Below, in pieces: positions 1 through 64,000 of a stretch of 64,000 bases of DNA. This DNA comes from an uncultured Eubacteriales bacterium. GTDB lineage: Bacteria; Bacillota; Clostridia; Lachnospirales; Lachnospiraceae. The position numbers and the translations under genes were made by a program. The stretch covers positions 1 through 64,000 of the forward strand of contig OMVN01000003.1 in the NCBI GenBank assembly GCA_900314525.1, in the 5' to 3' direction. How positions within the stretch are numbered: the first letter of the stretch is position 1; each line of letters starts with the position of its first letter. The notes under the pieces are model-generated. The model saw nothing but the letters and a program-made list of their open reading frames with translations, made no database searches and was not told the origin of the DNA.

Positions 1-152
1 AAGACCGCACTCTTATAATGATTATTTAACACCTATGGAGATGCGATTTAATTAGTGTATTTTTCAAACAAACCGTTACCAAAAATGTTGACCAGTACAG
101 CCTTAGAAAAGCATATGAGTATAAGTTTATCAGGGTAATCTCCCTTGAGGGG

Positions 153-503
153 ATGGCTATATATTCATTACTTAATATTTTAAAACAGGATGGAAAACTT
201 GATGAATTTGATAGTGAATATATATATAAGATTATAGATGAAAGTGGCAGGATTGCCAGCATTTATCCAGATTATCTAAAGTATATACCTAAAGAGACTG
301 TAAACTTTACGAAGAGAGAAGCACAGGTGCTTGCACTGTTGTGTTCGGGAATGTCTATGGAAGAGATATGTGAAAAACTTGGAATAACATATGCTGGACT
401 GAAAAAACACAACAGAAATATATACAGAAAGCTGGAAGTGAAGGACAGAGCAGATGCAGAAAGAAAAGCATTGCAGATGGGCCTGGTTCATGTAGGACAA
501 TAA
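153..503 (+). CDS. C-terminal fragment of a LuxR/MalT-type transcriptional regulator
   Basis: The last 65 residues form a LuxR-type helix-turn-helix (FTKREAQVLALLCSG, then NIYRKLEVKDRADA), as at the C-terminus of large MalT-like activators. The same frame is open from position 30, and the residues before the first ATG look protein-like, but this stretch has no ATG, GTG or TTG and the ATG at 153 has no properly spaced ribosome binding site. A different frame is open from the window edge to a stop at 53-55. A one-base shift near 43 would join the two frames. The likely reading is the 3' end of a larger regulator gene that is frameshifted here. It could instead be a real 116-residue stand-alone HTH protein. 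DNA binding is well supported; intactness is not. Confidence 0.55.
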   Translation: MAIYSLLNILKQDGKLDEFDSEYIYKIIDESGRIASIYPDYLKYIPKETVNFTKREAQVLALLCSGMSMEEICEKLGITYAGLKKHNRNIYRKLEVKDRADAERKALQMGLVHVGQ

Positions 504-525
504 TTAAAGGATAAGGAGGCCGTTT

Positions 526-792
526 ATGAGATGGAAAGATAATGTACAAATTATTAAAGAACAGTGTATGTGGGTAGTAATGGATAATGAAAAAAAACAG
601 GTGGAAGAGGATGACAGGCAAATTATCTCTCTTATGGAAGATGGAATTAGCGATGACTGTGAACTCGTAAAAAGAGTGATGGCTGATTTGGGATGGGATG
701 AAATATATGCAGATATAAAAATGGCTGAATTTGTTGAGAAATATGGACATTTTCTAGCTGAGGGACAAAGAAATAAAATATTTTCAATATAA
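526..792 (+). CDS. Small hypothetical protein
   Basis: An 88-residue, charged, probably cytosolic protein that I do not recognise. AAGGAGG lies six bases before the ATG, so translation is likely. It starts 22 bases after the LuxR-type fragment and is followed at once by a terminator, so it is the last gene of that transcript. No signal peptide, membrane segment or metal motif is visible. A second ATG at codon 19 is possible but has no comparable ribosome binding site. Confidence 0.6.
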   Translation: MRWKDNVQIIKEQCMWVVMDNEKKQVEEDDRQIISLMEDGISDDCELVKRVMADLGWDEIYADIKMAEFVEKYGHFLAEGQRNKIFSI

Positions 793-802
793 AAACAGGT
801 AA

Positions 803-828
803 AGTAGCCTTAGGGCTACTTTTTTTTT
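803..828 (+). terminator. Rho-independent terminator
   Basis: A 7-bp stem (AGTAGCC / GGCTACT) with a four-base loop is followed by nine T residues. It lies just after the 88-residue hypothetical gene. Confidence 0.85.
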
Positions 829-896
829 GAATGATAAATGGGAAAATATGGTATAAGCATTATAAAAATAACCAATGAAATAGGAGGACGATGATT

Positions 897-1496
897 ATGA
901 GAAAGAAAATGTTAGTAGTTTTAATGGTAGGTTTAGTTTCTGCCTTTACACTTACAGCTTGTGGTGGGGATAGCAAGAAGAGTGACAAATCGGAAAAGGC
1001 TGAGGAAAAGAAAGAAGACAAGAAGAGTGCTGACGAAGATGCAGATGAAGAAGATGTAGACGATGCAGACGAAGAAGATGCAGATGATTCTGAAGGATCA
1101 GATGATGAAGCTCTTGCAGAGAATTTAGAAAAGGCCGAAGCTGTAGTAGAGCAGGGCGGACTTAATGTATTCTATGCTGGTGTAACAGAAGATGAGAACA
1201 CAAAAATGTTATGTTCATTTAGTGCAGAAAATTCATTTGGTATTGTTGAATTCTTCAATACAGAAACAGATGAAAGTGGTTCATGGGTTGGTGAATTAAC
1301 AGATAACGGAGATGACTCTTATACTGTTAGTGATACTAACAATGGAACATCACTTACATTCAGTGTTGTTGTAACAGATGGTGCATATGTACTTACAATG
1401 GGAGAACTTGGAAATGCAGTTGTAACTGAAATTGAACAGGACGAATTTGTTGCCTGCATAGCTGCAGTTGAGACAGGTGCTGAGCCACAGTTCTAA
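897..1496 (+). CDS. Secreted lipoprotein with acidic linker
   Basis: The N-terminus is a lipoprotein signal peptide (MRKKMLVVLMVG..., lipobox LTAC followed by GG). Next comes a Lys/Glu then Asp/Glu-rich linker to about residue 75, and a compact C-terminal domain of about 120 residues rich in Thr/Ser/Gly beta-type sequence. The product should be anchored outside the membrane, with the linker lifting the domain off the surface. I chose the ATG at 897 over the one at 891 because AGGAGG at 882-887 is nine bases from 897 but only three from 891. No family recognised; substrate unknown. It forms its own unit between two terminators. Confidence 0.75.
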   Translation: MRKKMLVVLMVGLVSAFTLTACGGDSKKSDKSEKAEEKKEDKKSADEDADEEDVDDADEEDADDSEGSDDEALAENLEKAEAVVEQGGLNVFYAGVTEDENTKMLCSFSAENSFGIVEFFNTETDESGSWVGELTDNGDDSYTVSDTNNGTSLTFSVVVTDGAYVLTMGELGNAVVTEIEQDEFVACIAAVETGAEPQF

Positions 1497-1558
1497 TAAA
1501 GAAACATAAGTATAGTAATTATTAAATTTATATCTCCAAAATGTAGTTTTTGAATAAG

Positions 1559-1608
1559 TTTGCCGCAATATATCAAAAATAAATTGATATATTGCGGCAA
1601 AACTTTTA
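1559..1608 (+). terminator. Strong hairpin terminator
   Basis: A perfect 18-bp inverted repeat (arms TTTGCCGCAATATATCAA-type at 1559-1576 and 1584-1601, seven-base loop) followed by ACTTTTAT. It ends the lipoprotein unit. The T-tract is weak, so it may also act as an mRNA 3' stabiliser. Confidence 0.7.
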
Positions 1609-1657
1609 TAATCATATTTTATAAAGAGTGATTAGATTTTGAAATGGGGAAACACAA

Positions 1658-2119
1658 ATGTCAGAAAAAAAGAATAATATGTTAGTGAAAAGAGTTAGTA
1701 CATTTTTAATCATTGCAATAGTAGTAATTATAAGTGTATTTAACGGTGGCAAAAAAGATAATAGGGATTTGAAAACAGAAGACATAACAAATGCAGAAAG
1801 TGACAGTATTGCTACAAAAAATGCAACAGAAAAAAATACATCTTCTACACAGTATAAATTCAGATATGAAGACAGACTTACACAACACTATAATAAACAT
1901 AATGAGGATTTTGGATATGCCAGTCAGGAGGAATACGAACAGCATGCAAGTGATGTTGTAAATAATCCCAAAGCTTTGCACAAAGCTGAAAAAGAAGATG
2001 GAGATGATGTATATTTTTTAGAGTCAACAGGAGAATTTGTTATAGTTGCAAAGGGTACAAATTATATAAGGACGTATTTTAAACCATCAGCAGGAAAGGC
2101 ATATTTTGACAGACAGTAG
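1658..2119 (+). CDS. Membrane-anchored protein with BECR-nuclease-like C-terminal domain
   Basis: 153 residues: a short basic N-terminus, one membrane segment (about residues 13-29), a Ser/Thr/Asn-rich linker, then a C-terminal domain of about 90 residues. That domain carries a pattern I associate with the barnase/EndoU/colicin/RelE (BECR) nuclease superfamily: RLTQHYNKHNEDFGYAS, an EEY helix, FVIVAKG, IRTYFKP and a terminal YFDRQ. The family link is from memory of such sequences, not from a search. Topology places the domain outside the cell. No immunity-like gene adjoins it, so it need not be a toxin. The gene lies 14 bases upstream of yaiI. Confidence 0.5.
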   Translation: MSEKKNNMLVKRVSTFLIIAIVVIISVFNGGKKDNRDLKTEDITNAESDSIATKNATEKNTSSTQYKFRYEDRLTQHYNKHNEDFGYASQEEYEQHASDVVNNPKALHKAEKEDGDDVYFLESTGEFVIVAKGTNYIRTYFKPSAGKAYFDRQ

Positions 2120-2133
2120 TTTTGGAGGTTTTA

Positions 2134-2598
2134 ATGGAAATATTTGTAGATGCAGACGCTTGCCCTGTCACTGAAATTGTGGAGGAGATTGCAAATAAGT
2201 ATAATATTAATGTTACACTTCTGTGTGATACAAACCACGTACTTTATTCTGATTACAGCAATGTAATTATTGTAGGAGCAGGTTCAGATGCAGTGGATTA
2301 TAAACTGATAAGTATGTGTGGCAGTGGAGACATTGTTGTTTCACAGGATTATGGGGTTGCAGCTATGGCTCTTTCAAAGGGAGCATACCCAATTCATCAG
2401 TCTGGGAGATGGTATACCGATGAGAATATTGACAGACTTTTAATGGAGAGACATTTAAATAAAAAAGCAAGGAAGTCATCTGGTAAAAATCATATAAAGG
2501 GACCATCTAAGAGAACGAAAGATGACGACATGAGATTTAGGGAATCATTTGAAAAGTTAGTAAATACAGTAGTGAAAGGACATATGGAAAATGAATGA
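2134..2598 (+). CDS. YaiI/YqxD family protein (DUF188, PIN-like)
   Basis: The N-terminus MEIFVDADACPVTE matches the signature of the YaiI/YqxD family, a small PIN/NYN-like fold presumed to act on nucleic acid but without an established reaction. The basic C-terminal half and length (154 residues) fit the family. The ATG at 2134 is chosen because GGAGG sits five bases upstream; an upstream TTG at 2122 overlaps that site. The 3' end overlaps the next gene by eight bases, so the two are translationally coupled. Confidence 0.85.
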   Translation: MEIFVDADACPVTEIVEEIANKYNINVTLLCDTNHVLYSDYSNVIIVGAGSDAVDYKLISMCGSGDIVVSQDYGVAAMALSKGAYPIHQSGRWYTDENIDRLLMERHLNKKARKSSGKNHIKGPSKRTKDDDMRFRESFEKLVNTVVKGHMENE

Positions 2599-2821
2599 AT
2601 ATTTAATATGTAATACAACAAGAGAACAGAGGGAAAAGATAGTTGCTGAGTCACTGGGAAATATTGATGCCACCTGTGATGGATGTGCAGGTGGAATTAT
2701 TGATATGTATCAGCCATATATAGATGGAAAAATGGAGCTAAAAGACTGTACAATGGCATTTAATGCCAGATATGTAAAAGACATGGACATGGAAAGCAAA
2801 AGAAGCTGTATGGAATATTAA
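2591..2821 (+). CDS. Small conserved-looking Cys-containing protein
   Basis: A 76-residue protein beginning MNEYLICNTTREQREK, with a CDGCAGG motif near residue 29 and further cysteines at CTMAFNARY and near the C-terminus. It has no signal peptide or membrane segment. The Cys pattern could bind a metal or be redox-active, but no function is known to me. It overlaps yaiI by eight bases and is followed 19 bases later by the alkyltransferase fusion gene, suggesting one operon. Confidence 0.6.
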   Translation: MNEYLICNTTREQREKIVAESLGNIDATCDGCAGGIIDMYQPYIDGKMELKDCTMAFNARYVKDMDMESKRSCMEY

Positions 2822-2840
2822 AAAGAAAAGGTGATTATTT

Positions 2841-3464
2841 TTGAAAACTAGAAAAGAGGCTCTGAATTACGGTTTAAAGCATAAGGATACTTACGTCGAG
2901 GCTCCATTTCATGATGATAACTGGCAGCTTGTGAGAGTAAAGGGAAGTAAAAAAGCATTTTTGTGGACTTATGAGAGAAATGGATATATTAATCTGAATG
3001 TTAAGGCAGACCCTGAATGGATAAGATTTTGGCGTGATACTTATGAATCGGTTATTCCTGCATATCATCAGAATAAGGAACACTGGAATACAATCATTTT
3101 AGATGGAACTATTCCAGAGTCAGATATTAAGAGAATGATTGATGAAAGTTATGACCTGGTAACTGACAGTCCAACTAAGAGAATATATGAGGCAGTTAAG
3201 AAAATTAAGAAGGGCAAGGTTGCAACATATGGTCAAGTGGCTGAAATGGCAGGAAATAAAAGAATGAGCCGTGCAGTGGGAAATGCTCTTCACAAAAATC
3301 CGGACCCTTTAAATATTCCATGTTACAGAGTGGTCAATTCAAGGGGAGAACTATCAGGTGAGTTTGCATTTGGGGGCAAAAACGTACAAGCAGAACTACT
3401 CAGAAAAGATGGAATTGAGGTTATTGATGGCAAGGTGGATTTAGATAAATATGGCATGAAATAA
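2841..3464 (+). CDS. MmcQ/YjbR-type domain fused to a 6-O-methylguanine-DNA methyltransferase-like domain
   Basis: Residues 1 to about 110 resemble the MmcQ/YjbR (DUF419) DNA-binding-like fold: APFHDDNWQLVRVK, KKAFLWTYERNG, LNVKADPEW, YPxxHxN-like AYHQNKEHWNTI and a DSYDLV-like end. From about residue 113 to the end is an alkyltransferase/ATL domain: TKRIYEAVKKIKKGKVATYG, then MSRAVGNALHKNP and the active-site motif IPCYRVVNSRG. The acceptor Cys is present; the usual PCHRV His is Tyr, a variant I have seen in Firmicutes. Likely role: repair or recognition of O6-alkylguanine. The start is TTG, with AAAGGTG six to eight bases upstream; no in-frame ATG is better placed. Last gene of the yaiI operon. 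Confidence 0.8.
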   Translation: MKTRKEALNYGLKHKDTYVEAPFHDDNWQLVRVKGSKKAFLWTYERNGYINLNVKADPEWIRFWRDTYESVIPAYHQNKEHWNTIILDGTIPESDIKRMIDESYDLVTDSPTKRIYEAVKKIKKGKVATYGQVAEMAGNKRMSRAVGNALHKNPDPLNIPCYRVVNSRGELSGEFAFGGKNVQAELLRKDGIEVIDGKVDLDKYGMK

Positions 3465-3472
3465 CAAAGCCC

Positions 3473-3501
3473 TTGCATAAAGTGGCTAAACCAATTACAA
3501 T
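3473..3501 (+). promoter_or_regulatory. Sigma-A-type promoter for the AAA+ gene
   Basis: TTGCAT at 3473-3478, a 17-base spacer, and TACAAT at 3496-3501; transcription would start near 3508, about 28 bases before the AAA+ gene. Read by eye, unverified. Confidence 0.45.
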
Positions 3502-3535
3502 TCTATGGTAGAATAATTAATATAGAAAGTGGATA

Positions 3536-5158
3536 GTGGCTATGGATTATAATATAATAAATGAATTTGTTCAGACATTAGAACAGACAAAGGAAATATG
3601 CAGAAGATATGAGGCAGGCAGATTAGAGAATAATCAGCTTTGTAATTATTATGAGGACGATTTATTAAGAATGGGATATCTTCTGTCATCTATGGATGGT
3701 GTAATCAATATTAATGAACTTGATTTGCTCACAGGTGCATTTAATATAGTAAGAGATGAAAAACTTTTAAAGAAATTTTACTGGGAAGATATTCTTAAGA
3801 AGAATAATTTTCTTAATAAAATTCCAAAGTCAATTATGTATGTGATTTGTGAGGAGAGAAAATCATACAAGGATGCCTTTAGTATATATTTAAAGGATTC
3901 CCGTGCACTTTATAAGACATTGAAAAAATTTGGATATCTTGTGATTTCATGTAATACTCTTAAGATGCCATATGAAGTGGCAGCACTTGAAAATATGTGC
4001 AAGAATATTCTTAATGTTATACTTAATGCAGAGGATATGGATATTTATTATGAGGAAAAAGATATTTCAGGTCAGGACATTAATATAAATGAAATGAAAA
4101 AGTCTATGATAAATGGAGTGAACAATCAGCCGGATAATTTCTATTCTGTAGGAAACAATAATGCGGAGTTTTATAATCCATATAAGAATACACCTGATTT
4201 CAGTGGCTATTACGATGTGGTTAAGACAGGAAAAAGTGAAAAAACTGAAAAGACACAAGGTAGTGGATATGTAAATGACAACATTGCCGCTAATATCAAA
4301 ATTAATACATTTACACCTGATCATGTACCAGACAATTCTTATGATGAAGATCTTGTAAAAGAGGTGTTAGAAGGTATTGATGGGATGACAGGTTTAGATT
4401 GTGTGAAGAAGGAAATACACGGACTTGTAAATCTTCTTCAGGTACAGAGACTGAGAGAGCAGAGAGGACTTAAACATACCCAGACTTCAAACCATCTTGT
4501 ATTTACAGGAAATCCTGGTACAGGTAAGACAACTATTGCGAGAAAGATTGCAAAGATTTACAAGGGACTTGGAATACTTGAAAAAGGTCATCTGATTGAG
4601 ACAGACAGATCTGGACTTGTAGCAGGATATATGGGTCAGACTGCAGAAAAGGTAAATGAAGTTGTAAGCAAAGCTATGGGTGGTGTTCTATTTATTGATG
4701 AAGCTTATACTTTGTCGAACAATAAGCAGGAAGGTGATTTTGGACAGGAAGCAATAGATACTCTTCTCAAAATTATGGAGGATAAAAGAGATGAGTTTAT
4801 AGTAATTGTTGCAGGATATCCAGATTTAATGGAGGATTTCCTAGATTCAAATCCAGGACTAAGATCTCGTTTTAATAAATACATACATTTTGAGGATTAT
4901 AGTGCAAGTCAGCTTAATGAAATTTTTCACTCAATCTGTAAAAGTCAGGATTATAAGATTGATCCAGAAGCTGAGAATGAACTTATGCAGAATATTAGTG
5001 AGATGGTTGCCAGTGCAGATGACAATTTTGCCAATGCCAGAGAAGTCAGAAATTACTTTGAGAAAGTTGTTGCCAATCAGGCAAACAGAATTGTACAAAG
5101 TTCAGAGGCAGGAGCGGATGATTTGATTACAATTACTAAAGAAGATTTAAAATTATAA
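3536..5158 (+). CDS. AAA+ ATPase of the CbbX/SpoVK type
   Basis: 540 residues. The first 200 are mainly helical with an acidic stretch and may be a TerB-like or adaptor region; about 200-260 is a linker. The AAA+ core starts near residue 280: Walker A GNPGTGKTT, Walker B GGVLFIDEAYTL, sensor region VIVAGYPDLM and arginine-finger-like NPGLRSRF. These are hallmarks of the CbbX/SpoVK (ClpX-like remodeller) family. It probably remodels a protein partner; the partner is not visible here. Start is GTG at 3536 or ATG at 3542; neither has a strong ribosome binding site. NudC follows after 28 bases. Confidence 0.85.
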   Translation: MAMDYNIINEFVQTLEQTKEICRRYEAGRLENNQLCNYYEDDLLRMGYLLSSMDGVININELDLLTGAFNIVRDEKLLKKFYWEDILKKNNFLNKIPKSIMYVICEERKSYKDAFSIYLKDSRALYKTLKKFGYLVISCNTLKMPYEVAALENMCKNILNVILNAEDMDIYYEEKDISGQDININEMKKSMINGVNNQPDNFYSVGNNNAEFYNPYKNTPDFSGYYDVVKTGKSEKTEKTQGSGYVNDNIAANIKINTFTPDHVPDNSYDEDLVKEVLEGIDGMTGLDCVKKEIHGLVNLLQVQRLREQRGLKHTQTSNHLVFTGNPGTGKTTIARKIAKIYKGLGILEKGHLIETDRSGLVAGYMGQTAEKVNEVVSKAMGGVLFIDEAYTLSNNKQEGDFGQEAIDTLLKIMEDKRDEFIVIVAGYPDLMEDFLDSNPGLRSRFNKYIHFEDYSASQLNEIFHSICKSQDYKIDPEAENELMQNISEMVASADDNFANAREVRNYFEKVVANQANRIVQSSEAGADDLITITKEDLKL

Positions 5159-5186
5159 AAGATTTTTTGAAAGGGAAATACAGAAA

Positions 5187-6026
5187 ATGATACAGGATAT
5201 ATATCCAAGAAAAATAGATAACAGTTTTAAGGACAATACACCATCAGATAGAGATTTAATAATGGCTTTTAGTAATGGTAAAATCTTAGTCAGATATGAT
5301 GAAATGGAGCGCAGAATTATTTTCCCTGAATGGAAACATGATTTCAAGGATTTAGAAAATCACTATTTATTTTCAATAGATGATATGAGATATTTTCTTG
5401 TGTTTGATTTTACTGATATTCCTAATAATTTTACATATTATTCATTACAGGAACTCAGAAAATTTGATTTAAATGCAAATGATGATATTTTTGCAGCATA
5501 TACAGGATACCATTTATGGAGATGGTACAGTACAAGCAGATTTTGTGGTGCCTGTGGAACGAAAAATATATTTGATAAAACAGAAAGGGCAATGGTTTGC
5601 CCTGAATGTGGAAATCGCATATATCCAAGAATTAATCCAGCAGTTATTGTCGGAATAATAAATGGAGATAAGCTTCTTCTCACAAAGTATCGTGTTGGAT
5701 ATGCTCACAATGCACTTGTTGCTGGTTTTACTGAAATAGGTGAATCAGTGGAGGAAACCGTGAGAAGAGAGGTTATGGAAGAGGTAGGACTGAAAGTTAA
5801 AAATATCAGATATTATAAGTCACAGCCGTGGGGGATGGCATCCGATATACTTATGGGATATTTTTGTGAGGTTGATGGAGATGATGATATATTTATGGAT
5901 GAGTCAGAATTAAAGTATGCTGAGTGGGTATATAGAGAGGACATAGTACTCCAGCCATCTGATTACAGTCTTACAAACGAGATGATGAAGATATTTAAGG
6001 AAAACAAGATTAATATTGGAAGATAA
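5187..6026 (+). CDS. nudC: NADH pyrophosphatase / NAD-cap-type Nudix hydrolase
   Basis: 279 residues with the NudC order: N-terminal domain, a four-Cys zinc ribbon (CGACGTKN ... CPECGNR, residues about 119-140), then the Nudix box G-x5-E-x7-REVMEEVG at about 190-210, and downstream SQPWGMASDILMGY, the motif that marks the NADH/NAD-cap subfamily. It hydrolyses NADH-type pyrophosphates and in known cases removes NAD caps from RNA. The length fits the family. It sits 10 bases upstream of a MATE exporter, probably co-transcribed. Confidence 0.9.
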   Translation: MIQDIYPRKIDNSFKDNTPSDRDLIMAFSNGKILVRYDEMERRIIFPEWKHDFKDLENHYLFSIDDMRYFLVFDFTDIPNNFTYYSLQELRKFDLNANDDIFAAYTGYHLWRWYSTSRFCGACGTKNIFDKTERAMVCPECGNRIYPRINPAVIVGIINGDKLLLTKYRVGYAHNALVAGFTEIGESVEETVRREVMEEVGLKVKNIRYYKSQPWGMASDILMGYFCEVDGDDDIFMDESELKYAEWVYREDIVLQPSDYSLTNEMMKIFKENKINIGR

Positions 6027-6036
6027 GGAAGTAATT

Positions 6037-7389
6037 ATGCAGAGAGATTTGACAAAAGGAAGCATATTTCACAATGTGATTTATTTTGCCATTCCTTACC
6101 TTATTTCATGTTTTTTACAGACATTTTATGGACTGGCGGATTTATTTATCACAGGACAGTTTAATGGTGCAGCAACAGTAACAGCAGTTTCTGTAGGAAG
6201 CCAGATAATGCATATGATTACTGTTATAATAGTTGGACTTGCAATGGGAACAACAGTTACAGTTGGTATGTGCATAGGAGAAAAAAACAGAGAAAAGGCA
6301 TCAGATTATATAGGAAATTCAATAATAATATTTTCAGTAATGTCGATTATACTAACAATATTGACAATTGTTTTTTCTGGGAAGATTTTGATATTACTAT
6401 CAACTCCAGCCCAGGCAATTGCTGAGACTGAAAAATACATAATAGTATGTTTTGCTGGAATTCCTTTTATTACGGGATACAATGTTATCAGCAGTATATT
6501 CAGGGGGATGGGAGATACAAAGAGTCCCCTTATTTTTGTTGGAATTGCGGGAATAGTAAATATAATAGGTGACTATATACTTATTGGTGCTCTGAATATG
6601 GGTGCATTAGGTGCTGCAGTTGCCACTGTCTCGTCTCAGGCTTGTTCAGTAATTATTGCAGTTGTCATATTACTAAAACGAGGAAATTTAGTACACATTA
6701 CTATGGATAGTCTGAAACTAAAAAAAGAATATGTAAAGAAAATCCTGATAATAGGAACACCGATATCATTTCAGGATGGATTAATACAGGTTTCGTTTCT
6801 TGTAATAACTGCAATTGCTAATAGCAGGGGAGTTGATGTAGCCGCTGCAGTTGGAATAGTTGAGAAGATTATTAGCTTTTTATTTCTTGTTCCCTCTGCA
6901 ATGTTATCTACTGTTTCAGCTATTGCAGCACAGAATTCTGGAGCTGGATCTCATGAAAGGGCAAAATCTACTCTTTATTATGGAATTAGAATATGTATTG
7001 TGTATGGAATAATCACTATTATAGTATGCGAGCCTCTTGCATCTGTAATTGTGTCAATTTTTGTGAAAAATGAGCCTAAAGTAGTAATTCTCGGGGCACA
7101 GTATTTACGTACTTATGTATTTGACTGTCTGTTTGCAGGAATGCATTTCTGCTTTAGCGGATATTTCAGTGCTTATGGCAAATCCATTTATTCATTTATA
7201 CATAATATAATTTCAATAGTACTTATGAGAATTCCTGGGGCGTATCTTGCATCTGTCTTTTTTCCAGCCACCCTATATGCCATGGGCATTGCGGCACCTG
7301 CTGGATCATTACTCTCAGTCATAATATGTATGTACTTATATTTAAAAATTCTTATTCCTGATATTAAGTCAGGTAATGTTACTATATAG
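6037..7389 (+). CDS. MATE family efflux transporter
   Basis: About 450 residues with twelve predicted membrane segments. Family features include the N-terminal GSIFHNVIYFAIPYL helix, a GLADLFITGQ segment, FRGMGDTKSPL in the first half and matching segments in the second half. MATE proteins export drugs or metabolites using a sodium or proton gradient; the substrate cannot be told. The ATG at 6037 is chosen because AAGGAAG (6025-6031) lies directly upstream; an in-frame TTG at 6016 overlaps nudC and has no such site. Confidence 0.9.
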   Translation: MQRDLTKGSIFHNVIYFAIPYLISCFLQTFYGLADLFITGQFNGAATVTAVSVGSQIMHMITVIIVGLAMGTTVTVGMCIGEKNREKASDYIGNSIIIFSVMSIILTILTIVFSGKILILLSTPAQAIAETEKYIIVCFAGIPFITGYNVISSIFRGMGDTKSPLIFVGIAGIVNIIGDYILIGALNMGALGAAVATVSSQACSVIIAVVILLKRGNLVHITMDSLKLKKEYVKKILIIGTPISFQDGLIQVSFLVITAIANSRGVDVAAAVGIVEKIISFLFLVPSAMLSTVSAIAAQNSGAGSHERAKSTLYYGIRICIVYGIITIIVCEPLASVIVSIFVKNEPKVVILGAQYLRTYVFDCLFAGMHFCFSGYFSAYGKSIYSFIHNIISIVLMRIPGAYLASVFFPATLYAMGIAAPAGSLLSVIICMYLYLKILIPDIKSGNVTI

Positions 7390-7434
7390 ATAAAATTAAG
7401 AAGGAGATGATGCATTGCATCAAGAGAAAGATTT

Positions 7435-8424
7435 ATGATTACAAATTTTTTAACACAGGTAGATAATGTTTTATACTATCCGATTCTGTTAATTATTCTT
7501 ACAGTTGCTGGAATTTATTTTAGCATTAGAACTAAATTTATACAGATAAGATTATTTCCAGAGGCATGGAGAGTTATTATGGAAAAGCCTAAGGAAGTTG
7601 GCGCTGTATCATCCTTCCAGGCACTGATGGTATCTACTGCATCAAGAGTTGGTACAGGTAATATTATTGGAGTTTCAACAGCTATATGTCTCGGAGGTCC
7701 GGGAGCAGTCTTTTGGATGTGAGTTTTAGCAATACTTGGAAGCGCATCTGCATTTATTGAAACTACACTTGCACAAATTTATAAAAAGAAAGACCCAGAT
7801 GGAGCTGGATGCTACGGTGGACCAGCCCATTATATTGAAAAATTAATAAAGAAAAGAACACTTGCTGTTGTATTTGTTATTTTTCTGATACTTACATATG
7901 GATTTGGATTTAATCTCTTGTGCTCATATAATCTCCAATCTACATTTTCTGTATATAGTTTTTATGATGAAAAGATAACACCTTTAATTGTTGGAGTATT
8001 TATTGCAGCAGTAACGGCATTGTGTATTTTTGGCGGTGGAAAAAGAATTGTAAAGATTACAGGGTTACTCGTACCTTTTATGGGTATAATTTATGTTCTT
8101 GTTACCATATTGGTTATGATATTAAACGTTACATACTTGCCAACTGTATTTAGAGAAATATTTAAGGACGCATTTGATTTTAAGAGTATTGGGGCAGGTA
8201 TTGCAGGTGCAGAATATGTGCAGCGAGCAATGCATAAGACACTTGGAAATTTTGGACCAATATTTATTACATTTGCAATGGTACTGTTTGCATTTACTAC
8301 ACTTATTGGAAATTTATATTATGTTGATAATAGACTAAAATACCTTCACAATGAAAAAACTCCATCAAAGCTCTTTATGACGCTATTTCATATTTTGTGC
8401 AATGAGGTTGAATATTGGAAATAA
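7435..8424 (+). pseudogene. Decayed sodium:alanine symporter (AGCS family)
   Basis: The frame reads as an AGCS symporter (STASRVGTGNIIGVSTA, GGPGAVFWM) but meets TGA at 7720-7722, where homologues usually have Trp; the same frame then continues with AGCS sequence (ASAFIETTLAQIYKKKD, CYGGPAHYIEK, FAFTTLIGNLYYVDN). The segment with the conserved GIxRGLFSNEAGxGSAP motif is missing: IAG runs straight into AEYVQRAM, an in-frame internal deletion. A second gap just before the natural-looking C-terminus (NEVEYWK) is likely. The only good ribosome binding site (AGGAG at 7402-7406) is spaced for an ATT at 7414, so the original start may also be lost. About 330 codons remain, against about 470 in the intact paralogue at 40391-41803. 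Confidence 0.88.
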
Positions 8425-8443
8425 AAATGAAAAGAGGGATATA

Positions 8444-8959
8444 ATGCATAATTATGATGATTGTTGCAATCAAGACGTGATCAGAAATGAATATAATAAA
8501 CTTGTTAGACTTTTAATTGAAAGGAAGCTTACAATTACAACTATGGAGAGTGCCACTGGAGGACAGATAGCGTCACTGATTACAGATACAGAAGGATCGT
8601 CAGCGGTGATTAAAGGTGCATTTGTGACATATTGCAACGAGGCCAAAATTATGCAGGGTGTTCCGAGTGAAGTGATAGATAAATACTCTGTATACTCAGA
8701 AGAAACAGTAATTGAAATGGCAAAAGCCGTCAGGAAAAAATACAGTGCAGATATTTCTATAGGTGTATCAGGAACTACAGGAAATATTGATCCGTTAAAT
8801 GTGGAAGCATCAACTCCTGGAAAAGTATATTTTGCCATAGATTATTTGGGAGAGATTAAGAGCTTTAAGGTGAATGTACCACCACAGAAAAGCAGATATT
8901 TGTACAAGATGGAAATTGCACACAGGATATATTTAGAAATTATAAAGATAATAAAATAG
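8444..8959 (+). CDS. CinA C-terminal domain protein (nicotinamide-nucleotide amidase type)
   Basis: About 170 residues corresponding only to the amidase half of CinA: TTMESATGGQIASLITDTEGSS-type start (residues about 32-50), FVTYCNEAK, YSVYSEETVIEMA and GVSGTTG. Known members deamidate nicotinamide mononucleotide in pyridine nucleotide salvage. Stand-alone forms (PncC) are common. The ATG at 8444 has AGAGGGA upstream; an earlier in-frame ATG at 8402 lies inside the decayed symporter and is less likely. Ends before a terminator. Confidence 0.88.
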   Translation: MHNYDDCCNQDVIRNEYNKLVRLLIERKLTITTMESATGGQIASLITDTEGSSAVIKGAFVTYCNEAKIMQGVPSEVIDKYSVYSEETVIEMAKAVRKKYSADISIGVSGTTGNIDPLNVEASTPGKVYFAIDYLGEIKSFKVNVPPQKSRYLYKMEIAHRIYLEIIKIIK

Positions 8960-8990
8960 GCATTTATTATCTGGAACAAGCAATGCCCCC

Positions 8991-9030
8991 TACCTCCATA
9001 TTAGCATTTTGGCTAAAATGGAGGTATTCA
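8991..9030 (+). terminator. Hairpin terminator after cinA-C
   Basis: Arms TACCTCCA(TA)TTAGC and GCTAA(AA)TGGAGGTA pair with a small internal loop; the hairpin is followed by TTCATTT. The T-tract is weak. Confidence 0.6.
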
Positions 9031-9076
9031 TTTCTTAGGACAAGCATTAACACATCAAAGTTTATATTTTTAATCC

Positions 9077-9105
9077 TTGAATATAGGTTTGAAAAGTAGT
9101 AAAAT
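9077..9105 (+). promoter_or_regulatory. Promoter for the first secreted amidase
   Basis: TTGAAT (9077-9082), 17-base spacer, TAAAAT (9100-9105), about 38 bases before the start codon of the amidase gene, which has its own AGGAGGG ribosome binding site. Confidence 0.45.
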
Positions 9106-9142
9106 GAATTAGGTAAGAATCAATTATACGAGGAGGGTAAAA

Positions 9143-10441
9143 ATGATAAGGAACGTTAGAAATTTGATTTTATTTGCATGCGCATTTTTCTGTATCATGA
9201 TTTTTGGAATGCAGGATAATGCATATGCTGTGGAGCACTATGATTTAACTCGAAATGGTGGATCATGGACAGGGTATTATTATTTTCTTGATGGAAAGGT
9301 TATGAAAAACTGTTTCTTTACAGATGGAACTAATACCTATTATTTGATGCATAATGGAATGCCTATGAAGGACAGACTTACATATCATCCTGATGGACAG
9401 CACGTAATTTATTTTGACAAAAACGGACATGAATTATTTAATGAGTTTACACATGTCACAACAAATATAAGTGGACAAAGAGTGGATGATTACTGTTACT
9501 TTGATGTGCATGGATACATGTATGTGGATAAACTTACATATGACAGATCTGGTACGAATTTATATTATATAAATCCATATGGCAGAATGGAGAGATATGG
9601 ATTGTTCACATTCTCAGATGGTGCAAGGGGTTTTGCTAAAAATACCGGAGATCTTGTAAGAGATACTTTCTATACTGTAAATGGAAATATGTATTATTTT
9701 CACGGGACAGGTCATTGTGCACAGGGATTGATTACAGATGGATGCTGGTATTATAATTATGATATTAATGGAAAATATCTAGGTAAATTTGTAAAACAAA
9801 ATACTGTAATTTTCTTAGATCCAGGACATGACTCAACTCATACAGGGGCATCAGCAGGAGGCCTTAGAGAGGAAATTTTAAATCTTAAGATAGCGACTTA
9901 CTGTAAGGCAGAACTGGAGAAATACAATGGAGTAACTGTATATCTTGCACGAAATGAAGCGTGTCCATATCCTGGAACAACTGCGATAGAGGATATTCAG
10001 TGTAGAATTAATGCAGCAAATTCTGTAGGCGCTAAGGCATATATAAGTCTTCATATCAATTCAGGTGGAGGCGGTGAGAATGGTGCCGAGGTTTATTATC
10101 AGAACAGCTCCTGGAAACCTGGAATAGCCACAACAAGTCAGATTTTAGCTAATAATATCCAGAATAATCTTGTATCAGCAGGTATTGGTAACAGAGGAAT
10201 AAAGATAAGAAATTCAACACCTGATGCTGCAGACAGATATTATCCAGATGGTTCGCTAAGTGATTACTATGCAGTAAATCACAGAGGTAAAACTGCCGGA
10301 CTTCCAGCTATAATAGTTGAACATTGTTTTATTTCATCAGCTTATGACAGGAATAATTTCCTTAGCAATGAAAATAGTCTTATGCGTATGGGTGTTGCCG
10401 ACGCAAGAGGAATTGCAGAGACTTTTGGACTTAGCAGATAA
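9143..10441 (+). CDS. Secreted N-acetylmuramoyl-L-alanine amidase with wall-binding repeats
   Basis: 432 residues: signal peptide (about 1-29), an aromatic/Gly-rich repeat module (about 33-215, units such as YYYFLDG, TYYLMHNG, HVIYFDKNGHE, YCYFDVHGYMYVD, NMYYFHGTG) resembling choline/glucan-binding repeats, then a zinc amidase_3 domain (about 222-432). Its visible zinc ligands are His in LDPGHD, Glu in LREEIL and His in SLHINSGG, with the catalytic Glu in IVEHCFIS. It should cleave the amide bond between muramic acid and the stem peptide, outside the cell. It is paralogous to the protein at 16186-17469 and shares the repeat module with the one at 27669-28991. Confidence 0.9.
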   Translation: MIRNVRNLILFACAFFCIMIFGMQDNAYAVEHYDLTRNGGSWTGYYYFLDGKVMKNCFFTDGTNTYYLMHNGMPMKDRLTYHPDGQHVIYFDKNGHELFNEFTHVTTNISGQRVDDYCYFDVHGYMYVDKLTYDRSGTNLYYINPYGRMERYGLFTFSDGARGFAKNTGDLVRDTFYTVNGNMYYFHGTGHCAQGLITDGCWYYNYDINGKYLGKFVKQNTVIFLDPGHDSTHTGASAGGLREEILNLKIATYCKAELEKYNGVTVYLARNEACPYPGTTAIEDIQCRINAANSVGAKAYISLHINSGGGGENGAEVYYQNSSWKPGIATTSQILANNIQNNLVSAGIGNRGIKIRNSTPDAADRYYPDGSLSDYYAVNHRGKTAGLPAIIVEHCFISSAYDRNNFLSNENSLMRMGVADARGIAETFGLSR

Positions 10442-10470
10442 GCTATGTGACATATAAATTTAGCAAAAAA

Positions 10471-10518
10471 AAGATTATCATAAGGTCATCAAAATATGAC
10501 CATATGATAGTCTTTTTA
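10471..10518 (+). terminator. Rho-independent terminator
   Basis: A stem of about 19 bp with one mismatch (AAGATTATCATAAGGTCAT against ATGACCATATGATAGTCTT) followed by TTTTTATTTTT. Confidence 0.8.
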
Positions 10519-10541
10519 TTTTTATGACATACCCAATCTGG

Positions 10542-10581
10542 TTGACAGAATTTGACATAAAATTATATAATATTATATTAT
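10542..10581 (+). promoter_or_regulatory. Two overlapping promoters for the HD-GYP receptor operon
   Basis: TTGACA at 10542-10547 pairs with TATAAT at 10566-10571, and a second TTGACA at 10552-10557 pairs with TATTAT at 10576-10581; both spacers are 18 bases. The two sets are offset by exactly ten bases, placing them on the same face of the helix. Confidence 0.6.
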
Positions 10582-10642
10582 AAGTGATCGTAAAATAGGG
10601 TAGTATTATTCCGGTTTTTAGCAGAATATCAAGGAGTACACA

Positions 10643-13600
10643 ATGGGTAAAGAAATAAAATATTATGGAGTTATAAAAGTATTTTTAATTGTATTTTTTT
10701 GTATTCTGACAGATGTAGCAGGAAGAGCCATAGCAGTGAAATTTACACTTCCTATGTGGCTTGACTGTGGGGGAACAGTTTTTGCTGCATATGTATTAGG
10801 ACCAGTCTGCGGTTCGATTGTTGGAGTTACATACAATGTTATTTTTACATTCTGGAATCCTGTGTCAATGATTTTTTCTGTGACCAGTATACTGATTGGA
10901 ATATGTGTAGGATATAACGCACGAAGAGGATATTTTTCGAATTTTTTCAAAACAATGATTCTTGCAGGAAATATCACTGTGGCATATGTTTTGATTAACA
11001 CATTCATAAATATGCTGCTTTTTAAGGGGAATATAGGTAATATATGGGGAGATGGTGTTAGAGAGTATTTGATTGAAAAAGGAATATTTAAAATTATTGC
11101 GTGTATGATTGGTCAACTATATATTGATTTTCTAGATAAAGTCTTAGTAATCATGACAATGTATTTTATTATTAAATTACACAGATATGTTAAAAAATCT
11201 GGAAAAGTTGGTATATTAAAGGTAATTTTTGACACTATGTTATTTGCATTTTTCTCTTCGTTGCTATTAAGTACACATGACGTTTCAGCCTATGCTGATG
11301 ATTTAAAGAAAGATGCAGAAAAATCATATATTCAGACTGTCTATAATAGTCAGAATGGACTTCCATGTGGTCATGCAAATGCTATTACCCACACTAACGA
11401 TGGAATATTATGGGTTGGTACATATGCAGGACTTTACCAGTATGATGGAAATGATTTTAAGTTTATGTCCGAATATAAAACAGTAAAAAATGTCAATACA
11501 CTTTTTGTTGACAGTGAGGGAAGACTGTGGATTGGAACAAATGATAATGGTATCGTAATTGCAATAAATAGAAATATTTCAAACGTAATAGACAGTACGC
11601 AGGGACTTACATCAGATTCCATCAGATGTTTTACACAGAGTTCTGACGGGGAATACTATGTTGGAACTGCCAATGGAATACAGAGAATAAGGATTGCTTC
11701 AGGAATAACACTCACAGGTTCTATTAAGGAAATTGGATACGTAGACAGTATTTCTTCAGACAACAGGGGAAATATTGCAGCAGTAAATGGTGATGGAAAC
11801 CTTTATTTTATAAAACAGGGAAAAATAGTAGATAAGAGGGAATGCACAGATAAAAATGACAGTTTTAGCAGTTGTATTTTTGGTAAGGATGGAACTTTAT
11901 ATACAGGGAATGCCAATGGCGTAATCAAAACATACTCGCTTGATTACGGGGTTCTGACAGAAAGGGAAAGTATTCAATGTGAAGGTATTTCCAAAATTAA
12001 TAGGATAAGCATTAAAGATGATAACACATTTTGGATTTGTGCAGATAACGGAATAGGATTACTTAAAGATAAGAAAACATTTATTAAGCAGGAAACAGGA
12101 GAGTTTAATTACTCAGTACAGGATATGGACATTGATTACCAGGGAAATTTGTGGTTTGCATCAACAAGAATAGGACTGTTAAGATTATCTCAGTCGGCAT
12201 TCACAGATATTTTCAGTGATGTAGGACTTGAGGCGTCAGTTGTCAATACAACAAAGTTAAGAGATAATCTGCTTTACATAGGTTCGGATGACGGACTAAA
12301 TATTGTAAATGTAGATAACAATATAGTTGTGGAAAATAATCTGACTGATATGATGAAAAATACAAGAATCAGATGTATTACTGATGACAGTGACGGGAAT
12401 CTATGGATATGCAGCTATGGCAAAGGTGTAATTAAATATGACAATGAGGGTAATATCACAGTTTTTGACAGTGACAGTCACGTTGGTAAAAGAGTCAGGG
12501 TATGCATACAAATGTCTGATGGGAGAATGGCAGTTGGTGGTGACAGCGGACTATCATTTATAAAAGATGACAAAGTTATTTTCAACATCCCTTATGGGGA
12601 GGAATTCTGTTCAGCAAAAATTTTATGTATGATTGAGTTGAAGGATGGAACACTTTTATGTGGAACAGATGGAAATGGAATAGTAGGAGTAAAGGATAAT
12701 AAGCTTGTAAAGAAAGTTGAACGTAAAGATGGTCTTGGATCTGGGGTAATACTGAGAATGGTAAGCGACAAGGACACAGGAAATATCTTTATAGTTACCA
12801 GTAACAGTATTTCATATTATGATGGAAATGAAGTGAGACTACTGGATAATTTTCCATATTCTAACAACTATGATATAGTTATTAATGATAGAGACGAAAT
12901 GCTTATACCTGGAAGTTCAGGAATATATGTTGTAAATAGAGAAGATCTTTTGTCTGGAAAAAAATTTGAGTATACTGTTCTAAACTCAAGGATGGGACTT
13001 ATGGGATCACTTACTGCAAATGCATATAACGATGTAGATGAAGATAATAATCTGTTTTTGTCTTCAAATAAAGGTGTATACAAGGTTAATCTGGATGAAT
13101 ATAAGGAAAAAATCAGATCATACAGACTTATGGTTTCAGAAGTCAGACTTGATGATAAGAAACATTCAATTGAAAGAGGAACAGTACTTAAAGTTGACAG
13201 GTCTGTAAACAAGATAGAAATTACTCCAGAAATAATTAATTATACTTTTGAAAATCCAACGGTTTCATATTATCTTGAGGGTGTAGACAGTGGATGGATT
13301 AATGTTCCACAGAGTGAACTCTCTAGCGTAGTTTATACAAATCTTCCATCTGGTGATTATGTATTCCATCTGGCAATTTTTGACAATGAAACAGGTAGGA
13401 TTGTGGAGGAGAGCTCTTATAGAATAGAAAAGGAAAAATCCATTTATGACAACAGTTGGTTTCATATTTATATGATTGTAGTAGGAATACTTTTTGTAGG
13501 ATGGATTTCATGGTTTGCTACAAGAACAAGACTTCAGAGAACACTTGCAATCCAGCAGACACAGTTATCACTTGCTCTGCAGCAGATACAGATGGGCAAT

Positions 13601-14203
13601 GAAACAATTATTGCCATTGCAAAAACCGTAGATGCAAAGGATAAACTTACTAGTAAACATTCGCAGAGGGTATCTGAGTATTCAGTTTTGATTGCAAGTG
13701 AATACGGATTTTCCAAAGATGAACAGGAAAATCTGAGACGAGCAGCATTACTTCATGATATTGGAAAGATTGCTATACCTGACTCCATACTGAATAAACC
13801 TGCAAGACTTACTAATGAAGAGTACGAGGTTATGAAGACACATGTTATCAGAGGTGCCGAGATACTTAAAGACTTTACACTTATTGACCATGTTGTTGAA
13901 GGTGCAAAATATCATCATGAGAGATTCGATGGACTTGGATATCCAGAAGGATTAAAGGGTAAGGATATACCATTGTATGGCAGAATTATTGCAATAGCAG
14001 ATGCATTTGATGCTATGACAGCAAATCGTGTATACAGAAAAAAACAAAATTTTGATTTTGTTATTTCTGAACTAAAAAATGGTAGAGGAACTCAATTTGA
14101 TCCTGACCTTATTGATATTTTTATTAAGTTAATTGATGACAAGAAAATTAATATTGATGCAATTTATAGAATAGAACGAGAGGGTGAGGACAACAATGAA
14201 TAA
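10643..14203 (+). CDS. Membrane receptor: ECF-S-like domain, beta-propeller, Y_Y_Y domain and HD-GYP phosphodiesterase
   Basis: 1186 residues. About 1-185 is a multi-span domain resembling an ECF-transporter substrate-binding (S) subunit (FTLPMWLDCGGTVFAAYVLG, FWNPVSM). A membrane segment near 200-215 is followed by Reg_prop-type propeller repeats, about 225-800 (DGILWVGTYAGLYQYDG, EGRLWIGTNDNGI, DGNLWICSYGKGV), and a Y_Y_Y-type domain about 850-930. Another membrane helix (about 940-957) and a short coiled coil lead to a cytosolic HD-GYP domain (LLHDIGKIAIPD, HHERFDGLGYPEGL). HD-GYP enzymes degrade cyclic di-GMP. The order implies ligand sensing outside or in the membrane coupled to phosphodiesterase output. 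Overlaps the next gene by eight bases. Confidence 0.85.
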   Translation: MGKEIKYYGVIKVFLIVFFCILTDVAGRAIAVKFTLPMWLDCGGTVFAAYVLGPVCGSIVGVTYNVIFTFWNPVSMIFSVTSILIGICVGYNARRGYFSNFFKTMILAGNITVAYVLINTFINMLLFKGNIGNIWGDGVREYLIEKGIFKIIACMIGQLYIDFLDKVLVIMTMYFIIKLHRYVKKSGKVGILKVIFDTMLFAFFSSLLLSTHDVSAYADDLKKDAEKSYIQTVYNSQNGLPCGHANAITHTNDGILWVGTYAGLYQYDGNDFKFMSEYKTVKNVNTLFVDSEGRLWIGTNDNGIVIAINRNISNVIDSTQGLTSDSIRCFTQSSDGEYYVGTANGIQRIRIASGITLTGSIKEIGYVDSISSDNRGNIAAVNGDGNLYFIKQGKIVDKRECTDKNDSFSSCIFGKDGTLYTGNANGVIKTYSLDYGVLTERESIQCEGISKINRISIKDDNTFWICADNGIGLLKDKKTFIKQETGEFNYSVQDMDIDYQGNLWFASTRIGLLRLSQSAFTDIFSDVGLEASVVNTTKLRDNLLYIGSDDGLNIVNVDNNIVVENNLTDMMKNTRIRCITDDSDGNLWICSYGKGVIKYDNEGNITVFDSDSHVGKRVRVCIQMSDGRMAVGGDSGLSFIKDDKVIFNIPYGEEFCSAKILCMIELKDGTLLCGTDGNGIVGVKDNKLVKKVERKDGLGSGVILRMVSDKDTGNIFIVTSNSISYYDGNEVRLLDNFPYSNNYDIVINDRDEMLIPGSSGIYVVNREDLLSGKKFEYTVLNSRMGLMGSLTANAYNDVDEDNNLFLSSNKGVYKVNLDEYKEKIRSYRLMVSEVRLDDKKHSIERGTVLKVDRSVNKIEITPEIINYTFENPTVSYYLEGVDSGWINVPQSELSSVVYTNLPSGDYVFHLAIFDNETGRIVEESSYRIEKEKSIYDNSWFHIYMIVVGILFVGWISWFATRTRLQRTLAIQQTQLSLALQQIQMGNETIIAIAKTVDAKDKLTSKHSQRVSEYSVLIASEYGFSKDEQENLRRAALLHDIGKIAIPDSILNKPARLTNEEYEVMKTHVIRGAEILKDFTLIDHVVEGAKYHHERFDGLGYPEGLKGKDIPLYGRIIAIADAFDAMTANRVYRKKQNFDFVISELKNGRGTQFDPDLIDIFIKLIDDKKINIDAIYRIEREGEDNNE

Positions 14204-15413
14204 TGAGAAGAAATACATAGTTATTACTATCATGACTGCTTTATTTACTATACTTTTATTCTTTGGACTGCACAAAATTGATATGTTAAAAAATAAAAGT
14301 AGGAGTTATATTAAGGTAGGATTTGTTTTTGATGGTGATGAAAGTACACCGTACACTGGAAATTTTGTAAAAACAGCAGGCTCGGTTAAATCAGAATTTG
14401 GAGATAGGGTTGAGATTATTATCAAAAATAACGTTCCATACTCTGAAGCCAGTACGGTGATAAAAGAGTTGGTAAATGAAAAATGTGATATCATTTTTAC
14501 AAACAGTTATGGATACCAAGTTGCAGCTAAAGAAATAGCAAAAAATAATCCTAAGATACAGTTCTGTCAGGCTACAGGCGATAATGCAAATGAGACACCT
14601 AAGTTAAAGAATTATCATACATTTATGGGCAAAATATATGAAGGAAGGTATGTTGCAGGTAAGGTAGCTGGCCTGAAATTAAATGAACTGATAAAGAATG
14701 GAGATATAAAAAAGGAACAGGCATTAGTTGGATATGTTGGTGCATATTCATGTGCAGAGGTTATATCAGGCTTCACTGCATTCTTTCTAGGGATAAAATC
14801 TGAGTGTCCATCTGCAAAGATGAAGGTCAGATATACAAATACTTGGACCAGTTATGCAAAGGAGAAGGAGATCTCTGAGAAACTTATCCAAGAGGGTTGT
14901 GTGATAATATCACAGCATTCAGATACAATTGGACCTGCAGTGGCATGCGAAAATTCAAATAGTGATTTAGAACATCCGGTATACCATGTGGGATATAATC
15001 AAGACATGATAGATGCAGCACCTACTACATCTCTTGTAAGCTGCAGGATAAACTGGGAGCCGTATATAAGAGGTGCCATACAGGCAGTGATTGATAATCA
15101 GAAAATTGAAGAAGTTATTGATGCCGATATAAATGGAAATGATGCAGGTGCTGGATTTGAGAGAGACTGGGTTCAGATGTTGGAACTGAATCAGGCAACT
15201 GTTGCAAAAGGTAGTAGGGAAATGGTGAAAAAGACAATAGATGATTTTGAAAATAAATCATGCTATGTCTTCAAGGGTAACTTTACAGGAGTTAATCCAG
15301 ATGCCCCAGATGATATAATTGATTTGAATAAGGAGTATAAAGAGAATAATAATCAGTCTGCTCCAACATTCAATTACATATTAGATGATGTCATACAAAT
15401 AGAGGAAGATTAA
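14196..15413 (+). CDS. BMP-family (PnrA-like) substrate-binding protein, membrane-anchored
   Basis: About 405 residues: an uncleaved-looking N-terminal membrane anchor (about 8-26, no lipobox Cys), then a periplasmic-binding fold of the BMP/PnrA family (KVGFVFDGD, CDIIFTNSYGYQVAAKE, FMGKIYEGRYVAGKVAG, VGYVGAYSCAEVISGFTAF, HVGYNQDM, WEPYIRGAI). Known family members bind purine nucleosides or related ligands for ABC import, but no ABC permease or ATPase is nearby. The start overlaps the end of the HD-GYP receptor gene (ATGAATAA), implying coupled synthesis; I infer that it presents ligand to that receptor. The ATG at 14196 is chosen because GAGGGTGAGG precedes it. Confidence 0.85.
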   Translation: MNNEKKYIVITIMTALFTILLFFGLHKIDMLKNKSRSYIKVGFVFDGDESTPYTGNFVKTAGSVKSEFGDRVEIIIKNNVPYSEASTVIKELVNEKCDIIFTNSYGYQVAAKEIAKNNPKIQFCQATGDNANETPKLKNYHTFMGKIYEGRYVAGKVAGLKLNELIKNGDIKKEQALVGYVGAYSCAEVISGFTAFFLGIKSECPSAKMKVRYTNTWTSYAKEKEISEKLIQEGCVIISQHSDTIGPAVACENSNSDLEHPVYHVGYNQDMIDAAPTTSLVSCRINWEPYIRGAIQAVIDNQKIEEVIDADINGNDAGAGFERDWVQMLELNQATVAKGSREMVKKTIDDFENKSCYVFKGNFTGVNPDAPDDIIDLNKEYKENNNQSAPTFNYILDDVIQIEED

Positions 15414-15423
15414 AGAGAGTATT

Positions 15424-16083
15424 ATGAAGAGAAATATAACATTAGAGGAAATAACTGACGGAAAGATATATGGATTAAACGATATGGTTAAGGCAGATTG
15501 TCTTGACTGCAGAGGGTGCAGTGACTGTTGCAGAGGTATGGGTAATACTATCAGCCTTGACCCGCTGGATATACATAGACTAAAAAGGAATCTTAATATG
15601 GATTTTAGGGAACTTATGGCAAAATGTGTGGAACTGTCAAATATTGATGGGGTAATGCTTCCAAATCTAAAAATGCTAGAAGGTAAAGATAGGTGTGTCT
15701 TTCTAAGCGGTGCTGGCAGGTGTGAAATACACAGTGCACGACCTGGAATATGCAGGCTGTTTCCACTTGGAAGATATTATCATGACAGAACCCATAGTTA
15801 TATTTTGCAGGTAAATGAATGCAGTAATAAAAACAGGTCCAAAATAAAGGTTTCTAAATGGATTGATACAGAAAATCTGAATGAGTTTGAAGAATATATA
15901 GATAACTGGCATTTTCTTATTAGAGATATACAGGACAATATAGGAAAATTTTCGCCATCGGAACATCAGAAAATGAATATGAAACTACTAAATCTTTTTT
16001 TTGTAATGCCATTTTCTGAGAATGAATTTTACAGTCAATGTAGTAATAGAATTGCAAATATGAGAAATCAGTTTTTTATATAA
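15424..16083 (+). CDS. YkgJ family cysteine-cluster protein
   Basis: 219 residues with an N-terminal CLDCRGCSDCCRGMG cluster and a second set in RCEIHSARPGICRLFPLGR, the Cys-rich signature of the YkgJ family, which also includes flagellin lysine methylase FliB. It probably binds a metal or Fe-S cluster in the cytosol; members may modify proteins. It follows the BMP-type gene by ten bases and so belongs to the receptor operon. No flagellar gene is seen in the window, so a FliB role cannot be assumed. Confidence 0.75.
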   Translation: MKRNITLEEITDGKIYGLNDMVKADCLDCRGCSDCCRGMGNTISLDPLDIHRLKRNLNMDFRELMAKCVELSNIDGVMLPNLKMLEGKDRCVFLSGAGRCEIHSARPGICRLFPLGRYYHDRTHSYILQVNECSNKNRSKIKVSKWIDTENLNEFEEYIDNWHFLIRDIQDNIGKFSPSEHQKMNMKLLNLFFVMPFSENEFYSQCSNRIANMRNQFFI

Positions 16084-16106
16084 TTTTTATTTTGCATTTT
16101 GTATTT

Positions 16107-16135
16107 TTGAATGTTATCATAAAAAAGAATGTTAT
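16107..16135 (+). promoter_or_regulatory. Possible promoter for the second amidase
   Basis: TTGAAT, 17 bases, TGTTAT. The -35 is identical to that of the first amidase gene. It lies within a direct repeat of GAATGTTAT (about 16109 and 16127). Confidence 0.3.
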
Positions 16136-16185
16136 GGGAAATGTTAAAATAAATAGGCAAGAGATAGGAGTTCGAGTAACAAAGA

Positions 16186-17469
16186 ATGAAGAAATTAGTT
16201 TTTAATCTGATGTTTTTGGCTGCAACGATATTTATTTTATTTCAGTCAGAAAATGTTTATGCCACTGAATATTATAATATAGGAACAGATGGCGGGGAAT
16301 GGGATGGTAATCATTATATAATTGATGGAAATGTTATCAGAAATAGTTTTTTTTCAGATGGATCATATACATATTTTCTGATGTCTGATGGCACACCTAT
16401 GAAAGACAGACTTACATATCATCCTAATGGCAGAAATGTAATTTATTTTGATAAGGATGGACATGAAGCTTTCAATAACTTTAAACATGTGACAAAAAGT
16501 ATAAGTGGAAAAGCAGTAGATGATTACTGTTACTTTGATGTAGATGGTTATATGTATGTTGACAGGCTTACATATGATGTCACAGGAAAATATCTCTATT
16601 ATATAAATCAATATGGTCAGTTAGAGCATACAGGACTTTTTAAATTCCCTGATGGAGCCCGAGGATTTGCACTGGGAAACGGAGATCTTATAAGAGATAA
16701 ATTTTACACAGTAAATAACAATATGTATTATTTTCATGGCAATGGTTACTGTGCTCAGGGGCTTATTACGGATGGATGCTGGTACTATAACTATGATGTA
16801 ACAGGAAAATACCTTGGTAAATTTATAAACAGGAATGTTGTTATTGTATTAGATCCTGGTCATGACATAAGACATCCTGGAGCGATGGAAGCTGGACTTA
16901 TAGAAAAAGACCTTACACTTAAAATAGCCAAGTATTGCAAAGAGGAACTTGAAAAATATTATGGTGTGAGTGTTTACCTGACAAGAGATACGGACAAATG
17001 TCCACATCCAGAAACTGCCAGTTCAGTAGCTGACATCAAGGAGAGGGTTAACTTTGCAAAAAGTGTTAATGCAGATGCATATGTGAGCATTCATATAAAC
17101 AGTTCTGATTCAGAGACAGGAGGAGCAGAAGTATTTTATCAGAATGAGAACTGGAAACCTCAAATCTCAAAGAAAAGCAAGGTGTTAGCGTCTAATATAC
17201 AGGATTGTTTAACTGATCTTGGATTAAAGGACAGGGGAATAAAGTTAAATACTTCAACAAAATATCATTATAGAGATGGTTCGTTAGCAGACGAATATGC
17301 TGTGAATAATAACGGTAAGGTTGCAGATATTCCAGCGATAATCGTTGAACACTGTTTTATATCTTCTACATCAGACAGAAAAAAATTCTTGGCAACAGAT
17401 GCAGGACTTAAGAAATTAGGTGTAGCTGATGCAAAGGGAATAGCAGAGACTTATGGACTTTCAAAATAA
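16186..17469 (+). CDS. Second secreted N-acetylmuramoyl-L-alanine amidase with wall-binding repeats
   Basis: 427 residues, clear paralogue of the 9143-10441 product: signal peptide (about 1-27), the same aromatic repeat module (about 30-213, e.g. TYFLMSDGTPMKDRLTYHPN, VDDYCYFDVDGYMYVDRLTY) and an amidase_3 domain with LDPGHD, LIEKDLTLK, SIHINSSD and IVEHCFIS. Zinc ligands and catalytic Glu are intact. The two genes bracket the receptor-BMP-YkgJ genes, suggesting duplication and a shared envelope role. A weak AGGAG-like site precedes the ATG. Confidence 0.9.
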   Translation: MKKLVFNLMFLAATIFILFQSENVYATEYYNIGTDGGEWDGNHYIIDGNVIRNSFFSDGSYTYFLMSDGTPMKDRLTYHPNGRNVIYFDKDGHEAFNNFKHVTKSISGKAVDDYCYFDVDGYMYVDRLTYDVTGKYLYYINQYGQLEHTGLFKFPDGARGFALGNGDLIRDKFYTVNNNMYYFHGNGYCAQGLITDGCWYYNYDVTGKYLGKFINRNVVIVLDPGHDIRHPGAMEAGLIEKDLTLKIAKYCKEELEKYYGVSVYLTRDTDKCPHPETASSVADIKERVNFAKSVNADAYVSIHINSSDSETGGAEVFYQNENWKPQISKKSKVLASNIQDCLTDLGLKDRGIKLNTSTKYHYRDGSLADEYAVNNNGKVADIPAIIVEHCFISSTSDRKKFLATDAGLKKLGVADAKGIAETYGLSK

Positions 17470-17484
17470 AATTAAGGTTATGGG

Positions 17485-18525
17485 ATGAATAAAATGAAAA
17501 AGAAAACATTATTAAAATTATTTCTTGTACTGTTGCTCTCAGCAGGGATGTGCATAGATTTGACAGTTGTCATTATGCAGACAAATCTGATTAAGAAGAG
17601 TACACTTAACGATTGTCTTAAAGATACTGGCTTTAATAAAGCAGTAAGAACGACATTAGTAGATATAGTATATGAAAACACAAAATCATATGATGTAGCC
17701 AGGGAAGAGGCAGAGGATATTTTTGATGATGAAATAGTAGATAAGACTGTTGATAAAATAGTTAATTCAATGGAGAATAGAAAAGACGTTGATTTTTCAT
17801 TTCTTGATAAACCTTATGAAAAGGCAACAAAGCTAGTGATTGGGAAAAGTGTTGATTATGGACTAAGTGAATATGAAAATACAACTGGAAAACAGATAAA
17901 AAATAACAGTGTAGTAAAAAAAATAGGAAAGAAGTTCGGAGTCACTAAATATATAGATTCAATTGCTGATATAAAAGATATGATTCCTAAAGGATTAGCA
18001 GGACTTTTTAAAGGAACAATAAAAAATAAAGTTTATGATAAGGTTTATCCAGTGGCGGAGAAACTGTTTAGGGAAAATGAGGAAGAAATGAGTACCATCA
18101 TAAATAATAAACTTAAAAAAATTAATAAAGGAAATAAGGTTTCTGTGAAGGCAAAAACTGCAGATGTAATAATAAAAAACAAAGTGCTGATTATCAGTCT
18201 GACAACAGTTATCAATTTATGTATTTTGATTTTACTTCTTGTATTAGATAAAAGATATATTCCATTTGCATTTTTGTTAAGCACAATTTTTGAAATTTTA
18301 CCATGTCTCACTTATGGAAGATACGAGAATAAACTGATTTCAAAGATTACCTCTAAACTGGGAAAATATAAAGATAATATTATTAATTATTATATAAAGG
18401 TATCAAATATTATGCTGAAAGATATAGAGATTTGTATACTGATTTTTGCGGGGATGTTTGTCATTACAATGTTAATGTATTTATTTATCAAAAAAAATAA
18501 AATGAAACAGGCAGTGGCAGGTTAA
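17485..18525 (+). CDS. Membrane protein of unknown function, large extracytoplasmic loop
   Basis: 346 residues. One N-terminal membrane segment (about 10-31), a Lys/Asp/Glu-rich region of roughly 190 residues presumably outside the cell, then three membrane segments (about 232-252, 257-275, 315-337) and a basic tail. I do not recognise a family. It begins 15 bases after the second amidase gene, so co-transcription with it and a role at the cell surface are plausible but inferred. Confidence 0.65.
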   Translation: MNKMKKKTLLKLFLVLLLSAGMCIDLTVVIMQTNLIKKSTLNDCLKDTGFNKAVRTTLVDIVYENTKSYDVAREEAEDIFDDEIVDKTVDKIVNSMENRKDVDFSFLDKPYEKATKLVIGKSVDYGLSEYENTTGKQIKNNSVVKKIGKKFGVTKYIDSIADIKDMIPKGLAGLFKGTIKNKVYDKVYPVAEKLFRENEEEMSTIINNKLKKINKGNKVSVKAKTADVIIKNKVLIISLTTVINLCILILLLVLDKRYIPFAFLLSTIFEILPCLTYGRYENKLISKITSKLGKYKDNIINYYIKVSNIMLKDIEICILIFAGMFVITMLMYLFIKKNKMKQAVAG

Positions 18526-18559
18526 TGTATACTACCACACGGAATTTTAGGAGAATTAT

Positions 18560-19669
18560 ATGATTTGGATAGTTATACTTGTTTTAGTAATGGTTGCTAT
18601 GGCATGCAGCATTATTTATCTCACAAACAGAATCGGAAAAATTGGTTTTGTAAGAAAGATTAGCAGAGAAAATAAAAAGATAAACAAGCTTTTTTCAATT
18701 GTTTTGCTGGCAATGATAATAGCAGTTGCAACAGTATTTTTAAACTTTGTAAATGCAATTATTATAATCCTCCACCTGGTAGTGTTCTGGATTTTATGTG
18801 ATTTGATTGGATTAATAATCATAAAAATAAGAAAGAAGAAGTTTAATACATATTATTCTTGGATATTTGCTGTTTTAATTACAGCAATATATTTATTTAT
18901 AGGATGGAATCAGGTTAATAATGTTGTGGAGACTAATTACAAACTAACGACAGAAAAAGATATTGAACCAATTAGAATTGTTCAGTTTGCAGATTCCCAT
19001 GTGGGTACTACGTTTTCTGGAAAAGGTTTAGAGAAATATGTCAGTGAAATAAATAGTAAAAATCCGGATGTTGTAGTAATTACAGGAGATTTTGTAGATG
19101 ATGACACATCAATTGACGATATGAGAGATGCCTGCAAGGCATTATCAGGACTACAAACTAAATTTGGTGTGTACTACTGTTTTGGAAACCATGATATGGG
19201 CTATTATGGCAAGAAAAACAGAGGTTATGATGGCAATGATCTTATAAAGGAATTAGAAAAAAACAACGTGGTGGTTTTACAAGATGATACAGTTCTGATA
19301 GACGACAGATTCTACATAGTTGGAAGACAGGATAAGTCAGTAGATACGGATTATTATAAAAGGGATGATATCAGAGAAATCACTAAAAAATTGGATAAAG
19401 ATAAATACATTATAGTGCTTGATCATCAGCCAAATGATTATGATAATGAAGCAGAAAGTGATGCAGATCTTGTGCTTTCAGGTCATACACATGGAGGACA
19501 GCTAATACCGATTACATTTATAGGAGAATTGTTAAAGATTAATGATTCCACATATGGATATAAGAAAATGAAAAATACGGATTTTATTGTAACATCAGGA
19601 ATATCGGACTGGTCAATAAAATTCAAGACAGGATGTTTTTCTGAATATGTTGTGATTGATATTAAATAA
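18560..19669 (+). CDS. Membrane-anchored metallophosphoesterase (YkuE/YaeI-like)
   Basis: 369 residues: three to four N-terminal membrane segments (to about residue 120), then a calcineurin-like phosphoesterase domain with ordered metal motifs QFADSHVG, VVITGDFVDD, CFGNHDMG, VLDHQPND and LSGHTHGGQ. YkuE-type enzymes are peptidoglycan- or phospholipid-associated phosphohydrolases; the substrate is unknown here. AGGAG lies seven bases before the ATG. Its position after the amidase block fits an envelope role. Confidence 0.88.
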   Translation: MIWIVILVLVMVAMACSIIYLTNRIGKIGFVRKISRENKKINKLFSIVLLAMIIAVATVFLNFVNAIIIILHLVVFWILCDLIGLIIIKIRKKKFNTYYSWIFAVLITAIYLFIGWNQVNNVVETNYKLTTEKDIEPIRIVQFADSHVGTTFSGKGLEKYVSEINSKNPDVVVITGDFVDDDTSIDDMRDACKALSGLQTKFGVYYCFGNHDMGYYGKKNRGYDGNDLIKELEKNNVVVLQDDTVLIDDRFYIVGRQDKSVDTDYYKRDDIREITKKLDKDKYIIVLDHQPNDYDNEAESDADLVLSGHTHGGQLIPITFIGELLKINDSTYGYKKMKNTDFIVTSGISDWSIKFKTGCFSEYVVIDIK

Positions 19670-19786
19670 TAATGTATATTTATAAAATTGTTCTTTAAAA
19701 AAAATTCTAAATATGATAGAATTATTTGTCATGTGGGACTGTTTATAGTTCTGTATTAAAAATACAAAGGAGTAACGTAGAAAGAT

Positions 19787-20485
19787 ATGAGTTGGTTTGA
19801 GAGTTGGTTTGATGGAATAAAAGCATCTTTTATTAAATGTTTCATCAGAGAAGACAGATATAAAATGCTTCTTGAGGGTGTTGGAGTTACAGTTAAAGTC
19901 GCAATACTCGCAGCTGTAATTGGACTGATAATAGGTTTTATAATTGCACAGTGTAACTTGTCAAAGATAAAACTTTTAAACATAATTGGAAAGGTCTATA
20001 CTGATATCATAAGAGGAACACCTTCAGTTACCCAGCTTATGATTATCTACTTTGTAATATTTGCAACTGTATTATGGCCAAAATGGGTTATAGCGGCTAT
20101 AGCTTTTGGAATAAATTCCGGAGCATATGTTTCGGAAATAATAAGGGCAGGAATTTTATCTATAGATAAGGGACAGACAGAGGCAGGTCGTTCATTGGGA
20201 TTAAGCAGCGGACAGACAATGATGCTCATCGTTGTACCACAGGCCGTCAAAAATATCTTCCCTGCAATGTGTAATGAGTTTATTACACTTATAAAGGAAA
20301 CAGCGATTGTAGGTTATGTTGGACTTATGGATATTCAGAAAGCTGGAGATTTTATCAAAACAGCTACATATTCACCATATATGCCTTTAATTGGAACTGC
20401 AGTAATTTACTTTGTTATTATTAAGGTGCTTACAATTGTTCTTAGAAGATTGGAAAACAGACTTAGAAAATCTGAGCAGAGATAG
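19787..20485 (+). CDS. Polar amino acid ABC transporter permease
   Basis: 232 residues with about five membrane helices and the HisM/GlnP inner-membrane signature (VYTDIIRGTPSVTQLMIIYF; EAGRSLGLSSGQTMMLIVVPQA). It forms the membrane channel of an amino acid importer with the ATPase and binding lipoprotein that follow. AAAGGAG precedes the ATG. First gene of the three-gene operon. Confidence 0.93.
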   Translation: MSWFESWFDGIKASFIKCFIREDRYKMLLEGVGVTVKVAILAAVIGLIIGFIIAQCNLSKIKLLNIIGKVYTDIIRGTPSVTQLMIIYFVIFATVLWPKWVIAAIAFGINSGAYVSEIIRAGILSIDKGQTEAGRSLGLSSGQTMMLIVVPQAVKNIFPAMCNEFITLIKETAIVGYVGLMDIQKAGDFIKTATYSPYMPLIGTAVIYFVIIKVLTIVLRRLENRLRKSEQR

Positions 20486-20505
20486 GTATGAAGAGGTAAA
20501 AAATT

Positions 20506-21234
20506 ATGGCAATGATTAAAGTAAATAATTTACATAAAAGTTTTAACGGAAAAGAAGTTTTAAAAGGTATTGATGAACACATTGATAAAGGTGAAGTTGT
20601 AGTGGTTATCGGACCATCAGGATCTGGAAAAAGTACATTTTTGAGATGCCTTAATCTGCTTGAAACACCAGATGACGGAGATGTAATAATAGATGATGAA
20701 AAAATCAATGAAAAAGGTGTAGATGTTAATAAGGTAAGACAGAAAATGGGAATGGTATTCCAGCAGTTTAATTTATTCCCTCATCTTACAGTTATGAAGA
20801 ATATTACACTTGCACCTGTGAAATTAAAGAAAATGACTCAGGCAGAAGCAGAGAAAAAAGGTCTTGAATTGCTAGAGAGAGTTGGATTAAAGGACAGAGC
20901 AAATGATTACCCATCACAGCTTTCAGGAGGACAGAAGCAGAGAGTTGCCATTGCACGAGCACTTGCAATGGATCCAGAGATTATGCTTTTTGATGAACCA
21001 ACATCAGCTCTCGATCCAGAGATGGTTGGAGAAGTTTTAGATGTTATGAAAAATCTTGCTAAGAACGGAATGACAATGGTTGTTGTTACTCATGAAATGG
21101 GATTTGCAAGGGAAGTTGGCACAAGACTTATATTTATTGATGAAGGTGTTGTGGCTGAGTCAGGAAAACCAGAAGAGGTTTTTGCTGATACTCAGAATGA
21201 TAGAATGAAGCAGTTCCTTGGATCAGTTCTTTAG
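20506..21234 (+). CDS. Polar amino acid ABC transporter ATP-binding protein
   Basis: 242 residues, GlnQ-like. Walker [11 protein letters not shown]-loop [13 protein letters not shown], signature [17 protein letters not shown], Walker [16 protein letters not shown] and switch His in [10 protein letters not shown] are all present. It supplies ATP hydrolysis for the importer, 20 bases downstream of the permease gene. Confidence 0.95.
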
Positions 21235-21261
21235 GAGCTAGGAAAAATTTACAAATGCATA

Positions 21262-21279
21262 AAACTCGCATGTGAGTTT
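21262..21279 (+). other. Short intercistronic hairpin
   Basis: AAACTC / GAGTTT with a six-base loop, no T-tract. It sits between the ATPase and binding-protein genes, where a hairpin can raise the stability of one cistron relative to the other. Confidence 0.35.
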
Positions 21280-21308
21280 AATAATAAAAAATAGGAGAGA
21301 AGTTAGTT

Positions 21309-22109
21309 ATGATGAAGTTTTTTAAAAAAGCAGCAGTAGTGACATTATCAGTAGCAATGGTTACAACATTATTTGCAGGATGTTCTTCAAAGAAGAAAGA
21401 TGACAAGACATGGGTAATTGGAACAAATGCAGAATTTGCGCCTTTTGAATATGTGTCTAAGAAAGATGCAGTAATAAATGACTATGCAGGTATTGATATT
21501 GAAATTATCAAAAAAATTGCAGAAGACAATGGCAAGAAGATTAAAATAAACAATATGGAATTTGATTCCCTTATTGTTGCACTTAAGAATAAACAGGTTG
21601 ATGGTGTTATTGCTGGTATGACAGTAACAGATGAGAGAAAAGAAGAAGTTGATTTCTCAGAGCCATATTATGTTGCTAAACAGGTTATGATTGTAAAAGA
21701 AGACAATACAGATATCAAAACAGCAAAAGATATGGAGAAAAAGACAATCGCTGTAATCCAGGGATTTACAGGAGAAGTTGCAGTAAAAGAACTTGGATAC
21801 AAGTATGAGGCATTCAAAAAAGGTACAGAGGCAATCCAGGAACTTAAAAACGGTAAATGTGATGTCGTAGTTATTGATTCAGCAACAGCCAACCAGTATG
21901 TAAAAGATAATAAAGGTTTAAAAATTGTTGAAGATGATGAGGCATTCGCTTCAGAAGAATATGCCATAGCAGTTCAGAAGGGTGATAAGAAAACTCTTGA
22001 AAAAATAAATGCTTCAATTAAGAAATTCAAAGAAGATGGAACAATTGATACTATATCAGCAAAATATGCGTCATCTTCAGATTCTGATTCAGATACAGAA
22101 GAGAAATAA
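21309..22109 (+). CDS. Amino acid ABC transporter substrate-binding lipoprotein
   Basis: 266 residues: lipoprotein signal peptide with lipobox LFAGC near residue 24, then a family 3 solute-binding domain (WVIGTNAEFAPFEYV, YAGIDIEIIKKIAE, VDGVIAGMTVTDERKEEVDF, VIQGFTGEVAVK). It captures an amino acid (possibly polar; specificity not readable) and feeds the permease. A Ser/Asp-rich tail ends the protein. Translation likely starts at the first or second of two adjacent ATGs, with TAGGAGAG upstream. Confidence 0.93.
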   Translation: MMKFFKKAAVVTLSVAMVTTLFAGCSSKKKDDKTWVIGTNAEFAPFEYVSKKDAVINDYAGIDIEIIKKIAEDNGKKIKINNMEFDSLIVALKNKQVDGVIAGMTVTDERKEEVDFSEPYYVAKQVMIVKEDNTDIKTAKDMEKKTIAVIQGFTGEVAVKELGYKYEAFKKGTEAIQELKNGKCDVVVIDSATANQYVKDNKGLKIVEDDEAFASEEYAIAVQKGDKKTLEKINASIKKFKEDGTIDTISAKYASSSDSDSDTEEK

Positions 22110-22127
22110 TTTTAAAAGATAAAGATT

Positions 22128-22162
22128 TAAAGACTGCAGGATAATATCCTGCAGTCTTTATT
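22128..22162 (+). terminator. Terminator of the amino acid ABC operon
   Basis: A 15-bp perfect stem (TAAAGACTGCAGGAT / ATCCTGCAGTCTTTA) with a three-base loop, followed by TTATATT. Confidence 0.75.
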
Positions 22163-22210
22163 ATATTCTGCAGATTAACTGCATATAATAATAAAAAAGT
22201 GATTTTTAAA

Positions 22211-22675
22211 ATGAAGAAAATCAATATTAAACATCTGGTAATAAGTATTATTATCAGTCTTTTCACTGGGATTTTTTCTACAATAATTACAGGTAATGGA
22301 ATGACAGAGTATAAAGATATGTATAAGCCATTTCTTTCGCCTCCAGCTATTATTTTCCCTATTGTATGGACTATTCTATACATACTTATGGGAATTTCAT
22401 CGTATCTGATTTATGAAAGTGATAGTATGGAAATACAAAAGGCACTACATATATATGCAGTGTCACTTATATTAAATGCACTGTGGCCAGTGTGGTTTTT
22501 TAATTTGAAAGCATATACGTTTGCATTTATTTGGCTTGTTGTTCTATGGATGGTTATTATTGTTATGGTAAATGAATTTGGAAAGATAAACAGGCGGGCA
22601 GGAATTTTACTTTTGCCATATTTCTTCTGGGTATCATTTGCAGGCTATCTAAATCTCTGCATAGCATTGAATTAA
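22211..22675 (+). CDS. TspO/MBR family protein
   Basis: About 154 residues with five membrane helices. Family motifs seen are FLSPPAIIFPIVWTILYILM, NALWPVWFF and the late aromatic helix. TspO proteins bind porphyrins and are linked to oxidative and light stress; the role in an anaerobe is unclear. The ATG at 22211 is preferred to the GTG at 22199 because the family starts close to this helix; neither has a strong ribosome binding site. Confidence 0.87.
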   Translation: MKKINIKHLVISIIISLFTGIFSTIITGNGMTEYKDMYKPFLSPPAIIFPIVWTILYILMGISSYLIYESDSMEIQKALHIYAVSLILNALWPVWFFNLKAYTFAFIWLVVLWMVIIVMVNEFGKINRRAGILLLPYFFWVSFAGYLNLCIALN

Positions 22676-22687
22676 TAAAAAGTTTAT

Positions 22688-22717
22688 TTGACTTAGTTTT
22701 TGAATATATATTATAGT
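22688..22717 (+). promoter_or_regulatory. Orphan promoter abutting a broken transporter gene
   Basis: TTGACT, 18 bases, TATAGT. It lies only four bases before the point where sequence homologous to NSS transporters begins, so it may be the promoter of the original gene brought next to codon ~30 by a deletion. Confidence 0.35.
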
Positions 22718-22720
22718 TAA

Positions 22721-23838
22721 ATATGGAGATTTCCATATCTTGCAGCCAAGTATGGTGGAGGAATATTCCTTCTCATATATTTAATTCTTGCAGTAACATT
22801 CGGTTATACAATGATTATGTCAGAAACTGCAATAGGTAGAATGACAAATAAAAGTCCTGTTGGTGCATTCAGAAAGAGTGGAGCAGGAAAAGGACTTATG
22901 ATTGGCGGATGGTTTAATGCTATTATTCCACTGCTAATTGTTCCATATTACTCAGTAATCGGTGGATGGGTATTAAAATATCTAGCTAAATACGTTAGCC
23001 ACACTGGAAAAATTGCACCAACACGATTGTTGTGGCATATTCAGTTACAAGACAAGGAGCAATAGAAGGTGTAAAATATTTTCTTATACCTAATTTTAAG
23101 AATTTTTCATGGATGACAGTTGTTGTCGCACTTGGACAGATGTTTTATTCACTTTCAATTGCCATGGGTATTTTATATACGTTTGGTTCATATATGAAGA
23201 GAGATATTGATATTGAAAAATCCACTTTCCAAGTAGAAATATTTGATACAGCAATCGCCATAATTGCTGGCCTGATGGTTATACCAGCAGTATTTGCCTT
23301 TGATGGTGGTAAGAATTTAAAGGCAGGTCCAAGTCTCATGTTTATTTCACTTCCTAGTGTGTTTGACAGTATGGGTATGGGCACGTTTATTGGAATAATG
23401 TTCTTTTTATTAGTATTTCTTGCAGCACTTACAAGTTCAGTAGCTCTTGCAGAAAGTGTAGTATCTACATTTGAGGATGAAATGAAGTGGTCAAGATTTA
23501 AGGCGTCATCTATTACAACTGTAATAGTTTTTGCACTTGGAACACTTTCTACACTTGGATTTAATGTTTTAAAAAATGTAACAATACTAAAAATGGATAT
23601 CTTAGACTTTTTTGATTTCCTGACTAACTCAGTAATGATGCCAATTGCTGCGATGGCAACTTGCGTACTTATACTTAAAGTTACTAAGATAGAAAAGATA
23701 GAGGAAGAAATAAAGCGCACATCAAAATTTAAGAGAGAAAATATATATAAATTTGTTCTAAGATATTTTGCTATTATTTTCCTGCTAATTATTCTTGTAT
23801 CCTCAATCTTAAATGCATTTGGTGTTATTACAATATAA
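22721..23838 (+). pseudogene. Decayed sodium-dependent (NSS/SNF) amino acid transporter
   Basis: Reading starts in mid-helix 1 at IWRFPYLAAKYGGG, without start codon or the conserved residues before it; an in-frame TAA precedes it directly. The frame continues (SETAIGRMT, VPYYSVIGGWVLKYL) to about 23025. The sequence then jumps, with loss of roughly 60-70 residues and a frame change, to VAYSVTRQGAIEGVKYF, after which the second half is intact to a natural-looking C-terminus (LNAFGVITI). Two open frames (22811-23065 and 23032-23838) result. The intact paralogue at 59610-61010 shows what is missing. A non-functional remnant is the simplest explanation. Confidence 0.88.
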
Positions 23839-23936
23839 TTTGCTTGGAAAATACAGGTTAATATGATTTTTAGAGGATAAAATATTGACAATATCCCTAT
23901 ATTATTAGAAAATAGTATGGATAGAAATCAGAGTTT

Positions 23937-23974
23937 AAAACTCAGTGAGAGAATTTCTTTCACTGAGTTTTTTT
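23937..23974 (+). terminator. Terminator upstream of iorA
   Basis: AAAACTCAGTGA / TCACTGAGTTTT (12 bp plus four inner pairs) followed by seven T. It stands only about 25 bases before iorA, with no promoter in between; see findings. Confidence 0.8.
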
Positions 23975-24000
23975 AAATTACATTTAGAAGAGGTGTTATT

Positions 24001-25821
24001 TTGAAACGAGAATACGTAATGGGAAATGGAGCAATAGCACTGGGAGCATTAGCAGCAGGTGTTAATGTGGTTGCAGGATATCCAGGAACTCCATCCTCAG
24101 AGATAATCGAGACAATAAAAAAATATAATAAAGATGGAAATGTGCATCTTGAATGGTCGATCAATGAAAAGGCAGCACTTGAAGTGGCAGCTGGTGCTTC
24201 TTATGCAGGAGCAAGAACACTAGTAACAATGAAACAGATGGGATTAAATGTGGCAGCTGACCCTCTAATGTCAGTGGCATATGTAGGAGTAAAAGGTGGA
24301 ATGGTTGTTGCATCAGCTGATGATCCAGGCCCAATTTCATCTCAGACAGAACAGGATACAAGATTTTTTGCTGATTATGCAAGAATACCAGTATTTGATC
24401 CAGTGAGTCCAAAAGATGCATATGAGATGATTCAGGAAGCATTTGAGTATTCAGAAAAATACAATACTCCAGTGCTTTTCAGACCAACTACAAGGGTATG
24501 TCATGCATATGAGTCAATAGAAATACCAGAGATATTTAATGTAAAAGAATATGAGGGATTTATTAAGGATTCTAAGAAATGGGTTATTTTCCCAAGGCTA
24601 TCCTTTGCAAATCATAAAATGATAGAACAGAGAAATCCTTTAATTGGTGATGATTTTTCGGATTATAAGAAGAATTTCTATACAGGAAAAGGTGAAAAAG
24701 CAATAATTTCTTCTGGAATAAGTTATTCATATACAAAAGAATACTTAAAAGACAGGGAAGAAGTTGTGTTTGCAAGAATAGCTACAGCTCATCCATTTCC
24801 TGAAAAACTGGTGTTAAAAGCACTTGAGAATGTAAAAGAAGTTCTCTGTGTTGAAGAACTAAGTCCTTATATAGAAAACCAGGTAATAAAACTTATTGGA
24901 AAATATCACCTTGATATAAAGGTATATGGAAAAGGAACAAATGATATGCCACAGGCTGGAGAAAACAGCACAGACAGTGTATCAAAAGTAATAGATAAAT
25001 TCTTAGGTGAAACTAAGAGTTCAGAGAAGATTGATTTGTCCGATATGCCAGAACTTCCAGTAAGACCACCAGTATTATGTGCTGGATGTCCTCACAGAGG
25101 TTCATTCTATGCAGTAAAAAAGGCAATGGCAGGAAAAAAAGCATATTTCTGCGGTGATATAGGATGTTATACACTTGGAAATGCCATGCCTCTCGATATG
25201 GTTGACACATGTCTCTGCATGGGAGCAGGTATTACACAGGCTCAGGGTCTTCACTGGACAGATACTGATGCCACATGTTTTGCTTTTGTTGGAGATTCTA
25301 CATTCTTTGCATCTGGAATGACTGGTGTTGCAAATGCAATCTATAATGAAGCAGATCTTATTTTATGTGTTCTTGATAATTCGACAACTGCAATGACAGG
25401 TCATCAGCCACATCCTGGAACAGGTGTTAACATGATGGGTGATTTTGTTGAAAAGATGAATATTGCAGATATACTGAAAGGAATGGGAGTAAAGACAGTA
25501 TTACATGTTAATCCTCTCAATTTTGAGGAATCTGTAGATGCAGTTAAGAAATGCGCAGGAGAAAAAGGAGTAAAGGCAATATTATTTGAGTCGCCTTGTA
25601 TAGCACTTTATAAGCCTGTACAGAAAATGATGATAAATGACAAATGTATCAAGTGTAAGAAATGCATAAGAGAAATTGGATGTCCCGCAATTATTACTGA
25701 AAATGGGAAAGTTACAATAGATACAAGTTTATGTACAGGATGTAATCTGTGTACTCAGATATGTCCAGTTAATGCAATTGAAAAGAACGAAATTTCTGCA
25801 GGGGGTGAAAAAAATGAATAA
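24001..25821 (+). CDS. iorA: Indolepyruvate:ferredoxin oxidoreductase, alpha subunit
   Basis: 606 residues. Pyruvate:ferredoxin-type pyrimidine and core domains are followed by a TPP-binding domain (FAFVGDSTFFASGM, DNSTTAMTGHQPHPG, about 425-475) and two C-terminal [4Fe-4S] motifs (CIKCKKCIREIGCP; CTGCNLCTQICP). IorAB oxidises aryl pyruvates (indolepyruvate, phenylpyruvate) to aryl-acetyl-CoA and reduced ferredoxin. The start is TTG with AGAGGTG six bases upstream; MKREYVMGNGAIALGAL matches the family start. Overlaps iorB by eight bases. Confidence 0.95.
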   Translation: MKREYVMGNGAIALGALAAGVNVVAGYPGTPSSEIIETIKKYNKDGNVHLEWSINEKAALEVAAGASYAGARTLVTMKQMGLNVAADPLMSVAYVGVKGGMVVASADDPGPISSQTEQDTRFFADYARIPVFDPVSPKDAYEMIQEAFEYSEKYNTPVLFRPTTRVCHAYESIEIPEIFNVKEYEGFIKDSKKWVIFPRLSFANHKMIEQRNPLIGDDFSDYKKNFYTGKGEKAIISSGISYSYTKEYLKDREEVVFARIATAHPFPEKLVLKALENVKEVLCVEELSPYIENQVIKLIGKYHLDIKVYGKGTNDMPQAGENSTDSVSKVIDKFLGETKSSEKIDLSDMPELPVRPPVLCAGCPHRGSFYAVKKAMAGKKAYFCGDIGCYTLGNAMPLDMVDTCLCMGAGITQAQGLHWTDTDATCFAFVGDSTFFASGMTGVANAIYNEADLILCVLDNSTTAMTGHQPHPGTGVNMMGDFVEKMNIADILKGMGVKTVLHVNPLNFEESVDAVKKCAGEKGVKAILFESPCIALYKPVQKMMINDKCIKCKKCIREIGCPAIITENGKVTIDTSLCTGCNLCTQICPVNAIEKNEISAGGEKNE

Positions 25822-26413
25822 GAATATTTTACTTTGTGGAGTTGGAGGCCAGGGAACTGTCCTTGCGTCTAAACTTTTAGCTGCTTCTGCAATGGAAATA
25901 GGAGAAGAAGTTCACTCAGCGGAGACAATTGGAATGGCTCAGCGTGGAGGTTCTGTTACAAGTCATTTGAGGATTGGAAATGAGTGTTATTCTCCACTTA
26001 TACCTGAGGGTGAGGCAGATATCATGCTTGCATTTGAGCCTTCAGAAGCTGTTAGAAATTTAAGATATCTAAAGAAATCTGGAGTTGTAATTGTAAATAA
26101 TGTGCCTGTAAAGCCAGTTACAGAATCATTAAATGAAACTGGATATGATGGGATACAGATGATAAACTATCTAAAGGAAAAAGTGGAAAATGTTATTGAA
26201 GTTGATGCATCAGAATTATTAGCACCACTTGGTTCATCAAAGTATTTCAATGTGGCAGTTTTAGGAGTTTTAATTGGTACCAATATGCTTGGAATAGATG
26301 AGCAGACAGTAGTAGAGCAGATTAAGAAGAGAGTTCCTGAGAGATTTTTAGAAATTGATATGAAAGCTTTTAATATGGGAAAGCAGATAGGAGAGGGATA
26401 TGAAGCTAAATGA
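25814..26413 (+). CDS. iorB: Indolepyruvate:ferredoxin oxidoreductase, beta subunit
   Basis: About 199 residues of the gamma-type oxidoreductase domain: NILLCGVGGQGTVLASKLLA at the N-terminus and AETIGMAQRGGSVTSHLRIG, which are characteristic of IorB. It pairs with IorA. The ATG at 25814 is chosen because GGGGGTG lies seven bases upstream; the earlier ATG at 25772 lies inside iorA without such a site. The stop overlaps the next gene by 14 bases. Confidence 0.93.
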   Translation: MNKNILLCGVGGQGTVLASKLLAASAMEIGEEVHSAETIGMAQRGGSVTSHLRIGNECYSPLIPEGEADIMLAFEPSEAVRNLRYLKKSGVVIVNNVPVKPVTESLNETGYDGIQMINYLKEKVENVIEVDASELLAPLGSSKYFNVAVLGVLIGTNMLGIDEQTVVEQIKKRVPERFLEIDMKAFNMGKQIGEGYEAK

Positions 26414-27638
26414 GAAACAGTTAAGTGACATTGATGCACAAGTTAAGAGATTAATAAAAACAGACAGCTATTATGGAAAGATGTACAGAGAACTTGGAAT
26501 CACAAAGGTAGAAAATGAAGATGATTTCAGAAAAATTCCATTTTCCAGCAAGGCAGATTTGAGAAATGCATATCCCCTTGGAATACAGGCTGTACCAGAT
26601 GAAGAGGTTGTCAGAATTCATTCTTCTTCAGGAACTACAGGAAAACCAGTTATAATACCTTATACAAAAAAGGATGTAAGTGACTGGGCAAAGATGTTTG
26701 CAAGATGCTATGAAATCGCTGGAATTACAAATAAAGACAGAATTCAGATTACACCTGGATATGGTTTGTGGACTGCAGGAATTGGATTCCAGGCAGGCTG
26801 TGAATATCTTGGAGCTATGGCTATACCAATGGGACCTGGAAACACAGATAAACAGATTCAGATGATGATGGATTTAAAGGCAACAGTAATTACAGCAACA
26901 TCTTCATATGCTCTTTTGCTTTCAGAGGAAATTAATAAGAGAAATCTTACAGATAAAATTTCACTCAAAAAAGGTGTTATAGGTTCAGAGCGTTGGAGTG
27001 ATAAGATGAGACAGACAATTCATGACGGACTGGGGATTGAATTGTACGATATTTATGGTCTTACAGAAATTTATGGCCCAGGAATTGGTATAAGTTGTAA
27101 AGAGGAATCTGGTATACATTATTTTGATGATTATGTATATATTGAAATTATTGATCCAGCCACAGGAGAGAATGTACCTGATGGCGAAGAGGGTGAAATT
27201 GTTATTACCACTCTTGTAAAAGAAGGGGCACCACTCCTCAGATTTAGAACACATGATATGTCTAGAATAATCCCAGGTGACTGTAAGTGTGGAAATAAAT
27301 ATCCAAGAATTGATATAATAAAGGGACGTAGTGATGATATGTTTAAGATTCACGGAGTAAATATGTTCCCAAGTCAGATTGAGGAATTATTATTACATAT
27401 TGATGGAGCAACAAGTGAATACAGGGTTACACTTGCCCACGAAGATGACAAGAACAAGGATGTTATGCTTCTTACAGTTGAAGCAGAAGGAAGAGTTCAT
27501 TTTGAGGATGTTGCAAAACAGATGACAGCACTTATGAAATCAAGAATTGGAGTTACACCAAGAGTTACAGTAGTACCTGTTGGAACATTGCCAAGAAGTG
27601 AAAAGAAGACCAAGAGGGTAATTGATTACAGAGAGTAA
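26400..27638 (+). CDS. paaK: Phenylacetate-CoA ligase-type AMP-binding enzyme
   Basis: 412 residues, adenylate-forming superfamily of the PaaK group: HSSSGTTGKPVIIPYTKKD (ATP loop), YDIYGLTEIYGPG, RFRTHDMSRIIPG and a C-terminal domain with KGRSDDMFKIHGVNMFPSQI. It joins an aryl acetate to CoA using ATP or, run with IorAB, could release the acid and conserve ATP. Translational overlap with iorB makes that partnership likely. Start ATG with GGAGAGGG upstream. Confidence 0.92.
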   Translation: MKLNEKQLSDIDAQVKRLIKTDSYYGKMYRELGITKVENEDDFRKIPFSSKADLRNAYPLGIQAVPDEEVVRIHSSSGTTGKPVIIPYTKKDVSDWAKMFARCYEIAGITNKDRIQITPGYGLWTAGIGFQAGCEYLGAMAIPMGPGNTDKQIQMMMDLKATVITATSSYALLLSEEINKRNLTDKISLKKGVIGSERWSDKMRQTIHDGLGIELYDIYGLTEIYGPGIGISCKEESGIHYFDDYVYIEIIDPATGENVPDGEEGEIVITTLVKEGAPLLRFRTHDMSRIIPGDCKCGNKYPRIDIIKGRSDDMFKIHGVNMFPSQIEELLLHIDGATSEYRVTLAHEDDKNKDVMLLTVEAEGRVHFEDVAKQMTALMKSRIGVTPRVTVVPVGTLPRSEKKTKRVIDYRE

Positions 27639-27668
27639 ATTAAGTACTCTATTGTGAGGAGAATTATT

Positions 27669-28991
27669 ATGAATAAATTATTGAAATACACATATTTTCT
27701 TATAATTGCCGTGATTGCCATATTTGCTCTAAAAAATGAGGCATATGCGGAGGATGGTACATATATTTATGGAAATTCTACATATACGTATAGTCAGAAA
27801 AGCGGACAGGTGACGATTATAAATTATCAGGGAAGTGATTCATCAATTACAATTCCAGAATATATATATGGTCAGAAAGTAGTAAAGATCGACAAAAATG
27901 CATTTTCTAATTCAAATAATCTTGTAAGTGTAGTTATCTCTAAAGGAGTAACAGAGATTGGAGAATGTGCATTTATTAACTGTAAAAATCTGAATAAAAT
28001 AACATTGCCTAGTGGATTAAAGACTATTGGAACAGGAGCTTTTGGTGAATGTATTTCACTTCAGGAAATAACTGTTCCAAGCACAGTTACAAGCATTGGT
28101 GACTGGGCATTTTCAGAATGTAAGGCACTTAGTAAAGTTGCAATTAATTCGAAAATTACAGTTATAGAAGATGGAACATTTTACAGATGCGGAAACTTAA
28201 AATCTATTACAATTCCTGATTCTGTTACAAAAATTGGGGATGGAGCATTTTTTGAATGTAAATATATAGAGAGCCTGAATATTGGAGGCAATGTTGTATC
28301 TCTTGGATTAAATTCACTCAGAGGACTTGATAATTTAAAGAGTCTCACAATCACAGGAAATACGAAGGATGTTGACAGCAGTGGAATCGGATGCCTTAGC
28401 AGTGGCGGTATATCCAGAGTTTTAACAATTTATGGAGCAAAGTTTTCTGCTACAGAGAGATATGCATATTGCAATGGAATAAATTTTTTGAATACACTTC
28501 ATGACTGCTTCTGCACAGATGGAACATATACATATTATCTTATGACAAATGGCGAGCCAATGAAAAATAGGCTTACATATCATCCTGACGGAGTGCACGT
28601 AATTTATTTTGATGAAAATGGTCATGAAGTCTTTGATGATTTTAAGCATGTTCTTAAAAGTATAAGTGGACAGAGTGTGGATGATTACTGCTATTTTAAT
28701 ACTTTTGGATATATGTATGTGGACAGACAGACATATGATAAAGAGGGAAAACATCTGTATTATATAAATAAATATGGTCAGATGGAGCATACTGGATTAT
28801 TCAGATACTCTGATGGTAATATCGGATATGCAACACCTTCAGGAGATTTAATAAGAGGAAGATTTTATACATATAATAAGAATATGTATTATTTCCACTC
28901 AAGTGGATATGCAGCCACAGGACTTATAACAGACGGAGTTTATTACTATAATTATGATAAGAATGGAAAATACCTTGGAAGATTTAAATAA
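27669..28991 (+). CDS. Secreted BspA-like leucine-rich repeat protein with wall-binding module
   Basis: About 440 residues: signal peptide (about 1-28), a BspA/LRR_5-type leucine-rich repeat region (about 40-260, repeats such as LKTIGTGAFGECISLQEIT and VTKIGDGAFFECKYI), then the same aromatic wall-binding repeat module found in the two amidases (about 274-440: TYYLMTNGEPMKNRLTYHPD, VDDYCYFNTFGYMYVDRQTY). A surface-displayed binding or adhesion protein is the likely role. The ATG at 27669 follows GAGGAG by seven bases; a GTG at 27654 overlaps that site. Confidence 0.88.
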   Translation: MNKLLKYTYFLIIAVIAIFALKNEAYAEDGTYIYGNSTYTYSQKSGQVTIINYQGSDSSITIPEYIYGQKVVKIDKNAFSNSNNLVSVVISKGVTEIGECAFINCKNLNKITLPSGLKTIGTGAFGECISLQEITVPSTVTSIGDWAFSECKALSKVAINSKITVIEDGTFYRCGNLKSITIPDSVTKIGDGAFFECKYIESLNIGGNVVSLGLNSLRGLDNLKSLTITGNTKDVDSSGIGCLSSGGISRVLTIYGAKFSATERYAYCNGINFLNTLHDCFCTDGTYTYYLMTNGEPMKNRLTYHPDGVHVIYFDENGHEVFDDFKHVLKSISGQSVDDYCYFNTFGYMYVDRQTYDKEGKHLYYINKYGQMEHTGLFRYSDGNIGYATPSGDLIRGRFYTYNKNMYYFHSSGYAATGLITDGVYYYNYDKNGKYLGRFK

Positions 28992-29598
28992 TATAAAAAA
29001 TGTAATATTTGATGTGGGCGATGTACTCTTAGATTACAGATGGAGAGAGATGCTCATGGATTACGGACTTGACATAAATGAAGCACAGAGAATAGGAAGA
29101 GAACTTTTTGATGATAATCTGTGGCATATTTATGATATTGGAACTATGAGTCAGGAAGAAATAATAAATGCATACTGCGATAAACACCCAAAGGACGCAA
29201 AGGTTATAAGATGGTTTATAACTCATGGAGAATATATGCATGTTCCAAGACCAAAGGTGTGGGAGAAAGTCCATGAACTTAAAATAAAAGGATATAAGTT
29301 ATATATATTATCTAATTACCCGGAAATACTATTTAATAAACATACAGAATATGCGGATTTCATGGATGACATGGATGGAGTAATGGTGTCGTATATGATA
29401 AAAGACTCTAAACCAAACATGGCAATATATGATGCATTATGCAACAGATATGGATTAAAGACAGACGAAAGCATATTCTTTGATGACAGGGAAGAAAATG
29501 TTTTAGGTGCAATAAAATTTGGAATAAATGCAAAGAAGATTGATTCCCAGGATTCCTTACTGGAATATATGGATATACTATTGAATAAAAATAATTAA
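28954..29598 (+). CDS. HAD-superfamily hydrolase
   Basis: About 205-214 residues. Motif I FDVGDVLLDYRW, motif II LYILSNYP, a Lys in MIKDSKPN and motif IV FFDDREENVLGA define a HAD phosphatase/dehalogenase-type enzyme of the YihX/EpoxHydr-like group; substrate unknown. The DxD nucleophile pair appears as DVGD. Start is uncertain: ATG at 28954 or 28963 or TTG at 28975, all within the end of the LRR gene (38-base overlap at most); none has a clear ribosome binding site, so translation may be coupled. Confidence 0.85.
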   Translation: MIRMENTLEDLNNIKNVIFDVGDVLLDYRWREMLMDYGLDINEAQRIGRELFDDNLWHIYDIGTMSQEEIINAYCDKHPKDAKVIRWFITHGEYMHVPRPKVWEKVHELKIKGYKLYILSNYPEILFNKHTEYADFMDDMDGVMVSYMIKDSKPNMAIYDALCNRYGLKTDESIFFDDREENVLGAIKFGINAKKIDSQDSLLEYMDILLNKNN

Positions 29599-29605
29599 AA
29601 ATAGT

Positions 29606-29634
29606 ATGGCATAAATATTTTTTTATGTTATAAT
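29606..29634 (+). promoter_or_regulatory. Extended -10 promoter
   Basis: ATGGCA (29606-29611), 17 bases, TATAAT (29629-29634) with TG one base upstream of the -10. It would drive the Sm-export-like gene. Confidence 0.5.
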
Positions 29635-29686
29635 GATTTGAAAATAGGTAAAGTTAATTTTTGTATGAATAATATTGGAGGTAAAA

Positions 29687-30151
29687 ATGCTTTATATTTG
29701 GATTTTTCTTATTTCTATGATTCCATTGATTGAGCTTAGAGGTGCTATTATTTTTTCACAGGGATGGCAGCTGCCAATTCTGATATCTTATATTATTTGT
29801 ATAGTAGGAAATATGTTACCGGTTCCTTTCATCTATTTATTCGCAAGAAGAATATTAGAGTGGGGAAAAGATAAGAAATATATTGGAAAATTCTTCACAT
29901 TCTGCCTTGAAAAAGGTGAAAAGGGTGGAAAGAAATTAACAGATAAGGCTGGAAATGGAACATTTCTTGCACTGATGTTTTTTGTGGGTATTCCACTTCC
30001 AGGCACGGGCGCATGGACAGGAACCCTGGCAGCATCCATACTTGATATTGATTTTAAGTCAACAGTTGTTGCGGTAAGCTTTGGAGTATTGCTTGCAGGA
30101 ATAATTATGATGACTTTAAGTTATGTAGGATTTGGATTTTTATTTGGTTAA
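29687..30151 (+). CDS. Small multidrug export-like membrane protein (COG2426 type)
   Basis: About 154 residues with four to five hydrophobic helices and the family's characteristic IPLIELRGAI near the N-terminus and GIPLPGTGAWTGTLAA. The family (Sm_multidrug_ex) has a name but little experimental support; the DedA-like PxxGAW pattern suggests a lipid or small-molecule transporter. ATG at 29687 chosen over TTG at 29675 because GGAGG (29677-29681) is spaced for the ATG. Confidence 0.82.
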   Translation: MLYIWIFLISMIPLIELRGAIIFSQGWQLPILISYIICIVGNMLPVPFIYLFARRILEWGKDKKYIGKFFTFCLEKGEKGGKKLTDKAGNGTFLALMFFVGIPLPGTGAWTGTLAASILDIDFKSTVVAVSFGVLLAGIIMMTLSYVGFGFLFG

Positions 30152-30156
30152 TATAT

Positions 30157-30182
30157 AGCTGGTGATTATTCACCAGCTTTTT
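30157..30182 (+). terminator. Rho-independent terminator
   Basis: AGCTGGTGA / TCACCAGCT with a TTAT loop followed by TTTTTG. Confidence 0.85.
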
Positions 30183-30187
30183 GTGTA

Positions 30188-30355
30188 TACAATGAGCCAA
30201 GTGAGAACGTATGCTTGCATACAGGTTCTCATTTGGCGAATGTACATCAGCGAGAATTTATTGGAGCTGGAATACAATGAGCCAAGTGAGATATAGCTTG
30301 CATACAGGTTCTCATTTGGCGAATGTACATCAGCGAGAATTTATTGGAGCTGGAA
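30188..30355 (+). repeat. Tandem pair of hairpin-forming 85/83-bp repeats
   Basis: Two near-identical units, 30188-30272 and 30273-30355, each beginning TACAATGAGCCAAGTGAGA and ending TTATTGGAGCTGGAA; a third partial start (TACAATGAG) follows at 30356. Within unit 1, GCCAAGTGAGAAC pairs with GTTCTCATTTGGC (one G-U pair) around an inner GTATGC-TT-GCATAC stem. In unit 2 the inner left arm is altered (ATATAGC), so the outer stem stays and the inner is lost. No good coding gene; a 34-codon frame from 30192 is probably incidental. Likely an intergenic repeat family. Confidence 0.8.
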
Positions 30356-30381
30356 TACAATGAGAAATTGGAGTTTTCAAA

Positions 30382-31188
30382 TTGAGAGAGAATATAAAAC
30401 GAGATTGCAGCATGGTTTCAACAATCTTGCTTATTAATATTTTAATAATGTCAGCAATACTAAGTTATACGAGTGGCTGGATTCAGATTACAGGATATGT
30501 GTTTGAGGTGGTACTAGTCTATTTTGCGATATGCAGGAGAGGTGAAATTGAAAATTCAAAGCTTGTGACTTATAAATTTGACACAAATTTGATTTTTATA
30601 ATCATCGCATTTATTATGCTTGCCGCTGTATTTTCGGTATTAAGTGTACAGTATGAAAAAGTACTAAATTATTATGGATATACCGCAGGATATACAGATT
30701 TTCATAAATTCCAGATTGCTGATATTGTTATTTATGGAATAGTAGTTCCAGTGGCAGAGGAAATGGTATACAGACTTTTTATATTTGATCATTTTATAAA
30801 GTATGGTACAGAATTCGCTGCGTTTTCAACATCATTCTTATTTGCAGTACTTCATTTTAATTTTGTGCAGATAATATACGCTTTTATAAGTGGAATACTT
30901 TTGGCATATGTGAGACAGTATTATTCTGTATTACATGGACTTGTTATTCATATAGTTAATAATATGATTCTTGTATATTTGTTTTTGATTATGAATATTT
31001 CCATTAAAAGCGCAGTTATCGTATTTACTATTCTGTTTTTGTTGGTTAAAATAAAAAAAGTAAAAAATTTCATCTGTAAAATAGATTATAAAATAATGAG
31101 AATTCATGATTTTTTTATGAGCAGGGGAATCATTGTCATTACAATATTTTCAATAGTCATGGGAATTATGGAAATAAAAAAAATATAA
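30382..31188 (+). CDS. CPBP family intramembrane metalloprotease (CAAX protease-like)
   Basis: 268 residues, about seven hydrophobic segments. The catalytic motifs are seen in order: EEMVYRLFIFD (EExxxR), FAVLHFNF (FxxxH) and VIHIVNNM (HxxxN). Such proteins cleave membrane substrates or act in bacteriocin self-protection; no bacteriocin gene is nearby. The start is TTG with GGAG nine bases upstream, just downstream of the tandem repeat. Confidence 0.82.
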   Translation: MRENIKRDCSMVSTILLINILIMSAILSYTSGWIQITGYVFEVVLVYFAICRRGEIENSKLVTYKFDTNLIFIIIAFIMLAAVFSVLSVQYEKVLNYYGYTAGYTDFHKFQIADIVIYGIVVPVAEEMVYRLFIFDHFIKYGTEFAAFSTSFLFAVLHFNFVQIIYAFISGILLAYVRQYYSVLHGLVIHIVNNMILVYLFLIMNISIKSAVIVFTILFLLVKIKKVKNFICKIDYKIMRIHDFFMSRGIIVITIFSIVMGIMEIKKI

Positions 31189-31206
31189 GCAAAGGAAGTT
31201 GAAGTT

Positions 31207-32226
31207 ATGCATATACCAGAAAATTATTTATCACCAGCAACATGTGGTGTCATGGCATGCGCAATGGTTCCTGTCTGGAAACATGCCATAAGTGCTACAG
31301 TGAAAGAATTGCCAAAGGATAAAATGCCACTTCTTGGAGTTGGGGCATCACTGTCATTTCTTGCAATGATGTTTAATGTTCCACTGGTTGGCGGTACTAC
31401 AGGGCATGCTGTTGGAGGTACATTAATATCACTTTTGTTTGGACCAAATGCTGCATGTATTGCAGTTTCTGTGGCATTGCTTATACAGGCACTTATTTTT
31501 GGCGATGGAGGAATACTGTCATTTGGAGCAAATTGTTTTAATATGGCGTTTATTCTTCCGTACCTTGGATATTACATATACAGACTAATAATGAAATACT
31601 CTAGAAATAAATCAGATTTAATTCACAGTGTTGCAGCATTTGTTGGTTCGTATGTGGGGATAAATGCAGCAGCGTTCTTTGCAGCAATAGAGTTTGGAAT
31701 TCAGCCTATGTTATTTAAGGATAAACTAGGACATGCACTGTATTGTCCATACGGATTAAATATAGCAATACCAGCAATGATGATTCCACATCTTGTAGTT
31801 GCAGGAGTTGTAGAAGCAATGTTTACAGTAGCAGTATTTAACTTTGTCAGAAAGAGTTCACCAGATCTGATTTTTAAGAATGAAAATAAGACAACAGAAA
31901 AAAAGAGAAGAATGCCAGTTTACATCCTTGTTGCGACTATGGTTGCTCTTACACCTCTTGGACTTATAGCTACAGGGACAGCCTGGGGTGAGTGGGATAG
32001 TTCTGAAATATTAAATGTAACAAATGCTGGAAAGAAGATTACATATGTTCCAGAAGGCCTAAAGAATGGATGGAGTTTAAAAGCATTATTTCCTGATTAT
32101 GCTATTAGCGGTTTAAATGAAACAATTGGTTATATTTTATCCGCAATACTTGGAGTGGCAATACTTGTGATTATCTTTAAGATTGCATTTGCAGCAGTGA
32201 ATGGAAATAGAGAATATGATACCTGA
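31207..32226 (+). CDS. cbiM: ECF-type cobalt/nickel transporter, CbiM subunit with fused C-terminal domain
   Basis: 339 residues. The first 215 are CbiM (MHIPENYLSPATCGVMACAM; the N-terminal Met-His that coordinates metal is present; GGTTGHAVGG; FGANCFNM). The C-terminal 110, two membrane segments around a TPLGLIATGTAWGEW loop, match the PDGLE/CbiN-like domain that is often a separate subunit. It is the substrate-specific channel for Co2+ or Ni2+. No cobalamin riboswitch was seen upstream. Overlaps cbiQ by about 11 bases. Confidence 0.9.
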   Translation: MHIPENYLSPATCGVMACAMVPVWKHAISATVKELPKDKMPLLGVGASLSFLAMMFNVPLVGGTTGHAVGGTLISLLFGPNAACIAVSVALLIQALIFGDGGILSFGANCFNMAFILPYLGYYIYRLIMKYSRNKSDLIHSVAAFVGSYVGINAAAFFAAIEFGIQPMLFKDKLGHALYCPYGLNIAIPAMMIPHLVVAGVVEAMFTVAVFNFVRKSSPDLIFKNENKTTEKKRRMPVYILVATMVALTPLGLIATGTAWGEWDSSEILNVTNAGKKITYVPEGLKNGWSLKALFPDYAISGLNETIGYILSAILGVAILVIIFKIAFAAVNGNREYDT

Positions 32227-32959
32227 TTGGATGAAGAAAAGTGATGATTATGTGCCTGTGAATGACTACAATACATTTATAAAAAAGACATTGGAGAGCA
32301 TTGGTACAGCAATGTCAAAGATAAAAATTCAGAGAGGGCATGAAAAGATACATTCCCTGCCTGCTATATTCAAGCTATTAATACTTCTTTTATTAATTAT
32401 ATTAACATCTGTATCAAATAATAAAACCATTATTCTTACAATTGCTGCAGTCATGGAACTTTATCTGTGTACATGGCCGGCATCAGATATAATTGGCATA
32501 TTAAAACCATCCTTCGTGGGGGCAATACTATCGTTAATAATATTATTTCCTGCAATGATAATGAATCCAGCAGGCATAAATAATAATATTTATGTAATTG
32601 TAAAAGTGTTTCTATGTGTAGAAATGCTAGGAATATTTAACCATACAACCCAGTGGAATCATATTACTGGAGCACTAAAGAAACTTCACGTGCCTTGGGT
32701 ATTTATTTTCACAATAGATATTACACTTAAATATATTGTACTGCTTGGGAATATAATCAACGACTTGTTGGTGTCATTGAGTCTTAAATCTGTTGGTAAG
32801 AATAATAGAAAATATCAGTCAATTGGGGGGATACTTGGCATAACATTTATTAAATCAATTGAACACAGTCATAAAATGTATGAAGCCATGCAATGTAGAG
32901 GATTTACTGATGATTACAAGGGAGCACGAGATGAAGCTGATAGAATTAAAAAATATTAA
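32216..32959 (+). CDS. cbiQ: ECF transporter transmembrane protein CbiQ
   Basis: About 248 residues with five to six membrane helices after a basic N-terminus; the coupling motifs near the C-terminus (EHSHKMYEAMQCRGFT) match the CbiQ/EcfT AxxxRG-type helix that contacts the ATPase. The start is probably ATG at 32216 (or 32201); both overlap cbiM. Confidence 0.88.
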   Translation: MIPDWMKKSDDYVPVNDYNTFIKKTLESIGTAMSKIKIQRGHEKIHSLPAIFKLLILLLLIILTSVSNNKTIILTIAAVMELYLCTWPASDIIGILKPSFVGAILSLIILFPAMIMNPAGINNNIYVIVKVFLCVEMLGIFNHTTQWNHITGALKKLHVPWVFIFTIDITLKYIVLLGNIINDLLVSLSLKSVGKNNRKYQSIGGILGITFIKSIEHSHKMYEAMQCRGFTDDYKGARDEADRIKKY

Positions 32960-33593
32960 TTTCAAATATGAGGATACATTAGTTTTTAAGGATTTTTGTC
33001 TTGAAATATCAAGGGGACAATGCGTTGTAATTAGAGGAGAAAATGGCTGTGGTAAAACTACACTTTTCAGGATTATTAATGGCCTTTCTTATCCTCAGAC
33101 AGGAAATTATATATTTAATGGAACTCAGATAAATGAGAAATATTTAAAAAATAATAAGAACAGCAAATTATTTCACAAGAGAATAGGATATTTATTTCAA
33201 AATCCCGATGTGATGTTATTTAATGGGAAAGTGTATGACGAGATTGCTTTCGGACCAAGACAGATGGGACTAGATGATCAAGAAGTAGATAAAAGGGTGA
33301 TGGACTGTATGGAATTATTTGAAATTTCATCCCTGGCAGACAAGGCTCCATATCACTTGAGCGGAGGGCAAAAAAAGAAAGTCGCTCTTGCGTCAGTTAT
33401 GGCATTGAATCCAGATGTTCTGGTTCTTGATGAGCCATTTGCTGGATTTGATTCGAAATCAAGAGAATGGCTTATGGAATTTCTGACAGATTTGAAGTCA
33501 TATGGAAAAACTATAATAATGTCAACACATGTTGAGAAAATTGAAGAAGGATTAGCGGATAAAGTAATTATATTAGAGAGTTTATACAATTAA
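32931..33593 (+). CDS. cbiO: ECF transporter ATPase CbiO
   Basis: About 220 residues, ABC ATPase: Walker A GENGCGKTT, Q-loop YLFQNPDVMLF, signature LSGGQKKKVALASVM and Walker B VLVLDEPFAGFD. The NPD after the Q-loop is typical of ECF ATPases. The ATG at 32931 has GGGAG six bases upstream; it overlaps cbiQ by 29 bases. Confidence 0.92.
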   Translation: MKLIELKNINFKYEDTLVFKDFCLEISRGQCVVIRGENGCGKTTLFRIINGLSYPQTGNYIFNGTQINEKYLKNNKNSKLFHKRIGYLFQNPDVMLFNGKVYDEIAFGPRQMGLDDQEVDKRVMDCMELFEISSLADKAPYHLSGGQKKKVALASVMALNPDVLVLDEPFAGFDSKSREWLMEFLTDLKSYGKTIIMSTHVEKIEEGLADKVIILESLYN

Positions 33594-33644
33594 ACAGCAT
33601 TTGCTAATGTAAATTAGTATTGTTAAAAATATAGAGGTGAAATT

Positions 33645-34382
33645 ATGTCATTATATGCACTTGGAGATTTACATCTGTTTTCCGAAGACGAAAATTTTAT
33701 GGATAAATATGGCAGAGTGTGGGTCAGACACAAAGAAAAAATTTTAAAAAACTGCAGTAAAATAGTAAAAGATGAGGATACAATTGTATTTACAGGAGAT
33801 AATTCATTTGCCAAAAAGATAAACAGATGCTTTGATGATATGGATTTTATAAAATCTCTTCCTGGTAGAAAAATACTAATTCGTGGAAATCATGACAGAT
33901 ATTGGGAATCAAAGAAAACAGACAGACTTAACGATACTTTTAAGGGAGAACTTAATTTCCTGCAGAATAATTTTTATACGTATGAAGATTATGCCCTTGT
34001 TGGAACAAAGGGATTTACATTTGAGGGACCGTTTTACCTAGACAGATTTGGAAATATTATAGATATAGACAGAGATGCACTGGATCACTCAAAGGTTTTA
34101 ATTAAGCGTGAAGAGGAGAGACTCAGGTGCTCATTTGATAAAGCAGTTGAAGCAGGGTATAATAAATTTATAATGTTTCTCCATTACCCTCCAACAAATA
34201 TCCTGGAGACTGAAAGCATATTTACCCAGATTGCAAAGGAATATGGAGTCAGTCATGTGGTGTATTCTCACAGTCATGGAAAACCAAGATTTCATGATAG
34301 CATAATTGGAGAGTATGAGGGAGTCAACTATCATCTTGTATCCGGGGATTATCTTAATTTTAAACCGGAAAAAATATTATAG
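33645..34382 (+). CDS. Predicted phosphohydrolase (COG1768-like metallophosphoesterase)
   Basis: 245 residues. Metal motifs ALGDLHL, VFTGDNSF, IRGNHDRYW, LHYPPTN and YSHSHGKPRF are in the expected order, though GDN replaces GDx and HSHG replaces GHTH. Cytosolic; substrate unknown. It precedes endonuclease IV by 17 bases. Confidence 0.87.
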   Translation: MSLYALGDLHLFSEDENFMDKYGRVWVRHKEKILKNCSKIVKDEDTIVFTGDNSFAKKINRCFDDMDFIKSLPGRKILIRGNHDRYWESKKTDRLNDTFKGELNFLQNNFYTYEDYALVGTKGFTFEGPFYLDRFGNIIDIDRDALDHSKVLIKREEERLRCSFDKAVEAGYNKFIMFLHYPPTNILETESIFTQIAKEYGVSHVVYSHSHGKPRFHDSIIGEYEGVNYHLVSGDYLNFKPEKIL

Positions 34383-34399
34383 AAAAGCGAGGAAAATAA

Positions 34400-35224
34400 A
34401 TGATATACATAGGAAATCATCTTTCATCTTCTAAGGGATTTTTGGCAATGGGAAGAATGGCAGTGGAACTAGGAGGAAATACATTTGCATTCTTTACAAG
34501 AAACCCCAGAGGTGGAGCTGCCAAAAAGATAGACAAGGCAGATGCGGACGCACTGATGAAATTCATGGCAGACAATAATTTTGGAAAGCTTGTTGCCCAT
34601 GCACCATATACGATGAATGTATGTGCTGCCAAGGAAGATATAAGAGAATTCTCAAGGGAAATGCTTAAGGATGATTTGGAAAGAATGAATTACCTTCCAG
34701 GTAATTACTATAATTTTCACCCGGGTTCTCATGTAAAACAGGGAGTAGATGCTGCGATAGAGATGATTGCAGATGCTATAAATTATGCAGTTAAAGAAGA
34801 ACATAATACAACAATCCTGCTAGAAACAATGGCTGGAAAGGGAACAGAGGTCGGAAGAAACTTTGAAGAAATCAGAGCAATTATCGACAGAGTTGATTTA
34901 AAAGATAAAATCGGAGTCTGTTTAGATACCTGTCATGTCTGGGATGGCGGCTATGATATAAGTGATATAGACAATGTTCTGTCGATTTTTGATGAGGTCA
35001 TAGGATTAGACAGATTAAAGGCAGTTCATTTAAATGACAGTAAAAATATCCTAGATTCTCATAAGGACAGACATGAAAGAATAGGTCAGGGAATGATAGG
35101 AGCAGAAGTATTAAAGAAAGTCGTAACTCATCCGTTATTACAGGGGAAACCATTTATTTTGGAAACTCCAAATGATGATGATGGATACAAAGAGGAAATT
35201 GCTTTAATTAAAAGTTGGTTTTAA
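34400..35224 (+). CDS. nfo: Endonuclease IV (AP endonuclease)
   Basis: 274 residues: GNHLSSSKGF at the N-terminus, FFTRNPRGG, VAHAPYTMNVCA, NFHPGSH, LLETMAGKGTEVG, CLDTCHVWDGGYD and a late HLNDSKN with HERIGQG. These are the zinc-binding signatures of Nfo, which cuts DNA at abasic sites in base-excision repair. Length is normal. Confidence 0.95.
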   Translation: MIYIGNHLSSSKGFLAMGRMAVELGGNTFAFFTRNPRGGAAKKIDKADADALMKFMADNNFGKLVAHAPYTMNVCAAKEDIREFSREMLKDDLERMNYLPGNYYNFHPGSHVKQGVDAAIEMIADAINYAVKEEHNTTILLETMAGKGTEVGRNFEEIRAIIDRVDLKDKIGVCLDTCHVWDGGYDISDIDNVLSIFDEVIGLDRLKAVHLNDSKNILDSHKDRHERIGQGMIGAEVLKKVVTHPLLQGKPFILETPNDDDGYKEEIALIKSWF

Positions 35225-35244
35225 AGGATTGGAAAAGTGAGATT

Positions 35245-35952
35245 ATGGATAAAAAAAATAATACAAGAAATATAATACTATTGGCTTTATGCGTGGTTGT
35301 AACAATCACTATTGTCTGTATATTTATTTTTGGAAATAAAAAATCTGATAATAAGAAATCTGTTGATAGTAAAAAGGAAACTTATGCAGATACAAAAAAA
35401 GATGAAGAAATAAAAAGTGATAATAGTGAAGTCACAGATACAAGTTTGACGGATTCCTTGGAGTCAACATTAGTTCCAGCACAGGAACCAAGCTCGGAAG
35501 TAGTAACAGATGTACAATCTGAATCACTTACAGATTCTGAAATAAACAGTGAATCTGTTACAAATGAAACAGGTATTCAATCAGCCAATACTGGGAATGA
35601 ACAGCCAGTATCAGACAGACAGGGAATATCAGTATACAATGATGATGTGAAAATCGTATTTTTTGATGAAAGCGGACTCTATGTGTATGATCAGGATATA
35701 AATACACTTACAGGCTTTTTCGACTTCTCTAATATAAAATATGGAGCAGGAACATATATACAGTCCGACTACGATGGAAGCCATATATATATAATTGATG
35801 ATAATGGCAGTAAATTTATATATGACACAATGACTGATAGTTTTGTAACAGCAGACTTTAATCCTGAAGACATAAACAAGTGGGTGGGCAGCCCTTCATA
35901 TATATATACTTCCAGCATGTTTCAGTACGATTTTAATGTGGGAAATGAATAA
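35245..35952 (+). CDS. Membrane-anchored extracytoplasmic protein of unknown function
   Basis: About 235 residues: N-terminal membrane anchor (about 9-29), a long Ser/Thr/Glu/Asp linker (about 35-125), then a C-terminal domain of about 100 residues with several Asp/Tyr-rich strands (GLYVYDQDINTLTGFFDFS, HIYIIDDNG, YDTMTDSF) resembling a partial propeller or beta-sandwich. No family recognised. The ATG at 35245 is preferred to a TTG at 35215 inside nfo. Confidence 0.65.
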   Translation: MDKKNNTRNIILLALCVVVTITIVCIFIFGNKKSDNKKSVDSKKETYADTKKDEEIKSDNSEVTDTSLTDSLESTLVPAQEPSSEVVTDVQSESLTDSEINSESVTNETGIQSANTGNEQPVSDRQGISVYNDDVKIVFFDESGLYVYDQDINTLTGFFDFSNIKYGAGTYIQSDYDGSHIYIIDDNGSKFIYDTMTDSFVTADFNPEDINKWVGSPSYIYTSSMFQYDFNVGNE

Positions 35953-35987
35953 AAAAATATAAAAAGAATCTGATTAATCCCAACCAC

Positions 35988-36182
35988 CTAGTGATGTTCA
36001 AAAAATATATCCTCAACCCTCAAATCCAGGTATGAGGATATAAGCAATGCAATTTCTAAAGAAGTACTCTCGCCTTTTTCTATTCGGTTAATTGTGCGGG
36101 TACATATGCCAATAGCATCGGCAATGTCTTTCTGTGCTAAATGCCTTTCAAGGCGTATTTTTCTTAAATTATTAGATACCAT
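35988..36182 (-). CDS. Small XRE-family helix-turn-helix protein
   Basis: 64 residues, essentially one Cro/CI-type HTH (NNLRKIRLERHLAQKDIADA, then ICTRTINRIEKG and a short tail DLRVEDIF). Probably a DNA-binding partner or antagonist of the S24 repressor gene, which lies 18 bases upstream in the same direction. AGGTG precedes the ATG. Convergent with the unknown gene ending at 35952. Confidence 0.82.
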   Translation of the reverse strand: MVSNNLRKIRLERHLAQKDIADAIGICTRTINRIEKGESTSLEIALLISSYLDLRVEDIFFEHH

Positions 36183-36200
36183 TTAAACACCTGCCATATC

Positions 36201-36935
36201 TTAACTGTTAAACAAAAGTTCCTTTTTACAGGTTCCAACAACCTTTCCAAATATCTTAAAATCATCATTTGCAGTGACTCCAATGGGATTGTAGTCAGTG
36301 TTTAGCGAAATAAGTGATATAATTCCATTTTTTAGTGAAAACTTCTTAATATAGGCATTATTATTAAGAGAGAAAATGCCAATATCACCAGATGACAGAG
36401 TATCTGCGTGGTGAATAAGAGCTACCTCACCATTGTGGAATAATGGTTCCATGCTATCACCTGAAATCATTACTCCAAAATCTGCATTGTCAGGTACACT
36501 TTTAGAATTATCTATTATACAGGAAGTTACTGGCCCATCAAATAAATAATTACCTGTTCCGGCAGATACTGCGTTTTCATAAATATCTAAATATCTGGTT
36601 ATGGAAACTGTCTTATTGGATATAGACAGATATTTATCAATCAATTTTAAATCGCTTATGTATTCGTTAGCTTTATTAATACCAGTCTCATTTAATCCAT
36701 TAAAAGGATTGTATGGATTAAATCCAAAATACTCCTCATAAATATCTTCTATGTGCAGTAGTCTGCATATTTCAAAAAATAAATTTATTCCAGGTTCACT
36801 CACGTTGGTTTCCCATTTTGATACAGCTTTATATGAAATCTTGAATCCTTTTTTTTGTAAAAGATCTGCCAGTTCCTGCTGTGACATGTTATTTTGTTTT
36901 CTGTAATGAGAGATTATATGTCCGATATCATTCAT
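36201..36935 (-). CDS. CI-like transcriptional repressor with S24 (LexA-type) domain
   Basis: 244 residues: XRE HTH (about 1-60: HYRKQNNMSQQELADLLQKK, KAVSKWETN), a linker, and a C-terminal S24 self-cleaving peptidase domain with the Ser in GDSMEPLFHNGE and the Lys in AYIKKFSL. Such repressors cleave themselves on RecA-type DNA damage signals. A consensus promoter with an inverted repeat lies just upstream (minus strand). No phage genes adjoin it, so it may be a stand-alone damage-responsive regulator. Confidence 0.88.
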   Translation of the reverse strand: MNDIGHIISHYRKQNNMSQQELADLLQKKGFKISYKAVSKWETNVSEPGINLFFEICRLLHIEDIYEEYFGFNPYNPFNGLNETGINKANEYISDLKLIDKYLSISNKTVSITRYLDIYENAVSAGTGNYLFDGPVTSCIIDNSKSVPDNADFGVMISGDSMEPLFHNGEVALIHHADTLSSGDIGIFSLNNNAYIKKFSLKNGIISLISLNTDYNPIGVTANDDFKIFGKVVGTCKKELLFNS

Positions 36936-36969
36936 ATGAATTAAATCCTTTCTGAAAGGGGATAATAAA

Positions 36970-37001
36970 ATTATATATTTTTAGTATTGGTATGTCAATA
37001 C
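36970..37001 (-). promoter_or_regulatory. Promoter and probable operator of the S24 repressor
   Basis: On the minus strand TTGACA (36993-36998), a 17-base spacer and TATAAT (36970-36975), a full consensus. An inverted repeat GTATTG-N6-CAATAC (36984-37001) covers the -35, as expected for autorepression. Confidence 0.7.
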
Positions 37002-37035
37002 AAAATCGAAAAATAAGAGAATATAAAACAATATA

Positions 37036-37080
37036 TGACAGAAGTGTCAGTTTACAATCGAATATCAAGAGAATTATAAT
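37036..37080 (+). promoter_or_regulatory. Divergent promoter with inverted repeat TGACA-N4-TGTCA
   Basis: TTTACA (37051-37056), 18 bases, TATAAT (37075-37080). The repeat TGACA-gaag-TGTCA (37036-37049) adjoins the -35. It faces away from the repressor promoter and would drive the 81-residue gene. Confidence 0.5.
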
Positions 37081-37116
37081 CTTGTAAAAGATAATTTTGT
37101 AATAGGAGCTGATAAG

Positions 37117-37362
37117 ATGTCTGATAAAATTTATATTGAAGTTTATACAGCAAGGAATCGGGATGGAATGATTGTACCTCTGAGTTTCATATGGAAGGAT
37201 GGATATAGTTATGAAGTACAGAGAATCTTAAGTGCAGAGTACACTAATAGCAGAAGATCTGTAGAAAACAGTCTTAAATATACCTGTTATGTAAATGGCA
37301 GGAGGTGGAACTTGTATCATGAGAATATGGATATGTGGTATTGCAGAAATAATGGGGAATAG
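37117..37362 (+). CDS. Small protein resembling DUF6504-type partners of damage-inducible operons
   Basis: 81 residues: short beta-type segments (YIEVYTAR, PLSFIWKDGYSYEVQRIL), a Cys-containing core (KYTCYVNGRRWNLYHE) and a closing WYCRN. The pattern of an Rx..G.P..F.W.g..Y.V stretch followed by W resembles DUF6504, which often sits beside translesion polymerase genes; the match is by memory and weak. The divergent S24 repressor makes damage control plausible. GGAG is seven to ten bases upstream. Confidence 0.55.
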   Translation: MSDKIYIEVYTARNRDGMIVPLSFIWKDGYSYEVQRILSAEYTNSRRSVENSLKYTCYVNGRRWNLYHENMDMWYCRNNGE

Positions 37363-37436
37363 ACGGGAAGTGGTGCTTAAATTATATAGTTTTTTTTGCC
37401 CTTGTGTGTTAATATAGGATACACGGAGGAAATAAT

Positions 37437-39038
37437 ATGTATAAAACCAAGAAGAAAGTTAAACATGATGAGGTAAGGAATGGAATAAGAACCATTATTT
37501 TCGTGGGAATTTCTGTTATTATACAGTTCATATGGATTGTGGTTCTGTATATAAGGCTGAATGCTATCTCTACCTCAATTACACTTATATTGAGTCTTCT
37601 TGCGCTTTTAGTAGCACTTGCAATAAATGGAAGTTATGCCAATACTGCAGTTAAGACACCGTGGATAGTCCTAATACTTGCGTTCCCATTTCTTGGAATG
37701 CCACTCTATCTTATGCTCGGAAGATCTGGTGCAACGAAGAATATGCAGAAGAGATTTGAATGCATAGACAGGCAATTGTTTCCCAGAATAAAACAGGATG
37801 ACAGAGTATTTAGAGAATTGGAAAAACAGGATGTACAGGTGGCTAATCAGTGTAGATATATTATAGATTACGCACATTTTCCTGTGTATGATGATTCTTA
37901 TGTAGAGTATTTCAGCGAGGCCAGTGATGCACTGGATGCCCAGATAGAATCATTAAAGAAAGCCAGAAAATTTATTTTCATGGAATATCATGCCATAGAG
38001 GATGCCCAGTCCTTCAGAAGAATAGAAGAGGTACTTGAACAGAAGGTAAAAGAAGGCGTTGAAGTAAGACTTTTTTACGATGATATAGGAAGTGCAGTAT
38101 TTATAGACAAGTCATTTGCCGATAAGATGAGGAAAAAGGGAATAAACTGCAGAATATTTAATCCAATGATTCCTCTGCTTAATGTGTTTATGGATAACAG
38201 AGATCACAGGAAGATTACAGTCATAGATGGAATTGTGGGTTATACAGGCGGATATAATATGGCCAATGAATATTTTAATGTGGTAAACCCATATGGACAT
38301 TGGAAAGACACTGGGGTTAAGATTGTCGGTAATGCGGTTAAGAATCTCACAATTACATTTCTGGAAATATGGAATGCTATTAATGCAAAAGACATAGATG
38401 ACAAAAACTATAAGATTTATTTACCAGATGCCGATAAATTTATAAAAAAATATGATAATTTCAGCATACGATACAGGGGTGAAAGAAAGGGATACGTTCA
38501 GCCATATGCTGATTCGCCATTAGATAATGAACATGTTGGTGAGAATGTATATTTAAATGCTATTGAATCTGCCACGAAATATATTTATTTCATGACACCA
38601 TATCTTATTATTACTGATGATATGGACAGAGCACTGGGGCTTGCGGCTAAAAGAGGAGTAGATGTTAGAATTATTACTCCTGGAATACCAGATAAAAAAG
38701 CAGTATACACCCTTACTAAATCATATTATCCAAGTTTGTTGAGGAGAGGTGTGAAAATATATGAGTATAATCCAGGTTTCTGTCATGCAAAAATGTGTGT
38801 GTCGGACGACAAAGTAGCTACAGTGGGTACAATAAACCTGGATTACAGAAGTCTATATCATCATTTTGAAGATGGAGTATTTATGTATAACGTACCAGCA
38901 GTCATGGATATTAAGAAAGACTTTGATGATACATTCAAGAAATGCAGCAGGGTAATATCTGATAATAATGATAACAGGAAAACTTTTATGGATAAGGTGG
39001 GATATAGTCTATTGAGACTTTTTGCACCGCTGTTGTAA
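37437..39038 (+). CDS. cls: Cardiolipin synthase (phospholipase D family)
   Basis: 533 residues: two N-terminal membrane segments, a PLDN region (PWIVLILAFPFLGMPLYLM), then two HKD motifs, HRKITVIDGIVGYTGGYN and HAKMCVSDDKVATVGTINLD. It condenses two phosphatidylglycerols into cardiolipin in the membrane. Preceded by GGAGG seven bases before ATG. Length fits Firmicutes Cls. Confidence 0.93.
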   Translation: MYKTKKKVKHDEVRNGIRTIIFVGISVIIQFIWIVVLYIRLNAISTSITLILSLLALLVALAINGSYANTAVKTPWIVLILAFPFLGMPLYLMLGRSGATKNMQKRFECIDRQLFPRIKQDDRVFRELEKQDVQVANQCRYIIDYAHFPVYDDSYVEYFSEASDALDAQIESLKKARKFIFMEYHAIEDAQSFRRIEEVLEQKVKEGVEVRLFYDDIGSAVFIDKSFADKMRKKGINCRIFNPMIPLLNVFMDNRDHRKITVIDGIVGYTGGYNMANEYFNVVNPYGHWKDTGVKIVGNAVKNLTITFLEIWNAINAKDIDDKNYKIYLPDADKFIKKYDNFSIRYRGERKGYVQPYADSPLDNEHVGENVYLNAIESATKYIYFMTPYLIITDDMDRALGLAAKRGVDVRIITPGIPDKKAVYTLTKSYYPSLLRRGVKIYEYNPGFCHAKMCVSDDKVATVGTINLDYRSLYHHFEDGVFMYNVPAVMDIKKDFDDTFKKCSRVISDNNDNRKTFMDKVGYSLLRLFAPLL

Positions 39039-39108
39039 TTAATGGACAATATTAATACAATTAAACTGAAATAGGAAAAATATATAACATATATTGACAA
39101 ACTCTTTA

Positions 39109-39137
39109 TTGCTTTAAAGTGATAAAAGTGATACAAT
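39109..39137 (+). promoter_or_regulatory. Promoter for DAHP synthase
   Basis: TTGCTT, 17 bases, TACAAT, about 35 bases before the start codon. A direct repeat AAAGTGATA covers the spacer and -10. Confidence 0.45.
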
Positions 39138-39171
39138 AGGACAAATTGAAATAGGAAAGGAACACGATAAT

Positions 39172-40206
39172 ATGGAAATGCAAATGGATTTTTTGAGAAA
39201 ACTGCCAACACCACAGGAGTTAAAAGAGCAGTTTCCTCTTTCAGATGAAATAAAGGCAATTAAGGAAAAGAGAGATAAAGAGATAGCAGATATTTTTGCA
39301 GGAAAAAGTGATAAGTTTCTTATGATAATTGGACCATGTTCTGCAGATAACGAAGAGGCAGTGCTTGATTATATGCACAGACTTGCAGAAGTGCAAAAAA
39401 AGGTTGAAGACAAGATATTTATTATACCTAGAGTATATACTAATAAGCCAAGAACAAAAGGTACAGGATATAAGGGAATGCTTCATCAGCCTGATCCGGA
39501 GGGACATGAAGATATGTTAGCAGGTATAATTGCTATCAGACAGATGCACACTCGTGTTGTAAAAGAGACAGGATTTACATGTGCAGAGGAGATGTTATAT
39601 CCGGGAAATCATAGATATTTATCTGATTTATTATCATATGTTGCAATTGGTGCCCGTTCAGTAGAAGATCAGGAGCACAGAATTGTAGCATCAGGTGTTG
39701 GTATACCAGCAGGAATGAAGAATCCACCAAGTGGAGATATTTCAGTAATGATGAATGCCATTACAGCTGCACAGCACACACAGGATTTCATATATCGTGG
39801 ATGGGAAGTAAGAACACAGGGAAATCCTCTTGCTCATGCAATCATGAGGGGATATATAGATAATCTTGGACATAGCAAACCAAATTACCATTACGAAGAT
39901 TTGAGAGCAGTATATGAGAATTATAAGAATACTGATTTAAAGAATCCTGCAATAATAGTAGATACAAATCATGCAAACTCAAACAAACAGTACTTAGAGC
40001 AGATAAGAATTGCAAAAGATGTACTTCATAGCTGCAGAGTTTCTGATGATATAAAGGGTATAGTAAAAGGATTAATGGTAGAGAGTTATATTGAAGATGG
40101 AAGCCAGAAGATAGGCGAGGGAATTTACGGAAAATCAATTACTGATCCATGCCTTGGCTGGGAAAAGACAAATAATCTTTTACTGGAAATTGCAGAGCTT
40201 CTGTAA
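39172..40206 (+). CDS. 3-deoxy-7-phosphoheptulonate (DAHP) synthase, class I
   Basis: 344 residues of the AroF/AroG/AroH type: MIIGPCSADN, RVYTNKPRTKGTGYKGMLHQP, GARSVEDQEHR, VGIPAGMKNPPSGD, NHANSNKQ and VESYIEDGSQ. It condenses phosphoenolpyruvate with erythrose 4-phosphate, the first step of the shikimate pathway. Length is as for the E. coli enzymes. Which aromatic amino acid inhibits it cannot be told from motifs. Monocistronic: own promoter and terminator. Confidence 0.95.
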   Translation: MEMQMDFLRKLPTPQELKEQFPLSDEIKAIKEKRDKEIADIFAGKSDKFLMIIGPCSADNEEAVLDYMHRLAEVQKKVEDKIFIIPRVYTNKPRTKGTGYKGMLHQPDPEGHEDMLAGIIAIRQMHTRVVKETGFTCAEEMLYPGNHRYLSDLLSYVAIGARSVEDQEHRIVASGVGIPAGMKNPPSGDISVMMNAITAAQHTQDFIYRGWEVRTQGNPLAHAIMRGYIDNLGHSKPNYHYEDLRAVYENYKNTDLKNPAIIVDTNHANSNKQYLEQIRIAKDVLHSCRVSDDIKGIVKGLMVESYIEDGSQKIGEGIYGKSITDPCLGWEKTNNLLLEIAELL

Positions 40207-40241
40207 ATAAAAAAGATCATATATAGATGACATAAAAGTGT

Positions 40242-40289
40242 AGAATATTCTCTGGGGGATGATTTTCCCCAATGGAGGATATTCTTTTT
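40242..40289 (+). terminator. Terminator after DAHP synthase
   Basis: A compound hairpin: outer AGAATATTCTC / GAGGATATTCT, inner TGGGG / CCCCA, followed by TTTTTTTG. Confidence 0.75.
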
Positions 40290-40390
40290 TTGTATAAATT
40301 CTATTCACTTTTAATAAATATATGATATAATTAAAAAAGTTTGTCTGAAAATCGGACGATGTAAAATAAGAAAGATTGAAAGGTAATATT

Positions 40391-41803
40391 ATGTGGAATG
40401 AGATTAACCAGTTTTTAGTTAAAATTGACGATTATGTGTGGGGACTGCCGCTTATGATTTTAATCATGGCAGGAGGAATAATGTTAACTATTAGAATGGC
40501 TTGTCTTCAGATTAGAAAGCTTCCTTTGGCTCTTAAGTGGATGGTTAAGAACGAAGAAGGCGCAGCAGGTGAGGTAACATCATTTGGTGCATTGTGTACA
40601 GCACTTTCTGCTACAATTGGAACGGGTAATATAGTAGGTGTTGCTACAGCAATAAGTGCAGGTGGACCGGGAGCACTGTTTTGGATGGAACTTGCAGCAT
40701 TTTTTGGAATGGCAACAAAGTTTGCAGAGGGCTTACTTGCAGTAAAATACAGAGTTGTAGATGAAGATAATCATTCACTTGGTGGACCATTCTACTATAT
40801 AGAAAAAGGAATGGGCAAGAATTTCAAATGGCTTGCCAAGATGTTTGCATTTTTTGGAGTATGTGTTGGATTGTTTGGAATTGGAACATTCTCACAAGTA
40901 AATGGAATTTCATCAGCTATAAAAGGATTTTTCGATCCCAATAGCAAGAATACAGTAAAGATACCAGGAATAGGTACATATTCATGGGTAGTAGTTGTAT
41001 CTTCAATTATTCTTACAATACTTGTAGCATTTGTTCTTATTGGAGGAATACAGAGAATCTCTATGGTATCACAGCTCATAGTGCCATTTATGGCTGTAAC
41101 TTATGTTTTAATTGCAGTAGTATTGCTTATATGTAATATTCAGGAGGTGCCAGCGGCAGTAAAGTTAATAGTTAAATCAGCATTTAATCCAAAGGCTGTG
41201 ACAGGTGGAGCAGTTGGTACAATGTTTATAGCGATGCAGAAAGGTGTGGCAAGAGGTATATTTTCAAATGAGGCAGGTTTAGGTTCTGCACCTATTGCAG
41301 CTGCAGCAGCTAAGACAAATGAACCAGTAAGACAGGGACTAGTTTCAATGACAGGTACATTTATTGATACAATTGTTATATGTACAATGACAGGACTTTC
41401 AATAGTACTCACGGGTGCATGGAAAGTAAAAGGTATTGAAGGTGTGGAAGTTACTACATATGCATTTAAACATGGACTTCCAATTCCAGGAAGAGTATCA
41501 GCATTTATATTGATGCTTTGTCTTGTGTTTTTTGCATTTACAACAATACTTGGATGGGATTATTATTCAGAGAGATGTCTTGAATATCTTGCAGGTAAAA
41601 ATGCAAAACACATAAAGGTATACAGATGGTTATACATATTAGCAGTATTTGCTGGACCATACATGACAGTAAAGGCAGTATGGACAATAGCGGATATATT
41701 TAACGGATTGATGGCAATACCAAATATGATCGCAATTCTTGCACTCAGCGGAGTGGTTACAATGGAAGTAAAGAAATTCTTTTCTCAGATGAAAGAGAAA
41801 TAA
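40391..41803 (+). CDS. Sodium:alanine symporter family protein (AGCS)
   Basis: About 470 residues, about eleven membrane helices. Family motifs CTALSATIGTGNIVGVATA, GGPGALFWMELAAFFGMATK and GVARGIFSNEAGLGSAPIAA are intact. It imports alanine or glycine with sodium. This is the functional counterpart of the decayed copy at 7435-8424. The ATG at 40391 (GAAAGGT upstream) is preferred to one at 40376. Confidence 0.93.
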   Translation: MWNEINQFLVKIDDYVWGLPLMILIMAGGIMLTIRMACLQIRKLPLALKWMVKNEEGAAGEVTSFGALCTALSATIGTGNIVGVATAISAGGPGALFWMELAAFFGMATKFAEGLLAVKYRVVDEDNHSLGGPFYYIEKGMGKNFKWLAKMFAFFGVCVGLFGIGTFSQVNGISSAIKGFFDPNSKNTVKIPGIGTYSWVVVVSSIILTILVAFVLIGGIQRISMVSQLIVPFMAVTYVLIAVVLLICNIQEVPAAVKLIVKSAFNPKAVTGGAVGTMFIAMQKGVARGIFSNEAGLGSAPIAAAAAKTNEPVRQGLVSMTGTFIDTIVICTMTGLSIVLTGAWKVKGIEGVEVTTYAFKHGLPIPGRVSAFILMLCLVFFAFTTILGWDYYSERCLEYLAGKNAKHIKVYRWLYILAVFAGPYMTVKAVWTIADIFNGLMAIPNMIAILALSGVVTMEVKKFFSQMKEK

Positions 41804-41858
41804 AATAGAGTTCTTTGAAATTACTGATTGACAGTTTTAAAGTGGAGGAAATAATCAA

Positions 41859-43031
41859 ATGAGTAATAGAAATTATGACAGAAGATACAGTAGTACACGC
41901 AGCAGAAAATCAAGACGAAGAAAGAAAAAACTGGCTGCAATAAGGAATTTTACAGTTATAGCGGTAGTTACTGTAGTTGGTCTGTTTGTATTAATGAGCT
42001 GCAATGGGAAAGACGATAACAAGAAAAATACCAAGAAGGTGACCGAGACAACTTCAGAACAGGTTACAGAGACTACAGAGGAAGAAAAGAAAGCAAAGAG
42101 ACCAGAGGTTTCTGAAAACTATCAGGATTTATCAATGGATGCAAGTCTTGTAAGCAATAATGTAGCAGTTATTGATGCTACAAATCACAAATTAATTGCT
42201 GGTAAGAACCCAGATGCAAGAATATATCCTGCATCAATGACAAAAGTAATGACACTTATAGTGGCAGTAGAGAATTTACAGGATTTAAATCAGACATATA
42301 CATTTAATGCACAGGAACTTGATGATTTATTTAGACAGCAGGCTTCAGTGGCTGGATTCTTAGCAGATGAGACTGTTAATGCCAAGGATTTACTTTACGG
42401 GCTGGTACTTCCTTCAGGAGCAGATGGAGCTATAGGTATTGCAAAGGTTGTAGCAGGTTCAGAGCAGGGACTTGTAGATTTAATGAATAAGAAGTGTGAG
42501 GAAATGGGACTTAAGGATACTCATTTTATGAATACTTCAGGTCTTCATGATCCAAATCACTATACAACCGCAGTTGAAATGGGAATGATAATGGATTATG
42601 CAATGCAGAATGAAACATGTGCGGAGATACTTTCAGCAGTTGATTACACCACAGCTCCAACACCACAGCATCCAGAGGGAATCAAGTTGTATGGCACAAT
42701 GTTTAAGAGAATCTATGGAAATGAAGTTCCTGGAGTTCAGATTAAAGCAGGAAAGACAGGATATACAATTGAGGCCAGTCATACACTTGCTTCATATGCA
42801 ACAAGTGGTTCTAAGAATTATATAGCAGTAACAGCAGCAACTACAGGAAGTTACTGGAATAGTATATATGATGATTTTAAACTCTATTCGAGATTCTGCG
42901 AAGGATATACAGGAGAAGGAGTTACACTCAGATCAGGTGAAGTAATAGTGCCAAAGGGAGATCCTAGCCAGATAGCACAGATTGCAGAAACATCACCAGA
43001 AACTACAGATGAAAATGTTGCGGCACAGTAA
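41859..43031 (+). CDS. D-alanyl-D-alanine carboxypeptidase (serine-type, S11)
   Basis: 390 residues: basic N-terminus, a membrane anchor (about 27-47), a Thr/Glu/Lys linker and a penicillin-binding domain with SMTKVMT (SxxK), PSGADGA (position of SxN; Asn replaced) and KAGKTGYT (KTG). It trims the terminal D-Ala of peptidoglycan stem peptides outside the cell. A C-terminal acidic tail lacks the amphipathic helix often seen in DacA. Ribosome binding site GGAGG. Confidence 0.9.
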   Translation: MSNRNYDRRYSSTRSRKSRRRKKKLAAIRNFTVIAVVTVVGLFVLMSCNGKDDNKKNTKKVTETTSEQVTETTEEEKKAKRPEVSENYQDLSMDASLVSNNVAVIDATNHKLIAGKNPDARIYPASMTKVMTLIVAVENLQDLNQTYTFNAQELDDLFRQQASVAGFLADETVNAKDLLYGLVLPSGADGAIGIAKVVAGSEQGLVDLMNKKCEEMGLKDTHFMNTSGLHDPNHYTTAVEMGMIMDYAMQNETCAEILSAVDYTTAPTPQHPEGIKLYGTMFKRIYGNEVPGVQIKAGKTGYTIEASHTLASYATSGSKNYIAVTAATTGSYWNSIYDDFKLYSRFCEGYTGEGVTLRSGEVIVPKGDPSQIAQIAETSPETTDENVAAQ

Positions 43032-43067
43032 ACTTGTTTAATAGATATTGAAACGAGAGGCGACGGG

Positions 43068-43922
43068 ATGAAAACAGATAAAAATCATTACAGATGCAAG
43101 AAAATATTTGATACACATGTACATATAGGCGGTGGAAATCTAGGATTTGATATGACAGAGGATATGGTTGTCACAATGCTTGATAGATATAATGTAGACC
43201 ATATACTCTTGTCAAACTGTGATTGTTGTGAGGTAGATTTTGATCAGAAGATTCTACCAGATAAATTACAGATAACCCAGAGTGACGGACTAGAAAGAAC
43301 ACTGAAGCTTGCGAGATTATATCCTGATAGAATTAGCGTTGCCCCATTTATAAAGGCATCAACAGAGGGACTTACCAGAGATTACAGGAAATTAATTGAA
43401 GATAATCTTGATATTATCAAGGCGATAAAAATACATCCATATCATGGGGATATATCTCCTGTTGATAAGAGAGTTATTCCATATCTGGAACTTGCAGAAG
43501 AACATAATCTTTGTGTCGTGTCCCACACTGGTGGATGTGAGAAGGCCTCACCTGTGCATGTTTATGAGGCTGCAAAAATGTTTAAGAATGTGAATTTTGT
43601 AATGGTTCACATGGGTCTTGGAACTGATAACAAAGAGGCACTAGATTTACTTGGAAAATGTGACAATCTCTATGGAGATACAACATGGGTTCCAATGAGT
43701 ACAACAATTGAGGCAATTAAGAGATATGGCAGCAAAAAGATGATGTTTGGAAGCGATGCTCCTATTGATGGAACAGATACATATCTTCATAACAGAACTA
43801 ATGACAGATCGATATATCAAGATTATTTTTATGTTCTTCCAGATTTGATTTCTGAGAATGATTATGATGATCTTATGTATAAAAATGCCGAGAGAGTCTT
43901 TAAACTCAGAATAGAGGAATAG
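43068..43922 (+). CDS. Amidohydrolase family protein (COG2159-like)
   Basis: 284 residues of the amidohydrolase TIM-barrel fold: FDTHVHIGG (HxH), IKIHPYHG, VSHTGGC, FVMVHMGLG and a late MFGSDAP with Asp. Metal ligands appear complete. Substrate unknown; close families include decarboxylases and phosphotriesterase-like enzymes. Its start is preceded by GAGAGGCGACGGG. The next gene begins three bases after its stop. Confidence 0.85.
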   Translation: MKTDKNHYRCKKIFDTHVHIGGGNLGFDMTEDMVVTMLDRYNVDHILLSNCDCCEVDFDQKILPDKLQITQSDGLERTLKLARLYPDRISVAPFIKASTEGLTRDYRKLIEDNLDIIKAIKIHPYHGDISPVDKRVIPYLELAEEHNLCVVSHTGGCEKASPVHVYEAAKMFKNVNFVMVHMGLGTDNKEALDLLGKCDNLYGDTTWVPMSTTIEAIKRYGSKKMMFGSDAPIDGTDTYLHNRTNDRSIYQDYFYVLPDLISENDYDDLMYKNAERVFKLRIEE

Positions 43923-43925
43923 AAA

Positions 43926-45209
43926 ATGTACGAAATAAAGAAGAGAAAGACTAATTATATAAAAATATTAATTCCTGCACTGATAATATTATTCCTTGCA
44001 GGAATATTTTTATTTACAAGGATAAACAGGGAAAATAAAAAAACACATGAAACTTTAGAAAATAAAGAGACATTAAGCCAGATTACGCAATTACAGGAGA
44101 CAGAAGAATCTACACAAAATCAGGAAACTGAGACGCAGTACGAAGAACCAGTGCAGCAGATTCAATCAGTAAATATAAAAATGGTTGGGGATGTACTCCT
44201 TCATACACCAGTAAGTGACAGTGGCAAGATGGATGATGGAACATATAATTATGACCACCTTTTTGCAAATGTTAAGAGTGATATTGAAAGTGCATATATA
44301 GCAATTGCGAATCAGGAGGTAATATTAGGTGGCAGGGATCTGGGACTGTCAGGAAATCCGGCATTTAACGGTGCATTTGAGGTTGGAGATTCTCTTGTAA
44401 ATAGTGGATTTGATGTGATACTTCATGCCACAAATCATGCGCTTGATAAAGGAAAACAGGGAATAATAAACTGTATTAACTACTGGAGGACTAATCATCC
44501 AGAAATAAGTTTCCTTGGAATAAATGACAGCAGTGAGATGTAGGACATTATATGTGTAAAAGAAGTAAATGGAATTAAAATAGCAATACTCAATTACACA
44601 TATGGAACAAATGGAATATCAATGCCAAGTGATATGCCTTATGCAGTAAATTTACTAGATAAAGAGAAGATTGCGAGGGATATTGAACTTGCAAAGACTC
44701 AGTCAGATTTTATAGTAGTCTGTCCTCACTGGGGAATAGAATATACTAATGAGTTTAATAGGGAACAGGAAGAAATGGCAAAATACATGACGAGATTGGG
44801 AGCAAATCTTATAATAGGAACACATCCTCATGTTATCCAGCTAGTAAAATGGGTTACGGCAGATAATGGAAATAGTGCACTAGTGTATTATTCACTTGGA
44901 AACTTTGTTAATTTTACAAGTGATGCAGGAAAAGGGGTTGCAAATCGTGCTGTTAGAGCTATGGCGAATGTGACACTCACAAAGGAAAATGATACAGTCA
45001 AGATATCTGATTATTCAGTCATTCCACTTGTATCACAGATGATTATTGGAACGGGAAAGGTGACTTCATATAAGATATCCGATTATAATTCTGAATTGGC
45101 ATCGGATAATGAGATGACGAAGAAAGATTCTGAATTTTCATACGATTACTGTGTGAATCTGTGCAGACAGATATTTGGGACAGAGGTAAGAATTGATGGA
45201 ATAGATTAA
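43926..45209 (+). pseudogene. CapA/PgsA-type exopolysaccharide protein interrupted by a stop codon
   Basis: One continuous frame of about 427 codons with N-terminal membrane anchor (about 15-33), linker, and a CapA metallophosphoesterase-like domain: VNIKMVGDVLLH, YIAIANQEVILGG (usually NxE), VILHATNHALDKG, then IVVCPHWGIEY, IIGTHPHVIQ and YYSLGNFVNF. A TAG at 44541-44543 cuts it; the sequence on both sides stays in the same frame and in family register, so a single substitution (or readthrough) is implied. CapA proteins act in poly-gamma-glutamate or capsule synthesis. The downstream half has an ATG at 44622 but no good ribosome binding site. Confidence 0.82.
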
Positions 45210-45214
45210 AATAT

Positions 45215-45242
45215 TTGACAAAAAAGTTAATAGGGCTATAAT
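45215..45242 (+). promoter_or_regulatory. Consensus promoter of the thi operon
   Basis: TTGACA, 16 bases, TATAAT; predicted start near 45249, immediately before the TPP aptamer. Confidence 0.75.
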
Positions 45243-45250
45243 TGAATAAA

Positions 45251-45337
45251 GACAGGGAGCTTGTAGTACAGGCTGAGAGGAAGTTGCGAACTTCGACCTG
45301 ATAACCTGATTTGGGTAATGCCAACGTAGGTAATCTA
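45251..45337 (+). promoter_or_regulatory. Thiamine pyrophosphate (TPP) riboswitch
   Basis: The conserved THI-box core is readable: AGGGAGC near the start, GGCTGAGAGG, then CTTCGACCTGATAACCTGAT and GGGTAATGCCAACGTAGG. It lies between a consensus promoter and an intrinsic terminator, followed by thiSGH and tenI, so TPP binding should favour termination. Confidence 0.95.
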
Positions 45338-45361
45338 GAAATTATAAGTCGTAAATTTATG

Positions 45362-45388
45362 GACTACCTGCAAGGGTAGTCTTTTTTA
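45362..45388 (+). terminator. Riboswitch-controlled terminator
   Basis: GACTACC / GGTAGTC stem with a six-base loop and six T. It follows the TPP aptamer by about 25 bases. Confidence 0.88.
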
Positions 45389-45423
45389 CTTTATAGAAAA
45401 GTCACGGAAACGTCCTATAAAGT
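45388..45423 (+). other. Second leader hairpin between terminator and thiS
   Basis: ACTTTATAG (45388-45396) pairs with CTATAAAGT (45415-45423) and encloses an ACG-GAAA-CGT mini-stem. No T-tract; a processing or translation-related structure is possible. The element TAAATTTATGG appears both before the terminator (45352) and at the thiS ribosome binding site (45447). Confidence 0.5.
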
Positions 45424-45465
45424 AAAAACTATCGCTATCGAAACACTAAATTTATGGGAGGAAAT

Positions 45466-45660
45466 ATGATAACAGTAAATGGAGAGCAGGTAAATGCAGA
45501 GGGAATGAATATAAGTTCATACCTTGAAAAAAACAACTATGACAGCAGAAGAATCGTTGTGGAAGTTAATTATGAGATAATTAAAAAAGAGAATTATGAC
45601 AATTACAATTTTAAAGAAGGTGACATTGTTGAAATAGTAAGTTTTGTTGGAGGAGGCTGA
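45466..45660 (+). CDS. thiS: Sulfur carrier protein ThiS
   Basis: 64 residues, ubiquitin-like: MITVNGEQVN start, NYEIIKKENYDNY, EGDIVEIVSFVGGG end with the C-terminal Gly-Gly tail that is adenylated and thiocarboxylated. Provides sulfur for the thiazole ring. ATG at 45466 has GGGAGG upstream; an earlier ATG at 45454 is part of that site. No thiF, the usual adenylating partner, is in the window. Confidence 0.9.
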   Translation: MITVNGEQVNAEGMNISSYLEKNNYDSRRIVVEVNYEIIKKENYDNYNFKEGDIVEIVSFVGGG

Positions 45661-45733
45661 TTCCTAAATAAGAAAGAACAGAGATTGTAAATGTAAAAAT
45701 TAATATATTATGCAAAAATAGGAGAAAAATAAG

Positions 45734-46510
45734 ATGGAAAAAACGGATGATAAATTAATACTTGGAGGACATGAATTTGATTCTAGATTTATATTAGGGT
45801 CAGGAAAGTATTCATTGAATCTTATAGAGGCAGCAGTAAAATATGCAGGTGCACAGATAATCACCCTTGCAGTTAGAAGAGCAAACACTAAGGAACATGA
45901 AAATATCTTAGATTACATACCAGATAATGTTACACTTCTTCCTAACACATCAGGAGCTAGAAATGCAGACGAGGCAGTCAGAATTGCAAGGATTGCAAGA
46001 GAACTCGGATGCGGGAATTTTGTTAAGATAGAGATAATGAGGGATTCAAAATATCTTCTTCCTGACAACTATGAGACGGTAAAGGCCACAGAGATTCTTG
46101 CAAAAGAGGGATTTGTTGTACTTCCATATATGTATCCTGATTTAAACTGTGCAAGGGATCTTGTGAATGCAGGTGCTGCTGCAGTTATGCCATTGGCATC
46201 ACCTATTGGTTCAAACAAAGGACTTGCAACAAAGGAATTTATACAGATTCTTATTGATGAAATTGATTTGCCAGTTATAGTTGATGCTGGTATTGGAAAA
46301 CCATCACAGGCATGTGAGGCAATGGAGATGGGAGCTGCTGCAATAATGGCAAATACAGCACTTGCAACTGCAGGTGATCTTCCACTTATGGCAAAGGCAT
46401 TTAAAGATGCAATTATAGCTGGACGTAATGCATATAAAGCTGGACTTGGAAGGGTTCTTACAAGAGGTGCGGCAGCCTCAGACCCACTTACAGGATTTTT
46501 ACGCGATTAG
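45734..46510 (+). CDS. thiG: Thiazole synthase ThiG
   Basis: 258 residues, TIM barrel: [45 protein letters not shown] and late [21 protein letters not shown] with ANTALATA. It builds thiazole phosphate from deoxyxylulose phosphate, dehydroglycine and ThiS thiocarboxylate. Length is typical. 73 bases after thiS. Confidence 0.95.
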
Positions 46511-46529
46511 GGACGGGGAGAAATAAAAA

Positions 46530-47783
46530 ATGGAAAATCAATTTTTAATAGATTCTGAATTTTTGTCAGAAAAAGCACTTGCGAAAAAGCATGAAATAGA
46601 AAATAATCCATCATCCAGAACAAACCACATGGAATATATGGAGGGTATGGACAGGATAAATTCGGACATCATGGATAAAGTGATGAGTAATGTTGCAGAA
46701 TATGATTATAATAAGTATACTGCTACAGATGTGAGAAATGCATTAGAGCATGATACATGTACAGTTGAAGATTTTAAGGCACTGTTATCACCTGCTGCAC
46801 AGCCATTTTTAGAGAGAATGGCTAGGAAGGCAAAGGCAGAGACAACCAAGCATTTTGGAAATAATGTGTATATATTTACACCGCTATATATTGCTAATTA
46901 CTGTGAAAACTACTGTGTTTACTGTGGGTTTAATTGCTACAATCACATAAAACGTATGAGACTTAGCATGGAACAGATTGAACATGAAATGTCTGTTATT
47001 TCAGAGAGCGGAATGGAGGAAATACTTATTCTTACAGGAGAGAGCAGGCAGATGAGCGATATAAAGTATATCGGAGAAGCCTGCCGTCTTGCAAAGAAAT
47101 ATTTTAAAAATGTGGGAATTGAAGTATATCCAGTAAATGTAGATGAGTATAAATATCTCCATGAGTGCGGAGTTGATTACGTGACAGTATTTCAGGAGAC
47201 ATATGATACAGATAAATATGAGACTTTGCACTTAATGGGACATAAGAGAGTGTGGCCATACAGATTTGAGGCACAGGAGAGAGCACTTATGGGAGGAATG
47301 AGAGGAGTTGCATTTTCAGCATTACTGGGATTATCAGATTTTCATAAAGATGCTCTGGCAACTGGACTTCACGCATATTTTCTTCAGAAGAAGTATCCTT
47401 ATGCAGAATTTTCACTGTCATGTCCAAGACTTAGACCTATTATTAATAACGAAAAGATAAATCCTTTAGATGTACATGAAAAACAGCTTTGCCAGATAAT
47501 ATGTGCATACAGAATATTTTTGCCTTTTGCAGGAATTACAGTATCATCAAGGGAAAGCAAGGAGTTTAGAAATGGTATAGTAAAGATTGCAGCAACAAAG
47601 GTTTCTGCAGGTGTTTCCACAGGAATTGGAGATCATGAGAGCAAATATACTGGAAAGGAGACAGACAGTCTTGAAGGGGATGAGCAGTTTGAGATAAATG
47701 ATACAAGAAGTCTTAAAAATATGTATTCTGATATTGAAGGCCAGGGACTTCAGCCTGTCCTGAATGATTACCTGTATGTATGA
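46530..47783 (+). CDS. thiH: 2-iminoacetate synthase ThiH (radical SAM)
   Basis: 417 residues with the radical SAM motif CENYCVYCGF (CxxxCxxC, about 126-133), ILTGES, and the C-terminal BATS-type domain. It cleaves tyrosine to give dehydroglycine for ThiG, an oxygen-sensitive route consistent with an anaerobe. GGGGAG precedes the ATG by eight bases. Overlaps tenI by about 20 bases at most. Confidence 0.95.
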   Translation: MENQFLIDSEFLSEKALAKKHEIENNPSSRTNHMEYMEGMDRINSDIMDKVMSNVAEYDYNKYTATDVRNALEHDTCTVEDFKALLSPAAQPFLERMARKAKAETTKHFGNNVYIFTPLYIANYCENYCVYCGFNCYNHIKRMRLSMEQIEHEMSVISESGMEEILILTGESRQMSDIKYIGEACRLAKKYFKNVGIEVYPVNVDEYKYLHECGVDYVTVFQETYDTDKYETLHLMGHKRVWPYRFEAQERALMGGMRGVAFSALLGLSDFHKDALATGLHAYFLQKKYPYAEFSLSCPRLRPIINNEKINPLDVHEKQLCQIICAYRIFLPFAGITVSSRESKEFRNGIVKIAATKVSAGVSTGIGDHESKYTGKETDSLEGDEQFEINDTRSLKNMYSDIEGQGLQPVLNDYLYV

Positions 47784-48333
47784 TTCTGTATGTATAACCA
47801 ATAGACAATTGTGTGAAAACGATTTTTTTGAACAGATAAAAAAAGTGTCTGATTTAAGACCATTTGCTATTATTCTGAGGGAAAAAGATGTTACCACACA
47901 GGTTTATGAAGAAATGGCTTTAGAGACACTTAAAATCTGCAATCAGAGAAATGTAAAATGTATTCTTCACACCTTTTATGATGTTGCGATAAAATTAAAT
48001 GTAGATGCAATCCACATGCCACTTGATAAACTAAGAAATATGAGCAGTGAAGATAAAAAGAGATTTAAAATAATAGGGACATCATGTCATAGCCTGGAAG
48101 ATGTTAAAGAGGCAGAGATGCTTGGATGCAGCTACATAATTGCGGGACATATTTTTCAAACACAGTGCAAACCTGGATTAAAGGGAAGAGGACTGGAATT
48201 TCTGAGAGAAGTGGTGAATAGGTCAGATATTCCGGTGTATGCAATTGGCGGAATAAATATGTGTAATAAAGAAAAGGTTCTAGAGTGTGGGGCTGCAAAA
48301 GTGTGTATGATGAGTGAGTTTATGAAAATATAA
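47764..48333 (+). CDS. tenI: TenI-like thiazole tautomerase / thiamine phosphate synthase family
   Basis: About 185-189 residues, TIM barrel of the ThiE/TenI family: ITNRQLC, ILREKDVT, SCHSLEDVKEAEMLG, AGHIFQTQCKPGLKGRGL and IPVYAIGGIN. The GHxFxTxCKxGLxGRG stretch matches TenI (thiazole tautomerase) rather than ThiE's YxGxGPxxxTxTK. Start could be 47764 or 47776; no clear ribosome binding site, so coupled translation from thiH is likely. Confidence 0.82.
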   Translation: MITCMYDSVCITNRQLCENDFFEQIKKVSDLRPFAIILREKDVTTQVYEEMALETLKICNQRNVKCILHTFYDVAIKLNVDAIHMPLDKLRNMSSEDKKRFKIIGTSCHSLEDVKEAEMLGCSYIIAGHIFQTQCKPGLKGRGLEFLREVVNRSDIPVYAIGGINMCNKEKVLECGAAKVCMMSEFMKI

Positions 48334-48345
48334 TAATGATAAAAC

Positions 48346-48379
48346 TTGACAAGCCATTATTGGGATAATAAAGTTATCC
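48346..48379 (+). promoter_or_regulatory. Promoter with inverted repeat for the Y-family polymerase operon
   Basis: TTGACA (48346-48351) followed 17 bases on by TAAAGT, a weak -10. A perfect inverted repeat GGATAA-N5-TTATCC (48363-48379) overlaps the -10 and is a candidate operator. Confidence 0.45.
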
Positions 48380-48406
48380 TATATAAAAAAAAGGATGGAG
48401 GAAAAA

Positions 48407-49933
48407 ATGTCTGAAAATCATATATATATAGCGATTGATTTGAAATCGTTCTATGCATCTGCAGAATGTGTGGAGAGAGGACTTGATCCTCTGACAACAA
48501 ATCTTGTTGTAGCCGATGCAAGCAGAACTGAAAAGACTATATGTCTGGCAGTTTCTCCATCACTAAAATCATATGGAATATCTGGAAGAGCGAGACTTTT
48601 TGAAGTTGAATCTAAAGTGAAAGAGATAAATAAAATCAGAATACTCAGGACAGATAATAAGAAATTTGCTGGTTCATCTTTTGATTCCACTGAACTAAAG
48701 GAAAATAAGAATCTAAAACTAGATTATATAAAAGCAATTCCAAGAATGGCATATTACATGGAATATAGCACAAAAATATATGATATTTATTTAAAGTATG
48801 TTGCACCAGAAGATATTCATGTTTATTCAATTGATGAGGTATTTATGGATGTAACCCATTATCTTAAAATCTATAATCTCTCACCAGCTGAATTTGCAAT
48901 GAAACTTATAAGGGAGGTATTGTCTGTTACAGGAATTACGGCAACGGCTGGTATTGGAACTAATATGTATCTATGTAAAATTGCCATGGATATAGAGGCG
49001 AAACATATAGCACCTGATGAAAATGGTGTGAGAATTGCTTTTCTAGATGAGATGTCATACAGGAGAAAATTATGGAATCACAGACCACTTACAGATTTTT
49101 GGAGAGTGGGGAGAGGATACGCTAAGAAACTAGAGAAAAATGGCATGTTTACTATGGGAGATGTAGCCAGATGTTCCATAGGAAAAGAGAATGAATTCTT
49201 TAACGAAGAACTTTTGTATAAACTTTTTGGAATAAATGCAGAATTATTAATTGACCATGCATGGGGATATGAGCCAACTACCATAAAAGATATAAAAGCA
49301 TATAAACCGTCCAAGAACAGTATAAGCTCAGGCCAGGTTCTTAAGTGTCCATATACATGTGAAAAAGCAAGACTTGTAGTGGAAGAAATGGCTGATTCTC
49401 TGGTGCTTGATCTCGTTGAGAAAAGATTAATGACGAACCAGATTGTTCTCACCATTGGCTACGATATAGATAATCTCATAAATAAGGATATTGCCTCAAA
49501 ATATAAAGGAGAGGTGACCACTGACCATTATGGGAGAAAAGTGCCAAAGCATGCCCATGGAACAATTAACTTAGAGGGTTATTCATCATCAACAGTTGAG
49601 ATTGTACAGGCGGTATTAAAACTATATGACAGGATAATAAATGAAGAGCTCCTTGTGAGGAGAATGTACGTTGTTGCATGTAATGTGACGGACGAAAAGA
49701 AAATCAATTCCTCAGATAATTTTGTTCAAATGAACTTGTTTTCAGATTATGGTGAAATCCAGGAAAAGGAAAATAATATTCAGAAAAACAGGGAAAAAGA
49801 ACGAAAAATTCAGCAGGCAATGATAGACATGAAGAAGAAATATGGAAAGAATGCTGTGCTTAAAGGAATGAACTTGTTAGAAGGGGGAACTGCAATTGAG
49901 AGAAATGGACAGATTGGAGGACATAAGGCATGA
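48407..49933 (+). CDS. Y-family DNA polymerase (UmuC/UvrX-like)
   Basis: About 508 residues: AIDLKSFYASAECVERGLDP with catalytic Asp, VYSIDEVFMDVTHY with the acidic pair, then TATAGIGTNMYLCKIAMD and a helix-hairpin-helix-like FWRVGRGYAKKLEKNGM. Such enzymes synthesise across DNA lesions. A C-terminal 80-residue Lys/Glu-rich region may bind partners; QMNLFSDYG fits a beta-clamp-binding motif (QxxLF). ATG at 48407 has GGAGG seven bases upstream. Overlaps the YolD-like gene by four bases (ATGA). Confidence 0.93.
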   Translation: MSENHIYIAIDLKSFYASAECVERGLDPLTTNLVVADASRTEKTICLAVSPSLKSYGISGRARLFEVESKVKEINKIRILRTDNKKFAGSSFDSTELKENKNLKLDYIKAIPRMAYYMEYSTKIYDIYLKYVAPEDIHVYSIDEVFMDVTHYLKIYNLSPAEFAMKLIREVLSVTGITATAGIGTNMYLCKIAMDIEAKHIAPDENGVRIAFLDEMSYRRKLWNHRPLTDFWRVGRGYAKKLEKNGMFTMGDVARCSIGKENEFFNEELLYKLFGINAELLIDHAWGYEPTTIKDIKAYKPSKNSISSGQVLKCPYTCEKARLVVEEMADSLVLDLVEKRLMTNQIVLTIGYDIDNLINKDIASKYKGEVTTDHYGRKVPKHAHGTINLEGYSSSTVEIVQAVLKLYDRIINEELLVRRMYVVACNVTDEKKINSSDNFVQMNLFSDYGEIQEKENNIQKNREKERKIQQAMIDMKKKYGKNAVLKGMNLLEGGTAIERNGQIGGHKA

Positions 49934-50334
49934 CAGATGAGCATAAATATGATGATATTATTAATCTTCCACATCATGTTTCTAAAAAACACGCCAGAAT
50001 GTCTGCCTATGACAGGGCTGCTCAGTTCTCACCTTTTGCGGCACTTACAGGACATTCCCAGGCTATAAAAGAGACTGAGAGAAAAACTGAGAGAAGAAAA
50101 TTTCTGACAGAAGACGAGAAACAGATAATTAACGATAAAATAATAAAACTGATAGAAAATCCACCAGAGACAGAAATATCGGTGACTTATTTTATATATG
50201 ACAAGAGAAAAGCAGGGGGGAAATATGTTACAATAAAATCCAGACTAGATAAAATTGATAAGTTTAACAGAAATCTTAAAATGTCTACTGGTGAAATTAT
50301 ACCGGTGTATGATATAATCAGACTGGAACTTTAG
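49930..50334 (+). CDS. YolD-like protein
   Basis: 134 residues: DIINLPHHVSKKHARMSAYDRAAQFSPFAAL, then a helical middle and a beta-rich C-terminal half (VTYFIYDKRKAGG, YVTIKSRLDKIDKFNR). This is the usual partner of Firmicutes Y-family polymerases; its precise role is not established. Translational coupling by ATGA overlap. Confidence 0.85.
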   Translation: MTDEHKYDDIINLPHHVSKKHARMSAYDRAAQFSPFAALTGHSQAIKETERKTERRKFLTEDEKQIINDKIIKLIENPPETEISVTYFIYDKRKAGGKYVTIKSRLDKIDKFNRNLKMSTGEIIPVYDIIRLEL

Positions 50335-50366
50335 AAAGAATTTAAATTATTAAAGGAATATACAAA

Positions 50367-52352
50367 ATGAGCAACGGATTTTTACCAATATGTAAAAAGG
50401 ATATGACGGATGCAGGAATAGAACAGCTGGACTTCGTATATGTGTGTGGAGATGCATACGTAGATCATCCAAGTTTTGGACATGCTGTAATTGCCAGAGT
50501 TTTGGAGTCATTTGGATATACGGTTGGATTTATATGTCAGCCTGATTGGAATGACGATAAAAGTATTGACGAGTATGGCGAGCCAAGACTTGGATTTTTA
50601 GTATCATCAGGAAATATGGACTCTATGGTAAATCATTACACTGTATCTAAAAAACGCAGACATCAGGATGCATACAGCCCTGGTGGAGTTATGGGCAAAC
50701 GTCCTGACTATGCAGTAATAGTGTATTGCAATCTAATCAGAAAGACATATAAGAAAACCCCAATAATAATTGGAGGGTTAGAGGCCAGTTTAAGACGTCT
50801 TGCACATTATGATTACTGGTCAAATAAGGTCAGAAGATCTATACTATTAGATTCAGGTGCAGATATCATTTCATATGGTATGGGGGAAAAAAGTATAGTA
50901 GAAATTGCTGACGGACTGGCCGCAGGAATTGATGTAAAGGATCTTACATATATTGATGGAACAGTATATAAGACAAGAAATAAGGAACTAATAGAAGATG
51001 CTATAAAATTGCCTGATTTTGAAGGAATAAAGTCAGACAAGAGAAAATATGCGGAGAGTTTTGCACTGCAGTACAACAATACAGATCCTTTTTCTGGAAA
51101 GAAAATGTATGAGACATATGACGGAGCTCTTTATGTTGTTGTAAACACTGCAAGTAAGCCACTTACAACTATGGAGATGGATGATGTGTATTCTCTTCCG
51201 TATATGAGAAATTACCATCCATCATACGAAAAAGACGGAGGAATACCTGCAATCAGTGAGATAAAATTTTCTCTAACATCTAACAGAGGATGTTACGGAG
51301 AATGTAATTTCTGCGCACTTACTTTTCATCAGGGAAGAATTGTACAGGTAAGAAGTCATAAAAATATTATTGAGGAAGCAGAGAAATGTATTGAAGATCC
51401 TGATTTTAAAGGATACATACATGATGTAGGAGGACCAACGGCAGAATTTCGAAGACCTGCGTGTGATAAACAGTTAAAATATGGGGCATGTACAAATAAG
51501 AAATGCCTGTATCCAAAACCTTGCAAGAATCTTGTTGTTGATCATAAGGATTATATAGACCTCCTAAGAAAACTCAGGAAAATGCCAAAAGTAAAAAAAG
51601 TATTTGTAAGATCGGGATTCAGATTTGATTATGTTGTGGCAGATAAGGATAAATCATTTTTGAAAGAAATATGCAAGTATCATGTAAGCGGTCAGTTAAG
51701 AGTTGCACCAGAGCACATTTCTGATAATGTATTATCAAAGATGGGTAAGCCAGGTGTTGATGTGTATAACAAATTCTGCAGTGAATTTGAAAAGGTTAAT
51801 AAAGAACTCGATATGAATCAGTTCATTGTGCCATACCTTATGTCTTCCCATCCTGGAAGTACAATAAAGGATGCAATTGCACTGGCAGAGTATTTAAGAA
51901 GTTTAAAATATATGCCTGAGCAGGTTCAGGATTTCTATCCTACGCCAGGAACTGTTTCGACATGTATGTTCTATACAGGGATTGATCCTCTTACAATGAA
52001 TGAAGTATATGTGGAGAGAGATCCTCATAAAAAAGCATTGCAGAGGGCTCTTATACAATACAGAGATCCTAAAAATTATGATCTTGTTAAGGAAGCACTG
52101 CTAATGGAGGGAAGAGATGACCTGATTGGATTTGACAAGCAGTGTCTTATTCCTCCAAGGAAAATGGCTGACAGAAACAAAAAGAATTTTACAGATAAAA
52201 ACAATAAAGGTAATACTAAAAATAATAAGGGCAGAAATAATAAAAACGAAAAAAATAAGAACAATATAAAAAACAATAAAGTGAAAGAGGTCAGAAATAA
52301 TGGAAAACACAACAAAAATAATAGCAGTAGCGGGAAAAGGCGGAGTTGGTAA
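50367..52352 (+). CDS. YgiQ family radical SAM protein
   Basis: 661 residues: N-terminal half (LDFVYVCGDAYVDHPSFGHA, PIIIGGLEASLRRLAHYDYW), radical SAM motif in SNRGCYGECNFCALTFHQGR at about 308-325 (CxxxCxxC), and the YgiQ C-terminal region (PTPGTVSTCMFYTG). The last 60 residues are Lys/Asn-rich repeats. The reaction is unknown. The 3' end overlaps the CooC-like gene by 53 bases, in another frame, so the two are tightly linked. ATG at 50367 with AAAGGA upstream. Confidence 0.9.
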   Translation: MSNGFLPICKKDMTDAGIEQLDFVYVCGDAYVDHPSFGHAVIARVLESFGYTVGFICQPDWNDDKSIDEYGEPRLGFLVSSGNMDSMVNHYTVSKKRRHQDAYSPGGVMGKRPDYAVIVYCNLIRKTYKKTPIIIGGLEASLRRLAHYDYWSNKVRRSILLDSGADIISYGMGEKSIVEIADGLAAGIDVKDLTYIDGTVYKTRNKELIEDAIKLPDFEGIKSDKRKYAESFALQYNNTDPFSGKKMYETYDGALYVVVNTASKPLTTMEMDDVYSLPYMRNYHPSYEKDGGIPAISEIKFSLTSNRGCYGECNFCALTFHQGRIVQVRSHKNIIEEAEKCIEDPDFKGYIHDVGGPTAEFRRPACDKQLKYGACTNKKCLYPKPCKNLVVDHKDYIDLLRKLRKMPKVKKVFVRSGFRFDYVVADKDKSFLKEICKYHVSGQLRVAPEHISDNVLSKMGKPGVDVYNKFCSEFEKVNKELDMNQFIVPYLMSSHPGSTIKDAIALAEYLRSLKYMPEQVQDFYPTPGTVSTCMFYTGIDPLTMNEVYVERDPHKKALQRALIQYRDPKNYDLVKEALLMEGRDDLIGFDKQCLIPPRKMADRNKKNFTDKNNKGNTKNNKGRNNKNEKNKNNIKNNKVKEVRNNGKHNKNNSSSGKRRSW

Positions 52353-53064
52353 GACATCTCTTGCAGGTGCAATTGTAAAGGAACTGGTGAAAAACTTTCC
52401 TGATAAGAAAATACTTGCAATAGATGCAGATCCTGCAGTAGGACTTTCAACAGTATTAAATGTGGAAGTAAAAAAGACTATTGATGATATCAGAAAAGAA
52501 GTAATAAGCACTGTAGAAGATGGAGAATTAAAGTCGGCATTAGAACTTTTAGGAGACGCAAAATATGAAATATTTGATGCTCTTTCAGAACAGGACGGAT
52601 ATGCATTTATAGCAATAGGAAGACCTGAAAGTGCAGGCTGTTACTGTAAAATAAATAGCTATCTTAAAGAAGTAATAACAATGCTGTCGTCCAACTTTGA
52701 TTATGTTGTAATAGATGGTGAGGCAGGCATTGAGCAGATAAACAGGAGAGTTATGGAAAAAGTAACGCACCTTCTTCTGGTAACAGATGCATCAAAAAAA
52801 GGCTGTGAAGTTGTAAAGACAATAAAAAAAGTAGCAGATGAACTGGTTATGTATGAGAAGGTAGGAGTTATAGCAAACAGACTCCCAGACAAATCGGTTA
52901 CAGAATATATGAATCTTGGTGACCTTGAAATTGTATCAGTTATTTCTAATGATGATAAACTGGCAAAATATGATATAATGGGACAAAATATTTTTGAACT
53001 GCCAGATGACTGCGAGATTGTAAAGGGAGCAGAGACTGCACTTAAAAATATAAAAATAATATAA
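52300..53064 (+). CDS. CooC/AcsF-like nickel- or metal-cluster maturation ATPase
   Basis: 254 residues, MinD/ParA-type ATPase with deviant Walker A AGKGGVGKT, IDADPA, a conserved CYCK pair (AGCYCKINSYL, about 107-117) and DGEAGIEQINRRVM. This set is typical of CooC/AcsF proteins that insert nickel into CO dehydrogenase/acetyl-CoA synthase. Here no CODH gene follows; instead dehydratase-type subunits and a CdhC-like protein. The P-loop is encoded in the same DNA as the C-terminal GKRRSW of the YgiQ protein. Confidence 0.85.
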   Translation: MENTTKIIAVAGKGGVGKTSLAGAIVKELVKNFPDKKILAIDADPAVGLSTVLNVEVKKTIDDIRKEVISTVEDGELKSALELLGDAKYEIFDALSEQDGYAFIAIGRPESAGCYCKINSYLKEVITMLSSNFDYVVIDGEAGIEQINRRVMEKVTHLLLVTDASKKGCEVVKTIKKVADELVMYEKVGVIANRLPDKSVTEYMNLGDLEIVSVISNDDKLAKYDIMGQNIFELPDDCEIVKGAETALKNIKII

Positions 53065-53095
53065 CAGATATATAATAAAAAAATGGAGAAGAAAT

Positions 53096-54292
53096 TTGAA
53101 AGATTTAAAACATCTATATTATTTTGAAAAACTTCTAGATGAAGTGAATAATGAACTAGTAAGAGAAGCATGTGATGAGGGAGATAAAGCAATAGGAGGA
53201 GTGTGTTTTCAGATACCAGAACCTCTTATTAATCTTCCAGGAACATTTTCAGTGAGACTCAGAGCTCCAAGAACAGGCTCTATATTTATGGGATCGTATT
53301 ACCTTAGCAGCATGTTATGTGAAGCATGCAGAGCGATTTTAGAGAGAGCTATTGAGGGTGGATATGAATTTCTAGACTGCATAATTGCGCCTGATGCCTG
53401 TGCTCAGATGAACAGATGTGTGGAAAATATAGAGAAACAGAACCTGTGTACAAAAGAGAATTTTTTTGTGTCTTATTCCGATGTTCCAATGAAAAATGAT
53501 GAGACTGCATTGAGACATTATGTAAAACAAATGAAGATTCATGTGTTAGAACCATTGCATGATAAATTCGGAATTGATATTTCGGATGATGCCATAAGAG
53601 AGGCAGTAAAATTACAGAATGAGGTGAGTATGCTGATTTCTGAAATCGGGGATTACAGAAAAGAGGATAATCCAAGGATTACAGGATATGAGTTTGCTGT
53701 GTTGTGCCTTGCATCATATTGCTGTCCTAAAAATAAGATTGTTGATAAATTAAGAGAAACGGCAGAAGAATTGAAATATAGAAAGCCAGATGATAAATCT
53801 TCATATAGAGCAAGAGTTGCACTTATTGGATCAGAAATAGATGATCCGGGATTTATTAAACTGGTTGAGGATGCAGGGGCACTTGTGGTTGCAGACAGAT
53901 TTTGTTTTGGCTCTCTGCCAGGAAGACAGGTTATTGAACTTAATGATGAGGAAGATGCTCTTACACAGGTATGCAGAACTTATCTTGAATGGGGAAAATG
54001 TCCAAGATATATGAATACAGAAAAAATTGTGGAGAGACAGGAATATGCAGACAAGATTGCCAAAGAATATCATGCAGACGGACTAATATACCAGCAGATT
54101 AAATTCTGTGATTACTGGGGATATGAGAGAGCATCTGCTTTCCATATAATGCGTGAAAAATATAATTATCCTGTACTTTCTGTGGACAGACCATATAATT
54201 TAGGTTCATCAGGACAGTTAAGAACAAGGGTCCAGGCTTTTGTTGAAAGTATTGAGATAAAGAAAATACAGAAGAAAGCAGAGGTTGAATAA
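53096..54292 (+). CDS. 2-hydroxyacyl-CoA dehydratase family subunit (HgdB/FldC-like)
   Basis: 398 residues with the family's helical/Cys pattern: MLCEACRAILERAIEGGYEF, CIIAPDACAQMNRCVEN and QQIKFCDYWGYE carry the Cys ligands for a [4Fe-4S] cluster. In known enzymes such a subunit pairs with a partner and is activated by an ATP-driven electron donor. The substrate is unknown. Start is TTG with GGAGAAG five bases upstream. The next gene starts directly after its stop. Confidence 0.85.
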   Translation: MKDLKHLYYFEKLLDEVNNELVREACDEGDKAIGGVCFQIPEPLINLPGTFSVRLRAPRTGSIFMGSYYLSSMLCEACRAILERAIEGGYEFLDCIIAPDACAQMNRCVENIEKQNLCTKENFFVSYSDVPMKNDETALRHYVKQMKIHVLEPLHDKFGIDISDDAIREAVKLQNEVSMLISEIGDYRKEDNPRITGYEFAVLCLASYCCPKNKIVDKLRETAEELKYRKPDDKSSYRARVALIGSEIDDPGFIKLVEDAGALVVADRFCFGSLPGRQVIELNDEEDALTQVCRTYLEWGKCPRYMNTEKIVERQEYADKIAKEYHADGLIYQQIKFCDYWGYERASAFHIMREKYNYPVLSVDRPYNLGSSGQLRTRVQAFVESIEIKKIQKKAEVE

Positions 54293-55831
54293 ATGTCTAA
54301 AAATCTTGGAAGTGAACCACTTGGACGTCTGTATACTGGCAAAAAGCCAAGGAGAAGAAGAGAGTGGAGAGGTCTTAAGGACACATGGTATGATTACAGA
54401 AGATGGCTGTTTTACTGGAAAACTCTTATTAAATTCACATTAAAACCTAATAATGTAAAAGGCTTTTTCAGATACAGGTGGATGATTAATTTTCTTGCTC
54501 TGCCAGATTTTATGGATAGGCATACAGAGGGGATGAGAGATAATCAGCTCAGAATGGCTCATAATGCCCTTGGTCTTATTGTAACTGATATTTGTGGAAT
54601 GCTAGGAACAATATTTAAAGCAGATAAGCGAGTTGGAAATAATGAGAAATTAAACAAAAAGATCGTTTTGTTTGATGAAAATATGATGAGTACACTTATG
54701 GGAGGATTCCCAAATCTTATATGGCTCTCAGCAGAGGTTCCATCAGTATATACAAGCTCAATGATGTCACAAAATGCAATGGAATACTATCTAGATATAA
54801 TACATGAATATGGTGTACCTTCAGATGTATGTCCAATGCCTGCTGCAGAACTTGGAGTTGCACTGGCAGGCGATTTGCCTCAGATTGGCTGTTGTGCAGT
54901 TCAGTGTAATACAACATGCGATGGAAGTCTTATGGGAAACGGAATAGAGGCATCCACTTTTGGAATCCCAACATTTCAGCTGGCTGTACCTATCAGACAC
55001 AGACAGGAGAGTGTACAGGAGTATGCTGCAGAAGAAATTGTTAATGCAATACATTTCATAGAGGAACATACAGGAGAAAAATTTGACTGGGATGCTTTCT
55101 TTGAAAATATGGACAGATTTAACAAAGAAACAAAAGAATTCTTGGAGTGGATGGAAATCTCTAAGACAGAATACCCACAGGTATTAGGAGTTACACTTGC
55201 ACTTTACAGATATGGTGTATACCAGGCTGCAGGTGGAAGAAATCAGGCTTTTCTTGATATGGACAAATGGCTCACTAAAATGGCCACTGACGGATACCAG
55301 AGAAAATTAATGGTAGCAAAAGAACACAGACACAGAGCTATTACCTGGGGAGTTCAGGCCGCATATTATACAGCATTTCCGATATGGCTTATGAATTGCT
55401 GGGGAATTGTACCAGTTCTTGATATGTTAAGTCTTGTATCCACAGAGATGATAGATACACAGGATAAACACCAGGCTATGTTAGATTTAGCATACTTATA
55501 TGAAAATATGATCATGAGAAACAGATCAAATGGCGGATATGAAACTGGTGTAGAGGCACTTTTCAGATACTGTGAACAGTTTAACTGCGATATGATAATA
55601 ATGTATGCTCATATGGGATGTAAATCAATGTCAGGATATCACGGACTTTTTGAGGAAGAGGCAAGAAAACGTGGAATTCATTTTGTTTGGGTAACCCATA
55701 ATCTTATGAGTCCACATGATGGCCCTAGAACTGATATGAGAACTGAAATAAACAGATATATGAGAACAGTCCTAAGAGAAGAACCATTAGATCCAACTTT
55801 AGAAGATTTTGATGATTCTGAAAACTGGTAG
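54293..55831 (+). CDS. 2-hydroxyacyl-CoA dehydratase family subunit (HgdA/FldB-like), long form
   Basis: 512 residues, about 80-100 longer than usual because of a basic N-terminal extension (GRLYTGKKPRRRREWRG). The dehydratase core has CPMPAAELGVAL, QIGCCAVQCNTTCDGSLMGNG, RGIHFVWVTHNLMSPHDGPRT and YAHMGCKSMSG with Cys ligands. Together with the previous subunit it should form the catalytic heterodimer. Its start codon abuts the stop of that gene. Substrate unknown. Confidence 0.83.
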   Translation: MSKNLGSEPLGRLYTGKKPRRRREWRGLKDTWYDYRRWLFYWKTLIKFTLKPNNVKGFFRYRWMINFLALPDFMDRHTEGMRDNQLRMAHNALGLIVTDICGMLGTIFKADKRVGNNEKLNKKIVLFDENMMSTLMGGFPNLIWLSAEVPSVYTSSMMSQNAMEYYLDIIHEYGVPSDVCPMPAAELGVALAGDLPQIGCCAVQCNTTCDGSLMGNGIEASTFGIPTFQLAVPIRHRQESVQEYAAEEIVNAIHFIEEHTGEKFDWDAFFENMDRFNKETKEFLEWMEISKTEYPQVLGVTLALYRYGVYQAAGGRNQAFLDMDKWLTKMATDGYQRKLMVAKEHRHRAITWGVQAAYYTAFPIWLMNCWGIVPVLDMLSLVSTEMIDTQDKHQAMLDLAYLYENMIMRNRSNGGYETGVEALFRYCEQFNCDMIIMYAHMGCKSMSGYHGLFEEEARKRGIHFVWVTHNLMSPHDGPRTDMRTEINRYMRTVLREEPLDPTLEDFDDSENW

Positions 55832-55848
55832 GATGAAAGGAGATTTAA

Positions 55849-56640
55849 ATGAGCAGATATTTTGGCGGATGTGATGCTGGAAGTACATATACAAAATGCG
55901 TGATAATTGATGAAAATGGAAAAATAGTATCAAGCGTAATTAATAAATCAAGAATTAACCCAGTGCTTAGTGCGAAAGAGTCTTTGGAAAACGCAGTGAA
56001 GCAGGTAGATGGATTAGATAAAATAGAGGACCTTACATATCTTGTAGGTACTGGATATGGCAGAAATAAAGTACCATTTGCTGATGAAAATATATCGGAA
56101 ATAAGCTGTCATGCCATGGGAGTGCATGTCACTGACCCTTCAATAAAAGCAATTATTGATATTGGTGGTCAGGATGTTAAAGGAATAGCAATAGACACAG
56201 ATGGCACAGTTCTTAATTTTGCAATGAATGATAAATGTGCAGCAGGAACTGGAAGATTTTTTGAATCAATGGCAAGGGCATTTGAGATGTCTCTTGATGA
56301 ATTTTCAAATCTGGCTCTTAAGGCCAAAAATGTAATTCCAATAACATCACAGTGTGCAGTATTTACTGAAAGTGAAGTGATTTCACTTGTAGGTGAGGGA
56401 AAACCAATGGATGAAATAGCAGCAGGTATTGAATTGTCAGTTGCAAAGAGATGTTTTGTAATGGCCAAAAAGGCTGGAGTGACAGACAACGTTACACTTA
56501 CAGGAGGCTGTGCTAAAAATAGTGGTCTTAAGAAGGCAATTGAAAAAGTTCTTAAAATAAAAGTGATTGATTTATCAACTGACCCTCAGCTTATGGGGGC
56601 TTTAGGAGCAGCAGAATACGCAAGACAGAAAGGAATGTAA
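55849..56640 (+). CDS. Acyl-CoA dehydratase activator ATPase (HgdC/BadF/BadG-like)
   Basis: 263 residues, actin-fold ATPase: GGCDAGSTYTKCVIIDENG, IDIGGQDVKGIAI, NDKCAAGTGRFFE and TLTGGCAKNSGL. The two Cys (KCAAGTG; GGCAKN) provide the [4Fe-4S] cluster shared by a homodimer. It pumps one electron into the dehydratase dimer at ATP cost. GAAAGGAG precedes the ATG. Completes the dehydratase trio. Confidence 0.93.
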   Translation: MSRYFGGCDAGSTYTKCVIIDENGKIVSSVINKSRINPVLSAKESLENAVKQVDGLDKIEDLTYLVGTGYGRNKVPFADENISEISCHAMGVHVTDPSIKAIIDIGGQDVKGIAIDTDGTVLNFAMNDKCAAGTGRFFESMARAFEMSLDEFSNLALKAKNVIPITSQCAVFTESEVISLVGEGKPMDEIAAGIELSVAKRCFVMAKKAGVTDNVTLTGGCAKNSGLKKAIEKVLKIKVIDLSTDPQLMGALGAAEYARQKGM

Positions 56641-56641
56641 T

Positions 56642-56824
56642 ATGCTAATTTTGAAAATAATTGGAATAATAGTTATTATATTTATTGTATTATTTATTCT
56701 GAGTTTATTTATATATTTCTTTAATCTTGATATGAAGATAGCGTCAAAGCTTATAAAACCACTTACAAAATATTACGATCATTCAAAGGCAAAAAGAGAG
56801 AAAAAGAATGAAAATATTCGATAA
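56642..56824 (+). CDS. Small single-span membrane protein
   Basis: 60 residues: one strong hydrophobic helix (about 2-29, Ile-rich) and a basic C-terminal tail (KLIKPLTKYYDHSKAKREKK). No family recognised. The ATG lies one base after the activator's stop codon; its end overlaps the next gene by 17 bases, so it is probably translated as part of the cluster. Might anchor or regulate the complex; inference only. Confidence 0.55.
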   Translation: MLILKIIGIIVIIFIVLFILSLFIYFFNLDMKIASKLIKPLTKYYDHSKAKREKKNENIR

Positions 56825-57554
56825 TGAAATAAAAAAAGTTTATGAATTATTAGAAAGTCTTCAGAGTAAAAATAGTAAATACGAAGCAAACAAAGATATT
56901 CTGACAGAGAAAGAGCAGATGATACTTAAATGGGATATGATATACGAACTAGGTGGAAGTGAGAAAAATGCCATCTGCAATGTCATTGTCACAGAAGATG
57001 AGACACTTGTGCCACAAAATGAGATTTGCCTGTATGGTCCGGATTTAAAAGAAATAGAAGAGGATACAGATTATGCAAAGATTCTGATAGTAAGATTCAG
57101 AGAAGGTTATATAAGTAAACTTGATGAGAAAAAAATCTATACTCTAATCAGAAAAATATCATACCTGAGATATAAAGTTCATATGTGTGGATTTATGCCA
57201 AGAATTTCTACCAGGAGAGACAGAGAGCCTGTGAGAGTTGATAAAAATTCTGTTAGCACAGGATTGTCTATTTTTGATGCGGGAAATTCGTACATAAAAA
57301 GATACTTGGAGCAGGATGGAGTTGTGGCTGTAAAGACAGTTTTTGTCACGGACAAAAGGGCAGATTATAAAAATTTAAAAAAAATATCAGATGAATGTGA
57401 AAACATTACGGCATCACTCGATCATATATTAAGCGGAATGGTAATGGATTGCAGCACATGTAATTTAAAAGAGGTCTGTGATGAGGTAGATGATTTAAGA
57501 AGTATTCACAGAAAAATTTCAGACAATACAGGTGATAATAATGCTGAAAGATAA
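56808..57554 (+). CDS. CdhC/acetyl-CoA synthase-like domain protein (tentative)
   Basis: 248 residues. N-terminal helix, then LKWDMIYELGGSEKNAICNV, EICLYGPDLKEIEE, ILIVRFREGY, and a C-terminal CSTCNLKEVCDEVDDL with three Cys. The order and the C-terminal CxxCxxxxxC resemble proteins I recall as related to the acetyl-CoA synthase beta subunit (CdhC family); I could not verify it. It is much shorter than true ACS. The linked CooC-like ATPase supports a nickel or Fe-S role. Overlaps its neighbours on both sides. Confidence 0.5.
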   Translation: MKIFDNEIKKVYELLESLQSKNSKYEANKDILTEKEQMILKWDMIYELGGSEKNAICNVIVTEDETLVPQNEICLYGPDLKEIEEDTDYAKILIVRFREGYISKLDEKKIYTLIRKISYLRYKVHMCGFMPRISTRRDREPVRVDKNSVSTGLSIFDAGNSYIKRYLEQDGVVAVKTVFVTDKRADYKNLKKISDECENITASLDHILSGMVMDCSTCNLKEVCDEVDDLRSIHRKISDNTGDNNAER

Positions 57555-58170
57555 AGACATAAGGGAACCACTATTTAATTTTCTTGAGGACAGATATGGG
57601 AAAATCAGAATTTTTGAGGAAAAAAATATTGGCAGATCAAGAGCAGATGTTATAATGATTACGGATGCACTGATATATGGTATTGAGATAAAAAGTGATG
57701 CAGATACATATCAGAGGCTTCAGACGCAGATACAAGATTATGATTTATTTGCAGATATAAACTTTCTTGTTGCAGGAAGTACTCATGGAGAACATATAAA
57801 AGAGCACGTTCCAGAACACTGGGGGATAATCACGGTAGAATCCACAGAGGATGGTGCGGATTTTTATATTTTAAGAGAACCACAGTTAAACCCCAATGCA
57901 CTGATAAAAAATCAGATGGCATTTCTATGGAGACCTGAACTTGCTCATATTCAGGAATTAAACGAAATGCATAAGTATGCAAATAAAAGCAAGGCGTTTG
58001 TAACTGAAAAAATCATAGAAACTGTAGATGAGACTGTCTTAAAGAAACAGATAACCGATGAACTGTTTGAGAGGGACTATACAACAGTTTTTGAAAAGAT
58101 TAATGAGTACAGAAAAGAACATAATATGAAACCTAGAAGAAAGAAGAAATATAAGAAAAGAAAGAAATAG
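57541..58170 (+). CDS. sce7726-like, PD-(D/E)xK-type protein
   Basis: About 209 residues. The N-terminal half has the pattern of a PD-(D/E)xK nuclease fold: RADVIMITDALIYGIEIKSDAD with Asp and E-x-K, then QIQDYDLFADINFLVAG. The C-terminal tail is very basic (PRRKKKYKKRKK), suggesting nucleic acid binding. The sce7726 family is the closest I can name. The ATG at 57541 has GGTGAT upstream. Overlaps the CdhC-like gene by 14 bases; functional link unknown. Confidence 0.68.
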   Translation: MLKDKDIREPLFNFLEDRYGKIRIFEEKNIGRSRADVIMITDALIYGIEIKSDADTYQRLQTQIQDYDLFADINFLVAGSTHGEHIKEHVPEHWGIITVESTEDGADFYILREPQLNPNALIKNQMAFLWRPELAHIQELNEMHKYANKSKAFVTEKIIETVDETVLKKQITDELFERDYTTVFEKINEYRKEHNMKPRRKKKYKKRKK

Positions 58171-58183
58171 GAGCGTTATGTAA

Positions 58184-59443
58184 ATGAAAACTGATTATAA
58201 TAATTATGACAATGTAAAGGATGAAAAGAGGGCAATTGAGAGACTGAAGAAATATATGAAATTTAAATATCTCCAGATTTCTCTGTATGTTATCTTTACA
58301 GTAATAGTAATATTTTTGCTTATATCTATTATGAGAAACTCTGGAAATATTTTATCCGTAGTGGGCAAAACGGTAGATTGGTTTTCGATTATAACTAAAC
58401 CTATTGCATTTGGATTCATAATAGCGTATTTGTTATATCCTCTTGTAAACTTTTTTGAGAAGAAATTGGACAAATTAAAGGATAAAATACATCATGTAAA
58501 ACCATTTAAGAACAAAAAGAAAAGAAGTTCAAGAAATCTGGCCGTTACATTAACATGGTTTATAGTAATATTGCTGATATTCATTCTCACATCCTTGATT
58601 GTTTCTACAGTAGCAAAAGAAGTAACTACAGTTAAGATAAAGGATATTGACATGGCTGCAGACAGGGCTGAAAAGACTATTAACAGTTTTGCCGATACAA
58701 TAAATAATGCCCTTGAGAAATTGAATGTGCCATCAGTAAAAGTGAATGACATAATTGATTCAGCTGGTAAAAAGGCAGTGAGTATTGTAAAGGATTTTGG
58801 AACAGGAATTGTTAAAAATTTAAAGAATGTTACAGGATTCTTTACAACACTGTTATTCTCCATTATTTTTGCAGTGTATTTTATGGCAGATGGAGAAGAA
58901 CTGAAAAAATACTGGGGAAGAGTTATAAGGGCATTCTGTACACCAAAGGGCTATGAGAGAGTAAAGGGATTTGTTCGCGATGTAGATACGGTATTTTCAG
59001 GATACATAAGGGGTCAGCTAATAGATGCGTTTATTATGATGGTTTCTGTTAGTCTTGTGTTATCTCTTCTTGATATAAAATACTCTGTATTCATAGGAGT
59101 TATGACGGGAATTGGAAATGTTATTCCATATGCTGGACCTTTTGTAGCATATGTTCTAACAACATCAATATGTCTGATTCAGGGTGATATGAATAAACTA
59201 GTGCTTTCAGTAGTTGCAATGTTTATTATCCAGACGATAGATGGAAATGTTGTTAATCCAAGACTTTTGGGAACAAAGATTCATATTCATCCGCTACTTG
59301 TTATTATTTCATTGCTGATAGGTGGAGCTATAGGAGGTATTGCTGGTATGATTCTTGCAGTTCCATGCGGTGCACTTATCAAGAGATATTTTGAGAGATT
59401 TGTTGATTTCAGAATAAAGAAATCGTACGGAGAAAAGGAATAG
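58184..59443 (+). CDS. AI-2E family transporter
   Basis: 419 residues: two N-terminal helices, an extended segment with a cluster of basic residues, and further helices with the family's GVMTGIGNVIPYAGPFVAY and QTIDGNVVNPRLLGTKIHIHPL motifs. Family members export autoinducer-like or other small molecules or sodium; substrate here unknown. Start ATG follows GGAGCG. Ends at a strong terminator. Confidence 0.9.
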   Translation: MKTDYNNYDNVKDEKRAIERLKKYMKFKYLQISLYVIFTVIVIFLLISIMRNSGNILSVVGKTVDWFSIITKPIAFGFIIAYLLYPLVNFFEKKLDKLKDKIHHVKPFKNKKKRSSRNLAVTLTWFIVILLIFILTSLIVSTVAKEVTTVKIKDIDMAADRAEKTINSFADTINNALEKLNVPSVKVNDIIDSAGKKAVSIVKDFGTGIVKNLKNVTGFFTTLLFSIIFAVYFMADGEELKKYWGRVIRAFCTPKGYERVKGFVRDVDTVFSGYIRGQLIDAFIMMVSVSLVLSLLDIKYSVFIGVMTGIGNVIPYAGPFVAYVLTTSICLIQGDMNKLVLSVVAMFIIQTIDGNVVNPRLLGTKIHIHPLLVIISLLIGGAIGGIAGMILAVPCGALIKRYFERFVDFRIKKSYGEKE

Positions 59444-59474
59444 TATAATAAACATATTATATAAAGCAGAGTAT

Positions 59475-59520
59475 AAAAAGTATAGGTCATATATTAAAAG
59501 AATTTGACCTATACTTTTTT
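59475..59520 (+). terminator. Perfect 15-bp terminator
   Basis: AAAAAGTATAGGTCA pairs with TGACCTATACTTTTT around a 15-base loop, followed by T. It terminates the AI-2E gene. Confidence 0.8.
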
Positions 59521-59531
59521 AGTGATATAAT
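59504..59531 (+). promoter_or_regulatory. Promoter of the NSS transporter, nested in the upstream terminator
   Basis: TTGACC (59504-59509), 16 bases, TATAAT (59526-59531) with an extended TG. The -35 element lies inside the right arm of the preceding terminator. Confidence 0.6.
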
Positions 59532-59609
59532 GTTAGATGTTTATGTTCAAAATTTTAAAATATATAAACAAAAAAACAGAGGAAAAATGAGAGAGGATTG
59601 AAGATTGTT

Positions 59610-61010
59610 ATGAACAATGATAACAAAAGGAACACGTTTACTGGTTCCCTGGGTTTTGTACTTGCAGCAGCAGGTAGTGCAGTAGGACTTGGAAATATCT
59701 GGAGATTTCCATTTTTAGCAGCAAAAGACGGTGGAGGATTATTTTTAGTAATTTATCTTGTACTGGCGCTTACATTTGGTTACACACTTTTAACTTCAGA
59801 AATCGCAATTGGTAGAAAGACTAAACAGAGTCCGCTTACAGCGTATGGTAAAATACATAAGGGTTGTAAACCTCTTGGAATTCTTGCATGCATGGTTCCT
59901 ATTATAATTATGCCATATTACTGTGTAATTGGTGGATGGGTTCTTAAATATTTTGTAGGATTCGCAACAGGCAATGGCAAAAAGATGGCAAAAGACGGAT
60001 ATTTCAGCTCATTCATTACCAAGCAGTATGAACCAATTATTTATATGGTAGTATTCCTTGCTATCACAGCAGTAGTAGTATTTTTAGGTGTAAATAAAGG
60101 AATTGAGTCATTCTCGAAAATCATTATGCCAGCGCTTATTATTATGATAATAGGTATAGCAATATTTTCGCTTACAATTAAAGATCCAAACAGTTCTCGT
60201 ACAGGTGTTGACGGACTTAAGAAATTAGTTATTCCTAACTTTGATGGAATGACAGCTAAGCAGTTCTTTAAAGTAACAGTAGACGCTATGGGACAGCTGT
60301 TTTTTAGTCTTAGTGTAGCTATGGGTATTATGGTAGCATATGGTTCATATATGCCTGATGATGCTAAGATGGCAAAATCAATTAATCAGATAGAAATTTT
60401 TGATACACTTGTAGCATTTCTTGCAGCTGCAATGATCATCCCTTCAGTATTCACATTTATGGGTGAAGAAGGTATGTCAGCAGGACCTGGACTTATATTT
60501 ATTACACTTCCAAAAGTTTTTGAGGCAATGGGTGGAATTGGAGCAATTGTAGGAGCATTATTCTTTGCAATGGTAATCTTTGCAGCAATTACAAGTAGTG
60601 TTTCAATCATGGAAGCTGTAGTTTCAAGTTTTATGGATCAGTTTAAGGTTAAGAGAAGAACAGCAGGAGTTATAGAAGCTATAATTGCAATTGCAGCAGC
60701 AGTTGTTGTTTGCCTTGGATACAACAAGTTATTCTTTAATATCAAACTTCCAAACGGTTCGGATGCACAGATACTCGATATTATGGATTACATAAGCAAC
60801 AATATTTTCATGCCTATCGTTGCAATTTCTGAATGTATTTTAATTGGATACATTATTAAACCAGAAACAATTATTGAAGAAGTTGAGAAGAATAATACAA
60901 AAATGGGAAGAAAAGTACTGTATAAGATTATGATTAAGTATGTGGCACCAGTGCTATTAATTATTTTATTCTTACAGTCTCTTGGACTCCTTGACTTTAT
61001 TTTAAACTAG
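59610..61010 (+). CDS. Sodium-dependent transporter, NSS/SNF family
   Basis: About 466 residues, twelve membrane helices: LGFVLAAAGSAVGLGNIWRFPF at helix 1, TSEIAIGRKT, GQLFFSLSVAMGI with sodium-site residues and SSVSIMEAVVSSFMDQ. It imports amino acids with sodium. It is intact and is the counterpart of two decayed copies (22721-23838 and 61026-61931). ATG at 59610 preferred to TTG at 59598. Confidence 0.93.
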   Translation: MNNDNKRNTFTGSLGFVLAAAGSAVGLGNIWRFPFLAAKDGGGLFLVIYLVLALTFGYTLLTSEIAIGRKTKQSPLTAYGKIHKGCKPLGILACMVPIIIMPYYCVIGGWVLKYFVGFATGNGKKMAKDGYFSSFITKQYEPIIYMVVFLAITAVVVFLGVNKGIESFSKIIMPALIIMIIGIAIFSLTIKDPNSSRTGVDGLKKLVIPNFDGMTAKQFFKVTVDAMGQLFFSLSVAMGIMVAYGSYMPDDAKMAKSINQIEIFDTLVAFLAAAMIIPSVFTFMGEEGMSAGPGLIFITLPKVFEAMGGIGAIVGALFFAMVIFAAITSSVSIMEAVVSSFMDQFKVKRRTAGVIEAIIAIAAAVVVCLGYNKLFFNIKLPNGSDAQILDIMDYISNNIFMPIVAISECILIGYIIKPETIIEEVEKNNTKMGRKVLYKIMIKYVAPVLLIILFLQSLGLLDFILN

Positions 61011-61025
61011 AATACTGGAAAATTT

Positions 61026-61931
61026 ATGAAAGAAAGAGAAAAATTTGGTTCAAGACTAGGATTTATATTAGTATCTGCAGGATGTGCAGTAGGTCTTGGA
61101 AATGTGTGGAAATTCCCATATGTGTGCGGTAAAAACGGTGGAGCAATTTTTATTCTTATTTATCTTGCGTTCCTTATCGTTATGGGCTATCCGATAATGG
61201 TATCAGAGTTTTCAGTTGGAAGAGCCAGCAGATCAAGTTGTGCAACTTCATTTAAGGTGCTTGAAAAAGAAGGCACTCACTGGCACAATTATGGTTACTT
61301 TGGAATGTTGGGCAATTACATGCTTATGATGTTCTGGGCAGTAATAGCAATTATTGCAGCGTTTGTTATCTGTTAATTTGGTGTTCAAAAAGGTGTTGAG
61401 AAGATTACAAAAATAATGATGGTGTGTCTATTGCTACTGATCGCTGTTCTTGCAATTCATTCCCTAACACTTAAAGGAGCAATGAAAGGTGTAAGATTTT
61501 ATCTTGTGCCTAATGTAGATAATATCAAAGATGCGGGTATTGTTAATGTTGTATTTGAAGCAATGAAACAGGCATTTTTCACACTAAGTATTGGTATTGG
61601 AGCAATGGCTATCTTCGGAAGCTATATTGATAAAGACAGATCTCTTTCAGGTGAGTCTGTAAGCATAATTGCAATCGACACATTTGTTGCACTTATGGCG
61701 GGACTTATTATTATACCTGCATGTTTTGCATATAATATTGAGCCTGGTCAGGGACCAAGTCTTATATTTATTAAATTACCAACTGTATTTAACCAAATGG
61801 CACTCGGAAAACTCTGGAGCATATTATTCTTCGTGTTTATGTCATTTGCAGCAATGTTGTCCTTGGAAAAGGAAAAGATAATAGGCAGTAATCAGAATAT
61901 AATTAATTTACTATACCGGTTATTCATTTAA
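61026..61931 (+). pseudogene. Decayed NSS/SNF sodium-dependent transporter
   Basis: Starts well (FGSRLGFILVSAGCAVGLGN, VWKFPYVCGKNGG) but between FGMLGNYMLMMF and WAVIAIIAAF the region of helix 4 to 5 is missing (about 40-50 residues). A TAA at 61374-61376 interrupts the frame directly before FGVQKGVEKITKI; the same frame then continues with KGVRFYLVPNVD, AFFTLSIGIGAM and GPSLIFIKLP. It stops after FVFMSFAAMLSLEKEK, so roughly the last third is lost and the tail runs into a terminator. Non-functional. Confidence 0.87.
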
Positions 61932-61964
61932 AGCGTTGATTTAAATAGAATAACCGGTATTTTT
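61913..61964 (+). terminator. Large hairpin terminator
   Basis: ATACCGGTTATTC(A)TTTAAA pairs with TTTAAA(TA)GAATAACCGGTAT, then TTTTG. Its left arm overlaps the last codons of the decayed transporter. Confidence 0.82.
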
Positions 61965-61998
61965 GTGCTAAAAAATAATGGATTAATTAATGTAACTA

Positions 61999-62007
61999 TG
62001 ATATAAT
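61999..62007 (+). promoter_or_regulatory. Extended -10 promoter
   Basis: TGATATAAT (TG plus TATAAT at 62002-62007) about 35 bases before the next gene; the -35 region is poor (TGGATT). Confidence 0.4.
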
Positions 62008-62043
62008 AACTTGATAAATTGTATAAATATGAAAGGAAAAATC

Positions 62044-62496
62044 ATGCTTAACGAGGACAAAATTAAATTAATGACAAAACTGGCAATATATGAGCAAGGT
62101 ACTGGAAAAAAGGCAATAAAGAGCAATAATTACAGTAAGAGCAATTATGTGAGTCTTAATATGATTAAGTCAGCTCTGGCCGTTACAGTTGCATATATTA
62201 TTATTGTTGCGTTGTTTATACTGAATAATGCAGAAGCCTTCATAAATCAATTAATAAGTGTCAAGCTATTGAATATGGCTATCAGAATAATCGTTTTATA
62301 TGTAATTGTATTTACGATTTATCTGCTGATTACTTATGTTATTTCTTCTATGCGATATATACGAATGCAGGAAATGAATAGAAAATATTCAGAACAGTTA
62401 AAAGAACTGTACATGATGTATAAGAGGGAAGAAAAGGTTAAAAGTGAAATGAAAATAGGAGGAGAAGAGTCAGATGATGGCACTTTTGAATATTAA
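62044..62496 (+). CDS. Two-span membrane protein of unknown function
   Basis: About 150 residues: basic cytosolic N-terminus, two membrane helices (about 42-60 and 76-101), then a coiled-coil-like charged tail (RKYSEQLKELYMMYKREEK). No family recognised. ATG at 62044 follows AAAGGA by seven bases. Overlaps the next membrane gene by 23 bases; the pair leads into cdaA and may be part of that operon. Confidence 0.68.
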   Translation: MLNEDKIKLMTKLAIYEQGTGKKAIKSNNYSKSNYVSLNMIKSALAVTVAYIIIVALFILNNAEAFINQLISVKLLNMAIRIIVLYVIVFTIYLLITYVISSMRYIRMQEMNRKYSEQLKELYMMYKREEKVKSEMKIGGEESDDGTFEY

Positions 62497-63421
62497 AGAA
62501 AATTTTAGAAGAATATATAGTAAACATTCCAGATTTATAAAACCTGGAATTAAGTTTGCCTTTGTATTAATATCGTTACTTGTAATGAACCACTTTATTG
62601 GTTTTAATGATGTGGTTAGCAATCCTGTAGTACTGATACTTTTTGCAGCACTTTGTGCAGTACTTAGTACTGGGGTTTCAGTAGTTATTTACACAGTTAT
62701 TATTCTGATGAATATGTATAATATCTCACCAGAAATCACACTTGTAATCTTTTTGACATTTGTGCTGATGTATTTTCTGTTTTTTAGATTTTCAGCTGAA
62801 TATGGTTTTGTAATGCTTGCAATGCCAATTTTGTTTTTTATAAAAATGCCTTTTATTATGCCATTGATTGTAGGAGTAGCACTTGAACCTGCAGCAATCA
62901 TTGCTATGGCTTTTGGAACAATAACTTTCTATATGCTTCAGTATGGCGGTGATGAGGCTGTACTTGTTGCAAATGGTATGGGAGAATCAGGAATTGAGAA
63001 AATAAGCTCATTCATTTCAAAACTCTTTCTCAATAAAGAAATGTTGGTCATGATTGTGGCATTTGCAGTGGCAGCATTAGTTGTATATGAAGTAAGAAGA
63101 CTTTCGATTGATAATGCTCATACAATAGCTATTATTGCTGGAGGAACAATTGAGGCAATAGTTATGCTTGGATGTGTTTATATCATGGAAATTGAAGGGA
63201 CATTTAAATTATGGATGATTGTAACATTTACAGTTGTATCAATTATTCTTACACTTATTATAAAAGTATTTATTATCTCAGTTGATTATTCGGGTACAGA
63301 ATATGCACAGTTTGAAGATGACGATTATTATTATTATGTAAAAGCAGTTCCTAAGATTAAAGTAACAAAACAGGATGTAAAAGTTAAGAGAATTAACGTT
63401 AAGAGACAGGATAAGGTATAA
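62474..63421 (+). CDS. Multi-span membrane protein of unknown function
   Basis: 315 residues with about eight hydrophobic segments (to residue 270) and a cytosolic tail rich in Asp/Tyr then Lys (EDDDYYYYVKAVPKIKV). It does not match a family I can name; ABC-permease-like or regulator roles are possible. AGGAGG lies eleven bases before the first ATG. Its position directly ahead of cdaA suggests a cyclic di-AMP-linked function, but this is inference. Confidence 0.65.
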   Translation: MMALLNIKENFRRIYSKHSRFIKPGIKFAFVLISLLVMNHFIGFNDVVSNPVVLILFAALCAVLSTGVSVVIYTVIILMNMYNISPEITLVIFLTFVLMYFLFFRFSAEYGFVMLAMPILFFIKMPFIMPLIVGVALEPAAIIAMAFGTITFYMLQYGGDEAVLVANGMGESGIEKISSFISKLFLNKEMLVMIVAFAVAALVVYEVRRLSIDNAHTIAIIAGGTIEAIVMLGCVYIMEIEGTFKLWMIVTFTVVSIILTLIIKVFIISVDYSGTEYAQFEDDDYYYYVKAVPKIKVTKQDVKVKRINVKRQDKV

Positions 63422-63491
63422 CAGACACAGATATTTGCCTATGTAATACAGGTGGTAACAAAAATATCAGAAGTAAGGAAGTGATAATGAT

Positions 63492-64000
63492 ATGCAGGTT
63501 TTATTAAACATAAAAATCTTTTTGGATAAATTTATTACAATACCAAAATTTACCATTACAGATGCAGTTGAAATACTTATAATTGCATTTATGATTTATG
63601 AAGTGCTTGTGTGGATAAAAAGCACCAGAGCCTGGATGTTATTAAAGGGAATACTGATCTTATTAGTATTTGTTATAGTAGCCACAATCTTTAATCTGTC
63701 TACGATACTATGGATTTCAAATAAAATATTCAGTGTAGGAGTTATTGCACTTATAGTGGTATTTCAGCCGGAATTCAGAAAAGCACTTGAACAGCTTGCA
63801 AGGAAGAAAATATTAAAAAATGTATTTAATTTTGATGATAGCAAGAATATAAAAGAGAGATTTTCTACAAGAACTGTAAATGAAATTGTAAAAGCAAGTT
63901 TTGAACTTGCAAAACATAAGACAGGAGCACTAATTGTTATAGAAAATGAAATCAGTTTAAGCGAGTATGAGAGAACTGGTATTAACATTGATGCGGAAAT
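63492..64000 (+). CDS. cdaA: Diadenylate cyclase CdaA, 5' part (runs off the window)
   Basis: The first 169 codons of an open frame that continues beyond the window. Three N-terminal membrane helices, the family's VVFQPEFRKALEQLARKK, then the start of the DAC domain: HKTGALIVIENEISLSEYE and TGINIDAE. CdaA makes cyclic di-AMP from two ATP at the membrane. The catalytic DGA and RHR motifs would lie downstream. AAGGAAG is nine bases before the ATG at 63492. Confidence 0.93.
   Translation, partial: MQVLLNIKIFLDKFITIPKFTITDAVEILIIAFMIYEVLVWIKSTRAWMLLKGILILLVFVIVATIFNLSTILWISNKIFSVGVIALIVVFQPEFRKALEQLARKKILKNVFNFDDSKNIKERFSTRTVNEIVKASFELAKHKTGALIVIENEISLSEYERTGINIDAE

Follow-up and report, generated by a model that had tools for sequence, protein, structure and literature searches.

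Results

The window, that is, the whole stretch of 64,000 nucleotides analysed here, contains a cluster of six genes in which the third product carries an N-terminal extension:

52300..53064, + strand: cooC-like P-loop ATPase gene (254 aa; GKGGVGKT motif; C114-x-C116)
53096..54292, + strand: HgdS, short HGD-D subunit (398 aa; TTG start; predicted double-cubane [8Fe-9S] subunit)
54293..55831, + strand: HgdL, long HGD-D subunit (512 aa; predicted [4Fe-4S] catalytic subunit; basic, aromatic N-terminal extension)
54293..54529, + strand: N-terminal extension of HgdL (residues 1-79)
55849..56640, + strand: HgdC, ASKHA-type activase (263 aa)
56642..56824, + strand: one-span membrane peptide (60 aa)
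56808..57554, + strand: CdhC-like protein (248 aa; acetyl-CoA synthase middle domain and C215-x2-C-x5-C motif)

All six ORFs, described in the first-pass annotation as tightly packed, were confirmed on the + strand, with gaps of 31, 0, 17 and 1 bases from cooC to the peptide gene and an overlap of 17 bases between the latter and the gene of the CdhC-like protein. cooC and the end of ygiQ have 53 bases in common. HgdS has a TTG start, and relatives share its MKDL-type start. No CoA-transferase, acyl-CoA dehydrogenase or Etf was found among the ORFs neighbouring the cluster. The lack of a nearby CODH, also noted at first pass, extends to the whole window genome, in which the CODH search gave no match; of the 26 cluster genomes tested, 5 had a CODH over the cut-off and 21 had none at that level.

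A gene neighbourhood survey found the cluster syntenic in many genera, which makes it more than a chance arrangement, and the synteny with the ATPase and the CdhC-like gene, whose loss would have counted against the first-pass reading, is conserved. Genes for HgdS, CooC, the activase and the CdhC-like protein lay within 6.5 kb of HgdL for 42 of 70 distinct HgdL genes, a lower bound because ORF calling was simple, and all partners were on the same strand in 42/42 such loci. These 70 are the HgdL genes flanked on each side by 6 kb or more, duplicates being removed and the weak HgdL matches L078 and L079 left out; both were also excluded from the HgdL tree, which was used solely for neighbour layout and near-duplicate removal. 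HgdS was near 66 of the 70. The carriers of the cluster include rumen Pseudobutyrivibrio and Butyrivibrio. An empty-site search via the ygiQ flank in six genus members recovered ygiQ and did not find the other flank. ORF groups and CooT were counted over 119 loci, in which some contigs occur twice, and residue conservation with duplicates removed. The groups around the cluster were IsrA-like, HypA, HypB, OYE-type and CooT; the others belonged for the most part to large families of general function, such as sensor kinases (21 loci) and ABC ATPases (15 loci), and the majority of neighbours had no family annotation.

The HGD-D domain (PF06050) was found twice in the cluster, with 287 bits in HgdS and again with 134 bits. 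The best PDB match of HgdS was BzdN (7e-35). Cysteines 37, 75, 102, 270, 302 and 338 of HgdS, each present in 98/98 distinct sequences, align residue for residue with BzdN Cys36/73/100/263/293/327, which are given as [8Fe-9S] ligands in the excerpt of PMC11971306 consulted. HgdS thus appears to carry a six-cysteine double-cubane site of the BzdN/DCCP type, the cluster itself being predicted. Among the four charged residues at the distal subcluster of BzdN, Arg53 alone has a conserved HgdS counterpart, as judged by eye. HgdS scored 104.2, 64.8 and 16.3 bits with TIGR03190, TIGR02263 and TIGR02260 (cut-offs 453.8, 421.15 and 486.55), and the HadB and HadC models gave 26.4 and 85.4 bits against cut-offs of 750 and 700. 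With the DCCP model NF040772 (cut-off 350), HgdS reached 143.3 and HgdL 38.2 bits.

In HgdL, the candidate ligands C180 and C209 (109/109 sequences each) and C443 (108/109) all fall on cysteines of DCCP and MbdO. C180 and C443 align with BzdO Cys95 and Cys380, the segment that holds C443 not being significant alone, while C209 aligns with BzdO Cys129, one residue past the ligand Cys128, and M182 stands at BzdO Tyr97. Since further cysteines are common (C369 in 108/109, C201 in 99/109 and C205 in 93/109), the HgdL cluster could differ from the assumed type. A second look at the HgdL matches brought out no family beyond HAD, BCR and DCCP. The basic extension that had been noticed on one subunit is indeed present: residues 1-60 of HgdL hold 17 K/R versus 4 D/E. 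The AF2 model places helices at residues 28-49, 52-60 and 62-76, and the alignment starts at residue 80 with BzdO and at residue 45 with DCCP.

The activase belongs to BcrAD_BadFG/TIGR00241 (228 bits, cut-off 125), with MbdQ, the HAD activator and HgdC as best PDB matches, and its C130 and C169 are present in 68/68 sequences. As there is a single activase gene in the cluster, HgdC is probably homodimeric. The one-span peptide has a strongly hydrophobic 19-residue segment (KD19 maximum 3.55), and 57 of 58 ORFs of the peptide group reach a KD19 of at least 1.6. It follows HgdL also in loci where no CooC, activase or CdhC-like gene was found. In locus L066, HgdS, HgdL, activase and peptide occur in 19 kb of sequence that gave no match to CooC or the CdhC-like protein, and locus L118 shows the reverse; the activase is not tied to CooC.

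The CooC-like ATPase is a P-loop protein of the MinD/ArsA group, whose best PDB match is CooC (3kje, 3.5e-14) with the CYC motif aligned. Both cysteines of the CxC are found in 67/67 distinct sequences and the deviant Walker A motif GKGG.GKT in 66/67. According to the excerpt of PMC6006190, CooC-1 binds zinc too, and nickel binding has not been demonstrated for every CooC. The identity of HypA and HypB beside the cluster was confirmed in some lineages. A CooT-like ORF occurred in 10/119 loci and a His-rich partner in 9/119 (some contigs counted twice), the matches to CooT PF10133 scoring 62.2 and 60.8 bits (cut-off 27). Of the 70 HgdL genes with full flanks, 22 had an IsrA-like gene nearby, 16 a HypA gene and 5 an OYE-type gene, where the IsrA-like label is based on protein length, on FAD and FeS domains and on the presence of HypA/HypB alongside. 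HypA was present in 19 of 26 cluster genomes: all 18 that have an IsrA-like protein (counted at 700 bits or more, a threshold set after seeing the data; one copy is split over two ORFs) and one that has HypD. HypA thus follows the IsrA-like protein rather than the cluster. HypD was over the cut-off in 6/26. Most loci, including that of the window, have no CooT or Hyp gene adjoining the cluster. As the window genome gave no match to HypA, HypD or a full-length IsrA-like protein, it is CooC and the CdhC-like protein that carry the case for metal in this genome. The missing HypD match also led us to reject nickel delivery to a [NiFe]-hydrogenase there.

The CdhC-like protein matches CdhC (PF03598) with 31.6 bits against a cut-off of 24 and has the fold of the acetyl-CoA synthase (ACS) middle domain. 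The label given at first pass is therefore right for that domain and not for a synthase, as the cluster motif is shortened. ACS ORFs longer than 600 aa have C-x2-C-x8-C-x9-C plus CGC in 13/13 cases, whereas the CdhC-like protein lacks the N-terminal domain and the CGC nickel motif, and has C-x2-C-x5-C; its third cysteine comes after 5 rather than 8 residues, a His (43/45) stands at the place of the fourth ACS cysteine, and the protein ends shortly after, the local profile alignment with ACS ending before these cysteines. This region is also the weakest part of the structure model (pLDDT 54-67). A genuine CODH/ACS was ruled out by the missing CGC, the absence of a CODH match in the genome and a single PF03598 match. 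In 24/24 loci the CdhC-like protein showed the lowest conservation among the five larger proteins, and such fastest divergence is unusual for a catalytic part. A first contig scan with this protein alone as query found no relative.

Across 397 genomes, every CdhC-like protein came from an HgdL genome, and 30 of the 31 HgdL genomes had one (Fisher 2.8e-44, ignoring relatedness). HgdL genomes were counted at E <=1e-43, a threshold set after seeing the data (next match 1.7e-18), and four matches with frames of 718-726 aa were set aside post hoc as ACS, by length alone, in the CdhC-like count. Several genomes have one full CdhC-like gene versus two or three HgdL copies. In genome G385, cooC-hgdC-TM-cdhC lie on one contig and HgdS-HgdL on another.

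Discussion

One of the nearest known systems is class I benzoyl-CoA reductase (BCR) of the BZD type (BzdNO and BzdPQ), with which the cluster shares a two-subunit reductase, an ATP-driven activase, a predicted [8Fe-9S] short subunit and a three-cysteine site in the long subunit. BZD-type BCR has two activase genes, in contrast to the one seen in the cluster, which also has of its own an N-terminal extension of about 80 residues, the membrane peptide and the CooC and CdhC-like partners. The double-cubane cluster protein DCCP with DCCP-R has the double-cubane ligand set of HgdS, a single activase and a similar fold; however, DCCP pairs two identical monomers that each hold a double cubane (PMC11971306, excerpt), whereas the cluster encodes two different subunits side by side, as known from the genes alone. 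In the isr operon of Acetobacterium wieringae, an oxidoreductase, two HypA, HypB and a ferredoxin are described (PMC10134865, excerpt), and no HGD-D, activase, CooC or CdhC-like gene is part of that description; some relatives of the cluster adjoin IsrA-like and HypA genes, and few HypB. No description of the six-gene combination was found in open-licence PMC papers at the level of titles and abstract starts. The portion of PMC13056359 consulted does not contain "dehydratase", "double-cubane" or "HypA", nor does that of the PMC7000372 main text contain "cdhC" or "2-hydroxyglutaryl".

(R)-2-hydroxyisocaproyl-CoA dehydratase (HadBC and activator) shares the superfamily, the fold and one activase gene with the cluster. 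The HAD dehydratases have lost the double-cubane cluster (PMC11971306, excerpt), whereas HgdS keeps the six-cysteine set predicted to bind it. The term "radical-dehydratase-type" used at first pass is hence too narrow. An ordinary 2-hydroxyacyl-CoA dehydratase, with its CoA-transferase and other pathway genes elsewhere in the genome, is quite improbable given this site, the scores far below the HadB and HadC cut-offs and the sharing of one operon with CooC and CdhC-like genes. On these grounds an amino-acid dehydratase operon was rejected, in agreement with the earlier view that the locus does not fit such operons.

From the computed family membership, conserved candidate ligands, fold, synteny and co-occurrence, we infer a model for cluster types, electron path, nickel, membrane binding and substrate class. 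The conserved six-gene set of these gut and rumen bacteria appears to encode an ATP-powered iron-sulfur reductase, which is probably attached to the membrane and would be assisted by proteins of a kind known elsewhere from the nickel enzymes of carbon monoxide metabolism. That it represents a new variant of the BCR I/HAD superfamily, an ATP-dependent reductase with a CooC/CdhC-like activation module, is a reading to which we give about even weight. By hydrolysing ATP, HgdC would drive low-potential electrons into the pair of HgdS and HgdL. HgdS would store them on its [8Fe-9S] double-cubane cluster, and at HgdL a [4Fe-4S] cluster bound by three cysteines would pass them to the substrate. The enzyme may be kept at the membrane by the HgdL extension and the peptide, and this location would suggest that the substrate is hydrophobic; a conjugated or aromatic one seems most likely because some relatives adjoin two unrelated C=C reductase families (IsrA-like and OYE-type). 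A separable activation module might consist of CooC, the CdhC-like protein and, in most cases, HgdC, and a single copy per genome could serve more than one HgdS-HgdL pair. The metal that CooC probably delivers is most likely nickel, and the CdhC-like protein may carry or pass on a cysteine-bound cluster derived from the A-cluster of acetyl-CoA synthase. The combination of ATP-driven low-potential reduction with nickel-type maturation, proposed at first pass, is supported as such, nickel and substrate being parts of the model. We advance only tentatively the more specific version, a nickel-dependent BCR-like reductase in which CooC (in some relatives with CooT, a His-rich protein or HypA/HypB) would load nickel onto the CdhC-like protein, a scaffold or redox partner of the membrane-bound double-cubane enzyme.

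The roles might also be reversed, HgdS, HgdL and HgdC reducing a nickel or other metal centre of the CdhC-like protein, or of a protein elsewhere, that would act as the enzyme or cofactor carrier. Nickel centres suit low-potential reduction, the CdhC-like protein occurs only in HgdL genomes and, in G385, it sits with CooC and the activase, apart from HgdS-HgdL. However, diverged HgdS-HgdL pairs share one CdhC-like copy, a better fit to several substrates than to several reductants, and the CdhC-like protein diverges fastest; we regard this alternative as unlikely. Equally hard to favor is a system with no role for nickel, where CooC would act on zinc or on an iron-sulfur cluster and the CdhC-like protein would serve the activase as a domain for electron transfer or assembly. 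The A-cluster motif survives only in a cubane-like part, and in most loci, the window's included, neither CooT nor a Hyp gene adjoins the cluster, but the metal-binding CxC of CooC is invariant, and some lineages repeatedly have CooT with its His-rich partner, HypA and HypB next to the cluster. Plasmalogen synthase PlsA belongs to the same superfamily. A lipid-modifying reductase, like the anaerobic plasmalogen synthase, that would act on membrane lipids or unsaturated chains is consistent with the membrane peptide, the basic and aromatic HgdL extension and the presence of the system in the rumen Pseudobutyrivibrio and Butyrivibrio; it is nevertheless very unlikely, no lipid-metabolism gene having been recognised among the recurring neighbours, most of which have no family annotation.

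To conclude, if the proposed reading of an ATP-dependent reductase with its activation module holds, these genes would add another group to the double-cubane reductases, one that is widespread among gut and rumen bacteria and combines with a maturation module of CO metabolism in genomes mostly without CODH over the cut-off. It would give a context to annotations of CooC, CooT and small CdhC proteins in CODH-free genomes, and makes testable the action of [8Fe-9S] reductases on substrates beyond aromatic CoA esters as well as a nickel-iron-sulfur centre on a shortened acetyl-CoA synthase domain. If the nickel reading is true, gut anaerobes would have a new nickel enzyme system, in which a descendant of acetyl-CoA synthase is connected with hydrogenation or dearomatisation driven by ATP.

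Results

The six cluster genes are intact ORFs, tightly spaced one after another in a genome of 2.36 Mb (72 contigs, 99.7% complete). Pfam and NCBIfam assigned a P-loop ATPase (CooC-like), two HGD-D subunits (the short HgdS and the long HgdL), an acyl-CoA dehydratase-type activase (HgdC) and a CdhC-like protein, and gave no family for the one-span peptide. Searches of this genome found no further HGD-D or PF03598 (CdhC family) match beyond the cluster. The first 53 bases of the cooC-like gene (52300-52352) overlap the end of ygiQ, whose C-terminus is a low-complexity tail rich in lysine and asparagine. At its 3' end the CdhC-like gene overlaps with an sce7726-family gene (57541-58170; NF033832, 164.6 bits). 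The sce7726-family gene also adjoins the CdhC-like gene in the relative locus L011 and had no tblastn match in loci L012-L016. Further downstream, the second of two adjacent ORFs, which we take to be sodium:neurotransmitter-type transporters, is split in two (61026-61376 and 61416-61931); its L011 counterpart is one 495-aa frame (L011:1347-2834).

Among the matches listed, the named records closest to HgdL were from an uncultured Clostridiales bacterium (88% identity), Eubacterium sp. AF22-9 (84%) and Lachnospira sp. (82%). All six genes were present in five fetched relatives, in the window order in four and rearranged in one; a sixth locus, from the window genus (L016, G001:C19), held a C-terminal CdhC-like fragment with an internal stop, and the other cluster genes were not found within 18 kb. 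Across the family, HgdL was matched at 1e-43 or better in 31 of 397 genomes, and 32 further genomes gave partial matches (1.7e-18 to 4.5e-11; 21-29% identity). The CdhC-like protein, four ACS-sized (acetyl-CoA synthase) proteins left out, occurred in 30 of the 397, every one an HgdL genome (Fisher 2.8e-44, kinship among genomes ignored); the sole HgdL genome lacking the protein has a completeness of 87%. Since it was full-length in 2/10 genomes of the window genus, with a fragment in a third, it is accessory there.

Neighbourhoods were counted for 70 distinct HgdL genes flanked by 6 kb or more of sequence in each direction, partners being sought within 6.5 kb; ORF calling was simple, so presence figures are lower bounds. 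HgdS lay near at least 66 of them, and HgdS, CooC, activase and CdhC-like together near at least 42, on one strand in all 42; by the same simple calling, CooC, activase and CdhC-like were all absent near 16. A scan of named genomes gave at least 503 relatives among 596 candidate stretches; 80 were kept, and their titles refer to Lachnospiraceae, Oscillospiraceae or Ruminococcaceae, Erysipelotrichaceae-type genera and Spirochaetes and mostly suggest gut and rumen sources.

One CdhC-like protein (L105:6263-6976) fell under the Pfam cut-off for PF03598 (20.3 vs 24 bits), and the family may therefore be under-annotated. The most distant relative, L077 (G327; HgdL 27% and HgdS 34% identical), still carries activase, cooC, cdhC and a CooT-like ORF, and may be a bridge to other HGD-D groups.

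Discussion

Nickel-type neighbours accompany part of these loci. Among 119 loci scanned, a CooT-like ORF was present in 10, adjoined in 9 by a small His-rich protein; the two CooT proteins compared with Pfam passed its cut-off (62.2 and 60.8 bits vs 27), with no NCBIfam match. ORF grouping around the cluster in the 119 loci gave HypA in 23 (over the Pfam cut-off, under that of TIGR00100), HypB in 4 (over the TIGR00073 cut-off) and an oxidoreductase likened to IsrA in 34. In 26 cluster genomes, HypA (19), HypD (6) and CODH (5) passed their cut-offs, and full-length IsrA-like proteins occurred in 18, the same genomes as HypA minus one with HypD. HypA thus belongs to the IsrA-like protein, as proposed by Kronen et al. 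(PMC10134865), and so loses weight as nickel evidence for the six-gene cluster; CooC, CooT and the ACS-derived domain still stand as such evidence. The balance tips slightly towards nickel as the metal.

The helper genes can part from the catalytic pair. In genome G385, cooC-hgdC-TM-cdhC are grouped (L189, G385:C14) with no HgdS-HgdL found in the 15 kb fetched, and HgdS-HgdL lie on a separate contig (L047) lacking cooC, hgdC, peptide and cdhC. Loci L015 and L068 carry cooC-hgdC-cdhC first and HgdS-HgdL after it. A single full CdhC-like gene is present in several genomes that have two or three copies of HgdL; in some fragmented multi-HgdL assemblies the CdhC-like match is split or accompanied by an additional fragment. 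Given these split and reordered loci and the single full CdhC-like gene per several HgdL copies, CooC and CdhC-like, usually with the activase, look like helpers able to serve several catalytic pairs. Evidence against a strict module comes from L066 and the short contigs L142 and L148, where HgdS-HgdL-activase-peptide had no CooC or CdhC-like match, and from L118, where CooC and CdhC-like had no activase match. Loci L069, L070 and L071 (G114, G339, G284) hold two diverged HgdS-HgdL pairs and one CooC, some HgdL ORFs of about 590 aa, and an OYE-type, BaiCD-like reductase close by.

The enzyme is probably a reductase, in which ATP-driven electrons would pass from the activase to the HgdS double cubane, the HgdL [4Fe-4S] cluster and the substrate. 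CooC and CdhC-like would supply a metal cluster that matures or feeds it. Membrane attachment is rather likely, the HgdL extension and the one-span peptide being the putative anchor. C=C reductases lie near some HgdL genes (by simple ORF calling, IsrA-like near at least 22/70, OYE-type near at least 5/70) and could, in some lineages, complete the reduction of a conjugated product; a conjugated or aromatic substrate is a tentative suggestion. No description of this gene combination was found in the literature searched. The component families are already known; what is new relative to that literature is their assembly, together with the ACS-derived partner and the membrane peptide.
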